The notes beneath the pieces were generated by a model. The model was not told the DNA's origin. It did no database searches and saw only the letters and a program-made list of their open reading frames with translations. From contig NZ_RCWA01000029.1 in NCBI RefSeq assembly GCF_018448905.1, positions 1-58,312 of the forward strand: a stretch of 58,312 nucleotides of DNA, read 5' to 3'. The stretch's first letter is position 1, and the number at the start of each line of letters is the position of its first letter. Source of the DNA: Photorhabdus heterorhabditis. Lineage in GTDB: Bacteria > Pseudomonadota > Gammaproteobacteria > Enterobacterales > Enterobacteriaceae. The translations under genes and the position numbers were made by a program. Shown here piece after piece: positions 1-58,312 of the stretch.

Positions 1-131
1 CATTGAGGGCACTCCACCAAATCACCTTTACCCGCGATAGGAATACCCTTGTGAGTATAGTCATCAATAGCGGTAATCACCTTACCGCCATGATCTGTCG
101 TATCACCCAGCAGAATAACTGCTTTTGCCAT
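1..131 (-). CDS. PAAR-domain spike-tip protein, copy 3 (3' end off the window)
   Basis: This is the N-terminal 43 codons of a PAAR-motif protein, truncated by the left edge. The visible part differs by about one codon from the two complete 88-residue copies at 1986-2252 and 3899-4165. PAAR proteins cap the VgrG trimer of the type VI secretion spike and help carry effectors. The start ATG lies 45 bp after the Imm52-like gene, as in the other two modules. The gene closes the third repeat of the toxin-immunity-PAAR array, and more copies may lie beyond the edge. Confidence 0.8.
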   Translation of the reverse strand, partial: MAKAVILLGDTTDHGGKVITAIDDYTHKGIPIAGKGDLVECPQ

Positions 132-176
132 TAACGTTCTCCTCCGTTTTTCGATTGGTAAATAACATCATCCCTA

Positions 177-899
177 TCACACTTCAGTAATTAATGGTAA
201 TAATCCTAAGTTCACCAACTGAATTTCAACATCATTGGATTTATCAATATCGTCCTGATTTCTTCCATCAAAAATGCCTTTTTTGGTGACAATCAGAGTA
301 CCTACCTGTTCATTATTCTGCTGCACGGGAAGCACATCTTCCGCCATAGGCAGATCGGATTTATCAATAATGCTGGGCTGGTAAAGCATCCAGCCAACAC
401 TGAGACGGTCTGGGAAAACCTGTTTGCCTTTTACGGTATAACCATTATTTTCGACTTGAATATAAGGAAGGTCACGGCTGGTCGCTAAATATTTGACAAA
501 GTCAATTAACCGAGAGACTTCAAGCTGATGACTATCAATCCTTAAATTCATTTCCAACCAAACCCAATTAGGGCGATCAGTTAACATTTTGCTATAACTA
601 ATGCCACTAGATAACTCATCCTTTTCACCATCCCATATACCGTTAATAAGAGCAGGAAAATTTCTCTTATAATCTTTTTCAAAACTTTTTATGGATACCT
701 CAGTTGGTCCCTGCTCATCAAACACAATATGTTTTAGGGCTTCCTTTCGGGAATAGCCAGTTAAGTACCACACTTTTTCCTGGTTAAAAAATACATCTAT
801 TTGCCGTGTGATATAAAACAAGTCCATCAAAGCTGTATAGGCAGTAATAGTTTCTCTCTGCTCATAATATACATTAATTTTTATACGAACTATCGCCAT
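177..899 (-). CDS. Imm52-like immunity protein, copy 3
   Basis: A 240-residue soluble protein with no signal peptide or membrane segment. It matches what I recall of the Imm52 immunity family, which is found beside Tox-REase-5 toxins; this is family recognition from memory, not a search. It is one of three paralogues in tandem modules. The C-terminal third, including the IDKSNDVEIQLVNLGLLPL region, is nearly invariant, while the N-terminal and middle parts vary. The expected role is to bind and neutralise the nuclease of the same module in the cytoplasm. Its partner toxin gene (912-1881) is disrupted, so this copy may be an orphan kept for protection against sister cells. The spacing to the toxin gene (12 bp) matches the other modules. 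Confidence 0.72.
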   Translation of the reverse strand: MAIVRIKINVYYEQRETITAYTALMDLFYITRQIDVFFNQEKVWYLTGYSRKEALKHIVFDEQGPTEVSIKSFEKDYKRNFPALINGIWDGEKDELSSGISYSKMLTDRPNWVWLEMNLRIDSHQLEVSRLIDFVKYLATSRDLPYIQVENNGYTVKGKQVFPDRLSVGWMLYQPSIIDKSDLPMAEDVLPVQQNNEQVGTLIVTKKGIFDGRNQDDIDKSNDVEIQLVNLGLLPLITEV

Positions 900-1057
900 G
901 TTTACCTCGAATTAAACTAAACTGCTGCAAGGGGTATAGTGAACACTGATATTTTTGTATTTACTAAACAGTACCTTAAAATACCCACAACTGATAGGTT
1001 GCAAAAAGTGCCATTCCACATGGGGAGTACTATCTAGTACATCACAAACCTTCTGGT

Positions 1058-1152
1058 GCCTGATAGCCTGATAGCCTGATAGCCTGATAGCCTGATAGCC
1101 TGATAGCCTGATAGCCTGATAGCCTGATAGCCTGATAGCCTGATAGCCTGAT
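1058..1152. repeat. Octanucleotide tandem repeat (TGATAGCC), 11 full copies
   Basis: Eleven perfect TGATAGCC units span 1061-1148, with a partial unit on each side. They lie inside the 3' part of toxin copy 3. The matching sites in the two intact copies have no repeat. On the coding strand three units encode eight residues (QAIRLSGY), repeated. Eight is not a multiple of three, so gain or loss of a unit shifts the frame. Counting shows that 1, 4, 7, 10 or 13 copies restore the conserved C-terminus, and the present 11 do not. This is the form of a slipped-strand contingency locus. Confidence 0.95.
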
Positions 1153-1711
1153 TTTGGGCCGATTTAACACCTTTCCACCAACTTTTTGGTTCATCTTCAC
1201 TCCTAAAAAACTGGTCATACCGCGCCTTAGCTTCCAGAAATAAGCAATACGCGGGTCGCCAGCCATCAAAGGTCACTTTCAGGCACTGAAATTCCTGGAT
1301 CATCTGTATGCTAGGATCATATTTCGTTTGAGCAATAAATCGCTGATAGTTAATCGTGATGGCACTCCAGCGGCTCACCTTGCGATATTTTTCACTCGTC
1401 ACAGGAATAGCCAGGCAAGCCTTGCACTCTTTTGTACTCTCCGTTTTTTCACACTCTTCCGCCTTAGACTGGGCCTTCGCCTGAACCGCACTGGTATCAA
1501 CGGATTCTTCTCCTAAATCATCATCCTCCCAAAAATCCGCATGCGCTTCGGCACTCCAGACAATATTTCTGTCTTCATCCGTGATTTCAGGACTTATCAC
1601 AAAATCCATTTTCTTTCGGTGAATATGTTCATCGTCTTCGAACGGTTTTTCTTTACTTGCTTCCATGATGCCGACAGCAATTAGTACCCCGGCACAAGCA
1701 CTAGCGACATA

Positions 1712-1834
1712 TACCCTTCATCTTTCAAATTGCTGCTTTGTTGGCTGCGGTCACTTACCCCAGTCACAGAGTTATCTATGCTCCTGGGGATGCGTTCACT
1801 TGCCGCCTCGCTGCAAATTGAAATCTATTGGGTA
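1712..1834. repeat. ERIC element, full length (123 bp), inserted in toxin copy 3
   Basis: The element begins TACCC and ends GGGTA as an imperfect inverted repeat. It contains both motifs known from ERIC primers, GCTCCTGGGGAT and a variant of GTGACTGGGG. Compared with the intact toxin copies, it sits after a TA at 1710-1711 and is followed by TG at 1835-1836. This fits a TA target duplication with one later change. The net insertion of 125 bp also equals the length difference from an intact copy once ten extra octamers are subtracted. Confidence 0.92.
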
Positions 1835-1985
1835 TGTTCAGCCGCACCTACTGCGACAGGGGCCAGTAACGGTATTGGCATATTAACGTCTCCTATTTAT
1901 CTTATTTTTTGCAATACAAAGAATATCTTTAAACTGCTATTTCAGCTCCTGACCGGGAATTCAAATGCTCCGAATTAAATTCACA

Positions 1986-2252
1986 TTAACTGGCAAGAGT
2001 GAACTTATGCTGACTGGCAATTAATTTTGCCCCACAGGCTGTTTGCATTCCTTCAAGAGTAATCGATTTTCCTTTATATTTTAAAGAGTCAGCCCCCTGA
2101 ATAATAGGAAAAACCCCTTTGCATTGAGGGCACTCCACCAAATCACCTTTACCCGCGATAGGAATACCCTTGTGAGTATAGTCATCAATAGCGGTAATCA
2201 CCTTACCGCCATGATCTGTCATATCTCCTAATAGAATAACTGCTTTTGACAT
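1986..2252 (-). CDS. PAAR-domain spike-tip protein, copy 2
   Basis: A complete 88-residue protein with the small PAAR fold signature: an N-terminal GDMTDHGG segment, a GIPIAGKGDLVECPQCKG turn with two cysteines, and a C-terminal LEGMQTACGAKLIASQ segment. PAAR proteins form the sharp zinc-bound tip on VgrG and can recruit effectors, so this one probably loads a neighbouring toxin. It is nearly identical to copy 1, differing at a few residues (Ser2, Gly9, Thr66). It lies 45 bp after the Imm52-like gene of its module and is followed by a leftover 3' fragment of the small gene that precedes toxin copy 1. Confidence 0.88.
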   Translation of the reverse strand: MSKAVILLGDMTDHGGKVITAIDDYTHKGIPIAGKGDLVECPQCKGVFPIIQGADSLKYKGKSITLEGMQTACGAKLIASQHKFTLAS

Positions 2253-2297
2253 TAACGTTCTCCACCGTTTTTCAATTGGTAAATAACATCACCTCCA

Positions 2298-3020
2298 TCA
2301 CACTTCGGTAATTAATGGTAATAATCCCAGGTTCACTAACTGAATTTCAACATCATTGGATTTATCAATATCATCCTGACTTTCACCGTCAAAAATGCCT
2401 TTCTTGGTGATAATCAGAGTACCTACCTGTTCATTATTTTGATGGACGGGAAGTACCTCCTCCGCCATAGGCAGATAAGATTTATCAATAATACGGGGCT
2501 GGTAAAGCATCCAGCCAACACTGAGACGGTCAGGGAAAACATTATGTTGAGATAAAGTATAGCCGTTAGTTTCCACTTGAATATAAGGACAATCACAACT
2601 GATAGATAAATATTTAATTAAATCAATCAACTTAGATATATTCAACTGGCTAGAGTCAATGCTTAGATCGAGTGTCAACCAAATCCAATTGGGACGTACA
2701 CTTGACATTCTTTTATAACTAATACCACAGGATAATTCATCCTTCTCCCCATCCCATATGCCAGTAATAAGTGACGGAAAATTTTTCCTATAAATTTTTT
2801 CAAAATCTTTGATAGCAACTTCAGTTGGCCCCTGCTCATCAAAAACAACATTCTTAAGTGCCTGTTTTCTGGAGTAACCGGTTAAGTACCAGATTTTTTT
2901 CTGCCCAAAAAAGATATCAATTTGCCGTGTGATATGAAACAAGTCCATCAACGCAGTGTTGACGACAGCGGTTTCCTGTTGCTCATAATACGCATTGATT
3001 TTTAGACAAATTATTGCCAT
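2298..3020 (-). CDS. Imm52-like immunity protein, copy 2
   Basis: A 240-residue cytoplasmic protein, paralogous to the proteins at 177-899 and 4211-4933 and matching the Imm52 type by memory. The start and the last ~80 residues are shared with the other copies. Residues ~15-150 differ at many positions, including an FGQKKIWYL segment where copy 1 has FNLKKTWYL. That pattern is expected if each immunity protein tracks its own toxin. The gene starts 12 bp after toxin copy 2, so the two are probably co-translated. Confidence 0.74.
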   Translation of the reverse strand: MAIICLKINAYYEQQETAVVNTALMDLFHITRQIDIFFGQKKIWYLTGYSRKQALKNVVFDEQGPTEVAIKDFEKIYRKNFPSLITGIWDGEKDELSCGISYKRMSSVRPNWIWLTLDLSIDSSQLNISKLIDLIKYLSISCDCPYIQVETNGYTLSQHNVFPDRLSVGWMLYQPRIIDKSYLPMAEEVLPVHQNNEQVGTLIITKKGIFDGESQDDIDKSNDVEIQLVNLGLLPLITEV

Positions 3021-3032
3021 GTTGACCTCGGA

Positions 3033-3794
3033 TTAAACTAAACTATTGCACGGAGTATAGTGAACGCTGATATTTTTATGTTTACTAAACATAATCTTAA
3101 AGTATGCACAACTTATGGGTTGTAAAAAGTGCCATTCAACATAGGGAGTACATTCCAGTGCATCACAAACTTTTTGATGCCTTTCTGCTTGTTCTTGGGC
3201 TGAGAAAACGCCTCTCCACCATTTTTTAGGCTCTTTACCCTTAAAAAACTGGTCATACCGCGCTTTGGCCTCCAGAAATAAGCAATACGCGGGCCGCCAG
3301 CCATCAAAGGTCACTTTCAGGCACTGAAATTCCTGGATCATCTGTATAGTCGGATCATATTTCGTTTGGGCAATAAATCGCTGATAGTTAATCGTGATGG
3401 CGCTCCAGCGGCTCACCTTGCGATATTTTTCACTCGTCACCGGAATAGCCAGGCAAGCCTTGCACTCTTTTGTACTCTCCGTTTTTTCACACTCTTCCGC
3501 CTTAGACTGGGCCTTCGCCTGAACCGCACTGGTATCAACGGATTCATCCCCTAAATCATCATCCTCCCAAAAATCCGCATGCGCTTCGGCACTCCAGACA
3601 ATATTTCTGTCTTCATCCGTGATTTCAGGACTTATCACAAAATCCATTTTCTTTCGGTGAATATGTTCATCGTCTTCGACCGGTTTTTCCTTACTTGCTT
3701 CCACTATACCGACAGCAATTAATACCCCGGCACAAGCGCTGGCAACATATTCAGCCGCACCTACTGCGACAGGGGCCAGTAATGGTATTGGCAT
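3033..3794 (-). CDS. Tox-REase-5-like T6SS nuclease toxin, copy 2
   Basis: A 253-residue protein. Residues 1-30 are hydrophobic and small (Ala/Gly-rich). Residues ~31-110 form an acidic linker. Residues ~112-250 match the Tox-REase-5 restriction-endonuclease-fold domain, beginning CKACLAIPV and carrying FDGW and LEAK, the likely D...ExK metal-binding core (about D164, E175, K177). Tox-REase-5 domains are known as polymorphic-toxin nucleases; delivery here by VgrG and PAAR is inferred from context. The first ~185 residues are almost identical to copy 1, whereas the last ~70, after DQFF, differ substantially (KGKEPKKWWRG and QAERHQ). The gene is followed at 12 bp by its Imm52-like partner. Confidence 0.8.
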   Translation of the reverse strand: MPIPLLAPVAVGAAEYVASACAGVLIAVGIVEASKEKPVEDDEHIHRKKMDFVISPEITDEDRNIVWSAEAHADFWEDDDLGDESVDTSAVQAKAQSKAEECEKTESTKECKACLAIPVTSEKYRKVSRWSAITINYQRFIAQTKYDPTIQMIQEFQCLKVTFDGWRPAYCLFLEAKARYDQFFKGKEPKKWWRGVFSAQEQAERHQKVCDALECTPYVEWHFLQPISCAYFKIMFSKHKNISVHYTPCNSLV

Positions 3795-3898
3795 ATTAAC
3801 GTCTCCTGTTTATCTTATTTTTTGCAATACAAAGAATATCTTTAAACTGCTATTTCAGCTCCTGACCGGGAATTCAAATGCTCCGAATTAAATTCACA

Positions 3899-4165
3899 TT
3901 AACTGGCAAGAGTGAACTTATGCTGACTGGCAATTAATTTTGCCCCACAGGCTGTTTGCATTCCTTCAAGCGCAATCGATTTTCCTTTATATTTTAAAGA
4001 GTCAGCCCCCTGAATAATAGGAAATACACCTTTGCATTGAGGGCACTCCACCAAATCACCTTTACCCGCGATAGGAATACCCTTGTGAGTATAGTCATCA
4101 ATAGCGGTAATCACCTTACCGCCATGATCTGTCATATCTTCTAATAGAATAACCGCTTTTGCCAT
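3899..4165 (-). CDS. PAAR-domain spike-tip protein, copy 1
   Basis: An 88-residue PAAR protein of the first module, with the same GDLVECPQCKG and ACGAKLIASQ segments as copy 2. It differs by Glu9 in place of Gly and by Ala in the C-terminal segment. It should sit on the VgrG encoded at 6544-8580. It ends 104 bp before the start of toxin copy 2. That gap holds a decayed copy of the 3' end of the small gene at 5712-6053, which marks the junction of the tandem duplication. Confidence 0.88.
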   Translation of the reverse strand: MAKAVILLEDMTDHGGKVITAIDDYTHKGIPIAGKGDLVECPQCKGVFPIIQGADSLKYKGKSIALEGMQTACGAKLIASQHKFTLAS

Positions 4166-4210
4166 TAACGTTCTCCACCGTTTTTCAATTGGTAAATAAC
4201 ATCACCTCCA

Positions 4211-4933
4211 TCACACTTCGGTAATTAATGGTAATAATCCCAGGTTCACTAACTGAATTTCAACATCATTGGATTTATCAATATCGTCCTGATTTCTTCC
4301 ATCAAAAATGCCTTTTTTGGTGACAATCAGAGTGCCTATTTGTTGATCATGTTGATAAACGTGAAGTACCTCCTCCGCCATAGGCAAATAAGATTTATCA
4401 ATAATGCGCGGCTGGTAAAGCATCCAGCCGATACTGAGGCGGTCAGGGAAAACCTGTCTACCTTTTAAGGTATAGCCGTTGGTTTCCACTTGAATATAAG
4501 GAAAGTCACGGCTAGTCGCTAAATATTTAACTAAGTCAATTAACCTGATGACATCAAGTTGATAGCTGTCAACACTTAGGTTTATTTCCAGCCAAACCCA
4601 GTTAGGGGTAGCAGTTCGCATTTTTTTATACATAATACCATTATCTAATCCATCTTTTTCACCATCCCATATCCCAGTAATAAGCGCCGGAAAATCTTTT
4701 TTATAATCTTTTTCAAAGTCCTTGATAGCAACCGCAGTTGGCCCCTGTTCATCGAATACAATATGTTTTAAAGCCTCCTTTCGGGAGTAACCAGTTAAGT
4801 ACCAAGTTTTTTTCAGGTTAAAAAAGACATCAATTTGACGTGTAATATGAAACAAATCCATTAACGCAGTATTGGCAGTAATAGTTTCCTGCTGTTCATA
4901 ACGTACATTGATTTTTAAATGAATTATTGTCAT
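4211..4933 (-). CDS. Imm52-like immunity protein, copy 1
   Basis: A 240-residue soluble protein of the first module and paralogue of the other two immunity proteins. It resembles the Imm52 family, which pairs with Tox-REase-5 toxins. It diverges most in the N-terminal two thirds and has its own segment near residue 200 (VYQHDQQIGTLIV). It starts 12 bp downstream of toxin copy 1 and precedes the PAAR gene by 45 bp. The likely role is protection of the producer and its siblings from the copy-1 nuclease; cross-protection against the other copies cannot be judged from sequence. Confidence 0.74.
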   Translation of the reverse strand: MTIIHLKINVRYEQQETITANTALMDLFHITRQIDVFFNLKKTWYLTGYSRKEALKHIVFDEQGPTAVAIKDFEKDYKKDFPALITGIWDGEKDGLDNGIMYKKMRTATPNWVWLEINLSVDSYQLDVIRLIDLVKYLATSRDFPYIQVETNGYTLKGRQVFPDRLSIGWMLYQPRIIDKSYLPMAEEVLHVYQHDQQIGTLIVTKKGIFDGRNQDDIDKSNDVEIQLVNLGLLPLITEV

Positions 4934-4945
4934 GTTGACCTCAAA

Positions 4946-5710
4946 TTAAAATAAACTATCGCAGGGGGTATAGTGAACACTGATATTTTTATGATCACTA
5001 AATTGCACTTTAAAATATTCATAACTGATCGGCTGTAAAAAGTGCCATTCCACATGAGGGGTACCATCCAGAACATTACAGACTGTTTGATGCCTTTGGG
5101 CTTGCCTTATAGCTGAAAAAACACCTTTCCACCATTTCTTAGGTTCCTCATTACTCCTAAAAAACTGGTCATACCGCGCCTTAGCTTCCAGAAATAAGCA
5201 ATACGCGGGTCGCCAGCCATCAAAGGTTACTTTCAGGCACTGAAATTCCTGGATCATCTGTATAGTCGGATCATATTTCGTTTGGGCAATAAATCGCTGA
5301 TAGTTAATTGTGATGGCGCTCCAGCGGCTCACCTTGCGATATTTTTCACTCGTCACCGGAATAGCCAGGCAAGCCTTGCACTCCTTTTTATTCTCCGTTT
5401 TTTCACACTCTTCCGCCTTAGACTGGGCCTTCGCCTGAACCGCACTGGTATCAACGGACTCATCCCCTAAATCATCATCCTCCCAAAAATCCGCATGCGC
5501 TTCGGCACTCCAGACAATATTTCTGTCTTCATCCGTGATTTCAGGACTTATCACAAAATCCATTTTCTTTCGGTGAATATGTTCATCGTCTTCAACCGGT
5601 TTTTCTTTACTTGCTTCCATGATGCCGACAGCAATTAGTACTCCAGCACAGGCGCTGGCAACATATTCAGCCGCACCTACTGCGACAGGGGCCAGTAACG
5701 GTATTGGCAT
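4946..5710 (-). CDS. Tox-REase-5-like T6SS nuclease toxin, copy 1
   Basis: A 254-residue protein with a hydrophobic N-terminus (residues 1-30), an acidic lysine-containing linker and a C-terminal Tox-REase-5-like domain from about residue 111. The likely catalytic residues are D164 in FDGW and E175/K177 in LEAK, and the domain ends with a WHFLQPIS...VHYTP segment. It starts one base after the stop of the small gene at 5712-6053, so it is coupled to the vgrG transcript. Its VgrG-adaptor context points to loading on VgrG or on the module's PAAR protein. The C-terminal ~70 residues are the variable part among copies. The nuclease assignment rests on family resemblance. Confidence 0.82.
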   Translation of the reverse strand: MPIPLLAPVAVGAAEYVASACAGVLIAVGIMEASKEKPVEDDEHIHRKKMDFVISPEITDEDRNIVWSAEAHADFWEDDDLGDESVDTSAVQAKAQSKAEECEKTENKKECKACLAIPVTSEKYRKVSRWSAITINYQRFIAQTKYDPTIQMIQEFQCLKVTFDGWRPAYCLFLEAKARYDQFFRSNEEPKKWWKGVFSAIRQAQRHQTVCNVLDGTPHVEWHFLQPISYEYFKVQFSDHKNISVHYTPCDSLF

Positions 5711-5711
5711 A

Positions 5712-6053
5712 TTAACGTCTCCTGTTTATCTTATTTTTTGCAATACAAAGAATATCTTTAAACTGTTGCTCAGATTTCTGATCAGGGGATTCCAGAGCAG
5801 ATTTGATTGGCGAGGCATACTGAAAATCAGGATTAAACGCGACCAGAGATAAATAGGATTGAATCAAGTATTTATCCTGAAAGTTTAATGTCAGTAAATA
5901 GTCATAAGCAGCCATTAGCCGTTTGTTCAGCGAAGACGGAGAAGGTATTAATTCAGCGTGTTTAGCTAGAAGTTCGGCCTGTATACGATCAATAACGGTC
6001 TGCTTTTCCAGTTTGGTAATGATATCAAGTTGTGTTTGGGTCAATTCAATCAT
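5712..6053 (-). CDS. Small hypothetical protein of the VgrG effector operon
   Basis: A 113-residue protein that I do not recognise. It is predicted soluble and mostly helical, with no signal peptide. I chose the ATG at 6053 because it overlaps the TGA of the DUF4123 gene (ATGA), the same coupling used between vgrG and DUF4123; a longer form from 6104 would overlap that gene by 55 bp. It ends one base before toxin copy 1. Its last ~17 codons recur as a decayed remnant upstream of toxin copies 2 and 3, so the tandem duplication began inside this gene. It could be a chaperone or co-adaptor for effector loading, but that is context only. Confidence 0.75.
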   Translation of the reverse strand: MIELTQTQLDIITKLEKQTVIDRIQAELLAKHAELIPSPSSLNKRLMAAYDYLLTLNFQDKYLIQSYLSLVAFNPDFQYASPIKSALESPDQKSEQQFKDILCIAKNKINRRR

Positions 6054-6547
6054 AATGGATCTCCTGACACCGAATAATAAGTAGAATTGTGTTGATAAAC
6101 CCATGCGTTAATACCCTGCATAAATGCAGACAGTTGCTCATGGCTAAAAATGTCACGAATGAGATGCAAAATACGAGGATCATAAAAACGTAGCAGTGCC
6201 GTCTGTTTTGCCGACAGCTGAATATTTAAATATGGCACAAGATGGCGGGTCAATTTATCCAATGACAGAGAAGTTAACAGCCATGATACTGCCGGAGACG
6301 TTTCTTCAAGTGTTGATAATTTATCTTGCCACTGATGAGCGTATTCCATATCAAACAGCCACGGGCCTGCAAACGCAATTTTTGAATCTGGATAGTGCCG
6401 GAACAGTGGGTTGTTGATACCCGCGATATAGTTAATTTCCTCACCAAAACAGCGCTCATATTGCAAACCATTCACCAGCGCATAAAGCCGAACGCCGGGA
6501 TGTTCTTTCTGATAATTAGCCAGTTTTTCGCTTAATTTAGGTGTCAT
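6050..6547 (-). CDS. DUF4123-type T6SS effector adaptor
   Basis: A 165-residue protein resembling DUF4123 (Tap/TEC) adaptor proteins. These bind an effector and the VgrG tip during type VI loading and are usually encoded directly after vgrG. Visible family traits are the early LYALVNGLQY segment, the central AGPWLFD segment and the C-terminal RFYDPRILHLI segment. Length is in the usual range for the short form. The start ATG overlaps the vgrG stop as ATGA, so translation is coupled. It probably serves the toxin at 4946-5710. Confidence 0.85.
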   Translation of the reverse strand: MTPKLSEKLANYQKEHPGVRLYALVNGLQYERCFGEEINYIAGINNPLFRHYPDSKIAFAGPWLFDMEYAHQWQDKLSTLEETSPAVSWLLTSLSLDKLTRHLVPYLNIQLSAKQTALLRFYDPRILHLIRDIFSHEQLSAFMQGINAWVYQHNSTYYSVSGDPL

Positions 6548-8580
6548 GACTGCCCCCTGATAATGGTTATTGCTTCTTCACGTTCTGCTTTCATCAGACA
6601 ACTGAGACAAATTTCTTTGAGTGGTTCTTTAACAACGGCAGTTGGCATTTCAGCACTGACCTGTTTCAGTCTATCCAGCATATCCGGCAGTTTCCCTCCC
6701 CAACCCGAACCTGTACCCGGTGTTCCACTGGCAAAACTAATCCCGGCACTACTGCTGATACCACTGGCATCAATTTTAATAAAATGCCCTGCTGCCTGTA
6801 AGGTAAGCTCACTTCCGACATCAATGACTATCTTTGCCCCAGAACTGAGATGAATTTCATTTCCACTCTGTACCAACAACGCATCGTCAGCTTTGATATG
6901 GAGTTTTTGCCCGGTTGAAATGGAAATATCCTGTTTCGCCAGAACACGATATTCATTATCAACACGTAAGTGGGCGTCGTGTTTAACATGATGAGTCCGG
7001 TTATGTTCAATATTGACCACTTCATCGTTTAAAATCTCAGTTTTCATGTCCTTCTGAGCATGAATATAGATTTCCTCACCGCCTTTATCATCGTCAAAAC
7101 GCAGTTCATTAAATCCTTCCCCTTTATGGGTTTTTGATCGGATTGACATCTGCGTTTTTGCCATCGGTAAACGGTTCGGTGGGATATTACAAGCATGGTA
7201 GGTTCGTCCAGTAATAATCGGCTGGTCAGGATCGCCATGTAGAAAATCGACCAGTACTTCCTGACCAACACGCGGGATGGTAATCATTCCCCAACCATGT
7301 CCAGCCCAAGCCTGACTAACTCTTATCCAGCAAGAACTTTGATCATTAAGCTTGCCATACCGATCCCAGGCAAATTGCACCCTCACCCGCCCATATTCAT
7401 CACAAAATATCTCTTCTCCCTCTGGACCAACCACCGTGGCAATTTGCAGGCCATCAATACGTGGCTTGGGGTAAGGTAAGGGACGCCATACCCGGTTAGA
7501 GCTACCAAAGGTAAAATTATTCGTCAAAATCGTCCCTTTGCTACCAAAACGTGATTCATCCGCTTGAGGCTGCTGGCCATAGTGAGTAATTTGGATTATT
7601 TGCCACGAGGCATTAAATTTTTCTTTCGGATGATCGGTAAGCGTAAACCACATGCCCGGTAAAAGAGCAAAACTGTCACTTTGTCCACTACCGAGCAAAG
7701 CATCATTACGCAACGCCTCCAACCGATACTGGCTTATCCGCTGCCCATTTTCATCTTTATAACGTCCGGGAAAGTCATAGTGATAGTAACTACGTAAATC
7801 CGAACGTTGATTACTGATGTACCTTTGGGTTTCATGGAATTGAAAATCAGCAGGCCATCGGGGATTTTTAAATGTGTAGTCTTTCAACGAAACTTCAGCA
7901 ATACCTACCTTTTCTCCCCAACGAAATTGGCTGATACAACACTGACTGCCTGTGGCATCGAATTCAGGGTTGTAGGGCAGTGAAAGAATGCCATTCTGGG
8001 TATAAGAGTCGACAAAAATAACTGTCGGCTCGTCCTTACTTTGATCAAAGTAATAGTAATAAAAGATCCCTTCATCAGCTGACAGACGCTGTAAAAAAGC
8101 CAAATCACTCTCATCGTATTGAACGCAGAACTCCCGTTCTGGATGCTCATAACGCAGTAGACAAGAGAAATGGCGAACGCCATTTTCTTTCAACAGTCTT
8201 TCAATAATATCAGTGACCGATTGATTCTGAAAAATACGGGAATTAACTCGTAATCCGGCACGCCACAAGGAAGGATGAAGTGTCAAACAGTAGCGGCTAC
8301 GATAACGGCCAGTGGTTTCCTGCACAAAATGCGTCACAATCCCAGTGATATAACGCTCAGGCTGCCCATTGCGATAAACGGTCAATGTGGCGTATTTATC
8401 CAGAACATCCGCAAAATCAATGTCTGGATTGGCACAGGTGAGTGTGGCTTGCAAACTGAATAATGTTGACAGCGCTTCATTCAGTGTAAATTCGACCACA
8501 GCAAAAGTTTTCACAGGGAGATTACCGACCGCGAGAGTAAAAACCAATCCGGTTCGTTCCACATCAAAATCATTAGCCAT
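6544..8580 (-). CDS. vgrG: Type VI secretion spike protein VgrG
   Basis: A protein of about 678 residues with the VgrG/Rhs-spike architecture. The N-terminal gp27-like region runs to about residue 380. A gp5-like OB-fold follows, with the conserved EYGRVRVQFAWDR and WIRVSQAWAG...IPRVGQEVLVDFLHGDPDQP segments, then a beta-helical needle of short repeats to about residue 600. The last ~70 residues (with CLSCLMKAER) are not a recognised effector domain, so this is a structural spike carrying a separate cargo. Start: ATG at 8580; a TTG at 8586 is closer to an AGGT ribosome site and could be used instead. No tube, sheath or baseplate genes lie in the window, so this is an auxiliary vgrG island that depends on a T6SS elsewhere. 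Confidence 0.95.
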   Translation of the reverse strand: MANDFDVERTGLVFTLAVGNLPVKTFAVVEFTLNEALSTLFSLQATLTCANPDIDFADVLDKYATLTVYRNGQPERYITGIVTHFVQETTGRYRSRYCLTLHPSLWRAGLRVNSRIFQNQSVTDIIERLLKENGVRHFSCLLRYEHPEREFCVQYDESDLAFLQRLSADEGIFYYYYFDQSKDEPTVIFVDSYTQNGILSLPYNPEFDATGSQCCISQFRWGEKVGIAEVSLKDYTFKNPRWPADFQFHETQRYISNQRSDLRSYYHYDFPGRYKDENGQRISQYRLEALRNDALLGSGQSDSFALLPGMWFTLTDHPKEKFNASWQIIQITHYGQQPQADESRFGSKGTILTNNFTFGSSNRVWRPLPYPKPRIDGLQIATVVGPEGEEIFCDEYGRVRVQFAWDRYGKLNDQSSCWIRVSQAWAGHGWGMITIPRVGQEVLVDFLHGDPDQPIITGRTYHACNIPPNRLPMAKTQMSIRSKTHKGEGFNELRFDDDKGGEEIYIHAQKDMKTEILNDEVVNIEHNRTHHVKHDAHLRVDNEYRVLAKQDISISTGQKLHIKADDALLVQSGNEIHLSSGAKIVIDVGSELTLQAAGHFIKIDASGISSSAGISFASGTPGTGSGWGGKLPDMLDRLKQVSAEMPTAVVKEPLKEICLSCLMKAEREEAITIIRGQS

Positions 8581-8793
8581 AAGCAATTGTTACCTATAAT
8601 TAAGTTATCAACTCGCAATACACCCCAGACGAAATGATTACAAAAAAAGCAATCATACTGTTTTTTAATCAATCAAACAATTTAATCATAAGAAAATATG
8701 ATGAGATGCAACATGGGCACCAAAGTGGAATTTTGCAACTTTCAGACGGGCTTTGCTTTTAGCTATGTAATAGTTGACCATCACCGTACTTAA

Positions 8794-9000
8794 AAACATG
8801 TTCAGCAAGGTGTTAATTATCAACATAAAGGTTTTATGGATCTGGCAGTTCTGAATGAGACACTCAAAACCAAAGGAATGCATTTTTATTTCTGTGGCCC
8901 AGTTCCCTTTATGCAATATGTGGCGAAACAGTTATTGGATATAGGAGTTGATAAACAATTTATTCACTATGAATGCTTTGGTCCGCATAAAGTGATTTAA
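8794..9000 (+). pseudogene. hmp: 3' remnant of flavohaemoglobin gene hmp
   Basis: The last 68 codons of a flavohaemoprotein (nitric oxide dioxygenase) remain: a GFMDL segment, then HFYFCGPVPFM (part of the NAD-binding CGP motif), and the hallmark end IHYECFGPHKV before TAA. An in-frame stop at 8791-8793 and the absence of the haem and FAD domains upstream show that it is a fragment. In E. coli hmp lies beside glnB, convergent with it, and this fragment has the same orientation relative to glnB. It is therefore a scar of the ancestral locus left when the accessory blocks on either side arrived. Confidence 0.9.
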
Positions 9001-9033
9001 ATTTTCAGTTTCATCACTGAAAGAACAAAACAC

Positions 9034-9056
9034 CCGCGCCATTCATGGCGCGGTTT
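9034..9056 (+). terminator. Rho-independent terminator after the hmp remnant
   Basis: A 7-bp GC-only stem (CCGCGCC/GGCGCGG) with a 6-base loop is followed by a short T run. It lies 34 bp after the hmp stop and is probably the original hmp terminator. Confidence 0.75.
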
Positions 9057-9070
9057 GAGTTAGGTGTATA

Positions 9071-9208
9071 TACCCGTTATCTTTCAAGTTGCCTCTTTGT
9101 TGGCTGCACTCACTCACCCCGGTCACATAGTTCTTTATAACATAGTTATCTATGCTCCCGGGGATTCGCTCCCTTGCCGTCGCGATCCATCTTGAAATCC
9201 ATTGGGTA
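9071..9208. repeat. ERIC element with enlarged centre (138 bp)
   Basis: TACCC...GGGTA ends and ERIC core motifs are present (CACCCCGGTCAC, GCTCCCGGGGAT). It is about 15 bp longer than the 123-bp elements here because a CATAGTT-like segment is duplicated in the centre. It has more changes from the others, so it is an older copy. Confidence 0.88.
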
Positions 9209-9269
9209 TATTATATTCAGATTCAAAAAATCAATTTAGTCATTGATCTGTAATATGCATTTATGTCGT

Positions 9270-10685
9270 TTATTTCCTTTTATCGTTCGAAGTAAACCAA
9301 TTTTTCTGAATGTGAATCCCTCGACTATGCATCAAAAACTCTGACAAATATCCATCATGAGGTACAAGTGGCGCCATCCAAGTGGTTGGGATATTTCCTA
9401 CATAGATATTACTGATGGTTGTATCACTGAGAATAGGGTCCAGAATTTCGCTTTTTTTCGAAAATACAGTAACGACTAACGAATCTGATAGCATTTGTAA
9501 ACTATCTGGATTCTTATAAGGCGCAACAGTTACACATGGAAACGGAAATTCGCGTTGAATTAAAGGATCTCTTGGATTATCGACAACGGTAACATGAGGT
9601 TTAAGAACATATCCCGATGATGTTTGATCACCAAACAGCCGAAGATCTTCACCATCTATCTTTTCTGGATAAAGCGACTTCTGTAATAAAGCCGTGGTAT
9701 TAGATGATCCTAACGGAAATACCTCTTCGGCATTCATCTGATTAAAAGCTTCGGATAAACGTTTACCAAAATCAGTAGGCTCCCCTTCTATTAATACCGC
9801 GCTAGCAGAAACACATGCGGCACCACCAAGAGAAGTGACCGATTGTGCCACAAGTGAAACTGCTTCATCCATATTCACATCTGAACCCACTACAATTTTC
9901 GAACGCCCAGGTCCTTGTATTAAGACTCTAGGATTCAAGTGATATTTATTAACGACATCTTGTCCGCCATAAATAATAGACAGATCTGCCGCAGCAACAA
10001 TTTCGTCAGCACCTTTATGATCTGTCGGTATGAGCGCAACATAGTTTCCAAGCCCAGCCTGTTCCAATGAGGCAACTAATCGCTGAGCGGTGAATGGCTC
10101 ACGAACAGAAGGCTTAATTAAGACTCTATACCCAAAAGCGAGAGCTTGTGGCCATAAAGCATGTGCTCCCGGTCCATTGCCACCAGTCAGAACCGCCAAC
10201 ACATCTGCTCGCCGGCTGAATAAGGCACATCCTTCTATTACTCTTTCATCATCCACATCCCAAACAGCACCATGTGGCATAGATGCTTTGATTATCTCAG
10301 GCATCATAATCAGAACTTCTGTAGTTTCGATCAGAGACCTTTCGATAATGGCTGCTGGCAGCCCAATGACACGATGTGCCAATTGCACATATTCTGACGG
10401 AGAAAGTCCGGCCACACTCTCACCGGAATAAATTTTTGCGGCCCTCTTCATCGCTGCATGAATTTCATCCAGCCTCAATCGCGGCGCCATTCTCATCTTA
10501 CGAACAACTTCACAGATATAAACCGGGGGAACGACTGCGGTTTCTCCAACAACTTCATTTAAAACGCCAATAACCTCCGCACGCCGGCGTGTAACATAGG
10601 ATTCTCCCAGTACGAGGGCCTCCACCTGTTGCAATTTGTTCTCCATTGCTGGTTTTACGTCAGGCTTTACACTATCTACTAGCAT
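9270..10685 (-). CDS. Aldehyde-dehydrogenase-superfamily acyl reductase (LuxC/EhpG-like role proposed)
   Basis: A 471-residue protein of the aldehyde dehydrogenase superfamily, in the branch of acyl reductases that act on activated carboxylates. Visible features are a cofactor-binding region (VLTGGNGPGAHALWP, residues ~165-180), the GPGRSKIVV segment, and a probable catalytic cysteine in SLGGAACVSASAV near residue 290. Its ATG overlaps the stop of the upstream adenylating enzyme (TAATG), so the two are translationally coupled. Together they suggest activation of a carboxylic acid followed by reduction to an aldehyde, as in LuxE/LuxC or the EhpF/EhpG pair of phenazine tailoring. It is not the luminescence luxC, whose sequence is quite different. 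The substrate is unknown. Confidence 0.72.
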   Translation of the reverse strand: MLVDSVKPDVKPAMENKLQQVEALVLGESYVTRRRAEVIGVLNEVVGETAVVPPVYICEVVRKMRMAPRLRLDEIHAAMKRAAKIYSGESVAGLSPSEYVQLAHRVIGLPAAIIERSLIETTEVLIMMPEIIKASMPHGAVWDVDDERVIEGCALFSRRADVLAVLTGGNGPGAHALWPQALAFGYRVLIKPSVREPFTAQRLVASLEQAGLGNYVALIPTDHKGADEIVAAADLSIIYGGQDVVNKYHLNPRVLIQGPGRSKIVVGSDVNMDEAVSLVAQSVTSLGGAACVSASAVLIEGEPTDFGKRLSEAFNQMNAEEVFPLGSSNTTALLQKSLYPEKIDGEDLRLFGDQTSSGYVLKPHVTVVDNPRDPLIQREFPFPCVTVAPYKNPDSLQMLSDSLVVTVFSKKSEILDPILSDTTISNIYVGNIPTTWMAPLVPHDGYLSEFLMHSRGIHIQKNWFTSNDKRK

Positions 10686-11746
10686 TAATAAACCCCTTCT
10701 ATCACGGCCTGACCAGAAATCTCTTCAACAGGACGCACCAACGCAACTGAAGCCCCAGGATAATTATCTATCCTTGGAAGTCGCACAGCGGTATCTCGCT
10801 CCAATATATTCGGAAATAAAGCAAACTTGCTGAGATAGTTCATCACAACCCGACCTCGCTCCCCAAAACGAACCGGTTGTTGCGTTAACGGATCAATAAC
10901 GTCAAACAGGACATTAGGGGCAAAACTATCAAAAATAGGTGAACCTTCAAAATCCTGACCATCTCTTGATTTGGATTCGCCAAGTATCATCGTACTGCCA
11001 TAACTGGCTGTTATTTTGACATCAGGAAAAACTGAGGATTGTAAAAATGTCAATGTATCCGAGTCCATATGAGTTCCACCCCAAACAATAAGATCCAAAG
11101 TCTTATTCAAATAACTCACCAGGGCAGTTCTTCTCACCATGCGCTCTAAAAGTGGAGGCGTAACAATCAAATAACTAATATGTTGCGTATTAATAATATC
11201 TTCCGCCTGATCAATAATATGCTCACAATAGGCATCCACCCCATTAATATCACCTTGCTGGATCATCTTCTTCACCCAACGTGGATCTAAATCTATGGCA
11301 AAAAAATACCCTCCACTGGAGCGAGCCCGAAGACGGCTTATTGTCCCTATAACATGAGGCCCGGAAGGAACCAAGGCGAGCGTATTCTTTATTGCTCCCT
11401 TATTAATGACCTGCATATCATTCAGACGCCAAGCCACAAGCTGTTCCAACCATTCTTCAAATACAATAACTCGCTTAGGGCGCCCTGTCGTGCCTCCACT
11501 TTCAAATACACCTGCAATCATGGCTCCCTTTAAACCTCGAGGCACTAAACTTTCAACAGGAATATCCCGAAGTTCATCAGAAATATCTGGAAATAGCATT
11601 AAATCAGAGAAATTGCGGATATCTCGAAAAGGGTCAAAACCCAATGCCTTGCATTTCTCAAGCCAAAATGGTGATCCCGTTTCAGGAGAAAAATGCCAAT
11701 CCATGATCTGAAACAAATGAGTATTAAAACTATGAAAATCTGCCAT
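10685..11746 (-). CDS. Short adenylate-forming (ANL-family) carboxylate-activating enzyme
   Basis: A 353-residue protein with the ANL-superfamily phosphate-binding loop ESGGTTGRPKRV near residue 84 and a SYGSTM segment near residue 235 that fits the adenine-contact motif. It ends after the large N-terminal domain (LPRIDNYPGA), so it lacks the usual mobile C-terminal domain. LuxE and EhpF are also short members of this type. It probably activates a carboxylic acid as its adenylate, or transfers the acyl group, for the coupled reductase downstream. No thiolation domain or core biosynthetic gene lies nearby, so the pair may serve a pathway encoded elsewhere. Confidence 0.7.
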   Translation of the reverse strand: MADFHSFNTHLFQIMDWHFSPETGSPFWLEKCKALGFDPFRDIRNFSDLMLFPDISDELRDIPVESLVPRGLKGAMIAGVFESGGTTGRPKRVIVFEEWLEQLVAWRLNDMQVINKGAIKNTLALVPSGPHVIGTISRLRARSSGGYFFAIDLDPRWVKKMIQQGDINGVDAYCEHIIDQAEDIINTQHISYLIVTPPLLERMVRRTALVSYLNKTLDLIVWGGTHMDSDTLTFLQSSVFPDVKITASYGSTMILGESKSRDGQDFEGSPIFDSFAPNVLFDVIDPLTQQPVRFGERGRVVMNYLSKFALFPNILERDTAVRLPRIDNYPGASVALVRPVEEISGQAVIEGVY

Positions 11747-11807
11747 ATGTACCTCATTATAAAGTTAAGTTTACAGGTACTACTGATCAGCCTAAAAGAA
11801 GATAATA

Positions 11808-11885
11808 TACCCTTCATCCTTCAAGTTGCTGCTTTGTTGGCTGCGTTCTCTTGCCGCCGCGCTGCAATTTGAAATCTATTGGGTA
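11808..11885. repeat. Short ERIC element (78 bp, internal deletion)
   Basis: Both ends match full ERIC elements, but the central 45 bp containing the two conserved GGGG-type motifs are missing. The deletion joins at a GCGTTC(A/T)CTT direct repeat that flanks the centre in full-length copies. It is flanked by TA on both sides. Confidence 0.88.
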
Positions 11886-12512
11886 TAAATTCAATTATCT
11901 GCAAAACTCTTAATTTTCTTCCTTTAACAGAAAAGAGAGAAACTATGCAATAATACAATTTTAATTTAATTTTTAAATATAACCTAAAATTATTACAAAA
12001 AATTCAGATTAAAAATAGTGAAGTTAGAGATTAGCAATTGATTTAAAACAAGTTTGTAAATTGTAAAAAAACATTACACATCAATTATCATATTCGATTA
12101 TAAAAAAATGAATTTCTTTATTGAAATCGGGCGAGACTATAATTTAATTAATTGATTTATACCCTTCATCTTTCAAGCTGCTGCTTTGTTGGCTGCGTTC
12201 ACTTACCCCAGTCACATCGTTATCTATGCTCCTGGGGATGCGTTCTCTTGCCGCCGCACTGCAACTTGAAATCTAATGATGATATTTATAATAAATTGCT
12301 TAATTAACCATATAACGCATCATAATTAATGAATATATTAGCCTAATCTTACTATTATGCCAGCAAGTTTTTTACTACATTTTAAATATTTTTATATCAG
12401 CCAATACCTTGGTTTTATATAAAAATATCTTATTTTACTTCGACACGTAACTTATCACCCAGATACAACCCAAAAGTAGTGGCTATCTACGAAAATCCTA
12501 ATTTTTATATTT
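11886..12512. other. AT-rich gene-free stretch upstream of the reductase pair
   Basis: No open frame here looks like a gene. The DNA is strongly AT-rich with many short A/T runs, and it contains one ERIC element (12160-12276). I see no tRNA, convincing promoter or foreign-gene fragment. Confidence 0.6.
12160..12276. repeat. ERIC element, right end degraded
   Basis: The left end (TATACCC) and centre (CACTTACCCCAGTCACATCG, then GCTCCTGGGGATGCG) are intact. At the right end the expected CTATTGGGTA is replaced by CTAATGATGAT, so the terminal inverted repeat is lost. Confidence 0.9.
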
Positions 12513-12548
12513 AAAGGTGGTACTTTGATCTGACTATTACCACCCTTA
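12513..12548 (-). terminator. Possible terminator of glnB
   Basis: An AAGGGTGGTA...TACCACCTTT stem-loop lies 15 bp after the glnB stop on the minus strand. It has one bulged G and no clean U run, so termination is likely but not certain. Confidence 0.45.
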
Positions 12549-12562
12549 AAAATTAAATTATA

Positions 12563-12916
<354 letters not shown>

Positions 12917-14539
12917 TTACCAGTTTTTACGACCGAAACCAGAGGTAATCGGGTAGCGTCTGTCTTTACCAAAATTACGTGGCGTAATACGCGGGCCAAC
13001 CGGAGCCTGACGACGTTTATATTCGTTAATATCAACCAGACGAATAACTTTGCGTACCACCTCTTCATCAAAACCCGCAACCACCAGCTCATCTACCGAT
13101 TTATCCTGTTCCACATACCCCTCCAGAATAGCATCCAGAATGTCATAGGGTGGTAAACTGTCCTGGTCAAGCTGTCCAGGTGCCAATTCTGCCGATGGTG
13201 GACGCTCAATGACTCTTTGAGGTATCGCCAGAGAAACCATATTACGATATTTTGCCAATTCAAATACCAATGTTTTCGGTACATCTTTCAGCGCATTAAA
13301 ACCACCGGCCATATCACCATATAATGTGGAATATCCCACAGCCGATTCGCTTTTATTACTAGTCGTCAGCACCAGACGATGGCGCTTATTAGACATCGCC
13401 ATCAGAATAACGGCGCGGCAACGCGCTTGTAAATTTTCTTCGGTGGTATCTTTGGCAGTACCGGCAAACATAGGTTCAAATTGTGTCATAAATGCATCAA
13501 ACATCGGCTCTATCGACACGACATTAAACTCAACACCCAACATATCAGCCTGTTCTTTGGCATCTTCTATACTCATTTCAGATGTATAGCGGAACGGCAT
13601 CATCACTGCCTGAACATGCTCTTTACCTAACGCATCAACAGCAATTGCCAACGTCAGGCCAGAATCAATCCCCCCAGATAAGCCTAGCAGAACACCTTTA
13701 AAGCCATTCTTACGCACATAATCACGTACTGAAAGTACTAATGCTTGATACACCTGCTGCAATGGCGGTAATTCAGGAGCCGGATTAACCATAGGTTCAA
13801 TCTTTAATTCATCAAAGCAGCATTGCTGGATTTGTTCATTAAATGCAGCCAACCGGTGAGTGATTTCACCATTTGCATTAAAAACTTTAGAACAGCCATC
13901 GAAAATCAATTCATCCTGACCACCAACCTGATTGAGATAGATCATGGGTAAATCTGTACGTTGGCAATGTTCTCTAATCAGTTCATAACGTATATAGGGT
14001 TTTTCACGGTTATATGGAGAAGCATTAATAGAAAGAATTAAATCCGCACCAGCCTGTTGCAAAGCATCAATCGGTTCATCAAACCATAAATCTTCACAAA
14101 TCAGCAACCCAAGATTATAGCCCTTAAATGGCACAACGCAGCTTTGATAGCCCGCGTTAAAATAGCGTTTTTCATCGAAAACACCATAATTTGGCAACCG
14201 TTGTTTAAAATAACGAGCCAGGATTTCCCCTCGCCAGAACAAGGAAAGCGCGTTGTAAATTTCCCCATCCTGCTCCCAAGGATGACCAACCAAAATAGCC
14301 GTTTGGCAACTGGCCGCCTGTAAACGCACCAGTTGCTCACGGCAACGTTGATGAAAATCAGTACGGAATAATAGATCTTCTGGAGAATAACCGGATAATG
14401 CCAGTTCAGAGAATATGACCAAATCAGCATTTTGCTGCTGCTGTTCCTGCACTGTCTGCAACATGCGTTCACAGTTGCCTTCAATGTCACCAATCATCCA
14501 ATTTAGCTGTGCAAGGGCAATATTAAGAGTACGACTCAT
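12917..14539 (-). CDS. nadE: Glutamine-dependent NAD+ synthetase
   Basis: A 540-residue two-domain enzyme that converts deamido-NAD to NAD using glutamine nitrogen. The N-terminal nitrilase-type amidase (residues ~5-260) shows the Glu (FSELALSGY), Lys (KQRLPNYG) and Cys (LLICEDLWFD) triad. The C-terminal synthetase has the PP-loop LGLSGGIDSGLT. It is unlike the short ammonia-dependent NadE of E. coli and belongs to the longer form found next to glnB in many Proteobacteria. Start: ATG at 14539 (MSRTLN) is preferred over an upstream TTG at 14557, because a GGGAG ribosome site precedes the ATG. Confidence 0.95.
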   Translation of the reverse strand: MSRTLNIALAQLNWMIGDIEGNCERMLQTVQEQQQQNADLVIFSELALSGYSPEDLLFRTDFHQRCREQLVRLQAASCQTAILVGHPWEQDGEIYNALSLFWRGEILARYFKQRLPNYGVFDEKRYFNAGYQSCVVPFKGYNLGLLICEDLWFDEPIDALQQAGADLILSINASPYNREKPYIRYELIREHCQRTDLPMIYLNQVGGQDELIFDGCSKVFNANGEITHRLAAFNEQIQQCCFDELKIEPMVNPAPELPPLQQVYQALVLSVRDYVRKNGFKGVLLGLSGGIDSGLTLAIAVDALGKEHVQAVMMPFRYTSEMSIEDAKEQADMLGVEFNVVSIEPMFDAFMTQFEPMFAGTAKDTTEENLQARCRAVILMAMSNKRHRLVLTTSNKSESAVGYSTLYGDMAGGFNALKDVPKTLVFELAKYRNMVSLAIPQRVIERPPSAELAPGQLDQDSLPPYDILDAILEGYVEQDKSVDELVVAGFDEEVVRKVIRLVDINEYKRRQAPVGPRITPRNFGKDRRYPITSGFGRKNW

Positions 14540-14604
14540 ACAATTTGGCTCTCCCAAGCCATCAATCTTTAACCAGTGTAAAAACTTCCTGAACAGCGGA
14601 AAAG

Positions 14605-15942
14605 TTATTCTTTAAAATCATTTGCATCTAACTCATGACGCGCCAGTAACTTGTAGAATTCAGTCCGGTTACGCCCTGCCATACGCGCTGCATGAGTCAC
14701 ATTACCTTTGGTCATTTGCAGTAATTTACGCAGGTAATTCAGTTCAAACTGATTTCTAGCTTCGGCAAAAGTAGGTAACGCTGTATTCTCCCCTTCCAAC
14801 GCCTGCGTAACCAGAGCTTCACTAATAACAGGTGCGGTAGTCAACGCAACACATTGTTCAATCACGTTAACAAGTTGGCGCACATTTCCAGGCCAGCTTG
14901 CCGACATCAAACATTTCATTGCATCAGCAGAGAAACTGCGGACAAAAGGTTTATGGCGCTTCGCCGATTCACGTAACAAATGATTCGCCAGCAAAGGAAT
15001 ATCTTCAGCTCTTCCATTCAGGGCAGGAATCTTCAGATTAACCACATTCAGGCGATAATAGAGGTCTTCCCGAAATTCATTTTTTGCCATTGCCTTTGGT
15101 AAATCGCGGTGAGTAGCAGAAATAATCCGTACATCAATATCCAAATCACGGTTACTGCCTAGTGGACGTACTTTACGTTCCTGTAATACCCGCAACAATT
15201 TAACCTGCAAAGCCAGCGGCATATCACCGATTTCATCAAGAAACAGCGTCCCTCCCTGTGCAGTAAGAAACAACCCTTCACGGCTGCTGACCGCACCGGT
15301 AAATGCTCCTTTGGCATGACCAAACAGTTCCGACTCAAGCAGTTGTTCCGGCAAAGCACCACAATTAATGGCGATAAATGGTTTTTTCGCTCGTGGGCTG
15401 GCACGATGAATTGCCTGAGCTAATACTTCCTTCCCTGTACCACTCTGACCATTTATCAACACACTCACATCAGATTGAGCAACCATCCGCGCCTGTTCCA
15501 ACAAGCGCAACATAACTGGGCTACGGGTAACTATCTGTTCCCGCCACTGCTCATCACCGGCTGGTATAGATAACGCCAATGCGCCATCAATTGCCTTATA
15601 AAGTGCGTCCCGGTCAACAGGTTTAGTCAGAAAACTAAAAACACCTTGCTGAGTTGCTGCAACTGCGTCAGGAATTGAACCATGGGCTGTCAAAATAATG
15701 ACTGGCATTCCTGGTTGTTGTTTCTGAATTTCAGCGAACAGCGCCATACCATCCATTTCATCCATACGCAGATCACTGATCACCAAATCAGTTTTTTCTT
15801 TAGCGAGTAGCTTCAGTGCTTCATAGCCACTCTCTGCCGTTGTGACACGAAAGCCTTCGCTAGTAAGACGCATTCCCAATAATTTCAACAAACTAGGATC
15901 ATCATCAACCAGAAGAAGATGGGCTGGCTTACGCGCTGTCAT
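14605..15942 (-). CDS. glrR: Sigma-54-dependent response regulator GlrR
   Basis: A 445-residue NtrC-type regulator. The receiver domain (residues ~8-120) has the phospho-acceptor Asp in VISDLRMDEMDG. The AAA+ domain has Walker A (GQSGTGKE), the sigma-54-contacting GAFTGA loop, and Walker B (LFLDEIGDM). A C-terminal Fis-type helix-turn-helix ends the protein. It is phosphorylated by GlrK and activates glmY through TGTC-N10-GACA boxes, which are visible upstream of glmY at 18720-18833. Its start overlaps the qseG stop (ATGA). Confidence 0.97.
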   Translation of the reverse strand: MTARKPAHLLLVDDDPSLLKLLGMRLTSEGFRVTTAESGYEALKLLAKEKTDLVISDLRMDEMDGMALFAEIQKQQPGMPVIILTAHGSIPDAVAATQQGVFSFLTKPVDRDALYKAIDGALALSIPAGDEQWREQIVTRSPVMLRLLEQARMVAQSDVSVLINGQSGTGKEVLAQAIHRASPRAKKPFIAINCGALPEQLLESELFGHAKGAFTGAVSSREGLFLTAQGGTLFLDEIGDMPLALQVKLLRVLQERKVRPLGSNRDLDIDVRIISATHRDLPKAMAKNEFREDLYYRLNVVNLKIPALNGRAEDIPLLANHLLRESAKRHKPFVRSFSADAMKCLMSASWPGNVRQLVNVIEQCVALTTAPVISEALVTQALEGENTALPTFAEARNQFELNYLRKLLQMTKGNVTHAARMAGRNRTEFYKLLARHELDANDFKE

Positions 15943-16775
15943 TGTGCTGCTCCTTTATCTGATTCAGATGTGTCATCTGGCGTGCTATTTTTGCCAGGTG
16001 ATGACGTCGCTGGCATTTCAGTATGTTCATTTGAATGACTTGAACTGGCACTATTCTGATTCTGTTTACGGGAAGAGAGCTGGCGTTCAATATCTGTCAA
16101 ATTTTCCAGTTTACGAGCTGTTTCCTGTAGTTCAAATTCCAGCTGAGCACGACTTTCACGCAAACGGTCAATTTTGTTATCGGTATCCGATTGTAATTTA
16201 TGAAATTTTTCTCGTTCCTCAGCAACTGCGATTTGCTGAACCTGTTGTTCACGCCATAACTGCAACAATGGTCGCAATGAGTTTGGGAATTTCAATCTGT
16301 ATTTGTTAAGATTTTCAACCATTTTCCGGCGTTCAGCCAGCGTCGGCCTGGCACTACTCAGTAAGATGCTCTGCTTGAAAGCCAAATCCCAAGTAACTGG
16401 AATGATGTGTTTCGCAATATTACGCGCTTCGGCTAACGTTAGGTTATCTGAACAACCTATCAGCCGCAGCCAGTAAAGTGCGTTCTCAATCGATGGCGGT
16501 GTCTCTAAATCCCACATTAAATCGCAGTCTGCGATACGGTAATCTGTCACCTGTTGTTCTGGTGTTACTACAGCTGTAATTAAATTATTATTAACCGGAC
16601 TTTTGACGCAACCCGCCAATAAAAAAGGAGTGAGGATCAGCGGAATCATTCTAAACCCCCAAACTGAAACTCGTGGTAATAATAGTCTGGTGACAAAAAC
16701 GTTTTTCCCAGGCTGTGCCGCAATACTCTGCCGATCCGTCTTTTGTACAAAACGGTAAGTAGACCTGTTATACAT
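15939..16775 (-). CDS. qseG: Outer-membrane lipoprotein QseG
   Basis: A lipoprotein with a lipobox (LLAGC) after a hydrophobic stretch, a helical middle, and a predicted coiled coil near residues 180-245 ending in KLENLTDIERQLSSRKQ, as in E. coli QseG. The C-terminal tail is Ser/Thr-rich and disordered. QseG sits in the outer membrane and stimulates GlrK. The start at 16775 overlaps the glrK stop (TAATG), which supports coupling, but it gives an unusually long N-terminus before the lipobox; an ATG at 16649 would give a short signal. Position between glrK and glrR is the conserved order. Confidence 0.9.
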   Translation of the reverse strand: MYNRSTYRFVQKTDRQSIAAQPGKNVFVTRLLLPRVSVWGFRMIPLILTPFLLAGCVKSPVNNNLITAVVTPEQQVTDYRIADCDLMWDLETPPSIENALYWLRLIGCSDNLTLAEARNIAKHIIPVTWDLAFKQSILLSSARPTLAERRKMVENLNKYRLKFPNSLRPLLQLWREQQVQQIAVAEEREKFHKLQSDTDNKIDRLRESRAQLEFELQETARKLENLTDIERQLSSRKQNQNSASSSHSNEHTEMPATSSPGKNSTPDDTSESDKGAAQ

Positions 16776-18214
16776 TATTTATTCTCAGCAGTTAATGGCA
16801 ACTCAATACGAAAACATACGTCAGCAAATTCGCTCTGAATTAATAACAGTTCACCTCCCATACGCTTAATACAATCTTGCGCAATGCTTAGCCCAAGGCC
16901 GCTACCTTTCACTGCACCTTTACGCTGGAGCGTTCCCTGGTAGAACGGTTCAAAAATCATACTACGTTCTGATTCAGGAATTGGAGTACCGGTATTAGCA
17001 ACATCAATTTGAACACATTTGCCGATCTGACGACTAGAAACCCAGATGTTACCGGATTCAGCGCCATAGTGCACCGCATTGGAGTAGAGATTATCAATAA
17101 CCCGCATTAATAGTGTAGGTTCTGCCCAGCAAATATCAGCATTAAGTTGAATTTCTGTCTGAATATTCTTTGATCTTGCAGGCAAACTGTGTGATAAAAC
17201 CACTTCATTAACAATTTCCCGTAAAGAAACTTGTTGTTGTTCCGTCGAGCTATCCGCCAGTTTACGATTATAATCTAACAATTGCTCGATCAACTGCTGT
17301 AAATGTTTACTACTATTATCAAGAATAGCAACCACTTCTTGCTGATCAACCGTCAATGGCCCTGCAACTTCGTCAGCCAGTAATTCTGTCCCTTCCCGCA
17401 TACTGGCTAATGGTGTTTTCAATTCATGAGAAATATGACGCAAAAACTCATGGCGTTGTGATTCCAACCAAGCCAATCGCTCACTGAGCCAGACAATCCG
17501 CTGTGCCAAAGAGCGAAGTTCTCGCGGCCCCTGAAAAGAATCTATACGAACTCCTAATGATTGCCCTTCTCCCAATCGGTTAATCATCCGTTCAATACCT
17601 TTCACTGGCCCGATAATCATACGAGTAAATAACGCAACCAATAATGCACTCAACAAAAACAAAATAAGGCTCTGCCAGCCAAAAAATTGTCCTTTCTCGG
17701 CAATATCTTTCTGTAGCTGTTCCCCTCTACTGAAAATAACATCACGGGTAGTCTGTACCATCTGACTATTAACATTAGAAAATTGCTCCAGTAATTGAGC
17801 TGCGGATTGTGTGGGTTCGCTATTGAGGCAGGTGATTTTTGTCAATGGTGACAATAAAGCGTTAAGCGTCTTAATATGCTGTTGATCATCAAGTATCGCC
17901 ATTTGATCTTTCAGCATTTTAGAGTATTGCCGGTATTGCTTCTGATAGAGATTTTCCAGCGTTTTATCCCCCAACACACAATACTGGCGGTAGCTACGTT
18001 CCATCTCCAGCGCAATCCCCGTCATGGCTTCACTGCGGCGAGCATCAGCCAACGTAGTACGGTTTATATCAGCCGCTTGTTCACTGAGCTGATCAAGACT
18101 CTGATAAGCCTGATATGCTAAAACCAATAATGGCAATAGTACTAGCCAGAAAGCCATCACAACTAATTGGCGCAATGAGCGCGGAAATAAACGCCATTTT
18201 TTCAAGGGAATCAT
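16775..18214 (-). CDS. glrK: Sensor histidine kinase GlrK
   Basis: A 479-residue membrane histidine kinase. It has a first transmembrane helix near residues 14-33, a periplasmic sensor domain, a second helix near 175-195, a HAMP linker (RMIIGPVKGIERMINRLGEG), the His-box FLRHISHELKTPLASMREG, and ATPase motifs (NLYSNAVHYG, GSGLGLSIAQD). It phosphorylates GlrR to drive glmY. The ATG at 18214 (MIPLKKWRLFPRSLRQ) aligns with the E. coli start; the longer frame upstream is not supported. It is the first gene of the glrK-qseG-glrR operon. Confidence 0.96.
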   Translation of the reverse strand: MIPLKKWRLFPRSLRQLVVMAFWLVLLPLLVLAYQAYQSLDQLSEQAADINRTTLADARRSEAMTGIALEMERSYRQYCVLGDKTLENLYQKQYRQYSKMLKDQMAILDDQQHIKTLNALLSPLTKITCLNSEPTQSAAQLLEQFSNVNSQMVQTTRDVIFSRGEQLQKDIAEKGQFFGWQSLILFLLSALLVALFTRMIIGPVKGIERMINRLGEGQSLGVRIDSFQGPRELRSLAQRIVWLSERLAWLESQRHEFLRHISHELKTPLASMREGTELLADEVAGPLTVDQQEVVAILDNSSKHLQQLIEQLLDYNRKLADSSTEQQQVSLREIVNEVVLSHSLPARSKNIQTEIQLNADICWAEPTLLMRVIDNLYSNAVHYGAESGNIWVSSRQIGKCVQIDVANTGTPIPESERSMIFEPFYQGTLQRKGAVKGSGLGLSIAQDCIKRMGGELLLIQSEFADVCFRIELPLTAENK

Positions 18215-18353
18215 CTCGTAACCTGTCAGTACACCAATGTTAGCCGACAAAAGGCAGATAGAAAAACCTGTCGGCTGATAAATTCTGTTGTTACTGATAA
18301 ATAGCAGATGCAAACATCCAAACAATGAGGCAGGCAGACACCTGAATTATGAC

Positions 18354-18385
18354 GGCGGGACAATAGTTTTAACTATTGTCCCGCC
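18354..18385. repeat. Perfect 15-bp inverted repeat between glmY and glrK
   Basis: GGCGGGACAATAGTT and its exact reverse complement are separated by only two bases. It would form a very stable hairpin on either strand. On the minus strand it follows the conserved part of glmY, so it could be a 3' end or attenuator before glrK, but no U run follows it. Confidence 0.85.
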
Positions 18386-18401
18386 AGTGAGGAGAACACA
18401 T

Positions 18402-18585
18402 TCCTGCTGTTTATCTACAGTCAGGATAGGTTGGTGCCTCACTCCACGTGTCGCCCGATGTTTGATAAGGCCGGGAAGCGATATCATTGAGTTGGACGGT
18501 AGGCACCTTACTTTGGCATCATTCGATAGTTTATGTGGCATGTCTCCACCCATGTGGGCCAACATAAGAAGCTGAATGAGCAACT
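18402..18585 (-). ncRNA. glmY: GlmY small RNA
   Basis: The minus strand from 18585 begins AGTTGCTCATTCAGC and continues CTTATGTTGGCCC, close to the known 5' end of E. coli GlmY (AGTGGCTCATTCAC...). It also contains the conserved segments AAGGTGCC and TCGCTTCCCGG...TTATCAAAC. GlmY titrates the adaptor RapZ and so stabilises GlmZ, raising GlmS (glucosamine-6-phosphate synthase) levels. The position directly upstream of glrK is the conserved one. The 3' end is set by the E. coli length (184 nt) and is uncertain; the RNA may extend to the hairpin at 18354-18385. Confidence 0.85.
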
Positions 18586-18597
18586 AGGCAGATTTAA

Positions 18598-18613
18598 TGC
18601 AGGTTACGTGCCA
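18598..18613 (-). promoter_or_regulatory. Sigma-54 promoter of glmY
   Basis: TGGCACG-N4-CTGCA on the minus strand matches the -24/-12 consensus TGGCACG-N4-TTGCW with one change. The -12 GC is 14 bases upstream of the inferred RNA start, which fits sigma-54. Confidence 0.88.
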
Positions 18614-18632
18614 ACATTAGAATTAAAATCAT

Positions 18633-18645
18633 AATCAATTGTTTT
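18633..18645. promoter_or_regulatory. Possible IHF site in the glmY control region
   Basis: AATCAA-N4-TTT is one base from the IHF consensus WATCAA-N4-TTR. It lies between the sigma-54 promoter and the GlrR boxes, where DNA bending is expected for NtrC-type activation. Confidence 0.4.
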
Positions 18646-18719
18646 TATTTGAAAAAAATAAAAACTTAACGTTTCAGCTACCAAATACCTTGTTTCTGGC
18701 ATCAATAAAATTTGTTTTC

Positions 18720-18737
18720 TGTCTCCAATTAAAGACA
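18720..18737. promoter_or_regulatory. GlrR binding box 1
   Basis: A perfect TGTC-N10-GACA match, the known GlrR target, about 110 bp upstream of the glmY sigma-54 promoter. Confidence 0.85.
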
Positions 18738-18782
18738 CCTAAGATCGCCAAAATAAAAATACATATAAATCAATAAATTAAA

Positions 18783-18800
18783 CGTCTCCTTTTGGAGACA
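18783..18800. promoter_or_regulatory. GlrR binding box 2
   Basis: CGTC-N10-GACA, one base from the consensus, within a longer GTCTCC/GGAGAC dyad. Confidence 0.75.
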
Positions 18801-18815
18801 CTTATAATGGGCATT

Positions 18816-18833
18816 TGTCGGGTAATTGAGACA
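18816..18833. promoter_or_regulatory. GlrR binding box 3
   Basis: A perfect TGTC-N10-GACA match. With boxes 1 and 2 it gives three activator sites, the number known in E. coli glmY. Confidence 0.85.
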
Positions 18834-18915
18834 GTGAAAAACAGGGCCTGAACTTCTGGGAATTTCCGATACAAAACTTTCTCATTTGAATCATTAGCAC
18901 TGCCATCATACTAAT

Positions 18916-18941
18916 GGCCTATATTCGCCCCATATATGGCC
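18916..18941. promoter_or_regulatory. Possible operator of the toxin-antitoxin pair
   Basis: An imperfect dyad, GGCCTATAT and ATATATGGCC, separated by a short centre and lying ~65 bp before the antitoxin start. Antitoxins of this kind usually repress their own promoter at such dyads. Confidence 0.35.
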
Positions 18942-19003
18942 TTTATCAGTAAATGATGTATTATTAAAGATAGAAGCAACAAGGTTTCTACTCGGAGGAC
19001 AAT

Positions 19004-19276
19004 ATGTATCAGACCCAAAATTCGCGGATTACGACAGTTTCTGCGTTTAAAAAAGAATTGGCTTCTATGGATGTATCTCAGCCAGTCATAGTAACCCAAA
19101 ACGGGGAGCCACTATATGTGGTTCAAGATCCTGCTCAATTTGAAATGCAGCAAGAGCAAATGGCATTGCTGCGCTTGCTATCTTTTGCTGAAAAAGACGT
19201 AAGATCTGGACGAATCATGTCATCTAATGAACTGCGAAATAACCTACGGAACTTAGCAAGCAGTGATCGTAAATAA
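19004..19276 (+). CDS. Type II antitoxin, Phd/YefM-like
   Basis: A 90-residue protein with the pattern of Phd/YefM-type antitoxins: an N-terminal DNA-binding part (TTVSAFKKELASM, QPVIVTQNGEPLYVV) and a C-terminal charged tail that would wrap the toxin. A strong GGAGG ribosome site lies 6 bases before the ATG. It overlaps the toxin gene by 14 bp, so toxin translation depends on antitoxin translation. The pair sits between the glmY control region and the end of purL, a place without such genes in E. coli. Confidence 0.82.
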   Translation: MYQTQNSRITTVSAFKKELASMDVSQPVIVTQNGEPLYVVQDPAQFEMQQEQMALLRLLSFAEKDVRSGRIMSSNELRNNLRNLASSDRK

Positions 19277-19610
19277 AATTGAATATACTCAGACGTTTGA
19301 GAACCAGCTTCATGAACGCTTTGACTATTTAACCAGACATATCAGCACAGAAGCATCTTGGAAAATGCTAGAAACCTTTTTAAACAGCGTTGAGGCCCGT
19401 GTCCTTAAGCATCCCAAAAGTGCTCCATTATGTGAAGAAACAGCTGATATTGGGTTAATCAGTTACCATGACTATGTGGATACTAAATTGCAACTACGGG
19501 TAATCTACAATATAGATGAAGCAAACCATACCGTAATTGCTATGCTGCTCCTAAGTACACGGCAGAACTTACGCCAAGCATTAATCCAATATTGCCTGCG
19601 TAGGGACTGA
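19263..19610 (+). CDS. Type II toxin, RelE/ParE superfamily
   Basis: A 115-residue small protein of RelE/ParE-like type, with an N-terminal amphipathic helix pair, a VLKHPKSAPLCEE loop, and a C-terminal beta strand with YNIDEANHTVIAMLLLSTRQNLRQ, the typical end strand and helix. It starts with GTG inside the antitoxin gene. Whether it cuts ribosome-bound mRNA (RelE-like) or targets gyrase (ParE-like) cannot be told from sequence. The intact frame and overlap suggest a working pair. Confidence 0.78.
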   Translation: MIVNKIEYTQTFENQLHERFDYLTRHISTEASWKMLETFLNSVEARVLKHPKSAPLCEETADIGLISYHDYVDTKLQLRVIYNIDEANHTVIAMLLLSTRQNLRQALIQYCLRRD

Positions 19611-19632
19611 ACTTCTGAAACTCCATGAGTAA

Positions 19633-19661
19633 AAAGGGCAAGCAATTTCTGCTCACCCTTT
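19633..19661. terminator. Bidirectional terminator between the toxin gene and purL
   Basis: AAAGGG-AGCA pairs with TGCT-CCCTTT around a 5-base loop, with one small internal loop. It lies between two convergent genes and can serve both strands. Confidence 0.6.
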
Positions 19662-19726
19662 GCGTATCAGTTGAAATTATTCTCTCACTGCCGTGACTAA
19701 AGAACCCTATTTATTCGGTTACAACA

Positions 19727-22700
19727 CTACCCTAACTGCTTACGAGCATTACGGAAAATTCGCATCCATGGGCCATCCTCATCCCATTCCACTGGGTGCC
19801 ATGAGTTACTGACAGTGCGGAATACCCTTTCTGGATGCGGCATCATCACGGTTGCACGCCCATCAAGGCTAGTAACCGCTGTAATACCATTCACTGAACC
19901 ATTTGGGTTAGCCGGATAATTTTCAGTGACCTGACCATAGTTGTTCACATAACGCAGAGCCACTAACTGGCTATTTTCAAGCATATGAAGATGTTGACTA
20001 TCGCGGAATTCCACTTGCCCTTCCCCATGAGAAACAGCAATCGGCAGACGAGAACCCACCATATCTTTCAGGAATAATGATGGGCTGTCAGCAATCTCCA
20101 CCAAACTGAACCGTGCTTCAAAACGCTCTGAACGGTTACGTACAAAACGCGGCCAATGTTCTGCACCCGGGATCAATTCCCGCAAGTTAGACATCATCTG
20201 ACAACCATTACAAACACCAAGCGCCAAAGTATCAGGCCGTGTAAAGAAAGCCGCAAATTCATCACGAACACGCTCATTGAACAGAATTGATTTTGCCCAA
20301 CCTTCACCCGCGCCCAATACGTCACCATAAGAGAAGCCACCACAAGCAACCAATGTCTGGAACTGGCTCAATCCAATACGTCCAGACAACAAATCACTCA
20401 TATGAACATCAATAGCCTCGAAACCTGCTCGGTGGAATGCAGCGGCCATTTCAACATGAGAGTTAACGCCTTGTTCACGCAATACCGCCACTTTCGGCCT
20501 TACCTGATGCAAAATGTAAGGCGCAGCAATATCTTCTGAATGGTCAAAGGTTAATTTTACATTCAGACCTGGGTCCTGATTATCCTGTTTCGCCTGATGT
20601 TCCTGATCTGCACATTCCGGGTTATCGCGCAAACGCTGCATTTGCCATGTGGTTTCAGCCCACCACCGACGCAAAGTACTGCGATTCTGGCGATATACTT
20701 CCGTATTACCGCTGAAAATGACAAAATCATCCCCTGCTTTAGCTTTACCCAAATAATGCACGCAATCGGCCAAACCATGTTCTGCCAAAATCTGCTCAAC
20801 AAACGCCCTTTCAGATGAACGAATCTGAATGACGGCACCCAACTCTTCCGTAAAGAGCGCGGCCAGAATATCTTCATCAAACACACTGATATCAGCTTCA
20901 ACGCCACAGTGACCAGTAAAAGCCATTTCAGCCAACGTTACCAGCAAACCACCATCAGAACGGTCGTGATAAGCCAGTAATTTCTGCTCCGCGATCAGTT
21001 GTTGAACAGCATTGAAGAATCCAGCCAATTGCTCAGCACTACGTACATCTGCGGTTTTATTACCCAACTGACGGTAAACCTGCGCCAATGCTGTAGCGCC
21101 CAATGTATTCTGTCCTTGTCCCAGATCGATTAACAACAACGCATTATCTTCATCAATGGAAAGCTCAGGCGTTATTGTACGGCGTACGTCTTCCACTCTG
21201 GCAAAAGCAGTAATAACCAACGACAAAGGTGACGTCATTTCACGCTCTTCACCTTTATCATTCCAGCTGGTTTTCATCGACATAGAATCTTTACCCACCG
21301 GAATAGTTAGCCCCAATGCCGGACACAATTCCTCCCCCACCGCTTTGACCGCCGCATACAAACCGGCATCCTCACCAGGATGACCGGCAGCAGACATCCA
21401 ATTAGCTGAAAGTTTAATACGCTTCAAATCTTGGACATAAGCAGAAGCAATGTTGGTCAGAGCTTCACCGACAGCCAGACGAGCAGAGGCGGCAAAATCC
21501 AACAAAGCAACTGGAGCACGTTCACCCATAGACATGGCTTCGCCATAGTAACTATCAAGACTGGCGGTAGTCACAGCGCAGTCAGCTACCGGGATCTGCC
21601 ACGGGCCTACCATCTGATCACGAGAAACCATTCCCGTGACCGTACGATCACCTATAGTTATCAAGAATGTTTTTTCTGCCACAGCAGGCAAATGCATAAT
21701 GCGCTTAACCGCTTCTGCCAAGTCAATATTCCGACGCTCAAGGTTTTCTCCTCTAGCTTTTAATGTGCTGACATTACGCAACATCTTTGGCGTTTTACCC
21801 AGCAACACATCCAGCGGCATATCGATTGGCTGATTATCAAAATGCTCATCATTAAGCCGCAAATGACGTTCTGCTGTTGCCTCACCGATAACAGCATAAG
21901 GTGCCCGCTCACGCCGACAAATTTCTTCAAACAAAGGAAGTTGTTCTGGCGCAACAGCCAGTACATAACGCTCCTGAGATTCATTACACCAGACCTCCAG
22001 CGGACTCATTCCTGGTTCATCATTAAGAATCTTACGTAGTTCAAACCGACCACCGCGACCACCATCACTCACCAACTCAGGCATAGCGTTGGAAAGCCCG
22101 CCAGCACCAACATCATGAATGAACAAAATCGGGTTGTTTTCTCCCAATTGCCAACAACGATCGATAACTTCCTGACAACGGCGTTCCATTTCCGGGTTAT
22201 CACGTTGCACAGAAGCAAAATCCAGATCAGCATCAGATTGACCAGACGCCATAGAAGAGGCAGCGCCACCACCCAAACCGATGTTCATGGACGGACCACC
22301 AAGCACAATCAGTTTCGCGCCAACAGAAATTTCACCCTTCTTGACATGTTCATCACGGATATTACCAATCCCGCCCGCCAACATAATTGGTTTGTGATAA
22401 CCACGCAGCTCACTGCCGTTATGACTGTTTACTTTTTCTTCATAGGTACGAAAATAACCAAGCAGCGCTGGACGGCCAAATTCGTTATTAAATGCAGCGC
22501 CACCCAAAGGACCTTCCGTCATGATATCCAGAGCACTGACGATACGTTCCGGTTTGCCAAAATCCGCTTCCCATGGCTGTTCAAAACCCGGTATCCGCAG
22601 ATTGGATACAGAGAATCCTACCAACCCGGCTTTTGGCTTGGCACCCCGTCCCGTCGCACCTTCATCACGGATTTCACCACCAGAACCGGTCGCGGCACCC

Positions 22701-23614
22701 GGCCAAGGCGAGATTGCCGTCGGATGATTATGAGTTTCAACCTTCATCAGGATATGAGCTTGTTCCTGATGATAATCATATGAACCGCCTTCCACTCCAG
22801 CAAAGAAACGGCCAACAGAAGACCCTTCCATCACAGCCGCATTATCTTTATAAGCGGACAGCACGTAATCAGGTGTTTGCTCATAGGTATTTTTAATCAT
22901 TTTAAACAATGATTTTGGCTGTTCCTGACCATCAATAATCCAATCAGCATTAAAGATTTTATGGCGGCAATGTTCTGAGTTAGCTTGAGCAAACATGTAA
23001 AGTTCAACATCTGTTGGATTGCGCCTCAATTTCTCGAAAGCGTCCATCAGATAATCAATTTCATCCGGTGCCAATGCCAATCCAAGTTCAGTATTCGCTT
23101 TCTCTAGAGCACCGCGCCCTTCTTGCAGAATAGCAATGCGCTTTAATGGAGTGGGTTGCTGATGAGAAAATAATTTTTCCGCCTGTTCCAATTGAGTAAA
23201 AACCGTCTCCATCATCTGATCATGCAGCAATGACGACAATATTTGCCACTGTGAACCACTCATTTCATCACACTGGATGTAATAAGCCAGACCACGCTCC
23301 AGACGCACAACCTGAGATAGACCACAATTATGAGCAATATCGGTTGCTTTGGAAGACCATGGGGAAATCGTCCCCGGACGGGGAGTCACTAGCAGCAATG
23401 TCCCTTTGGGTTCATGCTCAGCCAATGACGGCCCGTATTTTAGTAATTGTTGTAACTTTGCTGAATCAGCCTCACTCAAAGGTGCATTAATCTCTGCAAA
23501 ATGAACGTATTCCGCATAAATATCATTGACCGGAAGTTGCTGTTCCTGACACACAGAAAGGAGCTTGGTGATACGAAATACTGATAAAGCGGGGGAACCA
23601 CGCAGAATTTCCAT
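19727..23614 (-). CDS. purL: Phosphoribosylformylglycinamidine synthase
   Basis: A 1295-residue single-chain PurL, the same length as the E. coli enzyme. It catalyses the glutamine- and ATP-dependent fourth step of purine synthesis in the cytoplasm. Visible parts are the N-terminal domain, the ATP-binding synthetase domain ([23 protein letters not shown]; second half GKDSMSMKT) and the C-terminal glutaminase with the catalytic Cys in GVCNGCQMM and the His/Glu in PHPERVF. The ATG at 23614 ([11 protein letters not shown]) is chosen because it aligns with E. coli; the frame is open 10 codons further. A PurR box lies upstream. Confidence 0.98.
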
Positions 23615-23699
23615 AGTAATAAATTCTCTCATCTTAAGAAGCAAAACCTGACTGATGCCTTCGGGGAAATAAACACATTATAAAGGATTGCAACCAGTG

Positions 23700-23715
23700 A
23701 CGAAACCGTTTGCGT
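23700..23715 (-). promoter_or_regulatory. PurR operator of purL
   Basis: On the minus strand ACGCAAACGGTTTCGT matches the PurR consensus ANGCAANCGNTTNCNT at every fixed position. It lies 86 bp upstream of the purL start. Confidence 0.88.
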
Positions 23716-23881
23716 GACGATTATTAAGGCTAAGTATTTGGTTGTCAGGTTATGCGAAGAGTATTAATTAAGTTGCGCAGTAAGTTTTTGTTCCGCAAAA
23801 TGCTCAATCACTGGAAATTTAACCATGATAATATAGCGCGTTTCCACATAGCACCACATCGCGTCACACAGAGATAACCAT

Positions 23882-25303
23882 TTGAATAATATAAAAATAA
23901 ATTATTTCGTTATCATTGTTATCGCTCTTTTTTCTGCTGCCATAATCAGCCTAAACATCAGTTGGCCGAATAAACAGCAGGAGCAGATTAACAGGATCAT
24001 TACTAGGGGGGAACTGCGGATCAGCACCATCAGCTCACCTCTGATTTATCTCACAGGTAAGAAAGAACCCAATGGATTCGATTATGAGCTGGTAAAACGC
24101 TTCGCTGATTACCTTGGCGTTAAACTGGAAATCAAATTCAGAAAAAATATCAACCAATTATTTAACGATCTAGAAAATGGTGATGCTGATTTTCTAGCCG
24201 CAGGTCTGACCTATAACAAGGAGAGGTTGGCACAAACTCACACTGGCCCAGCTTATTATTCTGTTTCCCAACAGTTGATTTATCGCAAAGGTACTCCGCG
24301 CCCTCGTTCTTTTAAGGACTTAAAAGGCAAACTCCTCGTCACTGCCGGTTCTTCTCACGTCAGCACACTGAAAAAGATGAAAGAAGAGTCTTACCCGGAA
24401 CTTGAATGGGATGAAACGCAACAATACAACACCCGGGAATTACTGGAGCGGGTATCAGAGGGCAAACTAGATTACACCTTGGGCGACTCTATCAATGTCG
24501 CGTTGCAACAGCGTACTCACCCTAATCTGGCCGTCGCTTTTGATATCAGTGAAGATAATCCTTTAACGTGGTATTTAAAGCGTACTGATGATTACAGCCT
24601 TTATGCTGCTATGTTGGATTTTTTCAGTCAAATGACGGAAGAAGATGTGATGCCACGGCTAGAAGAGAAATATTTTGCTCATGTCAGTTCGTTTGATTAC
24701 TTCGATACCCTCTTTTTTCTTAGTGCCATTGATAATATTCTCCCGATTTATCAACCATTATTTGAAAAATATTCTGGTGATATCAGCTGGCAACTGCTGG
24801 CAGCAATTGCCTGGCAGGAATCACATTGGGACCCGCAGGCAACATCTCCAACAGGGGTCCGTGGCCTGATGATGTTAACCCATCCAACCGCTAAAGGGCT
24901 TGGTGTCGTTGACCGCCTTGATCCAGAAGAAAGCATTAAGGGAGGTGCAATCTATCTGCAAAATCTGATGAAACGACTACCTGAAAATATCCCTAAAGAT
25001 GAACGGATATGGTTTGCACTGGCTGCTTACAATATGGGCTACGGTCATATGTTGGATGCCCGGAAATTGACAGCAGCACAAAAAGGCAATCCTGATCGCT
25101 GGCTTGATGTGAAAGCCCGAATACCTCTATTAAGTCAAAAAAAATATTATACGAACACCACCTATGGTTATGCCCGTGGACATGAAGCTTATCGCTATGT
25201 CGAGAATATCCGCCGTTATCAACTTAGTTTAGTTGGATATTTACAGGCAAAAGAAAACCGGCAAAAATTAGTTTCTCAGGAAGAGAAATCAAAAACAGAG
25301 TAA
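23882..25303 (+). CDS. mltF: Membrane-bound lytic murein transglycosylase F
   Basis: A 473-residue two-domain protein. It has an N-terminal membrane anchor (residues ~8-25), a periplasmic solute-binding-like domain ([27 protein letters not shown]), and a C-terminal lysozyme-like SLT domain with the catalytic Glu in [24 protein letters not shown] and the later [13 protein letters not shown] motif. It cleaves peptidoglycan to anhydro-muropeptides at the outer membrane's inner face. The start is TTG, as I recall for E. coli mltF. It is divergent from purL. Confidence 0.96.
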
Positions 25304-25429
25304 ACAATTAGCTATCGCTAAAAATGCAATGATAGTTAATTATATATCCCCAATCATATTATGTTTTACAACAAATTAAACTAACTATACTAAATTTATC
25401 AGGATACTATCTTACCTAAAGGATGCATC

Positions 25430-27736
25430 ATGATTAATTTAGATATTAACGAACAAAGTAAGATTATGGTTGTAAGTAGCCACGTATGTAACCCGACGAC
25501 TGCAAATGGCCGTGCATTTACCGAGCTAATAGATGCATTGAAAAAGAATAATTTTGCCGTTATCCCTGCTGCAACATTTCAAGATGGCATAGCGACGGTT
25601 TCTTCTGATGCTTCACTGTGCTGTATTTTTGTTGACTGGACTTCAGGTGACAATAACGCTGAATCACATGAACAAGTATCAGAATTGCTGAGAGAAATAC
25701 GCAGACACAATATCACTATCCCGGTACTGCTAACCGCCGAAGACTCCAGCATAGATACACTGACACTTGAAGCAATGAGATTAGTAGATGAATTTGTCTG
25801 GATGCTTGAAGATACGGTTGGATTTATCGCCTCCCGCGCCAATGCCCTGATTAAGAAATACTATGCTCAGTTATTACCTCCTTTCACCCGAGCATTATTT
25901 CAATATACCCAAGAATCACCAGAATATTCCTGGACGACTCCTGGACATCAAGGAGGCGTCGCTTTTACCAAAACAGCGGCAGGAAGAGAATTAATCAATT
26001 TTTTTGGGGAAAATCTATTCAGAAGTGATCTTGGGGTAGAAAGGACAGTACTTGGCTCACTTTTAGATCATACAGGTGCAATCAAAGAATCAGAAGAATA
26101 TGCCGCCACTATTTTTGGTGCTCATCAGAGCTATTGTGTTCTTGGCGGCACTTCTGGTTCCAACCGTATTATCATGAGTGCCGTTATTGGTGAAAAAGAG
26201 ATTATTATATGCGACCGCAATTGCCATAAATCCATTGAACAAGGTTTAATAATGACAGGGGCTTTGCCCATATACCTTATTCCACAACGCAATCGTTATG
26301 GCATTATCGGCCCCATTCCTAAAGATCAATTTCAACCAGAATATATCCAACAAATCATCGACGAACACCCATTAAAAGAGAATGCTACAGACAGCCAACC
26401 TGTTTATGCTGTCGTAACCAACAGTACTTACGATGGGATATGTTATCACTCAGAACAAGTAGAAGATTTATTGGCAAAAAGTGTTGATCAAATTCACTTT
26501 GATGAAGCCTGGTTTGCTTATGCCCGTTTTAACCCGATGTATAAACATCGTTATTCAATGCGTGGTGAACCAAATGATTTTGATAGTAATAGCCCTACAA
26601 TATTTGCTACTCAGTCCACGCATAAAATGCTAGCGGCATTATCGCAATCATCCTATATCCATATTCGCAATGGCAGAAAACCCATTGAACACTCCCGTTT
26701 CAATGAGTCTTATATGATGCAGTCCACAACTTCACCGCTATATCCGCTAATCGCTACTAATGAAATTGGCGCGGCTATGATGGATGGCCCGCAGGGACAA
26801 AGACTGATACAAAGTGCTATCAATGAAGCCGTGGACTTTCGTCTGACTTTGGCAAAGACCCACCATGAATTTAAACAAAAAGATGATTGGTTCTTCTCAC
26901 CCTGGAATGCCAGAGAGATTATCAGTTCAGACAGCGGTCAATTAATTCCTTTCCATGAAGCAAGCAGAGAACAATTGGCAAATGATCCCTCCTGTTGGGT
27001 ATTAAAAGAGGGAGAAAAATGGCATGGATTTCACAATCTATCGGAAGAATGGTGCCTACTTGATCCAATGAAAATCGGTATTTTGTGCCCAGGCATGAAT
27101 GATAATGATGAACTGATGGAAAATGGCATTCCAGCCGAAATTCTTTCCGCTTACCTGAGCCAACACGACATTGTACCTGCACGTACCACTGATTTCATCG
27201 TTCTTTGCCAGTTTACTCTCGGAGTCACCAAAGGCAAATGGGGCACGTTGCTCAATGTATTATTAAGCTTTAAGAAGCACTATGACGCTAATACACCACT
27301 TAAACAGTGTTTGCCGAAACTCACTAAGCAATATCCTCAAAATTATCAAGATATAGGACTAAAAGATATTTCGGACGAAATGTTCAGATATATGAAAGAC
27401 TATGAAATGGATATTGAACAAACAAGATCATTTAGCCAATTACCTGACATAGTGAAACTCCCTCGGCAGGCATTCCTTGACCATATGGCAGGCCGTACTG
27501 AACATATACCACTCAGTAAACTAGCAGAACGTATATCGGCTGTTGGCGTTATTCCTTATCCACCGGGGATACCCATCATCATGCCGGGGGAATCCTTTGG
27601 TGATGAAAATTCTCCCTGGTTACAATATATTCGCCAGATCAATGAGTGGAATAAAAGATTCCCAGGCTTCGAGAAAATTCTGGAAGGCGCAGAGATGATA
27701 AACGGCGAGTACCATGTATGGGTGCTAAAAGAGTGA
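25430..27736 (+). CDS. adiA: Biodegradative arginine decarboxylase, AdiA-like
   Basis: A 768-residue PLP-dependent decarboxylase of the large Orn/Lys/Arg class: an N-terminal response-regulator-like wing domain (1-~135), then the catalytic domain with SWTTPGHQGGVAFTKT, HFDEAWFAYARFNP and the PLP lysine at about K399 (STHKML), and a C-terminal domain ending in YHVWVLKE. Residue by residue it follows E. coli AdiA (755 aa) more closely than lysine or ornithine decarboxylases. It turns arginine into agmatine and consumes a proton, typically in acid resistance. No AdiC antiporter or AdiY regulator lies nearby. It is inserted between mltF and tadA, which are adjacent in E. coli. Confidence 0.9.
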   Translation: MINLDINEQSKIMVVSSHVCNPTTANGRAFTELIDALKKNNFAVIPAATFQDGIATVSSDASLCCIFVDWTSGDNNAESHEQVSELLREIRRHNITIPVLLTAEDSSIDTLTLEAMRLVDEFVWMLEDTVGFIASRANALIKKYYAQLLPPFTRALFQYTQESPEYSWTTPGHQGGVAFTKTAAGRELINFFGENLFRSDLGVERTVLGSLLDHTGAIKESEEYAATIFGAHQSYCVLGGTSGSNRIIMSAVIGEKEIIICDRNCHKSIEQGLIMTGALPIYLIPQRNRYGIIGPIPKDQFQPEYIQQIIDEHPLKENATDSQPVYAVVTNSTYDGICYHSEQVEDLLAKSVDQIHFDEAWFAYARFNPMYKHRYSMRGEPNDFDSNSPTIFATQSTHKMLAALSQSSYIHIRNGRKPIEHSRFNESYMMQSTTSPLYPLIATNEIGAAMMDGPQGQRLIQSAINEAVDFRLTLAKTHHEFKQKDDWFFSPWNAREIISSDSGQLIPFHEASREQLANDPSCWVLKEGEKWHGFHNLSEEWCLLDPMKIGILCPGMNDNDELMENGIPAEILSAYLSQHDIVPARTTDFIVLCQFTLGVTKGKWGTLLNVLLSFKKHYDANTPLKQCLPKLTKQYPQNYQDIGLKDISDEMFRYMKDYEMDIEQTRSFSQLPDIVKLPRQAFLDHMAGRTEHIPLSKLAERISAVGVIPYPPGIPIIMPGESFGDENSPWLQYIRQINEWNKRFPGFEKILEGAEMINGEYHVWVLKE

Positions 27737-27750
27737 ATCAACAATATTTA

Positions 27751-28266
<516 letters not shown>

Positions 28267-28325
28267 TCACTTCACTATTATCAGGGACAATTATAACGAT
28301 TTATTTTTCCTATTTTCCAGATATA

Positions 28326-28448
28326 TACCCAATAGATTTCAAGTTGCAGCGCGGCGGCAAGAGAACGCATCCCCAGGAGCATAGATAACGATGTGACTGG
28401 GGTAAGTGAACGCAGCCAACAAAGCAGCAGCTTGAAAGATGAAGGGTA
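28326..28448. repeat. ERIC element, full length (123 bp)
   Basis: A 123-bp copy in the opposite orientation to the one at 1712-1834 and of the same length, with both core motifs and complete ends (TACCC...GGGTA), between tadA and the fibre array. Confidence 0.93.
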
Positions 28449-28560
28449 TATTTACTTATCATTTCGGTGAAAATAGACACCGGAGATTATTTAAAATATT
28501 TTATGCCACTGCATTATTCCCAAAATAAATTCACATAATATATTTTAAAATAAAAAAATA

Positions 28561-28579
28561 AAGCCGAAAAATTCGGCTT
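28561..28579 (-). terminator. Terminator of the minus-strand fibre gene
   Basis: AAGCCGAA/TTCGGCTT stem with a 3-base loop. On the minus strand it is followed by a T-rich run, 27 bp after the fibre gene stop. Confidence 0.85.
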
Positions 28580-28606
28580 ATTCTTATTATTTTTTTGATA
28601 TGTTAA

Positions 28607-29203
28607 TTAATAGCCGATTGCGAAATAATCGCCATAGACATAAGTATCATTAGCAGATAACCTGATTTCAGCTCCATAAGCGTTAACAGTTCGCGCAGCA
28701 ACCCAAGAATCAAAAGTATTCAATGTCCCGTTAGTTGCTGCTGACATCGGAAATATCCAATCACCAACAGGTGACATAAAAACCCGCAGAAAACCATATT
28801 TAAAAGGTGTTGGTAAAATAACTTTGTTTCTCGCTAATGGAGTAAAATTATGTCTTCCCCATTGAAGTATTAATCCACCCGGCAGTTGTTGATAACCGTT
28901 AGGTGACAGACTACCAGGATATTGTTTTTTCATATGGCACTGTAATGAGTCAGTAAAAGTCTTATTAAGTGTTGCCAAATCTCCATTATCCAGAACATCC
29001 TTTTCACACTGCGTTGACATAAAATTAGCGACGACAGAGGCTATTGTAGACGACTGGCGTAATGCCTTATTTAATACATGCGTGGTAAGACCGACTGGGG
29101 GAAATCCAGTTTGCAATTCTGGACTATTTTCATATAAATTTTGACTCACTACATTAGCACCATCTTTAATAGAAAACGCTTTAAAATCATTCTTATTACT
29201 CAT
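28607..29203 (-). CDS. Short tail-fibre-like protein, array member 1 (reverse orientation)
   Basis: A 198-residue protein whose first ~75 residues (DFKAFSIKDGANVV...LRQSSTIASVVANF) match the four plus-strand fibre genes. It lacks the middle repeat-like part (DASLTQKGVVQLTD...LAATQKLVSDIN). After a linker it has a C-terminal domain starting GYQQLPGGLILQWG and ending YFAIGY, the pattern of the phage tail fibre gp53-like C-terminal domain. This is a receptor-binding type of domain. It is the only member on this strand and is probably an internally shortened copy. Confidence 0.8.
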   Translation of the reverse strand: MSNKNDFKAFSIKDGANVVSQNLYENSPELQTGFPPVGLTTHVLNKALRQSSTIASVVANFMSTQCEKDVLDNGDLATLNKTFTDSLQCHMKKQYPGSLSPNGYQQLPGGLILQWGRHNFTPLARNKVILPTPFKYGFLRVFMSPVGDWIFPMSAATNGTLNTFDSWVAARTVNAYGAEIRLSANDTYVYGDYFAIGY

Positions 29204-29913
29204 TTAACCTCCTAATAGAAAATAACAAAAATTCTTGATGAAAACTTTATTTACATAAGGACTTTCAAATATAAATTTAACATGAGCATATAATCAATCA
29301 ACAAATTTATTTTAATGCCGACATTATAAAAAATTAATTTAATTAATAAATTCATGCTAATACAAATAACTCCATTTATAAAAACATACAGACCATATTA
29401 TTAACATTAGCTTTATAAAGACAATACAATCAGATACATACTAAATAAACCGACACGTATCATGGAAGAACGACATTATTATTCAGCATGATATACATTC
29501 ACCATAAAATAACACCAACACATTATAAAAACAAATAATTCATGATAACAACCAAACATATCATTACCTTTGAATATAAAACTAATCTTTACTTTTCCCA
29601 GTATACCTTTAATTAAAACATGGAATTTTCATATAACAATGGCAATCACCCAACCTTCTCAAACCGCAAATGAAATTAATAAAAATCACTTTCAAACATT
29701 AAATACAAATAATTTAGATCTATTTCATATTACAAAACATTAAAATATTTATTACCACCAATTATATAAAAATAGTTAACCCTATAAGTTATAAAAATAT
29801 TCCATTATTCCTTTTTATAACTAAACTATAGCCGGCGTGAAAAGGGAGAAATTGTTTTTACAAAAATTCACTATATTGCTTATAAAATGCAGTACTTAAT
29901 TGGAGATAAATAC
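29204..29913. other. Very AT-rich gene-free spacer between divergent fibre genes
   Basis: About 700 bp without a credible gene. It should hold promoters for the divergent fibre genes. The last ~130 bp (from 29782) carry the upstream element shared with the other fibre genes. Confidence 0.6.
29782..29913 (+). repeat. Conserved fibre-gene upstream element, copy A
   Basis: A shared block, roughly TAACC-N-CATAAGTTATAAA, then a TTATTC/TTTTTAT segment, a CTAAACTATA promoter-like segment and an A-rich leader. The same block precedes the fibre genes at 31477, 32736 and 34367; this is the most diverged copy. Confidence 0.65.
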
Positions 29914-30741
29914 ATGAGTCAAAAGAATGATTTTAAGGCTTTTTCTATTAGTGAAAATGCAAATATAGTGAAGCAAGAAATATATGAAAAAGATCAAAAC
30001 TTGCAAGCTGGATTTCCAACAGGAAATATTACCGCCGAACTATTAAATAAGGCATTACGTCAGTCGTCAACCATATCCACTGTCGTCGCTAATTTTATCG
30101 CAACACAATCTGGTGAAGATGTTCTCGATAATGGGGATATAGACAAACTCACCACCCAATTCAAGAAAGCCTTAGAACAACAAAACACAACAGAAGTTCG
30201 AGATGCCTCATTAACAGAAAAAGGAATTATTCAGCTCACAGACCAAATAGGCAACAGTAATACACTCGCTGCAACTCAGAAGCTTGTTTCTGATGTAAAT
30301 GATAATGCTAATAATCGACTAGCAAAAGACCAAAACGGCGCAGACATTCCTAATAAAGCTGAGTTTATAAAGAACCTTGGTTTATCAGATACAACAAAAA
30401 TAACGATAGGAAATAGTGAAAATCAGGTACCTGATATGTCGTTTTTCACCGCTAACCTGAATCAGGTCGGATGGCAAAAATTACCTTCGGGTTTAATTGA
30501 AATGTGGGGAATAGCATCAGTTAAAGGCAATGCTTATGCCGAACCTGGCGCTTTAAATAACTTTCCAATTCCATTCCCGAATACATGTCTCAACGTCACG
30601 TTAACTCACGTTGGTAACGCCCCTCAACATGCGGGCACATTTTCAATAATGATGGTCGATAATGCCAAATTCCAATGTTTTAGCAGTATTCCAAATTTAC
30701 AAATTCCTGTAGCAGCATTTTATAGAGCAATAGGGTATTAA
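29914..30741 (+). CDS. Tail-fibre-like protein, array member 2
   Basis: A 275-residue protein. The N-terminal ~190 residues are shared with members 3-5: an DFKAFSI attachment-like region, LRQSSTISTVVANFIATQ, DASLTEKGIIQLTD (a tail-fibre repeat motif) and NTLAATQKLVSDVN. The C-terminal ~85 residues form a gp53-like domain beginning GWQKLPSGLIEMWG and ending FYRAIGY. The ATG at 29914 follows a GGAGAT ribosome site and is preferred over 29887. It ends 2 bp before its fibre-assembly gene. Confidence 0.85.
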   Translation: MSQKNDFKAFSISENANIVKQEIYEKDQNLQAGFPTGNITAELLNKALRQSSTISTVVANFIATQSGEDVLDNGDIDKLTTQFKKALEQQNTTEVRDASLTEKGIIQLTDQIGNSNTLAATQKLVSDVNDNANNRLAKDQNGADIPNKAEFIKNLGLSDTTKITIGNSENQVPDMSFFTANLNQVGWQKLPSGLIEMWGIASVKGNAYAEPGALNNFPIPFPNTCLNVTLTHVGNAPQHAGTFSIMMVDNAKFQCFSSIPNLQIPVAAFYRAIGY

Positions 30742-30742
30742 T

Positions 30743-31177
30743 ATGAACAATAAAAACTATGTATTCAGTGCATCAAATAAAGCATTTTATCCACTATCAT
30801 TACAACAGGATTATATTGAAACCGGCTCATGGCCAAATGATCCTGTACCTGTAACTGATGACATATTCAATGAATTTTCGGGAATACCGCCCACAGGAAA
30901 AATACGCTCCTCTGGCGAAGATGGCCTGCCTTGTTGGGAAGATATTCCACCTCCAACACAAGAAGAATTGATCTCTATTGCGGAAATCCAAAGAAAGCAG
31001 TTTATATCTCTTGCAAATAAAAAAATAACGCCACTGACTGATGCAGTAGAACTTGATATCGCAACAGATGAAGAAATGCTATCACTTAAAGAATGGAAAA
31101 AATATCGCGTGATGCTTAACCGGGTTGATACTTCAAAAGCACCGGACATTGACTGGCCAATTGCGCCATTATCGTAA
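30743..31177 (+). CDS. Tail-fibre assembly protein, copy 1
   Basis: A 144-residue protein of the caudoviral tail-fibre-assembly (Tfa) family. It has the N-terminal FSASNKAFYPLSLQQDY segment, the central PCWEDIPPPTQEE and the C-terminal end RVDTSKAPDIDWPIAP typical of the family. Tfa proteins bind fibre tips and help them trimerise. The gene starts 2 bp after fibre member 2. A nearly identical copy follows member 4. Confidence 0.92.
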   Translation: MNNKNYVFSASNKAFYPLSLQQDYIETGSWPNDPVPVTDDIFNEFSGIPPTGKIRSSGEDGLPCWEDIPPPTQEELISIAEIQRKQFISLANKKITPLTDAVELDIATDEEMLSLKEWKKYRVMLNRVDTSKAPDIDWPIAPLS

Positions 31178-31183
31178 CTAATA

Positions 31184-31218
31184 AAAAGGCCGGACTAAGG
31201 CAAACCCCGGCCTTTATC
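31184..31218 (+). terminator. Rho-independent terminator after tfa copy 1
   Basis: GGCCGG/CCCGGCC stem with A run before and CTTT T-rich tract after; 6 bp past the stop. Confidence 0.85.
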
Positions 31219-31476
31219 ATTTTGTTATTGAAATCTACTTTCTATAATGAATCTTTCAATAGGAAAATTATTTAAGGCAGTTTCTATAAAATAAGTATTA
31301 ATCACTTAGACTTGTCGAATTACTTATTAATCAAAACATACGAAAAACAATTAACCCCATAAGATATAAAAATATTTAATTATTCTTTTTTATCTCTAGA
31401 CTATGACCGATAGAAAATTATCTTTACAATAATTTTCTATCTATATAACTTACTATTGAAATTTAGGAAAATATAT
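31214..31476 (+). repeat. Long fibre-gene upstream repeat, copy B
   Basis: About 260 bp nearly identical to 32470-32735. It starts right after the terminator (TTATTGAAATCTACTTTC) and runs to the next fibre start. It contains the shared promoter-like block. Confidence 0.85.
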
Positions 31477-32349
31477 ATGAATCCAAAGAATGATTTTAAA
31501 GCGTTTTCTATTAAAGATGGTTCTAATGTGGTAGATCAAAATTTATATGAAAATAGTCCAGAATTGCAGACTGGATTTCCCCCAATAGGTCTTACCACAC
31601 ATGTACTAAATAAAACATTACGTCAATCATCAACAATAGCCTCTGTTGTCGCTGATTTTATTGCGACAGAATCTGGCAGTGATGTTTTAGATGATGGTAA
31701 TATAGCCAAGCTCACAGCACAATTAAATAAAGCGTTAGAAAAAAAAATCACAACACAAGTTCCCGATGCCTCATTAACACAGAAAGGTGTTGTTCAGCTC
31801 ACAGATGTGGTTGGCAATAGTAATACACTGGCTGCAACCCAGAAGCTCGTCTCAGATATAAATAATAACGCCAATAACAGACTAGAAAAAACACAAAACG
31901 GCGCAGATATTCCTAATAAAAATGAGTTTGTGAAAAATTTAGGTTTAAAAGAAGCCGCGAAACGAGAAATAGGAAACACAGCTAATCAAATCCCAGATGC
32001 CAGTTTCTTTTCCAGTAAATTAGATAACGATAAAGGTTGGTGGAAGAGTCCTAGTGGCATTATAGAGCAATATGTAAGAGTAATTATGAAAAGTAATTCT
32101 AATAGCAAGAATGCAACATATCATGAACGAAGAGCAAATGTTTCTTTTCCAATTGCATTTCCAACTGCTTTTCTTGGTGCATCAGTTTCAGTTACTGATA
32201 CGGTGGGGCCTTATATTGAAACACCACTTGTAGCAAATGCCAGCAAAACTTCAATTACTGTGTGGACAGGGCTTTATCTTCCTGTAGGGGTTCACGGCGC
32301 TTTTCCAGATTCTGATATAATAGTCTATTTACGTGTATGGGGAAGATAA
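31477..32349 (+). CDS. Tail-fibre-like protein, array member 3
   Basis: A 290-residue protein sharing the N-terminal ~190 residues of the array (DFKAFSIKDGSNVV, DASLTQKGVVQLTDVVGN, NGADIPNKNEFVKNLGL). Its C-terminus is different: GWWKSPSGIIEQYVRV...SFPIAFPTAFLGASVSV...VYLRVWGR, still of the gp53-like fold pattern but with its own binding face. No assembly gene follows it. The ATG at 31477 lies after a GGAAAA leader shared with members 4 and 5. Confidence 0.85.
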   Translation: MNPKNDFKAFSIKDGSNVVDQNLYENSPELQTGFPPIGLTTHVLNKTLRQSSTIASVVADFIATESGSDVLDDGNIAKLTAQLNKALEKKITTQVPDASLTQKGVVQLTDVVGNSNTLAATQKLVSDINNNANNRLEKTQNGADIPNKNEFVKNLGLKEAAKREIGNTANQIPDASFFSSKLDNDKGWWKSPSGIIEQYVRVIMKSNSNSKNATYHERRANVSFPIAFPTAFLGASVSVTDTVGPYIETPLVANASKTSITVWTGLYLPVGVHGAFPDSDIIVYLRVWGR

Positions 32350-32440
32350 GATCTCTGTTGAAGTTGGTTTGTCGTAATTATTTACCATATAAATTAGTAG
32401 CTATGACAAAATAATGCAAACATTATCATAGCTTAAAAAA

Positions 32441-32468
32441 GACCGGGATTAAGTCAAAGCCCGGCCTT
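32441..32468 (+). terminator. Terminator after fibre member 3
   Basis: ACCGGG/CCCGGC(C) stem preceded by an A run, about 90 bp past the stop. It is the same design as the other array terminators. Confidence 0.75.
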
Positions 32469-32469
32469 A

Positions 32470-32735
32470 ATCACTTTGTTATTGAAATCTACTTTCTATA
32501 ATGAATTTTTCAATAGGAAAATTATTTAATAAAGTTTCTATAAAATAAGTATTAATTACTTAGACTTATCGAATTACTTATTAATAAAAACACACGAAAA
32601 ATAATTAACGCCATAAGTTATAAAGACATTTAATTATTATCTTTTATCTCTAAACTATGAGCGATTGGAAATTATCTTTACAATAATTAAAATTGTCATC
32701 TATAAAACACACTATTGAATTTTAGGAAAATACAC
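32470..32735 (+). repeat. Long fibre-gene upstream repeat, copy C
   Basis: Nearly identical to 31214-31476 over its whole length, which marks a recent duplication. It includes the CATAAGTTATAAA and CTAAACTATG segments. Confidence 0.85.
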
Positions 32736-33479
32736 ATGAACCACAAAAATGATTTTAAAGCGTTTTCTATTAAAGATGGTGCTAATGTAGTGGATCAAAA
32801 TTTATATGAAAATAGTCCAGAATTGCAGACTGGATTTCCACCAGACGGTTTTACCACCCATATATTAAATAAGGCATTACGTCAGTCATCAGCAATATCA
32901 TCTGTTGTAGCTGATTTTATTGCGACAGGATCTGGCAGTGATGTTTTGGATGATGGTAATATAGCCAAACTCACTACACAATTAAATAAAGCGTTAGAAA
33001 AAAAAATCACAACACATACAACACAAATTCCCGATGCCTCATTAACACAGAAAGGTGTTGTTCAGCTTACAAATGTGGTTGGCAATAGTCATACACTGGC
33101 TGCAACACAGAAACTTGTCTCTGATATAAATAATAATGTGAATAATAGAATTAACCAGCTTCCAAATATGTCGTCTTTCACCGCAAACCTAACTCAGAAT
33201 GGTTGGCAAAAGTTACCTTCAGGTCTAATTATAATGTGGGGAACAGCACTAGTTTCTTTCGGTGGAAGTGGAAAACCGAATAGCGGATATCTTAATAGCT
33301 TTCCAATTCCATTCCCAAATCAATGTCTTAGTGTCACTTTAACTCATAATGCTTGGGACCCCGGCTCAGCAGGAATATTTGGAGCAAAAATAGAAAATCA
33401 GAGTCAGTTTCGGTGTTATAGAAGTAATACTCCTTACCCTCCCGCAGTTGGAACATTTTTTATAGCAATAGGATATTAA
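32736..33479 (+). CDS. Tail-fibre-like protein, array member 4
   Basis: A 247-residue protein with the shared N-terminal region (DFKAFSIKDGANVV...KLVSDINNNVNNR). It lacks the NGADIPNKNEFVKNLGL segment of members 2, 3 and 5, so it is shorter in the middle. The C-terminal gp53-like domain (GWQKLPSGLIIMWG ... FFIAIGY) is close to that of member 2 but with different surface loops. It is followed after 48 bp by tfa copy 2. An extra four-residue THTT segment after KKI shows small local repeat gain. Confidence 0.85.
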   Translation: MNHKNDFKAFSIKDGANVVDQNLYENSPELQTGFPPDGFTTHILNKALRQSSAISSVVADFIATGSGSDVLDDGNIAKLTTQLNKALEKKITTHTTQIPDASLTQKGVVQLTNVVGNSHTLAATQKLVSDINNNVNNRINQLPNMSSFTANLTQNGWQKLPSGLIIMWGTALVSFGGSGKPNSGYLNSFPIPFPNQCLSVTLTHNAWDPGSAGIFGAKIENQSQFRCYRSNTPYPPAVGTFFIAIGY

Positions 33480-33527
33480 TTTAAAAAATCAAATTGACGA
33501 TTATCTAATTAAATCTGGTAGGAAATT

Positions 33528-33962
33528 ATGAACAATAAAAACTATGTATTCAGTGCATCAAATAAAGCATTTTATCCACTATCATTACAACAGGATTATA
33601 TTGAAACCGGCTCATGGCCAAATGATCCTGTACCTGTAACTGATGACATATTCAATGAATTTTCGGGAATACCGCCGACAGGAAAAATACGCTCCTCTGG
33701 CGAAGATGGCCTGCCTTGTTGGGAAGATATTCCACCCCCAACACAAGAGGAATTGATATCTATTGCAGAAATCCAAAGAAAGCAATTTATATCTCTCGCA
33801 AATAAAGAAATAACGCCACTGGCTGATGCGGTAGAACTTGATATAGCAACAGATGAAGAAACGTTATCACTTAAAGAATGGAAAAAATACCGCGTGATGC
33901 TTAACCGGGTTGATACTTCGAAAGCACCGGACATTGACTGGCCAATTGCGCCATTATCGTAA
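33528..33962 (+). CDS. Tail-fibre assembly protein, copy 2
   Basis: A 144-residue protein, nearly identical to the copy at 30743-31177 (a few substitutions such as Glu for Lys in ANKEITPL). It has the same Tfa-family segments. It serves the gp53-like fibre of member 4, which carries a C-terminal domain like member 2; the two other fibres have different tips and no tfa. The near identity suggests recent duplication or gene conversion. Confidence 0.92.
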   Translation: MNNKNYVFSASNKAFYPLSLQQDYIETGSWPNDPVPVTDDIFNEFSGIPPTGKIRSSGEDGLPCWEDIPPPTQEELISIAEIQRKQFISLANKEITPLADAVELDIATDEETLSLKEWKKYRVMLNRVDTSKAPDIDWPIAPLS

Positions 33963-33970
33963 TTAATAAA

Positions 33971-34001
33971 AAGGCCGGGATTCAAGAAGAACCCGGTCTT
34001 T
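33971..34001 (+). terminator. Rho-independent terminator after tfa copy 2
   Basis: GGCCGGG/CCCGGTC stem followed by TTT, 8 bp past the stop. Confidence 0.85.
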
Positions 34002-34237
34002 ATCATTTTGTTATTGTATTATTGCCAGAACAACAGCAGTAAATATTCTGTTATCATCCGAACTATTCTCCATGCGATATTAGCGACCTTGTTCGTTATT
34101 GAAATTTACTTTCCAGTCTAAACCTTTCAATATGGAAATTATTTAATATACTCCAGAAAATAAACACTCATTATTTATATACACCTCCAATTAAGACATA
34201 TTTAATTACTTATTACTAAAAACACACTAAAATAATT

Positions 34238-34366
34238 AACCTCATAAGTTATAAAGATATTTAATTATTATTTTTTGTCCCTAAAATATAAGAGACAGCA
34301 AATCACCCTTACAATAACTCAAAATATCACCTATAAAACACACTATTAAAAATCAGGAAAATATAT
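34238..34366 (+). repeat. Conserved fibre-gene upstream element, copy D
   Basis: Same block as copies A-C with more changes (CATAAGTTATAAAGATATTTAATTATTA, in pieces). The preceding 34005-34237 is only partly similar to copies B and C. Confidence 0.7.
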
Positions 34367-35197
34367 ATGAATACCAAAAATGATTTTAAAACGTTTTCTA
34401 TTAAAGATGGTGCTAATGTGGTGGATCAAAATTCATATGAAAACAGTCCAGAATTGCAGACTGGATTTCCACCAGACGGTCTTACCACCCATATATTAAA
34501 TAAGGCATTACGTCAGTCATCAACAATATCATCTGTTGTCGCTGATTTTATTGCAACAGAGTCTGACAGTGATGTTTTGGATGATGGTAATACAACCAAA
34601 CTCACTGCACAATTAAATAAAGCATTAGAACAAAAAATCACAACAAAAATTCCTGATGCCTCATTAATACAAAAAGGTATTGTTCAACTCACAGATATTA
34701 TTGGCAATAGTAATACACTCGCTGCAACTCAGAAACTTGTTTCCGATATAAATGATAATGCTAACGGCAGATTGGACAAAAACCAAAATGGTGCAGACAT
34801 TCCCAATAAAAATGAGTTTGTGAAAAACCTCGGTTTATTTGAATTATTATTGTCAGGTACTCCTCTGTTTACACAAGGGAATAATTTCATGACTTTCAAA
34901 ATTCCATTTTTCATCGGATCAGAGAGAAAATATCTCTTATTCCAATCTGTATATGCGCAGGCTCCAGATTTAGCTAACGAGGGGCAATTCACTATTACAT
35001 ACCCAATTGCATACTCTTATAAACCTCATGCTATACTTTCAAGTATGGCTGGACATGTCAATGGAGGTCAATATTCTGAAGGAGCTGAAATATTAAAAAT
35101 CAATAAAGAAAACCTAGTAATAATATCACGTTGGTACTCTCGCAGTACAAATTTTCAGCCTGCACGCATATTTGTAGTAGGAGTATCAGATAACTAA
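34367..35197 (+). CDS. Tail-fibre-like protein, array member 5
   Basis: A 276-residue protein with the shared N-terminal ~160 residues (ending NGADIPNKNEFVKNLGLFE). The C-terminal ~115 residues are unrelated to the gp53-like tips of members 2 and 4: LFTQGNNFMTFKIPFFIG...ILKINKENLVIISRW...RIFVVGVSDN. This is a clear tip exchange at the conserved boundary. No assembly gene follows. Confidence 0.85.
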   Translation: MNTKNDFKTFSIKDGANVVDQNSYENSPELQTGFPPDGLTTHILNKALRQSSTISSVVADFIATESDSDVLDDGNTTKLTAQLNKALEQKITTKIPDASLIQKGIVQLTDIIGNSNTLAATQKLVSDINDNANGRLDKNQNGADIPNKNEFVKNLGLFELLLSGTPLFTQGNNFMTFKIPFFIGSERKYLLFQSVYAQAPDLANEGQFTITYPIAYSYKPHAILSSMAGHVNGGQYSEGAEILKINKENLVIISRWYSRSTNFQPARIFVVGVSDN

Positions 35198-35298
35198 CTT
35201 TCAACGCTAATAGTTATTATCTATCTCAGATTTTAGAATTATCTCGATAAAGAATAGGAATTTTATTAGTTAATTCTACCATTATCGTCATTAACAAA

Positions 35299-35328
35299 AA
35301 GACCGGGATTAGAATAACATCCGGTCTT
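35299..35328 (+). terminator. Terminator after fibre member 5
   Basis: AAGACCGG/CCGGTCTT stem with an A run before it and a T-rich tract after. It closes the fibre array. Confidence 0.8.
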
Positions 35329-35374
35329 CATCATTTTATTTACTCTAATACTATAGGTTGTAAATATCCTGTTA

Positions 35375-35452
35375 TACCTGTTATCTTTCAAGTTGCTTCT
35401 TTGTTGGCTGCGTTCACTTGCCGCCGCACTGCAACTTGAAATCTATTGGGTA
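35375..35452. repeat. Short ERIC element (78 bp, internal deletion)
   Basis: Same 45-bp central deletion as the element at 11808-11885, joined at TGCGTTCACTT. The ends match full ERIC elements (left end TACCTG instead of TACCC). Confidence 0.88.
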
Positions 35453-35606
35453 TAGAAAAAATTTCATATATTATGGTTTTTGTTGCCAGATTTTGTTTTT
35501 CAATGTAATTTATGCCGTATAAAAATACAATAAGTGTGTAATAGTAAGAAATTAAAATTGACGATAACACACTGGTATAAAATGCAAAACAAACTAAGTT
35601 ATTAAA

Positions 35607-35867
35607 ATGTCTTTACTAATTACTAAACGCTGTATCAATTGTGATATGTGTGAACCTGAATGTCCCAATCAAGCTATATCAATGGGAGATGCAATTTATG
35701 AAATCGATGCTGAGCGTTGTACCGAATGTGTCGGTCATTATGATTCCCCAACTTGCCAATCAGTCTGTCCGATAAATAATACTATTATTACCGATCCAGA
35801 CCGACAAGAAACAGCAGAGCAACTGTGGGATAAATTTGTATTACTGCATCATGCAGATAAAATCTAA
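35607..35867 (+). CDS. yfhL: YfhL-type 2[4Fe-4S] ferredoxin
   Basis: An 86-residue small ferredoxin with two cluster motifs: CINCDMCEPECP and CTECVG...CQSVCP. The second has the longer spacing seen in the Alvin-type ferredoxins. In E. coli YfhL has been linked to tRNA ms2io/queuosine-type redox steps and iron-sulphur metabolism, but its partner here is unknown. It is convergent with acpS (2 bp between stops), as in E. coli. Confidence 0.95.
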   Translation: MSLLITKRCINCDMCEPECPNQAISMGDAIYEIDAERCTECVGHYDSPTCQSVCPINNTIITDPDRQETAEQLWDKFVLLHHADKI

Positions 35868-35869
35868 AA

Positions 35870-36250
35870 TTAACTCTCTAAAATAACGGTCGCACAAGCA
35901 TAACGGCGCTCATCGGCCAATGTCACATGCAAAGATATTGCTCCCAGTTTCTGAGCCAATTCTGCTGCTGCACCATAGAGCCGCAAAGTCGGTTTTCCCA
36001 GAGCATCATTAACCACTTCAAACTGGTTAAATGCCAGACCATTACGGATACCCGTTCCCAGCGCTTTTGCCGCCGCTTCTTTTACCGCAAAGCGCTTAGC
36101 CAGAAAACGAACCGGTTTTTTATGTTGCTGATATTGTTTCCATTCTGATTCACTGAGAATACGTTTTGCCAAGCGCTCACCTGAGCGCTCAACAACCCCC
36201 TCAATACGGGCAATTTCAACAATATCTGTGCCCAAGCCGATAATAGCCAT
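35870..36250 (-). CDS. acpS: Holo-[acyl-carrier-protein] synthase
   Basis: A 126-residue phosphopantetheinyl transferase that converts apo-ACP to holo-ACP. The family motifs [12 protein letters not shown] at the N-terminus and [14 protein letters not shown] (magnesium/CoA binding) in the middle are intact. Length equals E. coli. Its ATG overlaps the pdxJ stop (TAATG), so the pair is coupled. Confidence 0.98.
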
Positions 36251-36981
36251 TAACCGCGCGCTTTCCGCATCTGAGTTTTCATATCTGCTACAGCCGCAGT
36301 CAAACCACTAAATACCGCCCGTCCAATAATGGCATGACCAATATTCAATTCATAAATTTCCGGCAGAGCCGCAATACGTTGTACATTATGATACGTCAAT
36401 CCATGACCCGCATTAACGGTAAGACCTATATTCGCCGCATAGGTCACGGCCTTTTTAATCCGCTGAAACTCTTTTTCTTGTTTAATTTCATTTGCTGCCT
36501 CAGCATAAGCACCGGTGTGAATCTCAATAAAAGGTGCACCAACTTCTCTGGCTGCATCTATTTGCTGGTGATCTGCATCAATAAACAGAGATACAAGAAT
36601 ACCCGCATCAGATAAACGTTTAACCGCTGCCATAACCTTATCTTTCTGACCGACAACATCTAAACCACCTTCTGTTGTCACTTCCTGCCGTTTTTCAGGC
36701 ACCAAACAACAAAATTCAGGTTTGATGCGACAGGCAATATCCACCATTTCATCTGTCACAGCCATTTCAAGATTCATCCGGGTTTGGATAGTTTGACTAA
36801 GTAGTTCAACATCCCGATCTGTAATATGACGGCGATCTTCACGCAAATGAATGGTAATCCCATCTGCACCAGCCTGTTCTGCAACAAAAGCGGCCTGAAC
36901 TGGATCAGGATAATTTGTGCCACGGGCATTACGCACTGTCGCAATATGATCGATATTAACGCCTAATAATATTTCAGCCAT
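36250..36981 (-). CDS. pdxJ: Pyridoxine 5'-phosphate synthase
   Basis: A 243-residue TIM-barrel enzyme that joins 1-deoxyxylulose 5-phosphate and 3-amino-2-oxopropyl phosphate to form pyridoxine phosphate. Visible conserved parts are [25 protein letters not shown] and [10 protein letters not shown]. It precedes acpS and lies downstream of recO with an 80-bp gap, the E. coli order. Confidence 0.98.
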
Positions 36982-37061
36982 ATTTATCTCCTGTAGTCAT
37001 ATTGAATGTGACAAGTTGACTCTTGCCACCTTGAAGAGAAACAAATTCATTAGTTTTCTTT

Positions 37062-37775
37062 CTATTCCAGCTTTTTACGTACAAATTGCCGGAACAGTTC
37101 ACGACTTTTTAAAGGCTTACCACCAAGGTAGGGTTTCAGTGCAATACGCGTGAAACGCTTCGCTGCTTTCAATGTTGCCAAATCAGGGAATTCACGGGTT
37201 GCCAATGATTTTAATTCACGCCCCGTAAAACTATAGTGATCAATGATCAGGCTAGCGATAAAGCCTTTTTCTTCTCTATAACGGTAAGTCATCGTATCGG
37301 TCACAGATTCACCACTGCCCGCACAATGAAGATAATCAACGCCATAACCAAGATTTGCCAATAACGCCAGCTCAAACCGGCGTAATGCCTGCTCTGGTGT
37401 GTATTCACTGGCAGCAAGAACTTGTAAACATTGGAGGTAATCAAAGAATAGAGCCGGATAAGCCGTTCCTTGTTCAAGCACTCTCGACAGCAATTCATTA
37501 ACATATAAACCGCTGTACAACACGCTGCCAGTAAGAGGAAGAGTTAAAGAAATAGGATCGGCATCACGTAGCGTTTTAACTCCCCCTCGCCCACTCCAAC
37601 GAATCAGCAACGGGGTAAATGGCTGCAAGCAGCCTTTCAAATTGGAACGACGGCTGCGCGCACCTTTAGCCAATACACTGACCCTCCCCTCATTTTCAGT
37701 AAAAAGATCCAGCAACAAACTGGTTTCACTGTAAGGGCGCCTATGAAGAATAAAAGCACGCTGCCAACCGTCCAC
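37062..37775 (-). CDS. recO: DNA repair protein RecO
   Basis: A 237-residue protein of the RecFOR pathway that loads RecA on SSB-coated DNA. The N-terminal OB-fold ([24 protein letters not shown]) is followed by a helical domain. The conserved C-terminal stretch [24 protein letters not shown] matches E. coli. A GTG start at 37775 gives the E. coli-like N-terminus (M-D-G-W-Q); a TTG two codons earlier is possible. It lies ~10 bp after era and is probably in the same transcript. Confidence 0.96.
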
Positions 37776-37785
37776 AGGCAACGCC

Positions 37786-39374
<1,589 letters not shown>

Positions 39375-39415
39375 CTACCAAATATAGGTCAGAATTCGTC
39401 AAATAAAAACGCACA

Positions 39416-39484
39416 CGCAACAGACCTGTACAGGAAGCCCTGACAAAACTGTTGCGTTTGCACTGGCTCCTTATCAGGAGCCAG
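39416..39484 (-). promoter_or_regulatory. Hairpins in the rnc leader (possible RNase III autoregulation site)
   Basis: Two stem-loops lie between lepB and rnc: an 8-bp CTGGCTCC/GGAGCCAG stem (39463-39484) without a U run, and a longer CGCAACAG/CTGTTGCG structure (39416-39456). E. coli rnc is known to cut its own leader hairpin; the role here is inferred from position. Confidence 0.5.
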
Positions 39485-39540
39485 TCATTAAGTTTGAAAG
39501 GATATTCTACACTGTGAGTAAAATTAATGCTTCGCTAATA

Positions 39541-40521
39541 TTAATTAATTCCACCAATACGGCTAAAGCGAACTCCGGTAGGCCATTCCCCTTCCTGTTT
39601 CTCAAAACTCATCCAGATTGCTGAAGCGCGACCAACCAGATTTTTCTCAGGAACAAAGCCCCACTCACGGCTATCAGCACTATTATCACGGTTATCACCC
39701 ATCATGAAATAGTGACCTTCAGGCACAATCCACATTCCCTCAGGCAAACCAGGCTGACGGAAATTCGGCCTCGGCAGTACCCCCGGAATCTCCAAAATAT
39801 GGTGTGTTGCCACACCCAGATTCTCAATCCGTTCACCCTGCCGCATGCTGTAAGGCGGTAAAGTTTCTTCAACAGGGATTTGGAAAACACCTATCTTTTT
39901 CAGGTTCTCACCATGGGAGTTGACACCATACTGTTTCATTGTCCACTCACTTGGGAATAATGAACCATAAGAAACCGGTAGCTCTTCCTTACAACTTTTT
40001 GTTTCACCGCAACCAGGAAAAACACGCAGTTCTTTCTTCAGTGGATCATAAATAATTTTATCACCCGGCAAGCCAATCACTCGTTTGATGTAATCAAAAC
40101 TTGGGTCCAATGGATATTTGAATACGGCAATATCACCACGCTTTGGTTCACCAGTCTTAATCAATGTGGTTTGAGTGATGGGATCTTTCAATCCGTATGA
40201 GTATTTCTCCACCAGAATGAAATCACCAATCAATAAAGTTGGCATCATAGAACCCGATGGGATCTGAAATGGCTCATAAACAAAAGAGCGCAAGATCAGA
40301 ACCACGGCCAGCACTGGGAAAATGGATGAACACGTATCTATCCATGTTGGTTTGTTAATAGTCTCAGCCAGATGCTCCTGATCCATTGTACCTTCAGTTA
40401 GCTCCTGCAATCTGGCAAGTTTTTTCTTGCGCGCTGGGGCCCATTTGAAACGATCAATACACCAAATAATGCCGGTGACTAACGTTGCTAGCGTTAGGAT
40501 CAGGGCAAAAGTGTTAGCCAT
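39541..40521 (-). CDS. lepB: Signal peptidase I
   Basis: A 326-residue inner-membrane serine protease that removes signal peptides. It has two N-terminal membrane helices (residues ~3-21 and ~65-80), the catalytic Ser in FQIPSGSMMPTLL, the catalytic Lys in FDYIKRVIGLPGD, and the box GDNRDNSADSR. It lies 20 bp after lepA and upstream of rnc, the conserved operon. Confidence 0.98.
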   Translation of the reverse strand: MANTFALILTLATLVTGIIWCIDRFKWAPARKKKLARLQELTEGTMDQEHLAETINKPTWIDTCSSIFPVLAVVLILRSFVYEPFQIPSGSMMPTLLIGDFILVEKYSYGLKDPITQTTLIKTGEPKRGDIAVFKYPLDPSFDYIKRVIGLPGDKIIYDPLKKELRVFPGCGETKSCKEELPVSYGSLFPSEWTMKQYGVNSHGENLKKIGVFQIPVEETLPPYSMRQGERIENLGVATHHILEIPGVLPRPNFRQPGLPEGMWIVPEGHYFMMGDNRDNSADSREWGFVPEKNLVGRASAIWMSFEKQEGEWPTGVRFSRIGGIN

Positions 40522-40541
40522 TTAGACTCCTTACAACCTTA

Positions 40542-42338
40542 TTAATTGTCTTTACCAACATGAAGAATGGCTAAGAAAGCTTCCTGTGGTAACTCAACAT
40601 TACCAACCTGCTTCATGCGTTTCTTACCTTCTTTCTGTTTCTGCAATAGCTTTTTCTTACGGCTAACGTCACCACCATAACACTTCGCCAAGACGTTTTT
40701 ACGCAATTGCTTCACTGTTGAGCGAGCAATAATATGATTGCCAATCGCAGCCTGAATCGCGATATCAAACTGCTGACGAGGAATAAGCTCTTTCATCTTC
40801 TCGACTAATTCCCGCCCACGATACTGAGCATTGTCACGATGAGTAATCAACGCCAATGCATCAACTCGTTCACCGTTAATCAACACATCCACACGAACCA
40901 TATCAGAAGCTTGGAAACGAGTGAAATTATAATCCAGTGAAGCATAACCGCGAGATGTGGATTTCAATCGGTCGAAGAAATCCAATACGACTTCAGCCAT
41001 CGGTATTTCGTAAGTCAGTGCAACTTGTTTACCATGGTAAACCATGTTGGTCTGCACCCCACGTTTCTCAATACATAAGGTAATGACATTCCCCAAATAT
41101 TCTTGAGGTAACAGCATATGACACTCAGCAATAGGTTCACGCAACTCTTCAATATTATTCAATGCCGGCAATTTAGAAGGGCTGTCCACATAGAGAATAT
41201 CGTGGCTCGTCGTTTCCACTTCATAAACAACCGTTGGTGCAGTTGTAATGAGATCAAGATCGTATTCACGTTCTAGACGCTCCTGAATGATCTCCATATG
41301 TAACAAACCAAGGAAACCACAACGGAAACCAAAACCCAGTGCAGTAGAGCTTTCCGGTTCATAGAACAGAGAAGCATCATTCAGACTCAACTTACCCAAT
41401 GCGTCACGGAATGCTTCATAGTCATCAGAACTGATAGGGAATAACCCCGCATAAACCTGTGGTTTTACTTTCTTAAAACCTGGCAATGGTTTTTCCGCAG
41501 GTTGACGGGCCAGCGTCAATGTATCGCCAACTGGCGCACCAAGAATGTCTTTAATTGCACAAACCAACCAACCTACTTCGCCGCAATCCAATATATCGCG
41601 GTCAACTCGCTTCGGTGTAAAAATTCCAAGACGATCAGCGTTATATACCTGACCGGTACTCATCACTTTGATTTTGTCACCCTTGCGTAAAGTACCATTT
41701 TTAATACGAACCAGCGAGACAACACCGAGATAGTTATCAAACCATGAGTCGATAATAAGTGCCTGTAACGGCACATTAGGATCGCCTTCCGGGGCCGGAA
41801 TCTCTTTAACTAAACGCTCAATGACATCTTGTACGCCTACACCAGTTTTGGCTGAACAACGCACTGCATCAGTAGCATCAATCCCAACAATGTCCTCAAT
41901 TTCTTCTGCTACGCGCTCAGGCTCCGCAGCGGGTAAATCGATTTTATTCAGAACAGGAACAACTTCAAGATTCATATCCAGAGCGGTATAACAGTTAGCC
42001 AATGTCTGCGCTTCCACACCCTGCCCAGCATCAACCACCAACAATGCCCCTTCACAAGCAGCCAACGAACGGGAGACCTCATATGAGAAGTCAACGTGCC
42101 CTGGCGTGTCGATAAAGTTTAATTGATAGAGCTGCCCATCATTGGCTTGGTAATCCAAAGTGACACTCTGTGCCTTGATGGTGATACCGCGCTCACGCTC
42201 AAGCTCCATGGAATCCAGCACTTGCTCTGCCATTTCACGATCTGTTAAGCCACCACAAATTTGAATAATACGGTCAGATAACGTCGACTTACCGTGGTCA
42301 ATGTGAGCAATAATGGAGAAATTTCGTATTTGCTTCAT
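40542..42338 (-). CDS. lepA: Elongation factor 4 (LepA)
   Basis: A 598-residue translational GTPase. G1 is [10 protein letters not shown], with [11 protein letters not shown] and [12 protein letters not shown]. The EF-G-like domains follow, and the distinctive C-terminal domain ends with [24 protein letters not shown]. It back-translocates or rescues stalled ribosomes and affects initiation. The ATG at 42338 ([12 protein letters not shown]) matches E. coli; a longer frame exists upstream but lacks support. Confidence 0.98.
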
Positions 42339-42533
42339 TATAAATATTTTTCTGCCTTGGTATTTCTGAATCATTCGCCTAATGGACACACAGAGGGACA
42401 TAAAGCGACGGTTTATAGGTCGGCCACTGGCCTGAAAGGCTGTATTCTACATGCCAAACCTGTGAAAACCTAGTCATGCCTGTGGCTTTAAGTATGATCA
42501 GTCAATTAAAAGTTCTGTATGATTAAAACAGAT

Positions 42534-42998
42534 TTATTCCGGATGCTGAACACGAATTACATCAGGAGGCAAACCAATTTGTAAAACTGTCGGTTGGTAT
42601 TCCTGCTGATTATCCCAATAAGTGGCAACTCTGCGGGCAAGGAAAAAACCTGCGATTCCTCCCAAAACGCCGCCACAAAACACCCATAATTGATTGGTCA
42701 CCCATAATTGAAAAAGTGCACCACCAAGGAATAGTCCAATAAGTGGGGTTAGATAAACCAGCAACGCTGAACGCAATAAGCTTCCTTCAGGGATACCAAT
42801 TTCCACTTTCTGCCCTGGTTGCAACGGCTGTAAAATCTCAAGTTCGAGTTGATGAATGTCATCAGGCCCTAATTTATTCAGTAAATAAGAGCCACACGCC
42901 GCACGAGCCTGACAACTACCACAACCAGAAGAGGAGCCATAACGTAATAATGCTCTACCCTGCTGCCAACGGATTACTGTTGCCCATTCTTTGACCAT
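42534..42998 (-). CDS. rseC: Sigma-E regulatory protein RseC
   Basis: A 154-residue inner-membrane protein with a cysteine-rich cytoplasmic N-terminus (CGSCQARAACGS; likely Fe-S or redox site) and two membrane helices (~residues 73-95 and 102-120). RseC positively affects SoxR reduction and sigma-E activity. The start overlaps the rseB stop (TAATG), so it is coupled to the rseAB pair. Confidence 0.95.
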   Translation of the reverse strand: MVKEWATVIRWQQGRALLRYGSSSGCGSCQARAACGSYLLNKLGPDDIHQLELEILQPLQPGQKVEIGIPEGSLLRSALLVYLTPLIGLFLGGALFQLWVTNQLWVFCGGVLGGIAGFFLARRVATYWDNQQEYQPTVLQIGLPPDVIRVQHPE

Positions 42999-43954
42999 TA
43001 GTCAGTTCCCATAAATGCAACACCTGCGGCAATATACTTGGCAGTTGCCAGTGGCAATTCACCAATAATAGTAACCTCCTTTGCCCCACGTATTACGCTA
43101 TAAATCGTTGGGTGCCCACGACGAAGAGGATATTCTAATTTACTGGTTTTGTCAGCGTTAGTCACATTCACTGAAAAACTAAATAAACCATCGCTGAACA
43201 TAATAGACTCGAGCGAATCAGTATTTGATAGTTTACGCCGATTACGCGAAACCTCAGTGAAACCATCCGGCAATTTACCTAATTTCCAATTGAATACCAC
43301 TTTCTCTGACGATGGAATGACCAGCATTGGTGGCATATTCAGGTGAGTAATAATACTCATTGCACCATAGACATCCCCACCTATTGTAGAAGAAACAACC
43401 CGAAATTGCTCAAGTGTTTCACTATCACGATCAAGTAAATCAATACGTAATGGTAAATGGTTTTCTTCATCGATAAGCAAAATGTAATTATAACGTACTT
43501 CATCTTTGGAAATGATGCGTACAACCCGGCAAGGTCTGTCACCGATATGAGTACGACCAACGTCGATAAAATTGTAGTATTTTTTCAACTGAGTGAAATC
43601 AGCAAAAACAACTGCCGGTAAATAATCAATAATATGATCGCCGCTAAGACTGAAAGCATCCAGTCCAGGTTCAAAATAGCTAATCTCATTACCACGCTGG
43701 ACAATCTCCCTGCGGGAACCATCCATCTGCATAATTTGAGCAATGGGAATACCATTGATAATGGCATGGCGATAACGAGCTGAGACGATAGCCTGCTGGC
43801 TGAGATTAATAAAAGCAAGCTCATAAGTCAGGGACTGAGTGGCATTACCCATCTCCTGTAACAAAGCCTCAGCGCTACTGAGCTGTGCCGAGACTTGTAG
43901 AGGAGTAAACAGGCTGCCCACCAGTAAAGAGACGGAAAACCAGATATGTTTCAT
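42998..43954 (-). CDS. rseB: Sigma-E regulatory protein RseB
   Basis: A 318-residue periplasmic protein with a cleavable signal peptide (ending near VSA, residues 1-~23). It has a MucB/RseB-type lipoprotein-like N-domain and a C-domain. RseB shields RseA from DegS and releases it on sensing lipopolysaccharide. It starts 2 bp after rseA. Confidence 0.96.
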   Translation of the reverse strand: MKHIWFSVSLLVGSLFTPLQVSAQLSSAEALLQEMGNATQSLTYELAFINLSQQAIVSARYRHAIINGIPIAQIMQMDGSRREIVQRGNEISYFEPGLDAFSLSGDHIIDYLPAVVFADFTQLKKYYNFIDVGRTHIGDRPCRVVRIISKDEVRYNYILLIDEENHLPLRIDLLDRDSETLEQFRVVSSTIGGDVYGAMSIITHLNMPPMLVIPSSEKVVFNWKLGKLPDGFTEVSRNRRKLSNTDSLESIMFSDGLFSFSVNVTNADKTSKLEYPLRRGHPTIYSVIRGAKEVTIIGELPLATAKYIAAGVAFMGTD

Positions 43955-43956
43955 TA

Positions 43957-44610
43957 CTACTGTTGTGTTCCTAAAGATTGCGTTCCGGGAACCGGAATGG
44001 CAGCCTGTGGTGGAATTTCCTGTCCGTCATTTTGTTCAAAATGCACACGGCGATCAAGTTCATATTGTTGCAACATGATGTTAATGCGTTTATTACGCTC
44101 TTGCACCTGAATGCGCTGATCATGACCAAACATATCATCACCAGAAGGCACGCCAAAACTCACTGGGGAAGCCGAACCCATCATCGGCAGTGTATTAAAT
44201 ACTGGTGTATCAGATTGATATTCAAAATTCACAGCATCATGGCTATTGTACTGCTGTACTCCTATCAGTACTGCCAACGAAACACAGGCTGCAACACCCA
44301 CTTGAGTAATTTGACTTCCCCAAGGGCGAAGTTTCTGCCAAAACGCCATTTTCTGCCAAGTCTCTGGCCGAGGCTGAGATTCAGAAATCAACCCACGGTT
44401 AAAATGAACAGGCTCTTTTTCAAGTGCCTGTGCAACCCGGCTCGCAATATCGATATGTAATACTTCAGTCACATCACCGCGCAATGTGTCACGGATCAAG
44501 TGGTAATTTTCCCAGTGTTTCTGCATTGCAGAATCTTTAGATAAAATACTAACGACTTCACTATCAAGAGTTTCGCCATCCATCAGTGCGGAAAGTTTTT
44601 CTCTTTGCAT
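43957..44610 (-). CDS. rseA: Anti-sigma-E factor RseA
   Basis: A 217-residue single-pass inner-membrane protein. The cytoplasmic N-terminal part (KLSALMDGE..., WENYHLIRDTLRG) binds RpoE. A membrane helix near residues 103-118 precedes the periplasmic part, which is the target of DegS and RseB. It lies 39 bp after rpoE. Confidence 0.97.
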   Translation of the reverse strand: MQREKLSALMDGETLDSEVVSILSKDSAMQKHWENYHLIRDTLRGDVTEVLHIDIASRVAQALEKEPVHFNRGLISESQPRPETWQKMAFWQKLRPWGSQITQVGVAACVSLAVLIGVQQYNSHDAVNFEYQSDTPVFNTLPMMGSASPVSFGVPSGDDMFGHDQRIQVQERNKRINIMLQQYELDRRVHFEQNDGQEIPPQAAIPVPGTQSLGTQQ

Positions 44611-44649
44611 GCCAAAGTACCCTTCAGTATTATCCCACTATTTTTAGTT

Positions 44650-45219
44650 TTAAATCAGTGGTTGAATTTTATCATCAATGGCTTCCCTCGCCCGGAAAAT
44701 ACGGGAACGAACCGTACCTACTGGGCAATCCATAACAACAGCTATCTCTTCATAGCTTAGCCCATCTAATTCCCTTAGAGTTATTGCCATTCGCAAATCT
44801 TCAGGAAGAGATTCAATGGTTCGGAAAACCACCTGCCTTAACTCTTCTGACAACATTAAATTCTCAGGGTTCGAAATTTCTTTTAGTGCATTTGAAACTT
44901 CATAATTTTCGGCGTCACTGACATCCAAATCACTGGATGGTGGACGTCGCCCTTGAGAAACCAAATAGTTTTTTGCCGTGTTTACTGCTATACGATACAA
45001 CCAGGTATAAAAAGCACTATCGCCACGGAATGAAGCCAGTGCTCGATATGCCTTAATAAATGCCTCCTGCGCAACGTCAGGAACATCACCCTGCGGAATA
45101 TAGCGAGATACAAGGCTCGCTACTTTATGCTGATATCTGATCACCAGTAAGTTAAACGCTTTTTGGTCACCTTTCTGTACTCGCTCGACCAGCATTTGAT
45201 CCGTTAACTGCTCGCTCAT
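44650..45219 (-). CDS. rpoE: Extracytoplasmic sigma factor RpoE
   Basis: A 189-residue ECF sigma factor, almost identical to E. coli sigma-E through sigma-2 (FRGDSAFYTWLYRIAVNTAKN) and sigma-4 (MDCPVGTVRSRIFRARE). It lacks the last two arginines of E. coli. It controls envelope-stress genes, and the operon is probably autoregulated from the promoter at 45306-45332. Confidence 0.99.
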   Translation of the reverse strand: MSEQLTDQMLVERVQKGDQKAFNLLVIRYQHKVASLVSRYIPQGDVPDVAQEAFIKAYRALASFRGDSAFYTWLYRIAVNTAKNYLVSQGRRPPSSDLDVSDAENYEVSNALKEISNPENLMLSEELRQVVFRTIESLPEDLRMAITLRELDGLSYEEIAVVMDCPVGTVRSRIFRAREAIDDKIQPLI

Positions 45220-45305
45220 CCGAGGTTAAATCTCCCGAAGCAAAGCTCCACATTTGTATTTATTGAACCAACCATAGATGTCCTATTTCTCCGAGCAAGC
45301 AGGGC

Positions 45306-45332
45306 TTTGAGTAATAAAATTCTGTGAAGTTC
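45306..45332 (-). promoter_or_regulatory. Sigma-E promoter of rpoE
   Basis: GAACTT-N16-TCAAA on the minus strand fits the sigma-E consensus GAACTT-N16-TCTRA with one change. It lies about 87 bp upstream of rpoE, as the autoregulated promoter does in E. coli. Confidence 0.8.
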
Positions 45333-45424
45333 AATTTCTGTCATCATTTTGTTGCAATCATAGCCTTTATCCTATCTGATAGGCTAACATGATTTTTACT
45401 CATCTTCTCCACACATCATCAATT

Positions 45425-47029
45425 ATGCAATCATTATTCTCGCAACATTACAGTGATGTACTTATTATCGGCAGTGGTGTGGCTGGTCTATCCTTAGCTT
45501 TACGACTGGCTTCGCAATATAAAGTCACTGTATTAAGTAAGAGTATTCTTAGCGAAAGTGCATCCTATTATGCGCAGGGTGGTATCGCCGCTGTATTTGA
45601 TAAAACAGACAGTATCGCATCTCATGTTGAAGATACCTTGATCGCTGGGGCAGGGCTTTGCGACAAAAGCGCGGTTGAGTTTATTACCAGTAACGCCCGC
45701 CATTGTGTAAAATGGCTGATTGATCAGGGTGTTTCATTTGATACAGAAACCCGTGAAGATGGAAAAAAACAATATCATCTGACTCGAGAAGGTGGTCACA
45801 GCCATCGACGTATTCTGCATCATGCAGATGCAACGGGTAAAGAAGTAGAAACCACACTAGTTGAAAAAGCCAAGTCTCATCCGAACATTATTGTAAGAGA
45901 GCGCTGCAACGCAGTTGATTTAATTACCTCAAATAAAGCCCAACTCAATGGCGATAATCGAGTAATTGGCGCTTATATTTGGAACCGCCAGCAGGAACGA
46001 GTAGAAACTTATCGCGCTAAAGTCGTTGTCCTGGCAACCGGTGGCGCTGCTAAAGTTTATCAATACACCACAAATCCCGATATCTCATCCGGTGATGGCA
46101 TTGCAATGGCATGGCGTGCTGGCTGCCGTATCGCCAATCTGGAATTTAATCAGTTTCACCCGACCTGTCTGTTTCATCTACAAACACGTAATTTTCTGCT
46201 AACTGAAGCTTTAAGAGGTGAAGGCGCTTATCTAAAACGACCAGATGGCAGTCGTTTTATGCCTGATTTTGATGAACGTGCTGAACTGGCCCCACGCGAC
46301 ATCGTAGCGCGGGCTATTGACCATGAAATGAAACGCCTTGGTGCTGATTGCATGTTTCTGGATATTAGCCATAAACCAACCGATTTCATTATCCAGCATT
46401 TTCCAATGATTTATGAAAAACTGCTGACATTGGGCTTTGATCTCACAAAAGAACCGATTCCAATCGTGCCTGCCGCGCATTACACCTGCGGCGGTATAGT
46501 CGTCGATCATCAGGGACGTACTGACCTAAACAATTTATATGCTATCGGTGAAGTCAGCTACACTGGCCTACATGGTGCAAACCGTATGGCATCCAATTCT
46601 CTGCTGGAATGTTTAGTTTACGGCTGGTCTGCTGCGGAAGATATCCAACAACAGATTGAAAAAATCGAAGAGATACCGGAACTCCCCTTTTGGGATGAGA
46701 GCCGTGTTGATAATTCAGATGAACAAGTCGTCATTCAGCACAATTGGCACGAATTACGCCTGTTTATGTGGGATTACGTTGGCATTGTGCGTACAACCAA
46801 ACGCCTGGAACGAGCACTACGCCGCATTAATATGCTACAACAGGAGATTCACGCCTACTATTCCAATTTCAGAATCTCTAATAATCTGCTGGAATTACGA
46901 AATTTAGTGCAAGTCGCTGAATTAATTGTACGTTGTGCACTGGAAAGGAAAGAGAGCCGAGGTCTGCATTTCACGCTGGATTATCCCAATTTACTGCCAG
47001 AGTCAAAACCAACAATTCTGACACCCTGA
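45425..47029 (+). CDS. nadB: L-aspartate oxidase
   Basis: A 534-residue FAD enzyme that oxidises aspartate to iminoaspartate, the first step of NAD synthesis. It has the FAD-binding [14 protein letters not shown], the active-site [12 protein letters not shown], and HPTCLF, and is divergent from rpoE. The ATG at 45425 aligns with E. coli; an upstream ATG at 45389 is less likely. Confidence 0.98.
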
Positions 47030-47075
47030 TCTCTGGCGGCAAAACCTACTCATAGCTACACCCAGCGTGATTATT

Positions 47076-47810
47076 TCAATAATAAAGATAGAAATCCGTC
47101 ACCAGTTGCTGAAATTCCGGCGTATATACACCATCTGGCTGACGGATGGTCAATTCACCGATGAAACTCGTATTTTCTTTACGAGAAAGTGCCAACAACA
47201 TCCGATGAAATGGTTTACCTTTTCTATCGCGAATATTAACCCGGTCATGAGAAAACCAGCCTTGCTGACACGCCATTGTTTCGAATAACTCACCAATAGC
47301 ATATGGCAATACCACACAGAACAAGCCATCTGGCGAGACTAACTTTTCTGCGTATTGCAATAACCGCCGATGAGTCAGAGAGCCAGTATAACGAGCCTGC
47401 TCCCTTACCTCATTCCGGCAAGCAACAGCTGGCTCAAAATAAGGTGGATTACTAACAATCAGGTCATAACATTGTGAATATCGATCAGCAAAATCACTAA
47501 TATCCTGATGATAAACATTTACTTTTCTCTGCCATGGAGACTGTTCCACATTCTCTCGTGCTTGAAATACAGCGTTTATATCCAGTTCCACCGCATCAAT
47601 TTTTGCATTTTCATCGGTGCGTTGTGCCAACATCAGAGCAATCAACCCACTACCACAGCCAATATCCAAAATCGCTTTTTTGTCACTAACTGAAGCCCAT
47701 GCACCCAATAGAACACCATCAGTCCCCACTTTCATCGCGCACCGATCATGGCCGACAAAAAATTGCTTAAAAGTAAATCCACCCCGACGCAGAGATCGTT
47801 TCTGTTTCAA
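47076..47810 (-). CDS. trmN6: tRNA1(Val) adenine-37 N6-methyltransferase
   Basis: A 244-residue SAM-dependent methyltransferase (YfiC). It has the SAM-binding DIGCGSGLIALMLAQR and the amino-methylating NPPYF motif (VSNPPYFEPA). It is convergent with nadB and divergent from srmB, the same local order as in E. coli. Confidence 0.95.
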   Translation of the reverse strand: MKQKRSLRRGGFTFKQFFVGHDRCAMKVGTDGVLLGAWASVSDKKAILDIGCGSGLIALMLAQRTDENAKIDAVELDINAVFQARENVEQSPWQRKVNVYHQDISDFADRYSQCYDLIVSNPPYFEPAVACRNEVREQARYTGSLTHRRLLQYAEKLVSPDGLFCVVLPYAIGELFETMACQQGWFSHDRVNIRDRKGKPFHRMLLALSRKENTSFIGELTIRQPDGVYTPEFQQLVTDFYLYY

Positions 47811-47963
47811 ATTAATAACCTACATCTGTCAGTACAAAAAAATTTGCTATTAGGATAAGGGGTATTATGTTCCGATAAAAGCTATCTGTTTCCCTAAAAG
47901 CTTTAAATAGATGAACAATACGCCCAACCTGTTTATAATCGGCGGCCCAAACAGAGGTATATG

Positions 47964-49316
47964 ATGACTGCAACAAACTTTTCTGAACTCGATCTTGACG
48001 AACGCCTGCTTGATGCCTTAAATAGCAAAGGCTACTCCCGCCCGACGGCAATTCAGGCTGCTGCTATTCCGGCAGCAATGGATGGACGTGACGTTCTGGG
48101 TTCCGCGCCGACTGGTACAGGTAAAACTGCGGCTTATTTACTGCCAGTTCTGCAACATTTACTGGATTTTCCACGCAAAAAATCTGGTCCACCACGCGTT
48201 CTGATCCTAACACCAACCCGCGAACTAGCAATGCAGGTAGCAGACCAGGCAAAAGAACTTGCTACCCATACCCATCTGGACATTGCTACGATTACTGGTG
48301 GCGTGGCATATATGAACCATGCAGAAGTTTTCAGTGAAAATCAGGATATTGTCGTCGCTACTACAGGCCGTCTACTACAATATATCAAAGAAGAAAACTT
48401 TGATTGCCGGGCAATTGAAACACTGATCCTTGATGAAGCAGATCGTATGCTGGATATGGGTTTCGCCAACGATATTGAAACAATAGCCGGTGAAACCCGT
48501 TGGCGTAAACAGACGATGCTGTTTTCTGCCACTCTAGAAGGAGAAGCTATTCGTGATTTTGCTGAACGCTTACTGGAAGATCCGGTTGAAATTGATGCAG
48601 AATCATCCCGCCGTGAACGCAAAAAAATCCAACAATTCTACTATCGGGCAGATGATTTAACACACAAAACCGCCCTGCTCTGCCATTTACTGAAACAACC
48701 TGATGTCACTAAGTCCATCATTTTTGTTCGCAAGCGTGAACGTGTACATGAGCTCGTAGATGAGTTGCGTCGTGCCGGTATCAAAGCCTGGCTCCTTGAA
48801 GGGGAAATGGTACAGGCCAAAAGGACAGAAGCTGTTAAGCGTCTAAATGATGGCAGTGTCAATGTTTTGGTCGCCACTGATGTCGCTTCCCGTGGATTAG
48901 ATATTGATGATATCAGTCATGTTTTCAATTTCGATTTACCGCGTACCGCTGATGTATACCTACACCGTATTGGCCGCACGGCTCGTGCAGGCCGCAAAGG
49001 TACCGCAATTACTTTAGTGGAAGCACATGATCACCTTTTATTAGGCAAAATCAGCCGCTATCTAAACGAACCCCTGAAGTCACGGATTGTTGATGAACTC
49101 CGCCCAACAACCAGAGCGCCAAATGAAAAAACCAGTAATAAGCCATCGAAAAAAGTACTGGCTAAGCGCAAACAAAACAAAGAAAAAAAGAAAGCCGAAG
49201 AGCTGAAGAAAAAAGTAAAAATACGCCATCGAGATAGCAAGAATATCGGCAAACGCCGTAAACCTGCTGGTAATCCAAAACCTGAAGCCCCAACCAGCAG
49301 CGATAGCGATAAGTAA
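47964..49316 (+). CDS. srmB: ATP-dependent RNA helicase SrmB
   Basis: A 450-residue DEAD-box helicase that helps early 50S assembly. It shows the Q motif, Walker A APTGTGKT, PTRELA, DEAD (LDEADRML), SAT, VATDVASRGLD and HRIGRTARAG. The basic lysine-rich C-terminal tail (residues ~385-440) is typical of SrmB. The second ATG (47964) matches the E. coli start. Confidence 0.98.
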   Translation: MTATNFSELDLDERLLDALNSKGYSRPTAIQAAAIPAAMDGRDVLGSAPTGTGKTAAYLLPVLQHLLDFPRKKSGPPRVLILTPTRELAMQVADQAKELATHTHLDIATITGGVAYMNHAEVFSENQDIVVATTGRLLQYIKEENFDCRAIETLILDEADRMLDMGFANDIETIAGETRWRKQTMLFSATLEGEAIRDFAERLLEDPVEIDAESSRRERKKIQQFYYRADDLTHKTALLCHLLKQPDVTKSIIFVRKRERVHELVDELRRAGIKAWLLEGEMVQAKRTEAVKRLNDGSVNVLVATDVASRGLDIDDISHVFNFDLPRTADVYLHRIGRTARAGRKGTAITLVEAHDHLLLGKISRYLNEPLKSRIVDELRPTTRAPNEKTSNKPSKKVLAKRKQNKEKKKAEELKKKVKIRHRDSKNIGKRRKPAGNPKPEAPTSSDSDK

Positions 49317-49323
49317 ATCTTTA

Positions 49324-49343
49324 AACGGGCCAATTGGCCCGTT
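49324..49343. terminator. Terminator after srmB
   Basis: A perfect 20-bp palindrome (AACGGGCC then its complement) forms a GC-rich hairpin 8 bp past the stop. There is only a weak T tract after it. Confidence 0.7.
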
Positions 49344-49483
49344 GATTATAATATGCAGTTTCGCATAGTAAGATTATTCTGTGAGTAAATAAGCTCTCAG
49401 CAAACGCTTCTTTATTTCTATTAATAATTTATCAGGTATACCGCATGGCTGGGAGAACAGAGAGTATAAGAGCTTCATAAACA

Positions 49484-50002
49484 CTATTTGTAGACGCTCT
49501 TGGTCCTGTTTCTGTACCAAGGAATAAAAAGATTTAGCGTTCCGCCCCAGAAAATACCGTCAAGCACACCATTACTAAAGCCAAAAAACAGATTAAAATG
49601 TAACGAATGCAACAACGCAGGGTGAATGCTTAACATGGCCGTAATAATAAACTTAACGATAAATGTGATAACAATCAGCGTCAGCGTTAACGAAATACCA
49701 GGACGGATGATTAAATCACTGCCTGCTTTTTCGCGTAACCTTGGTTGAGAACGCCACAAACCCCATCCCATTACAATCCCGACAAGTAAACCTGCTATCA
49801 TCGCTATCAAGGCTAACTCTGAGAATGTGGTTTCATAAATGACGTTATATATTCCCCAGACCAGGAATACTATTGGTAGTAAGAAAAGACGATCAATTCG
49901 CATTTCACGATCATACAAGGCACTAATCCCGCACCTGATGAGAAAAGCAAAAAGAATCCAAACCCATATTGGGGTATCTTTAATAATGGTGGTCAGTGAC
50001 AT
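49484..50002 (-). CDS. Small multi-pass membrane protein (DUF6622-like?)
   Basis: A 172-residue protein with about five hydrophobic segments (roughly residues 10-27, 40-55, 62-82, 105-125 and 140-160). An N-terminal TPIWVWILFAFLIRCGISAL segment and a following basic RE...R resemble a family of uncharacterised inner-membrane proteins. I have no firm function. It is the first gene past the conserved srmB region and is not obviously linked to the sugar operon beyond it. Confidence 0.65.
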   Translation of the reverse strand: MSLTTIIKDTPIWVWILFAFLIRCGISALYDREMRIDRLFLLPIVFLVWGIYNVIYETTFSELALIAMIAGLLVGIVMGWGLWRSQPRLREKAGSDLIIRPGISLTLTLIVITFIVKFIITAMLSIHPALLHSLHFNLFFGFSNGVLDGIFWGGTLNLFIPWYRNRTKSVYK

Positions 50003-50059
50003 GTTATTTATATGAACGTCCCGCTTGCAAGGACCTCCATCGTTTTAACTCTGACAGAT

Positions 50060-50094
50060 AGGTTGCAGCCTTAAATCCGGATTTTTTGCAACCT
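50060..50094. repeat. Nested inverted repeat upstream of the membrane-protein gene
   Basis: AGGTTGCA and TGCAACCT (8 bp) enclose a perfect 12-bp palindrome AAATCCGGATTT at 50073-50084. It lies 58 bp before the start of the gene at 49484-50002 and could be a regulatory or attenuator element. Confidence 0.6.
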
Positions 50095-50269
50095 TTCAAA
50101 GCTGCTAACCCCTATGTAATCCGCTGACTCACGCCTTATTTCTCCGACAAGCTTTAAGCTCAGAATAACATTCAGGTTTGGTGAGTCCCGGTCTTACCTG
50201 TCGTTGTCATCACGCTTGCTGCCAAAGCAACCTTTCTGTATTCACCCTTTTGTTAAGAGTTAATGTTTG

Positions 50270-50677
50270 TCTGTATCAGTGATTAATATGGTCTGACACT
50301 GACGTAATCTTTAGAACCGGACGTACAGAACTACCGCATCCGGCTCCCAACAGATCCGTGTCCCCACACACATATTCAGCAAGAACTGAACATTACGATT
50401 GAGCCACCGGTAAAACATTCTCATACTTTGGTAGATAAACTGCCCAATTCGTCTCTAGTTATCAGATATGCCGTAATAATTTATCCAGCTTCTATCACTC
50501 TGATGACGATATTGAGGGCTTACCATTTGTCGGTGCTCAGGTTCTTCCAAAGGAAGTCCCTGAGTCCCTTCAATTTAGCGGCGAGACAGTCTTTTCGGCT
50601 GGTTAATTTCAGCCGCCAGTGTCCTTTCTACGATGGGACTTTTACCTACAAGATCAGTACAGCTTTGCCCAGCACAC
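50270..50677 (-). mobile_element. Possible degraded ORF-less group II intron
   Basis: On the minus strand the 33 bases at 50314-50346 fold as GAGCCGGA...GTCCGGTTC, like group II intron domain V (AGC triad kept, centre altered). A 6-bp stem-loop follows at 50276-50302, where domain VI should be. A GTGTG at 50673-50677 could be the 5' end, and the sequence after it (GGCTGAAATTAACCAGCCG) has intron domain I character. No reverse transcriptase frame survives. The gap between srmB and the sugar operon is otherwise gene-free. Boundaries are estimates. Confidence 0.38.
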
Positions 50678-50835
50678 CATTCACTACATTTTTCCTTTGG
50701 CGAGAAAGATGTCTGCTATAGCAACTGACCATCAAGACGGTAGCTTATTAGTTAAATCCAAGATTTATTCATACTGACACTAAAACACCTGTAAAAATAA
50801 TTTTTTCAACAATATCACATTAAGTAATAAAACCA

Positions 50836-52050
50836 TTAAGCAACATATGGAAACACTATTTCATATATATATTCATACAGATTAACTTCATCCAAGATGA
50901 TAAACGCCTTGATTGAATTACCAAACTCTAAATAAAAACCCCTTTTATCAACAATATTAATCACAATTTCAGCCGTACCGTTTTTTACGCCAAATATAGT
51001 CTCAACCTTCCCTTTTATTGCCCCATACTTGAGATAATCATAAGCATCCATTTTTAATTCTACGCTCTGTCCAATTTTAATCTTTCTAATATATTTTTCA
51101 CTAACAACTCCTTTTGCTATAAAGTGATTACCATCAGGATATATAGTAAAAACCAACTCTCCTTTTTTTACCTGCTTAGGTCTGATGCCATTAATATTAT
51201 TAAACTCAACCTTACCATCAGCTTTTGCAATTCCTTCTATTCTCAACTTACCATTCTTTATACTCTCTATCCGTGTGTTTTTTACATTCAATTCTGAGAC
51301 AAGAACAGAGAGTTCACCTCTTAACTGGTTAAGCTCCATATCTAACTCTTTATATTTGGTTGCTCCAATTATGTATCTACTCTGCTCATCATCTAAACTG
51401 TATTTTCTTTTCTCCAAGTCTAATATATCAGATTCAAGATTAATCAAGCCACGACGTGATGAAAATAATTCCATTTTATATTTAATAATATCTTTCGTGG
51501 ATAAATAATTATTATTATGCTTTAACAATTTATCTACGAAACTCATCTGCTCTCTGTAGCTTTGACTAAAAAAATCATAGTCATCTCTATGGTCCTTCAA
51601 AATAAAGTCTATATTTTTTAATTCACTTTCATTTTTATTAAACTTAAAATCTTCATAATTTTTTTCAATCTTCATCCGTTCATAGACATTATCTATATAC
51701 TTTTCCATCGCATTAATTTTTGTATTATCTCGTTTTATATTTTGCAATAAAATAGATTCAGCCTCCTCTAAATCTGGATTAATCGCATTATAAATAGAAT
51801 CTCCTTTTTTAACCACATCACCATCACGAACATTATAATTTTTAATGTCTATATCCTTTTCTGCATAAAATAATACAGGTTCTGGTGCGGTTTTAATAAA
51901 AGCATTTTCTAAAACAACTCGCCTCTTTATAGTCACAACAAAAGATAAAGCAAAACATATAATCAGCAAAAAAACTGTTATACTTATAATCAATTTATAT
52001 TCTTTATGCAGTTCTGACTTAACTTCATTATTAGAGTTTAATTTATTCAT
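50836..52050 (-). CDS. HlyD-type membrane-fusion protein
   Basis: A 404-residue periplasmic adaptor. It has a short cytoplasmic N-terminus, one membrane helix (residues ~18-40), a lipoyl half-motif (VRDGDVVKKGDSIYN), a long coiled-coil region (~75-255), the second half-motif (GIAKADGKVEFNN), and a beta-barrel domain at the C-terminus. With the coupled ABC protein it forms a type I-like export path through an outer-membrane channel (TolC-like, not in the window). The start overlaps the ABC gene stop by 8 bp. AT content is very high. Confidence 0.88.
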   Translation of the reverse strand: MNKLNSNNEVKSELHKEYKLIISITVFLLIICFALSFVVTIKRRVVLENAFIKTAPEPVLFYAEKDIDIKNYNVRDGDVVKKGDSIYNAINPDLEEAESILLQNIKRDNTKINAMEKYIDNVYERMKIEKNYEDFKFNKNESELKNIDFILKDHRDDYDFFSQSYREQMSFVDKLLKHNNNYLSTKDIIKYKMELFSSRRGLINLESDILDLEKRKYSLDDEQSRYIIGATKYKELDMELNQLRGELSVLVSELNVKNTRIESIKNGKLRIEGIAKADGKVEFNNINGIRPKQVKKGELVFTIYPDGNHFIAKGVVSEKYIRKIKIGQSVELKMDAYDYLKYGAIKGKVETIFGVKNGTAEIVINIVDKRGFYLEFGNSIKAFIILDEVNLYEYIYEIVFPYVA

Positions 52051-53707
52051 TAAAAGCCTCTAGTTTGAAGAAATCATAGTCCTTTTCACTTTTCAACTCT
52101 AACACTTCATGATTTTCACAATCGATAGTAAAATCATGAGCGACATAGAATATAATACAACCTTCTTTTTCTGAAATTAATTTACTTACGACTTTAGCAT
52201 TTTCATTATCAACTCCTCTAAATATTTCATCAAATATCAATACCGATTTATCTGACAGATAACCTCGTAAAAAGAGTAATACTTGTCTTTGTCCTTCAGA
52301 AAAAGGGTTAACCTTATCACTAATAACGGTATCTAGTTTTTCAGGCAGGCTATCTATTGTCTGCCATAAATTTAATTTTTTAAGCATACTCTCAACTTTA
52401 TTCCTATCAACGTCTCTTCCTAATGTAATATTTTCAATAATACTTGTAGTAAAGAGTATATCTTGTGGGAAGTATGCAGCGCATTGATTTATATGAATTT
52501 CAGGCTTAATAGTTTTATCAGAAACATAAAAATTCACAGATCCATTTACAGGTGGAATCAAACCAATCAAAGTCTTACATAAAGTTGTCTTACCAATACC
52601 ATTCTGTCCTATTATTTTATATATCTTATTACTTTGAAAGGTAAGATCCGGAATTTTACAGACGATATTTCCATTAGTACCAATATGAAGATTCCTTACT
52701 GTAATTTCGTCTACACTAACAATATTATCATCTAATTCAGTATTCAATAAACTCTCATCTACAACATTATTCCCCATAAATTCTTTATACCTTTCAAGAG
52801 TAATGCTTGATCTTTTCAACTCCATAAAAGAAACTAAAATCTGCATTGTATGTTTTAGAGACATTTCTGTAAAAGCAATTAACGTCAACATTATACCTAG
52901 TGAAAAACTACTATATCTAATAATGCTAATAACCATGACACATCTAATAACAGTACCAATGATTGTGTTAACTGTTAGAGTTTTACTTTTCACACCAGCA
53001 ACAAGTAATGCAACATTTTTCTCCCTATTCAAAAAATCATTCATCCTGTCAACACATCTATTCAGAATCCTGTTTCGATAATTATTGCCTCGTATCGTTT
53101 CCCTTCCTCCAATAATATCATCCATAATTGAAAGAAAATTTGATTTTATTTTAAAACGCTGCTCTTCTAAAATAATCATTTTCTTGACAGACAAAAAATA
53201 AACAACCACCAGCATAATTATTCCTAAGATCAAAAAGCTGACAACTAGAGGACTAACATATAGCACTATGATTGATAATATTAAAATCGTAATAAGCTTA
53301 ACAACAATATCTATTAGCAGAGTCAAATAATACTTTTTAATATTTTGAGCATCATAAATCCTTTGAATCAATCCACCTTTATTATAATCATTCAATATAG
53401 ATAATCTTGTAGTAATCAAAGCAAGTAAATATTTATCTAAATAATAATAGTCCAAATATTTTTCCAGTGATGCTCTAAAGCGAGAAGTCAAATAAGTTAG
53501 TATCATATTGAATGATTCATATAATAGATAAGATATCATAAAGATAAATAAAAAACGCAAGTCACCTGATGGTATAACCGCGTCAATCAGATACTGCATA
53601 AAAAATGCAGAAAAAGAACTAATGACACTTAATAGTAAAGAGTATAGTAATAAAGATTTTATATAACCTGTCGCAAAGTTACCCTTCAATGCCACATCCA
53701 TTTTCAT
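52043..53707 (-). CDS. ABC exporter (fused membrane and ATPase domains, no peptidase)
   Basis: A 554-residue ABC half-transporter. A six-helix membrane domain (~residues 10-310) is followed by an ATPase domain with Walker A GQNGIGKTTL, Q-loop region, signature PFSEGQRQ, Walker B VLIFDE and the switch His AHDF. It lacks the N-terminal C39 peptidase of bacteriocin exporters. The cargo is therefore not a double-glycine leader peptide cut by this protein, or is cut by another enzyme. It forms an export complex with the HlyD-type protein encoded next. Confidence 0.88.
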   Translation of the reverse strand: MKMDVALKGNFATGYIKSLLLYSLLLSVISSFSAFFMQYLIDAVIPSGDLRFLFIFMISYLLYESFNMILTYLTSRFRASLEKYLDYYYLDKYLLALITTRLSILNDYNKGGLIQRIYDAQNIKKYYLTLLIDIVVKLITILILSIIVLYVSPLVVSFLILGIIMLVVVYFLSVKKMIILEEQRFKIKSNFLSIMDDIIGGRETIRGNNYRNRILNRCVDRMNDFLNREKNVALLVAGVKSKTLTVNTIIGTVIRCVMVISIIRYSSFSLGIMLTLIAFTEMSLKHTMQILVSFMELKRSSITLERYKEFMGNNVVDESLLNTELDDNIVSVDEITVRNLHIGTNGNIVCKIPDLTFQSNKIYKIIGQNGIGKTTLCKTLIGLIPPVNGSVNFYVSDKTIKPEIHINQCAAYFPQDILFTTSIIENITLGRDVDRNKVESMLKKLNLWQTIDSLPEKLDTVISDKVNPFSEGQRQVLLFLRGYLSDKSVLIFDEIFRGVDNENAKVVSKLISEKEGCIIFYVAHDFTIDCENHEVLELKSEKDYDFFKLEAFNE

Positions 53708-53835
53708 GCTAAATTCCTGGATAATATTAATATAATTTACAACAATGAAATAACCGTGAATTCAGCAACAAGTTAGTTCATTACCCAATTAAAAAACCTA
53801 ATTAAAATACATATAGCACTATTTTGGAACATTAT

Positions 53836-54582
53836 TTAGTTATCAACCACATTCAGTATGTTCATAATGCCCTGACTCACAAATTTTTCATCAGAATTTG
53901 TTTCACCACCAAGAAGCATAATAACCTCTCTATAAAGAAAATCTATTTCCTTAACTCTTGTTTCTATATGATTAGGGCTCATTGCCAGTGAGAAATGCTC
54001 AGCAAAACTTTCATCAATATCTTTGAGCTGGCTAATCATTTTGCGAAAACCTTGCAGCCCCCAATGACGATGAAGTCTGATATAAGAATCTGCAATATTG
54101 AGCAAAAACTTAGAACATGCAAATTCGAAAAATCCAAGGTCATCTTTCACTTGATGTACCTTCCGGTATAGGCTTTCAATTAGCAATGCACTTTTCCTTC
54201 TATTTTCTATAGAAAATGTTTCTACAATAGGCGACTCGACTATAGAATAGGTTTTTAGTTTCAATTCTCTTACTATATTTTTATTATCAAAAATAATCTC
54301 TGAATCCAACATATGCTTTATTGTTGGTCCATGCTTATAAGATAAAAGTTTTACTAAAGATTTTTCTGCCATATACCTAAGTTCAAATTCTACTTCACGA
54401 TAGACTATCTTCTTTCTAAATAAATCAATTTCACTTCCATGTATAATAAGCAAGTCAATATCACTGCTTCCATTTTTATATTTACCTGTAAAATATGATC
54501 CATATCCAAGAATAGCTAAGACTTTTTCTTCTCTCTTTATTTTTTCTACAATTTCTTTTAAGCATTCTTTAATGTCGTCCAT
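53836..54582 (-). CDS. Nucleotidyltransferase-fold protein
   Basis: A 248-residue protein whose N-terminal part has the nucleotidyltransferase pattern GSYFTGKYKNGSSDIDLLII (GS and DxD metal ligands), like the kanamycin/MNT type. The C-terminal half is helical. It may nucleotidylate a sugar, antibiotic or protein; the target is not known. The ATG at 54582 follows a GAGGT ribosome site and is preferred over 54630, which has none. It sits between the glycosyltransferase block and the exporter, separated from the exporter by 128 bp. Confidence 0.75.
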   Translation of the reverse strand: MDDIKECLKEIVEKIKREEKVLAILGYGSYFTGKYKNGSSDIDLLIIHGSEIDLFRKKIVYREVEFELRYMAEKSLVKLLSYKHGPTIKHMLDSEIIFDNKNIVRELKLKTYSIVESPIVETFSIENRRKSALLIESLYRKVHQVKDDLGFFEFACSKFLLNIADSYIRLHRHWGLQGFRKMISQLKDIDESFAEHFSLAMSPNHIETRVKEIDFLYREVIMLLGGETNSDEKFVSQGIMNILNVVDN

Positions 54583-54667
54583 ACTACCTCGCTTAGAGTA
54601 TCTATCACGAAAAATATAAAAATCATTCACTGGAAACTACAACATATTTCACATCAAAACATTTCAA

Positions 54668-55477
54668 CTATTTTAACTCGATTTCATTCAGGTGAAATCG
54701 AACATCGTTGGGTTTGTTCATATACTCTGATAATGGTAAGTTACTCTTTATTGTATTTCGTAATTGATCTAGATTCTTAATATAATTTAATCTAGTTTCT
54801 GATTGGAATCCAGTAACAGACGATGTGGTAAGAGAGCTTTCTCTTTCTATCTTTACATAGAGGGGACGGTTAATATTCCTGACCTTTACACAATGAATAG
54901 CCCTAAGTAAAAAATCATCATCAGCAGCAATTCTAGTTGTACCATCAAAACCACCAAGGGTACGAAATATACTAAATCTAATTAACTGAGAAGGTTGAAA
55001 ACTCAGATACTTCTTACCAAGTTGATGTGCAATATAAGGGATTCTATAAAATTTCTTAATGCGAAATGAGTTAACCGTATGGAAATTTTGGTAGAAATCT
55101 ATATATGAAGAACCTAATATATCAATATGACTGTTTTTGTTCATCAGATTATACAGGCAATCTAATCTCATTGGTACAGAATAGTCATCTGCATCATGAA
55201 AGGTTATAAATTCAGTATCAATTCTATTTATGATATCATTTTTCAATCGATAATTCCCGACATTAACATCACTCCTAAACAACCTAATGTTTAAATTAGT
55301 TTTACTTGCTAAATATTCTAAAACATGTTGGAGCTGTATATAGTTGTCTTCTGATGAATGATCATCAGCAACTAAAATTTGCACATCACTCAAACAAGTT
55401 CTCATTATAGACTCAATAGCACTAATAATAAGTATAGGCTGATTATAATGGGGGATTAGTACAGAAACTCTACTCAT
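54668..55477 (-). CDS. Family 2 glycosyltransferase
   Basis: A 269-residue GT-A enzyme: SVLIPHYNQPILII at the N-terminus, VADDHSSED for nucleotide-sugar binding, and FHDADDYSVPMR as the DxD region. It lacks membrane helices and should work in the cytoplasm on an activated sugar. It is the fourth of four consecutive (probable) glycosyltransferase genes on this strand, in order of transcription. Confidence 0.9.
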   Translation of the reverse strand: MSRVSVLIPHYNQPILIISAIESIMRTCLSDVQILVADDHSSEDNYIQLQHVLEYLASKTNLNIRLFRSDVNVGNYRLKNDIINRIDTEFITFHDADDYSVPMRLDCLYNLMNKNSHIDILGSSYIDFYQNFHTVNSFRIKKFYRIPYIAHQLGKKYLSFQPSQLIRFSIFRTLGGFDGTTRIAADDDFLLRAIHCVKVRNINRPLYVKIERESSLTTSSVTGFQSETRLNYIKNLDQLRNTIKSNLPLSEYMNKPNDVRFHLNEIELK

Positions 55478-55502
55478 GTGAGCTACTCATTTAAAATAAT
55501 TA

Positions 55503-56393
55503 TCAGTTATTCAAATTACAATGAACACCTTCAACTACAACTCCAAATTGGCGAAATATCTTTATTAAATAATGTATGTACAGGTTTGGATGCCAAAAGA
55601 AAAAACCAAGCCTCACAATAGTAAATGGGATAATGAGAGCAGTAATCCATACCTTACTCAGGTCATTATTATTAAATATCCTATAATTTGTTCTTCCTAC
55701 TCTAAAACTTCTTTTTAATACCCAAAAAATATTTGCACGATTTTGGTCGTAGAATTCATAGGCCAGTGCATCACGGCAATAAAAACAGCTGATCCCAATT
55801 TGCTTTGCTCTATGGAAAAAATCCGTATCCTCTCCTCCTGTAACACCAAAATTCAAATCAAACAGCTTCTCTTTCATCGATTCATATACTCGGCGTACAA
55901 TAAATACATTACAAGTGCTGACATTTATATCTTTAGGATCTGATGCTAATAAGTCTCGGTAATAAAATGAAACTTTTTCCATCCATTTTCTTTTTTTATC
56001 CAAAAAAATAGGATAAGTGTTACCTTGTATCACATCAGCATTTGTCTGTATCTGGCATTCAATAAGTGCATCTAACCACCGAGAACTAACAATCTCATCA
56101 TCATCAATCATAGCAACTGCATCGCACTTATATGTTTCAAAGGCCAAAGTTAACAGTATATTTCTAACTAATGAGATATTTTTATCTTCAAAAAGAATGA
56201 CATCAATATGGAAATTAAAATCATCTTTGATTTCATTGATCATGTTAAAAGACTCTTGCTGAGAAGAATCGTTATCTGCCACAATGACAGTATAGTTATT
56301 TAATTTCTCTAATTTTTCAATGGATTTCAATAAACGTAATAATGATGAACTACGTTTATAAGTAGGAATAAGAATTGCTATTTTCCGTAACAT
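55503..56393 (-). CDS. Family 2 glycosyltransferase with C-terminal hydrophobic segment
   Basis: A 296-residue GT2 enzyme. It has AILIPTYKRSSSLLRLL, VADNDSSQQ, the metal-binding MIDDDE and the catalytic-base region TGGEDTDFF. Near the C-terminus a hydrophobic segment (residues ~248-268) may anchor it. It is similar in type to succinoglycan-type ExoM transferases. The start has GGAGG 8 bp before the ATG (56393). Confidence 0.9.
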   Translation of the reverse strand: MLRKIAILIPTYKRSSSLLRLLKSIEKLEKLNNYTVIVADNDSSQQESFNMINEIKDDFNFHIDVILFEDKNISLVRNILLTLAFETYKCDAVAMIDDDEIVSSRWLDALIECQIQTNADVIQGNTYPIFLDKKRKWMEKVSFYYRDLLASDPKDINVSTCNVFIVRRVYESMKEKLFDLNFGVTGGEDTDFFHRAKQIGISCFYCRDALAYEFYDQNRANIFWVLKRSFRVGRTNYRIFNNNDLSKVWITALIIPFTIVRLGFFFWHPNLYIHYLIKIFRQFGVVVEGVHCNLNN

Positions 56394-56430
56394 CCATTAC
56401 CTCCTAATAAATTTAACTGTAATGAAGTCA

Positions 56431-57135
56431 TTATACTCTATCTTTCTGAATGTATTTTAAATTAAACGTATCTCTTAACCATTTAAAATCATTAATGGTT
56501 GATAACAAGAATTCCATATTTTCAATGTTTTTCTCATAAAAATGAGCAGCATCATTAGCTCCTTTTAATATCCAATCACCAAATTCTATCCGAGTATCAA
56601 TTAAACTCCATGCCGTTAATCTTTCTTTACGGATAATATCTTCTTTAGGATTTTTCCTTGGTATACTGAGTTTTATACATTCTCGAAAAGCAGCTCTCCA
56701 GGAATGGAAACTACTTGTGTTAATAACTGTATCTGAAGCAACAATATTGACTACGTGATAATCAGGACTAAGAGATATGGTCATATCTCCAGAAAAACTT
56801 TTAACCTCCTGAAACAACATTTTATTAAATAATTTCACACCTCCATTCCCATAGCATAAGCGATTCACTGAGTTAACACTTCTCCATACATAGGCCGCAG
56901 TTGAGCATAAAGATTCCACTGGTAACTCAAAATTAAACTCATCTCTAATTCTATTGTCTCCGTCTACAACAAAAAACCATTTAGCCATTACAGAATCAGC
57001 AGCAACTTTATGAGCTTTTAAGATACCATTGACACCATGAATTCTTTTTGCATCAGGAAATCTATTTTTCAAATGATTCCAATTAGATTCAGCACATGGT
57101 TCATCATAAGATATAAAAACAATGTCATATTTCAT
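56431..57135 (-). CDS. Probable glycosyltransferase-like protein (FVVDGD)
   Basis: A 234-residue protein. Its opening (YDIVFISYDEP) and central WFFVVDGDNRI segment resemble a small set of uncharacterised proteins, mostly of phages, that I recall as glycosyltransferase-like. The DGDN segment would be the metal-binding site. No membrane segment is apparent. It is 6 bp after the GT4 gene, clearly in the same operon. Assignment is tentative. Confidence 0.65.
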   Translation of the reverse strand: MKYDIVFISYDEPCAESNWNHLKNRFPDAKRIHGVNGILKAHKVAADSVMAKWFFVVDGDNRIRDEFNFELPVESLCSTAAYVWRSVNSVNRLCYGNGGVKLFNKMLFQEVKSFSGDMTISLSPDYHVVNIVASDTVINTSSFHSWRAAFRECIKLSIPRKNPKEDIIRKERLTAWSLIDTRIEFGDWILKGANDAAHFYEKNIENMEFLLSTINDFKWLRDTFNLKYIQKDRV

Positions 57136-57141
57136 CTATAT

Positions 57142-58200
57142 TCACCCCTCAGCAAATCCATCATTAAGTATTATGTTAGCTAAATATTTACTTTGAATAT
57201 TAATATTGAAATCATTCATTATTTTTTGATGTGCATTCGTCCTTATAATATCTTTATCCTTTTTGCTCAACTCGTCTATATATGATATTTTTTCTGATAA
57301 ATCTACAATATCTCCTTCATTGACAAGAAATCCATTGACATTATTTTCAATTAACTCAGTAATCCCACTATGGTAGGTAGACAAAACTATCTTTTTCATA
57401 GCCATTGCCTCCATTAATACCACCGGTATACCTTCCATGTCACCAGAGTTAGATGTTTTGGATGGAAGTATTAAAACATCTGCGTCTTTCATAAAATCTA
57501 AGACTATGTGATGGGGTTGAAAACCATGCATTTTTATATGTTCATTCAAATTAAGTTTTAATATTAATTCATAACAATATTCATCGAGTTCCCCATCGCC
57601 AACAATGTCTAAAGCAAATGACACTTTACTGCTTATTCGTGCTAGAGATAACAATAAATCAGGCAATCCTTTTTTTTCTGTCAAACGGCCGACAAAAATT
57701 ATCTTCATTTTTTCTTTATTAGATTCATTTGGATATAAAAATGAAAGAGCATCAATATCAACCCCCAGATGTAGCACCTCAACATTGGTAGGATGACATC
57801 CTAGATTAATAATTCTATTACGCATATGTTCACAAACTGAAAAAATTTTATTTGCTTGGTCAAATAAAGTTCCGTAATGACTTCCCAGATCACTAAGACT
57901 CTTTTCTTTAGTAATTTCATATGCATGTAATACACTATATAGTGCATTCTTAATATATCCATATTTTTTCAATTGTGCCGCCATGATACTCGCCATACCA
58001 AAATGGCTTATAACGATATCATTAGGTTTTATTTGTGATGGATTGGATAGAAATTTAAATAACAAGCGTTTACGGTAACAATTTCGTTTAAACAAACTCA
58101 TTCGAGAAAATAAATAACCAGAGATTATAGAAAAATAAATGAATTTAAATATTTCATATATAGGATGAACGTTTTTTATATCTTCTAAATAAGGTTTCAT
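57142..58200 (-). CDS. Family 4 glycosyltransferase
   Basis: A 352-residue GT-B enzyme. It has the phosphate-binding segment IIFVGRLTEKKGLPDLL and the C-terminal donor motif E-x7-E in GDMEGIPVVLMEAMAM (retaining GT4). The N-domain is present but starts without a canonical G-rich loop. Its ATG overlaps the stop of the upstream gene by 4 bp (ATGA). Confidence 0.92.
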   Translation of the reverse strand: MKPYLEDIKNVHPIYEIFKFIYFSIISGYLFSRMSLFKRNCYRKRLLFKFLSNPSQIKPNDIVISHFGMASIMAAQLKKYGYIKNALYSVLHAYEITKEKSLSDLGSHYGTLFDQANKIFSVCEHMRNRIINLGCHPTNVEVLHLGVDIDALSFLYPNESNKEKMKIIFVGRLTEKKGLPDLLLSLARISSKVSFALDIVGDGELDEYCYELILKLNLNEHIKMHGFQPHHIVLDFMKDADVLILPSKTSNSGDMEGIPVVLMEAMAMKKIVLSTYHSGITELIENNVNGFLVNEGDIVDLSEKISYIDELSKKDKDIIRTNAHQKIMNDFNINIQSKYLANIILNDGFAEG

Positions 58201-58312
58201 AATAGTGCTACACCCATTCTTTGTCTTCCTGGTTTTTGCTGTGATGAAAACGATGCCAAAAAGGCATCAACATAATTAATCAACTGCCACATAAATTGAC
58301 AGCTATGATTTC
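58197..58312 (-). CDS. C-terminal end of an unknown protein (runs off the right edge)
   Basis: The last 37 codons of an open frame, ending TGA that overlaps the GT4 start (ATGA), so it is the upstream gene of the same operon. The visible end is CQFMWQLINYVDAFLAS followed by a basic tail, with no recognised motif. It could be the key enzyme or precursor of the cluster; the missing part is needed. Confidence 0.6.
   Translation of the reverse strand, partial: NHSCQFMWQLINYVDAFLASFSSQQKPGRQRMGVALL

What the first reader, a model, noticed from the sequence alone, without database searches (positions are those of the whole stretch)
1058..1152. Octanucleotide repeat that could switch a T6SS toxin on and off by frame
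Eleven TGATAGCC units, absent from the two sister copies, lie inside the toxin reading frame just after the catalytic core. Ten or thirteen units would restore the conserved C-terminus; eleven gives an early stop. A single unit, as in the ancestral sequence, is also in frame. This is a contingency-locus design in an antibacterial effector gene, which would be unusual. In this copy the N-terminus is also lost.
Basis: seen in the sequence. Interest (0 to 1): 0.72.

Follow-up and report, generated by a model that had tools for sequence, protein, structure and literature searches.

The report
Slippage repeat in a broken toxin copy
One of three neighbouring copies of a bacterial toxin gene carries a stutter of about twelve identical 8-letter DNA units that throws its reading frame off, but the same copy is also broken near its start by what looks like a mobile element, so the stutter is more likely decay than an on/off switch.

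Summary
The array is real: 95 bases, 11.9 perfect copies of one octamer at 1058-1152, the only tandem array reported in the 58 kb window. It lies in copy 1 of three PAAR/Tox-REase-5/putative-immunity cassettes behind vgrG and a DUF4123 gene, in a Photorhabdus genome. It falls in a predicted helix inside the Tox-REase-5 domain. The present frame stops at 1034 and loses the C-terminal part, which is still open in another frame.

The switch reading is weak. A net 125-base ERIC-like element also interrupts the 5' coding end and brings stops, so reading from the start codon shared with the sisters ends after 18 residues whatever the array length. In 37 of 37 distinct close homologous segments read, the length across the site is the same; the array adds about 30 residues there. 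The array occurs in 1 of 13 congeneric genomes, this one; one genome per species is held, so polymorphism could not be tested.

Best reading: octamer slippage in a recently broken paralogue whose neighbouring putative immunity gene stays open. By-product: other octamer arrays in this genome, two with P. australis counterparts of other unit number.

The parts
1058..1152 (.). perfect tandem array, 11.9 copies of an 8-base unit, inside the copy-1 toxin frame (minus strand)
   Evidence: two adjacent units nowhere else in the genome
1034..1666 (-). open frame of toxin copy 1 as it stands (210 aa): from an internal ATG through the array to an early stop; Tox-REase-5 match ends at profile position 74 of 95
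918..1073 (-). C-terminal coding piece of copy 1, open without stops but in another frame than the piece upstream of the array
   Evidence: dN well below dS
1710..1835 (.). ERIC-like dispersed element (net 125 bases against the sister copies, counted by eye) interrupting the 5' end of toxin copy 1, with stops
   Evidence: hairpin z -2.7
177..899 (-). putative immunity gene of cassette 1 (by position), open frame of 240 aa, no Pfam match
1986..2252 (-). PAAR protein gene
   Evidence: PF05488
2298..3020 (-). putative immunity gene of cassette 2 (by position)
3033..3794 (-). toxin copy 2, whole frame, Tox-REase-5, no array
   Evidence: PF15648
3899..4165 (-). PAAR protein gene
   Evidence: PF05488
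4211..4933 (-). putative immunity gene of cassette 3 (by position)
4946..5710 (-). toxin copy 3, whole frame, Tox-REase-5, no array
   Evidence: PF15648; model and relatives TseT and PA3907
6050..6547 (-). DUF4123 protein (T6SS effector chaperone type, from general knowledge)
   Evidence: PF13503; Tla1 match far below its cut-off
6544..8586 (-). VgrG/TssI
   Evidence: TIGR03361; Pfam

Best explanation
Toxin copy 1 is a recently broken paralogue in a tandem T6SS effector-immunity array. An ERIC-like element landed in its 5' coding end, and an octamer array grew by replication slippage from a short imperfect direct repeat at this site, throwing the frame off and cutting the Tox-REase-5 domain. 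The neighbouring putative immunity gene stays open. Shown: array, truncation, ERIC-like insertion, open partner frame, constant length at the site in the close relatives read. Inferred: slippage as the cause, the order of the two lesions, absence of selection for switching, and the immunity role.
For: Two independent lesions in one copy. From the start codon shared with the sisters the frame ends after 18 residues inside the ERIC-like element, independently of the array. The distance across the site is the same in 37 of 37 distinct segments read, from 43 of 48 sources given. The site falls in helix 196-213 of the copy-3 model, followed by strands 219-224 and 243-247 (ten-residue pLDDT means 80-92 there), and the family's conserved W lies beyond it (W222; conserved pattern 'Y, FDG, EAK, Y, Q, W' in PMC3482391, passages seen). 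The nearest relatives carry an imperfect seed at the site. Octamers are the commonest class of perfect arrays with units of 4-14 bases (at least 3 copies and 18 bases) in the sampled 1.64 Mb of own genome: 6 of 13, and 4 of 5 with 5 or more copies, so the mutational process needs no special purpose here. Other fragments of the family lie on own contig C12, one with a stop. The internal ATG at 1666 has no evident ribosome-binding site by eye.
Against: Both coding pieces of copy 1 still show dN well below dS (ratio about 0.14 for the upstream piece against sister 2, about 0.09 for the downstream piece against L013), so decay is recent at most, and the array could have been a working switch before the ERIC-like insertion. 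The array is stop-free on the toxin strand in all frames, as a coding contingency repeat would be. Octamer arrays at orthologous places differ in number between this genome and P. australis, so such arrays do change. A product from an internal start is not excluded. The P. australis sample (400 kb) held no octamer array and the G007 sample (400 kb) one.
Confidence: 0.75

Rival explanations
1. A working contingency locus: slippage in the octamer array toggles toxin copy 1 between truncated and C-terminally complete forms.
For: Perfect 11.9-copy array, stop-free on the toxin strand in all frames; open, conserved C-terminal piece; octamer arrays at orthologous places differ in number between this genome and P. 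australis.
Against: The ERIC-like insertion breaks the full-length frame independently; any array of this size also inserts about 30 residues where close relatives have constant length; no array in the other 12 congeneric genomes; no second allele could be sought.
Confidence: 0.07
2. A former contingency locus: the array switched the toxin in an ancestor, and the ERIC-like insertion later made the switch obsolete.
For: Coding pieces on both sides still show low dN/dS; the order of the lesions is unknown.
Against: No array at this site in 37 of 37 distinct segments from this and other Photorhabdus genomes; the inserted residues would sit in a predicted helix.
Confidence: 0.12
3. Assembly artefact: the number of units, or the join at the contig edge, is wrong.
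For: Draft assembly of 226 contigs; the window starts at a contig end inside a repeated PAAR gene, and matches to this toxin family also reach ends of C11 and C93.
Against: Two adjacent units occur nowhere else in the genome, both 20-base flanks of the array are unique in the window, and 95 bases fits in one ordinary read (general knowledge; the reads were not seen). An error in unit number is possible, invention of the array is not likely.
Confidence: 0.06

Closest known systems
Pseudomonas aeruginosa TseT (Tox-REase-5, crystallised with TsiT; PDB 7dym) and PA3907 (PDB 9oz0)
   Same: Same domain family, T6SS link, partner gene; for 7dym profile hit E 3.2e-8 and fold hit E 4.6e-7, for 9oz0 1.4e-7 and 3.6e-8
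   Different: 22-25% identity in the fold alignments; the putative immunity proteins here match no Pfam family; copy 1 is broken
Simple-sequence-repeat phase variation, e.g. the octanucleotide arrays before hmw1A/hmw2A of Haemophilus influenzae biogroup aegyptius (PMC3309571, one passage seen)
   Same: Octamer array of 12-15 units at a gene
   Different: There in a putative promoter, with unit numbers that differ between two strains; here inside a coding frame of a gene broken a second time, with no known variation
ERIC elements (PMC10969869, passages seen: 711 copies reported in P. luminescens, intragenic cases reported)
   Same: Hairpin-forming stretch of about 126 bases with many copies in this genome
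   Different: The ERIC name is recalled; no ERIC consensus was aligned here

Membership tests
Tox-REase-5 (PF15648) | profile match over the whole domain above the curated cut-off | tested here: met
   copies 2 and 3 at 89.5 and 90.8 bits, profile positions 1-95 of 95 (cut-off 25); copy 1 68.9 bits but only positions 1-74, so met in full only by the sisters
Tox-REase-5 (PF15648) | conserved FDG, EAK and downstream Q and W | tested here: met
   invariant F163-D164-G165, E175-A176-K177, Q203, W222 in the 26-sequence alignment; in copy 1 the W lies beyond the array in another frame
T6SS effector-immunity cassette | linkage to VgrG, PAAR, DUF4123 and a partner gene | tested here: met
   partner genes by position only, no family match
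T6SS effector-immunity cassette | toxicity neutralised by the partner | not testable with these tools
   needs bench work
SSR contingency locus | long, perfect, short-unit array | tested here: met
SSR contingency locus | unit number varies between isolates or cells | not testable with these tools
   one genome per species held; among genomes searched the array is found only here
SSR contingency locus | one state gives an intact full-length product | tested here: not met
   the ERIC-like insertion stops the full-length frame independently of the array; an internal-start product was not tested
ERIC element | dispersed imperfect palindrome of about 127 bases (size recalled) | tested here: inconclusive
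   dispersed: 49 matches listed, 40 of 500 first-look candidates scored; hairpin, 3 of 200 shuffles fold as well; inverted-repeat search with 14-base minimum found none; no ERIC consensus aligned

The most novel reading that the evidence does not exclude
A coding octamer array in one member of a tandem T6SS nuclease-effector family acts, or acted until an ERIC-like insertion, as a contingency switch of that effector.
Probability: 0.19. Interest if true: 0.7.

Novelty: new member of a known kind. Interest (0 to 1): 0.3.

Why it matters
If the array varied in living populations it would be a contingency locus inside an antibacterial T6SS effector. The searches for phase variation with T6SS listed no paper whose title or shown start of abstract describes one; those papers were not opened. 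As it stands it shows one copy in an effector-immunity array broken twice while the neighbouring putative immunity gene stays open, and it points to a set of octamer arrays in this genome, two with counterparts of other length in P. australis, which are better candidates for variable loci.

Tried and rejected
Searches for a second allele: genus (13 genomes), family (295 genomes), plasmids (no match), genome contigs (19 loci; none holds two adjacent units), viral contigs (1 unrelated contig). One genome per species is held, so within-species variation stays untested. Rfam at the gathering threshold: no match in 1-6200. Pfam at E up to 5 for four proteins gave no family (one chance-level hit, E 0.22). 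The inverted-repeat search found nothing at its settings, although the ERIC-like stretch folds. DNA folding of the array: plus strand unstructured, minus strand weakly structured (z -1.5), so no structural role is argued.

Results against the reading: low dN/dS in both copy-1 pieces. A rough three-way split of the counts (copies 1, 2, 3), done by hand and on slightly different residue ranges, puts about 12 amino-acid and 11 silent changes on the copy-1 branch, against 7 and 22 between copies 2 and 3; this hints at relaxed constraint but is weak, as the copies may recombine. The 400 kb P. australis sample held 0 octamer arrays of 4 arrays, the 400 kb G007 sample 1 of 6, so octamer preference is not shown for the genus.

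Limits of the counts: (recounted) read only close copies with one open frame over the site and at most 90 residues between two motifs, so broken, longer or more distant copies are missed; it left out 12 of the 59 loci then held as repeats of the window region, and 43 of the remaining 48 sources (47 loci and the window) gave a segment. One search scored 40 of 500 candidates. Array counts cover 1,641,816 of 5,046,526 own bases, chosen by contig number, not at random, with a minimum of 3 copies and 18 bases, which is stricter for units of 4 and 5; the Markov control was one replicate.

Full report
Observation. Window bases 1058-1152 are 11.875 perfect copies of an 8-base unit, the only tandem array reported in 58,312 bases. 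Two adjacent units are found nowhere else in the own genome of 5.05 Mb and in 1 of 13 congeneric genomes, the own one; three adjacent units in 1 of 295 genomes of the family, again the own one. The 19 relatives found by protein are Photorhabdus loci except one from Buttiauxella, and G000 shares its genus with the handles that coincide with those records, so the window comes from a Photorhabdus. It is the start of contig C29 of a 226-contig draft. Species names for handles are inferred from coinciding contig coordinates: G003 = P. australis, G005 = P. bodei, G009 = P. namnaonensis, G010 = P. noenieputensis.

Setting. On the minus strand run vgrG (6544-8586), a DUF4123 gene (6050-6547), an unnamed 130-aa frame, then three cassettes of toxin, partner gene and PAAR gene (the third PAAR gene, seen by its likeness to the others, runs off the contig). 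Toxin copies 2 and 3 match Tox-REase-5 over the whole profile; copy 1 only to position 74 of 95. An AlphaFold model of copy 3 from 26 natural sequences (A1) has mean pLDDT 59.4 and pTM 0.57; residues 1-116 are mostly under 50, while ten-residue means from 121 to 250 are 77-92. Its only fold hits with E at most 0.001 are P. aeruginosa PA3907 and TseT, and the profile finds the same two chains. Antibacterial action is inferred from these relatives and the cassette layout; it was not tested.

Anatomy of copy 1. There are two lesions. First, against the sister copies, a net 125 bases near 1710-1835 interrupt the 5' coding end; the stretch has many copies in the genome at 93-97% identity and others weaker (49 matches listed, the stretch itself included, 40 of 500 candidates scored) and folds as a hairpin. 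It is called ERIC-like from recall; ERIC is reported at 711 copies in P. luminescens, with intragenic cases (PMC10969869, passages). Reading from the start codon shared with the sisters gives 18 residues and a stop inside the element, and the main toxin frame also meets stops there. Second, the octamer array: the frame that starts at the internal ATG (1666) runs through it and stops at 1034, while the C-terminal piece (918-1073) is open in another frame.

What the array does to the protein. The site lies within helix 196-213 of the model, before two strands and a helix. In 37 of 37 distinct segments read from fetched loci and the two sisters, the stretch from the conserved WW to the end of the LQP motif is 35 residues long; the one-residue difference among them lies before the WW. 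In the alignment of 26, two more distant sequences (L019, L029) have extra residues just before G196, and L058 lacks one after the site. Invariant W222 and several nearly invariant residues lie beyond the array. The present product therefore lacks part of the domain, and any array of this size adds about 30 residues within a predicted helix. Which array lengths give which frame was not worked out here.

Selection. Compared piece by piece with natural relatives, both parts of copy 1 have dN far below dS: upstream piece against sister 2, dN 0.033 and dS 0.229; downstream piece against P. bodei L013, dN 0.051 and dS 0.58. The lesions are therefore recent, or the gene was under selection until recently; this does not separate decay from a former switch.

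Is slippage ordinary here? In 1,641,816 bases of own sequence (81 stretches, window included) perfect arrays with units of 4-14 bases, 3 or more copies and 18 or more bases number 13, of which 6 are octamers; of 5 arrays with 5 or more copies, 4 are octamers. One first-order Markov replicate gave a single array, of a 6-mer. Two octamer arrays have counterparts at orthologous places in P. australis (flanks 87-94% identical): ATTTTCTT 8.0 units here, 9.8 there beside 15.9 units of a variant; AATTAAAG 11.0 here, 4.9 there but cut by a contig end. Samples of 400 kb from P. australis and G007 held 0 of 4 and 1 of 6 octamer arrays, so the preference is not shown for the genus.

Verdict. The switch is possible only for an internal-start product or for an ancestor without the ERIC-like insertion, and no second allele could be sought. 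Decay of one paralogue by insertion and slippage, with the neighbouring putative immunity gene still open, explains all that was seen.

Literature. Searches for phase variation or contingency loci together with T6SS listed 1, 5 and 1 papers, for octanucleotide repeats 1 and 0, and for Photorhabdus with phase variation and tandem repeats 3. Of these only passages of PMC3309571 (a Haemophilus octamer array in a putative promoter) and PMC4666352 (where Photorhabdus appears only in a reference) were seen. The search for tandem duplication with orphan immunity found 0. Passages of PMC3482391 gave the Tox-REase-5 motif list. The library lacks most subscription journals.

Noticed in passing
own contig C11:25878-25941 (L168:5878-5941); P. 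australis L195:5496-5693: ATTTTCTT array, 8.0 units, about 500 bases before a 1676-aa bacterial alpha-2-macroglobulin gene; the orthologous place in P. australis has 9.8 units plus 15.9 of a variant unit
   Followed up: partly
own contig C6:5434-5521 (L077); P. australis L197:1-39: AATTAAAG array, 11 units, between a response-regulator gene and a TelA gene; 4.9 units at the orthologous place in P. australis, cut by a contig end
   Followed up: partly
own contig C23:43206-43255 (L088:3206-3255): TTTTATAA array ending 20 bases before the start of a PAS/LuxR-type regulator frame that has a similar neighbour upstream
   Followed up: partly
own contig C20:18234-18280 (L093): AAAATTAT array upstream of a glycosyltransferase frame
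   Followed up: no
own contig C4:30533-30616 (L154:10533-10616): AAGATA array of 14 units outside open frames of 60 aa or more
   Followed up: no
L194:3643-3706: An unrelated GC-rich viral contig carries at least eight units of the same octamer inside a 349-aa open frame with no PHROGs match
   Followed up: partly
own contig C12:82219-84257: Further pieces of the same toxin family, one with a stop
   Followed up: no
window 1-131; own contigs C11 and C93: Matches to this effector family reach contig ends, so the number and order of cassettes in the assembly is uncertain
   Followed up: no
L124:7003-7558 (G007): 46 copies of a 9-base unit followed by 12 copies of a 12-base unit in another Photorhabdus genome
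   Followed up: no
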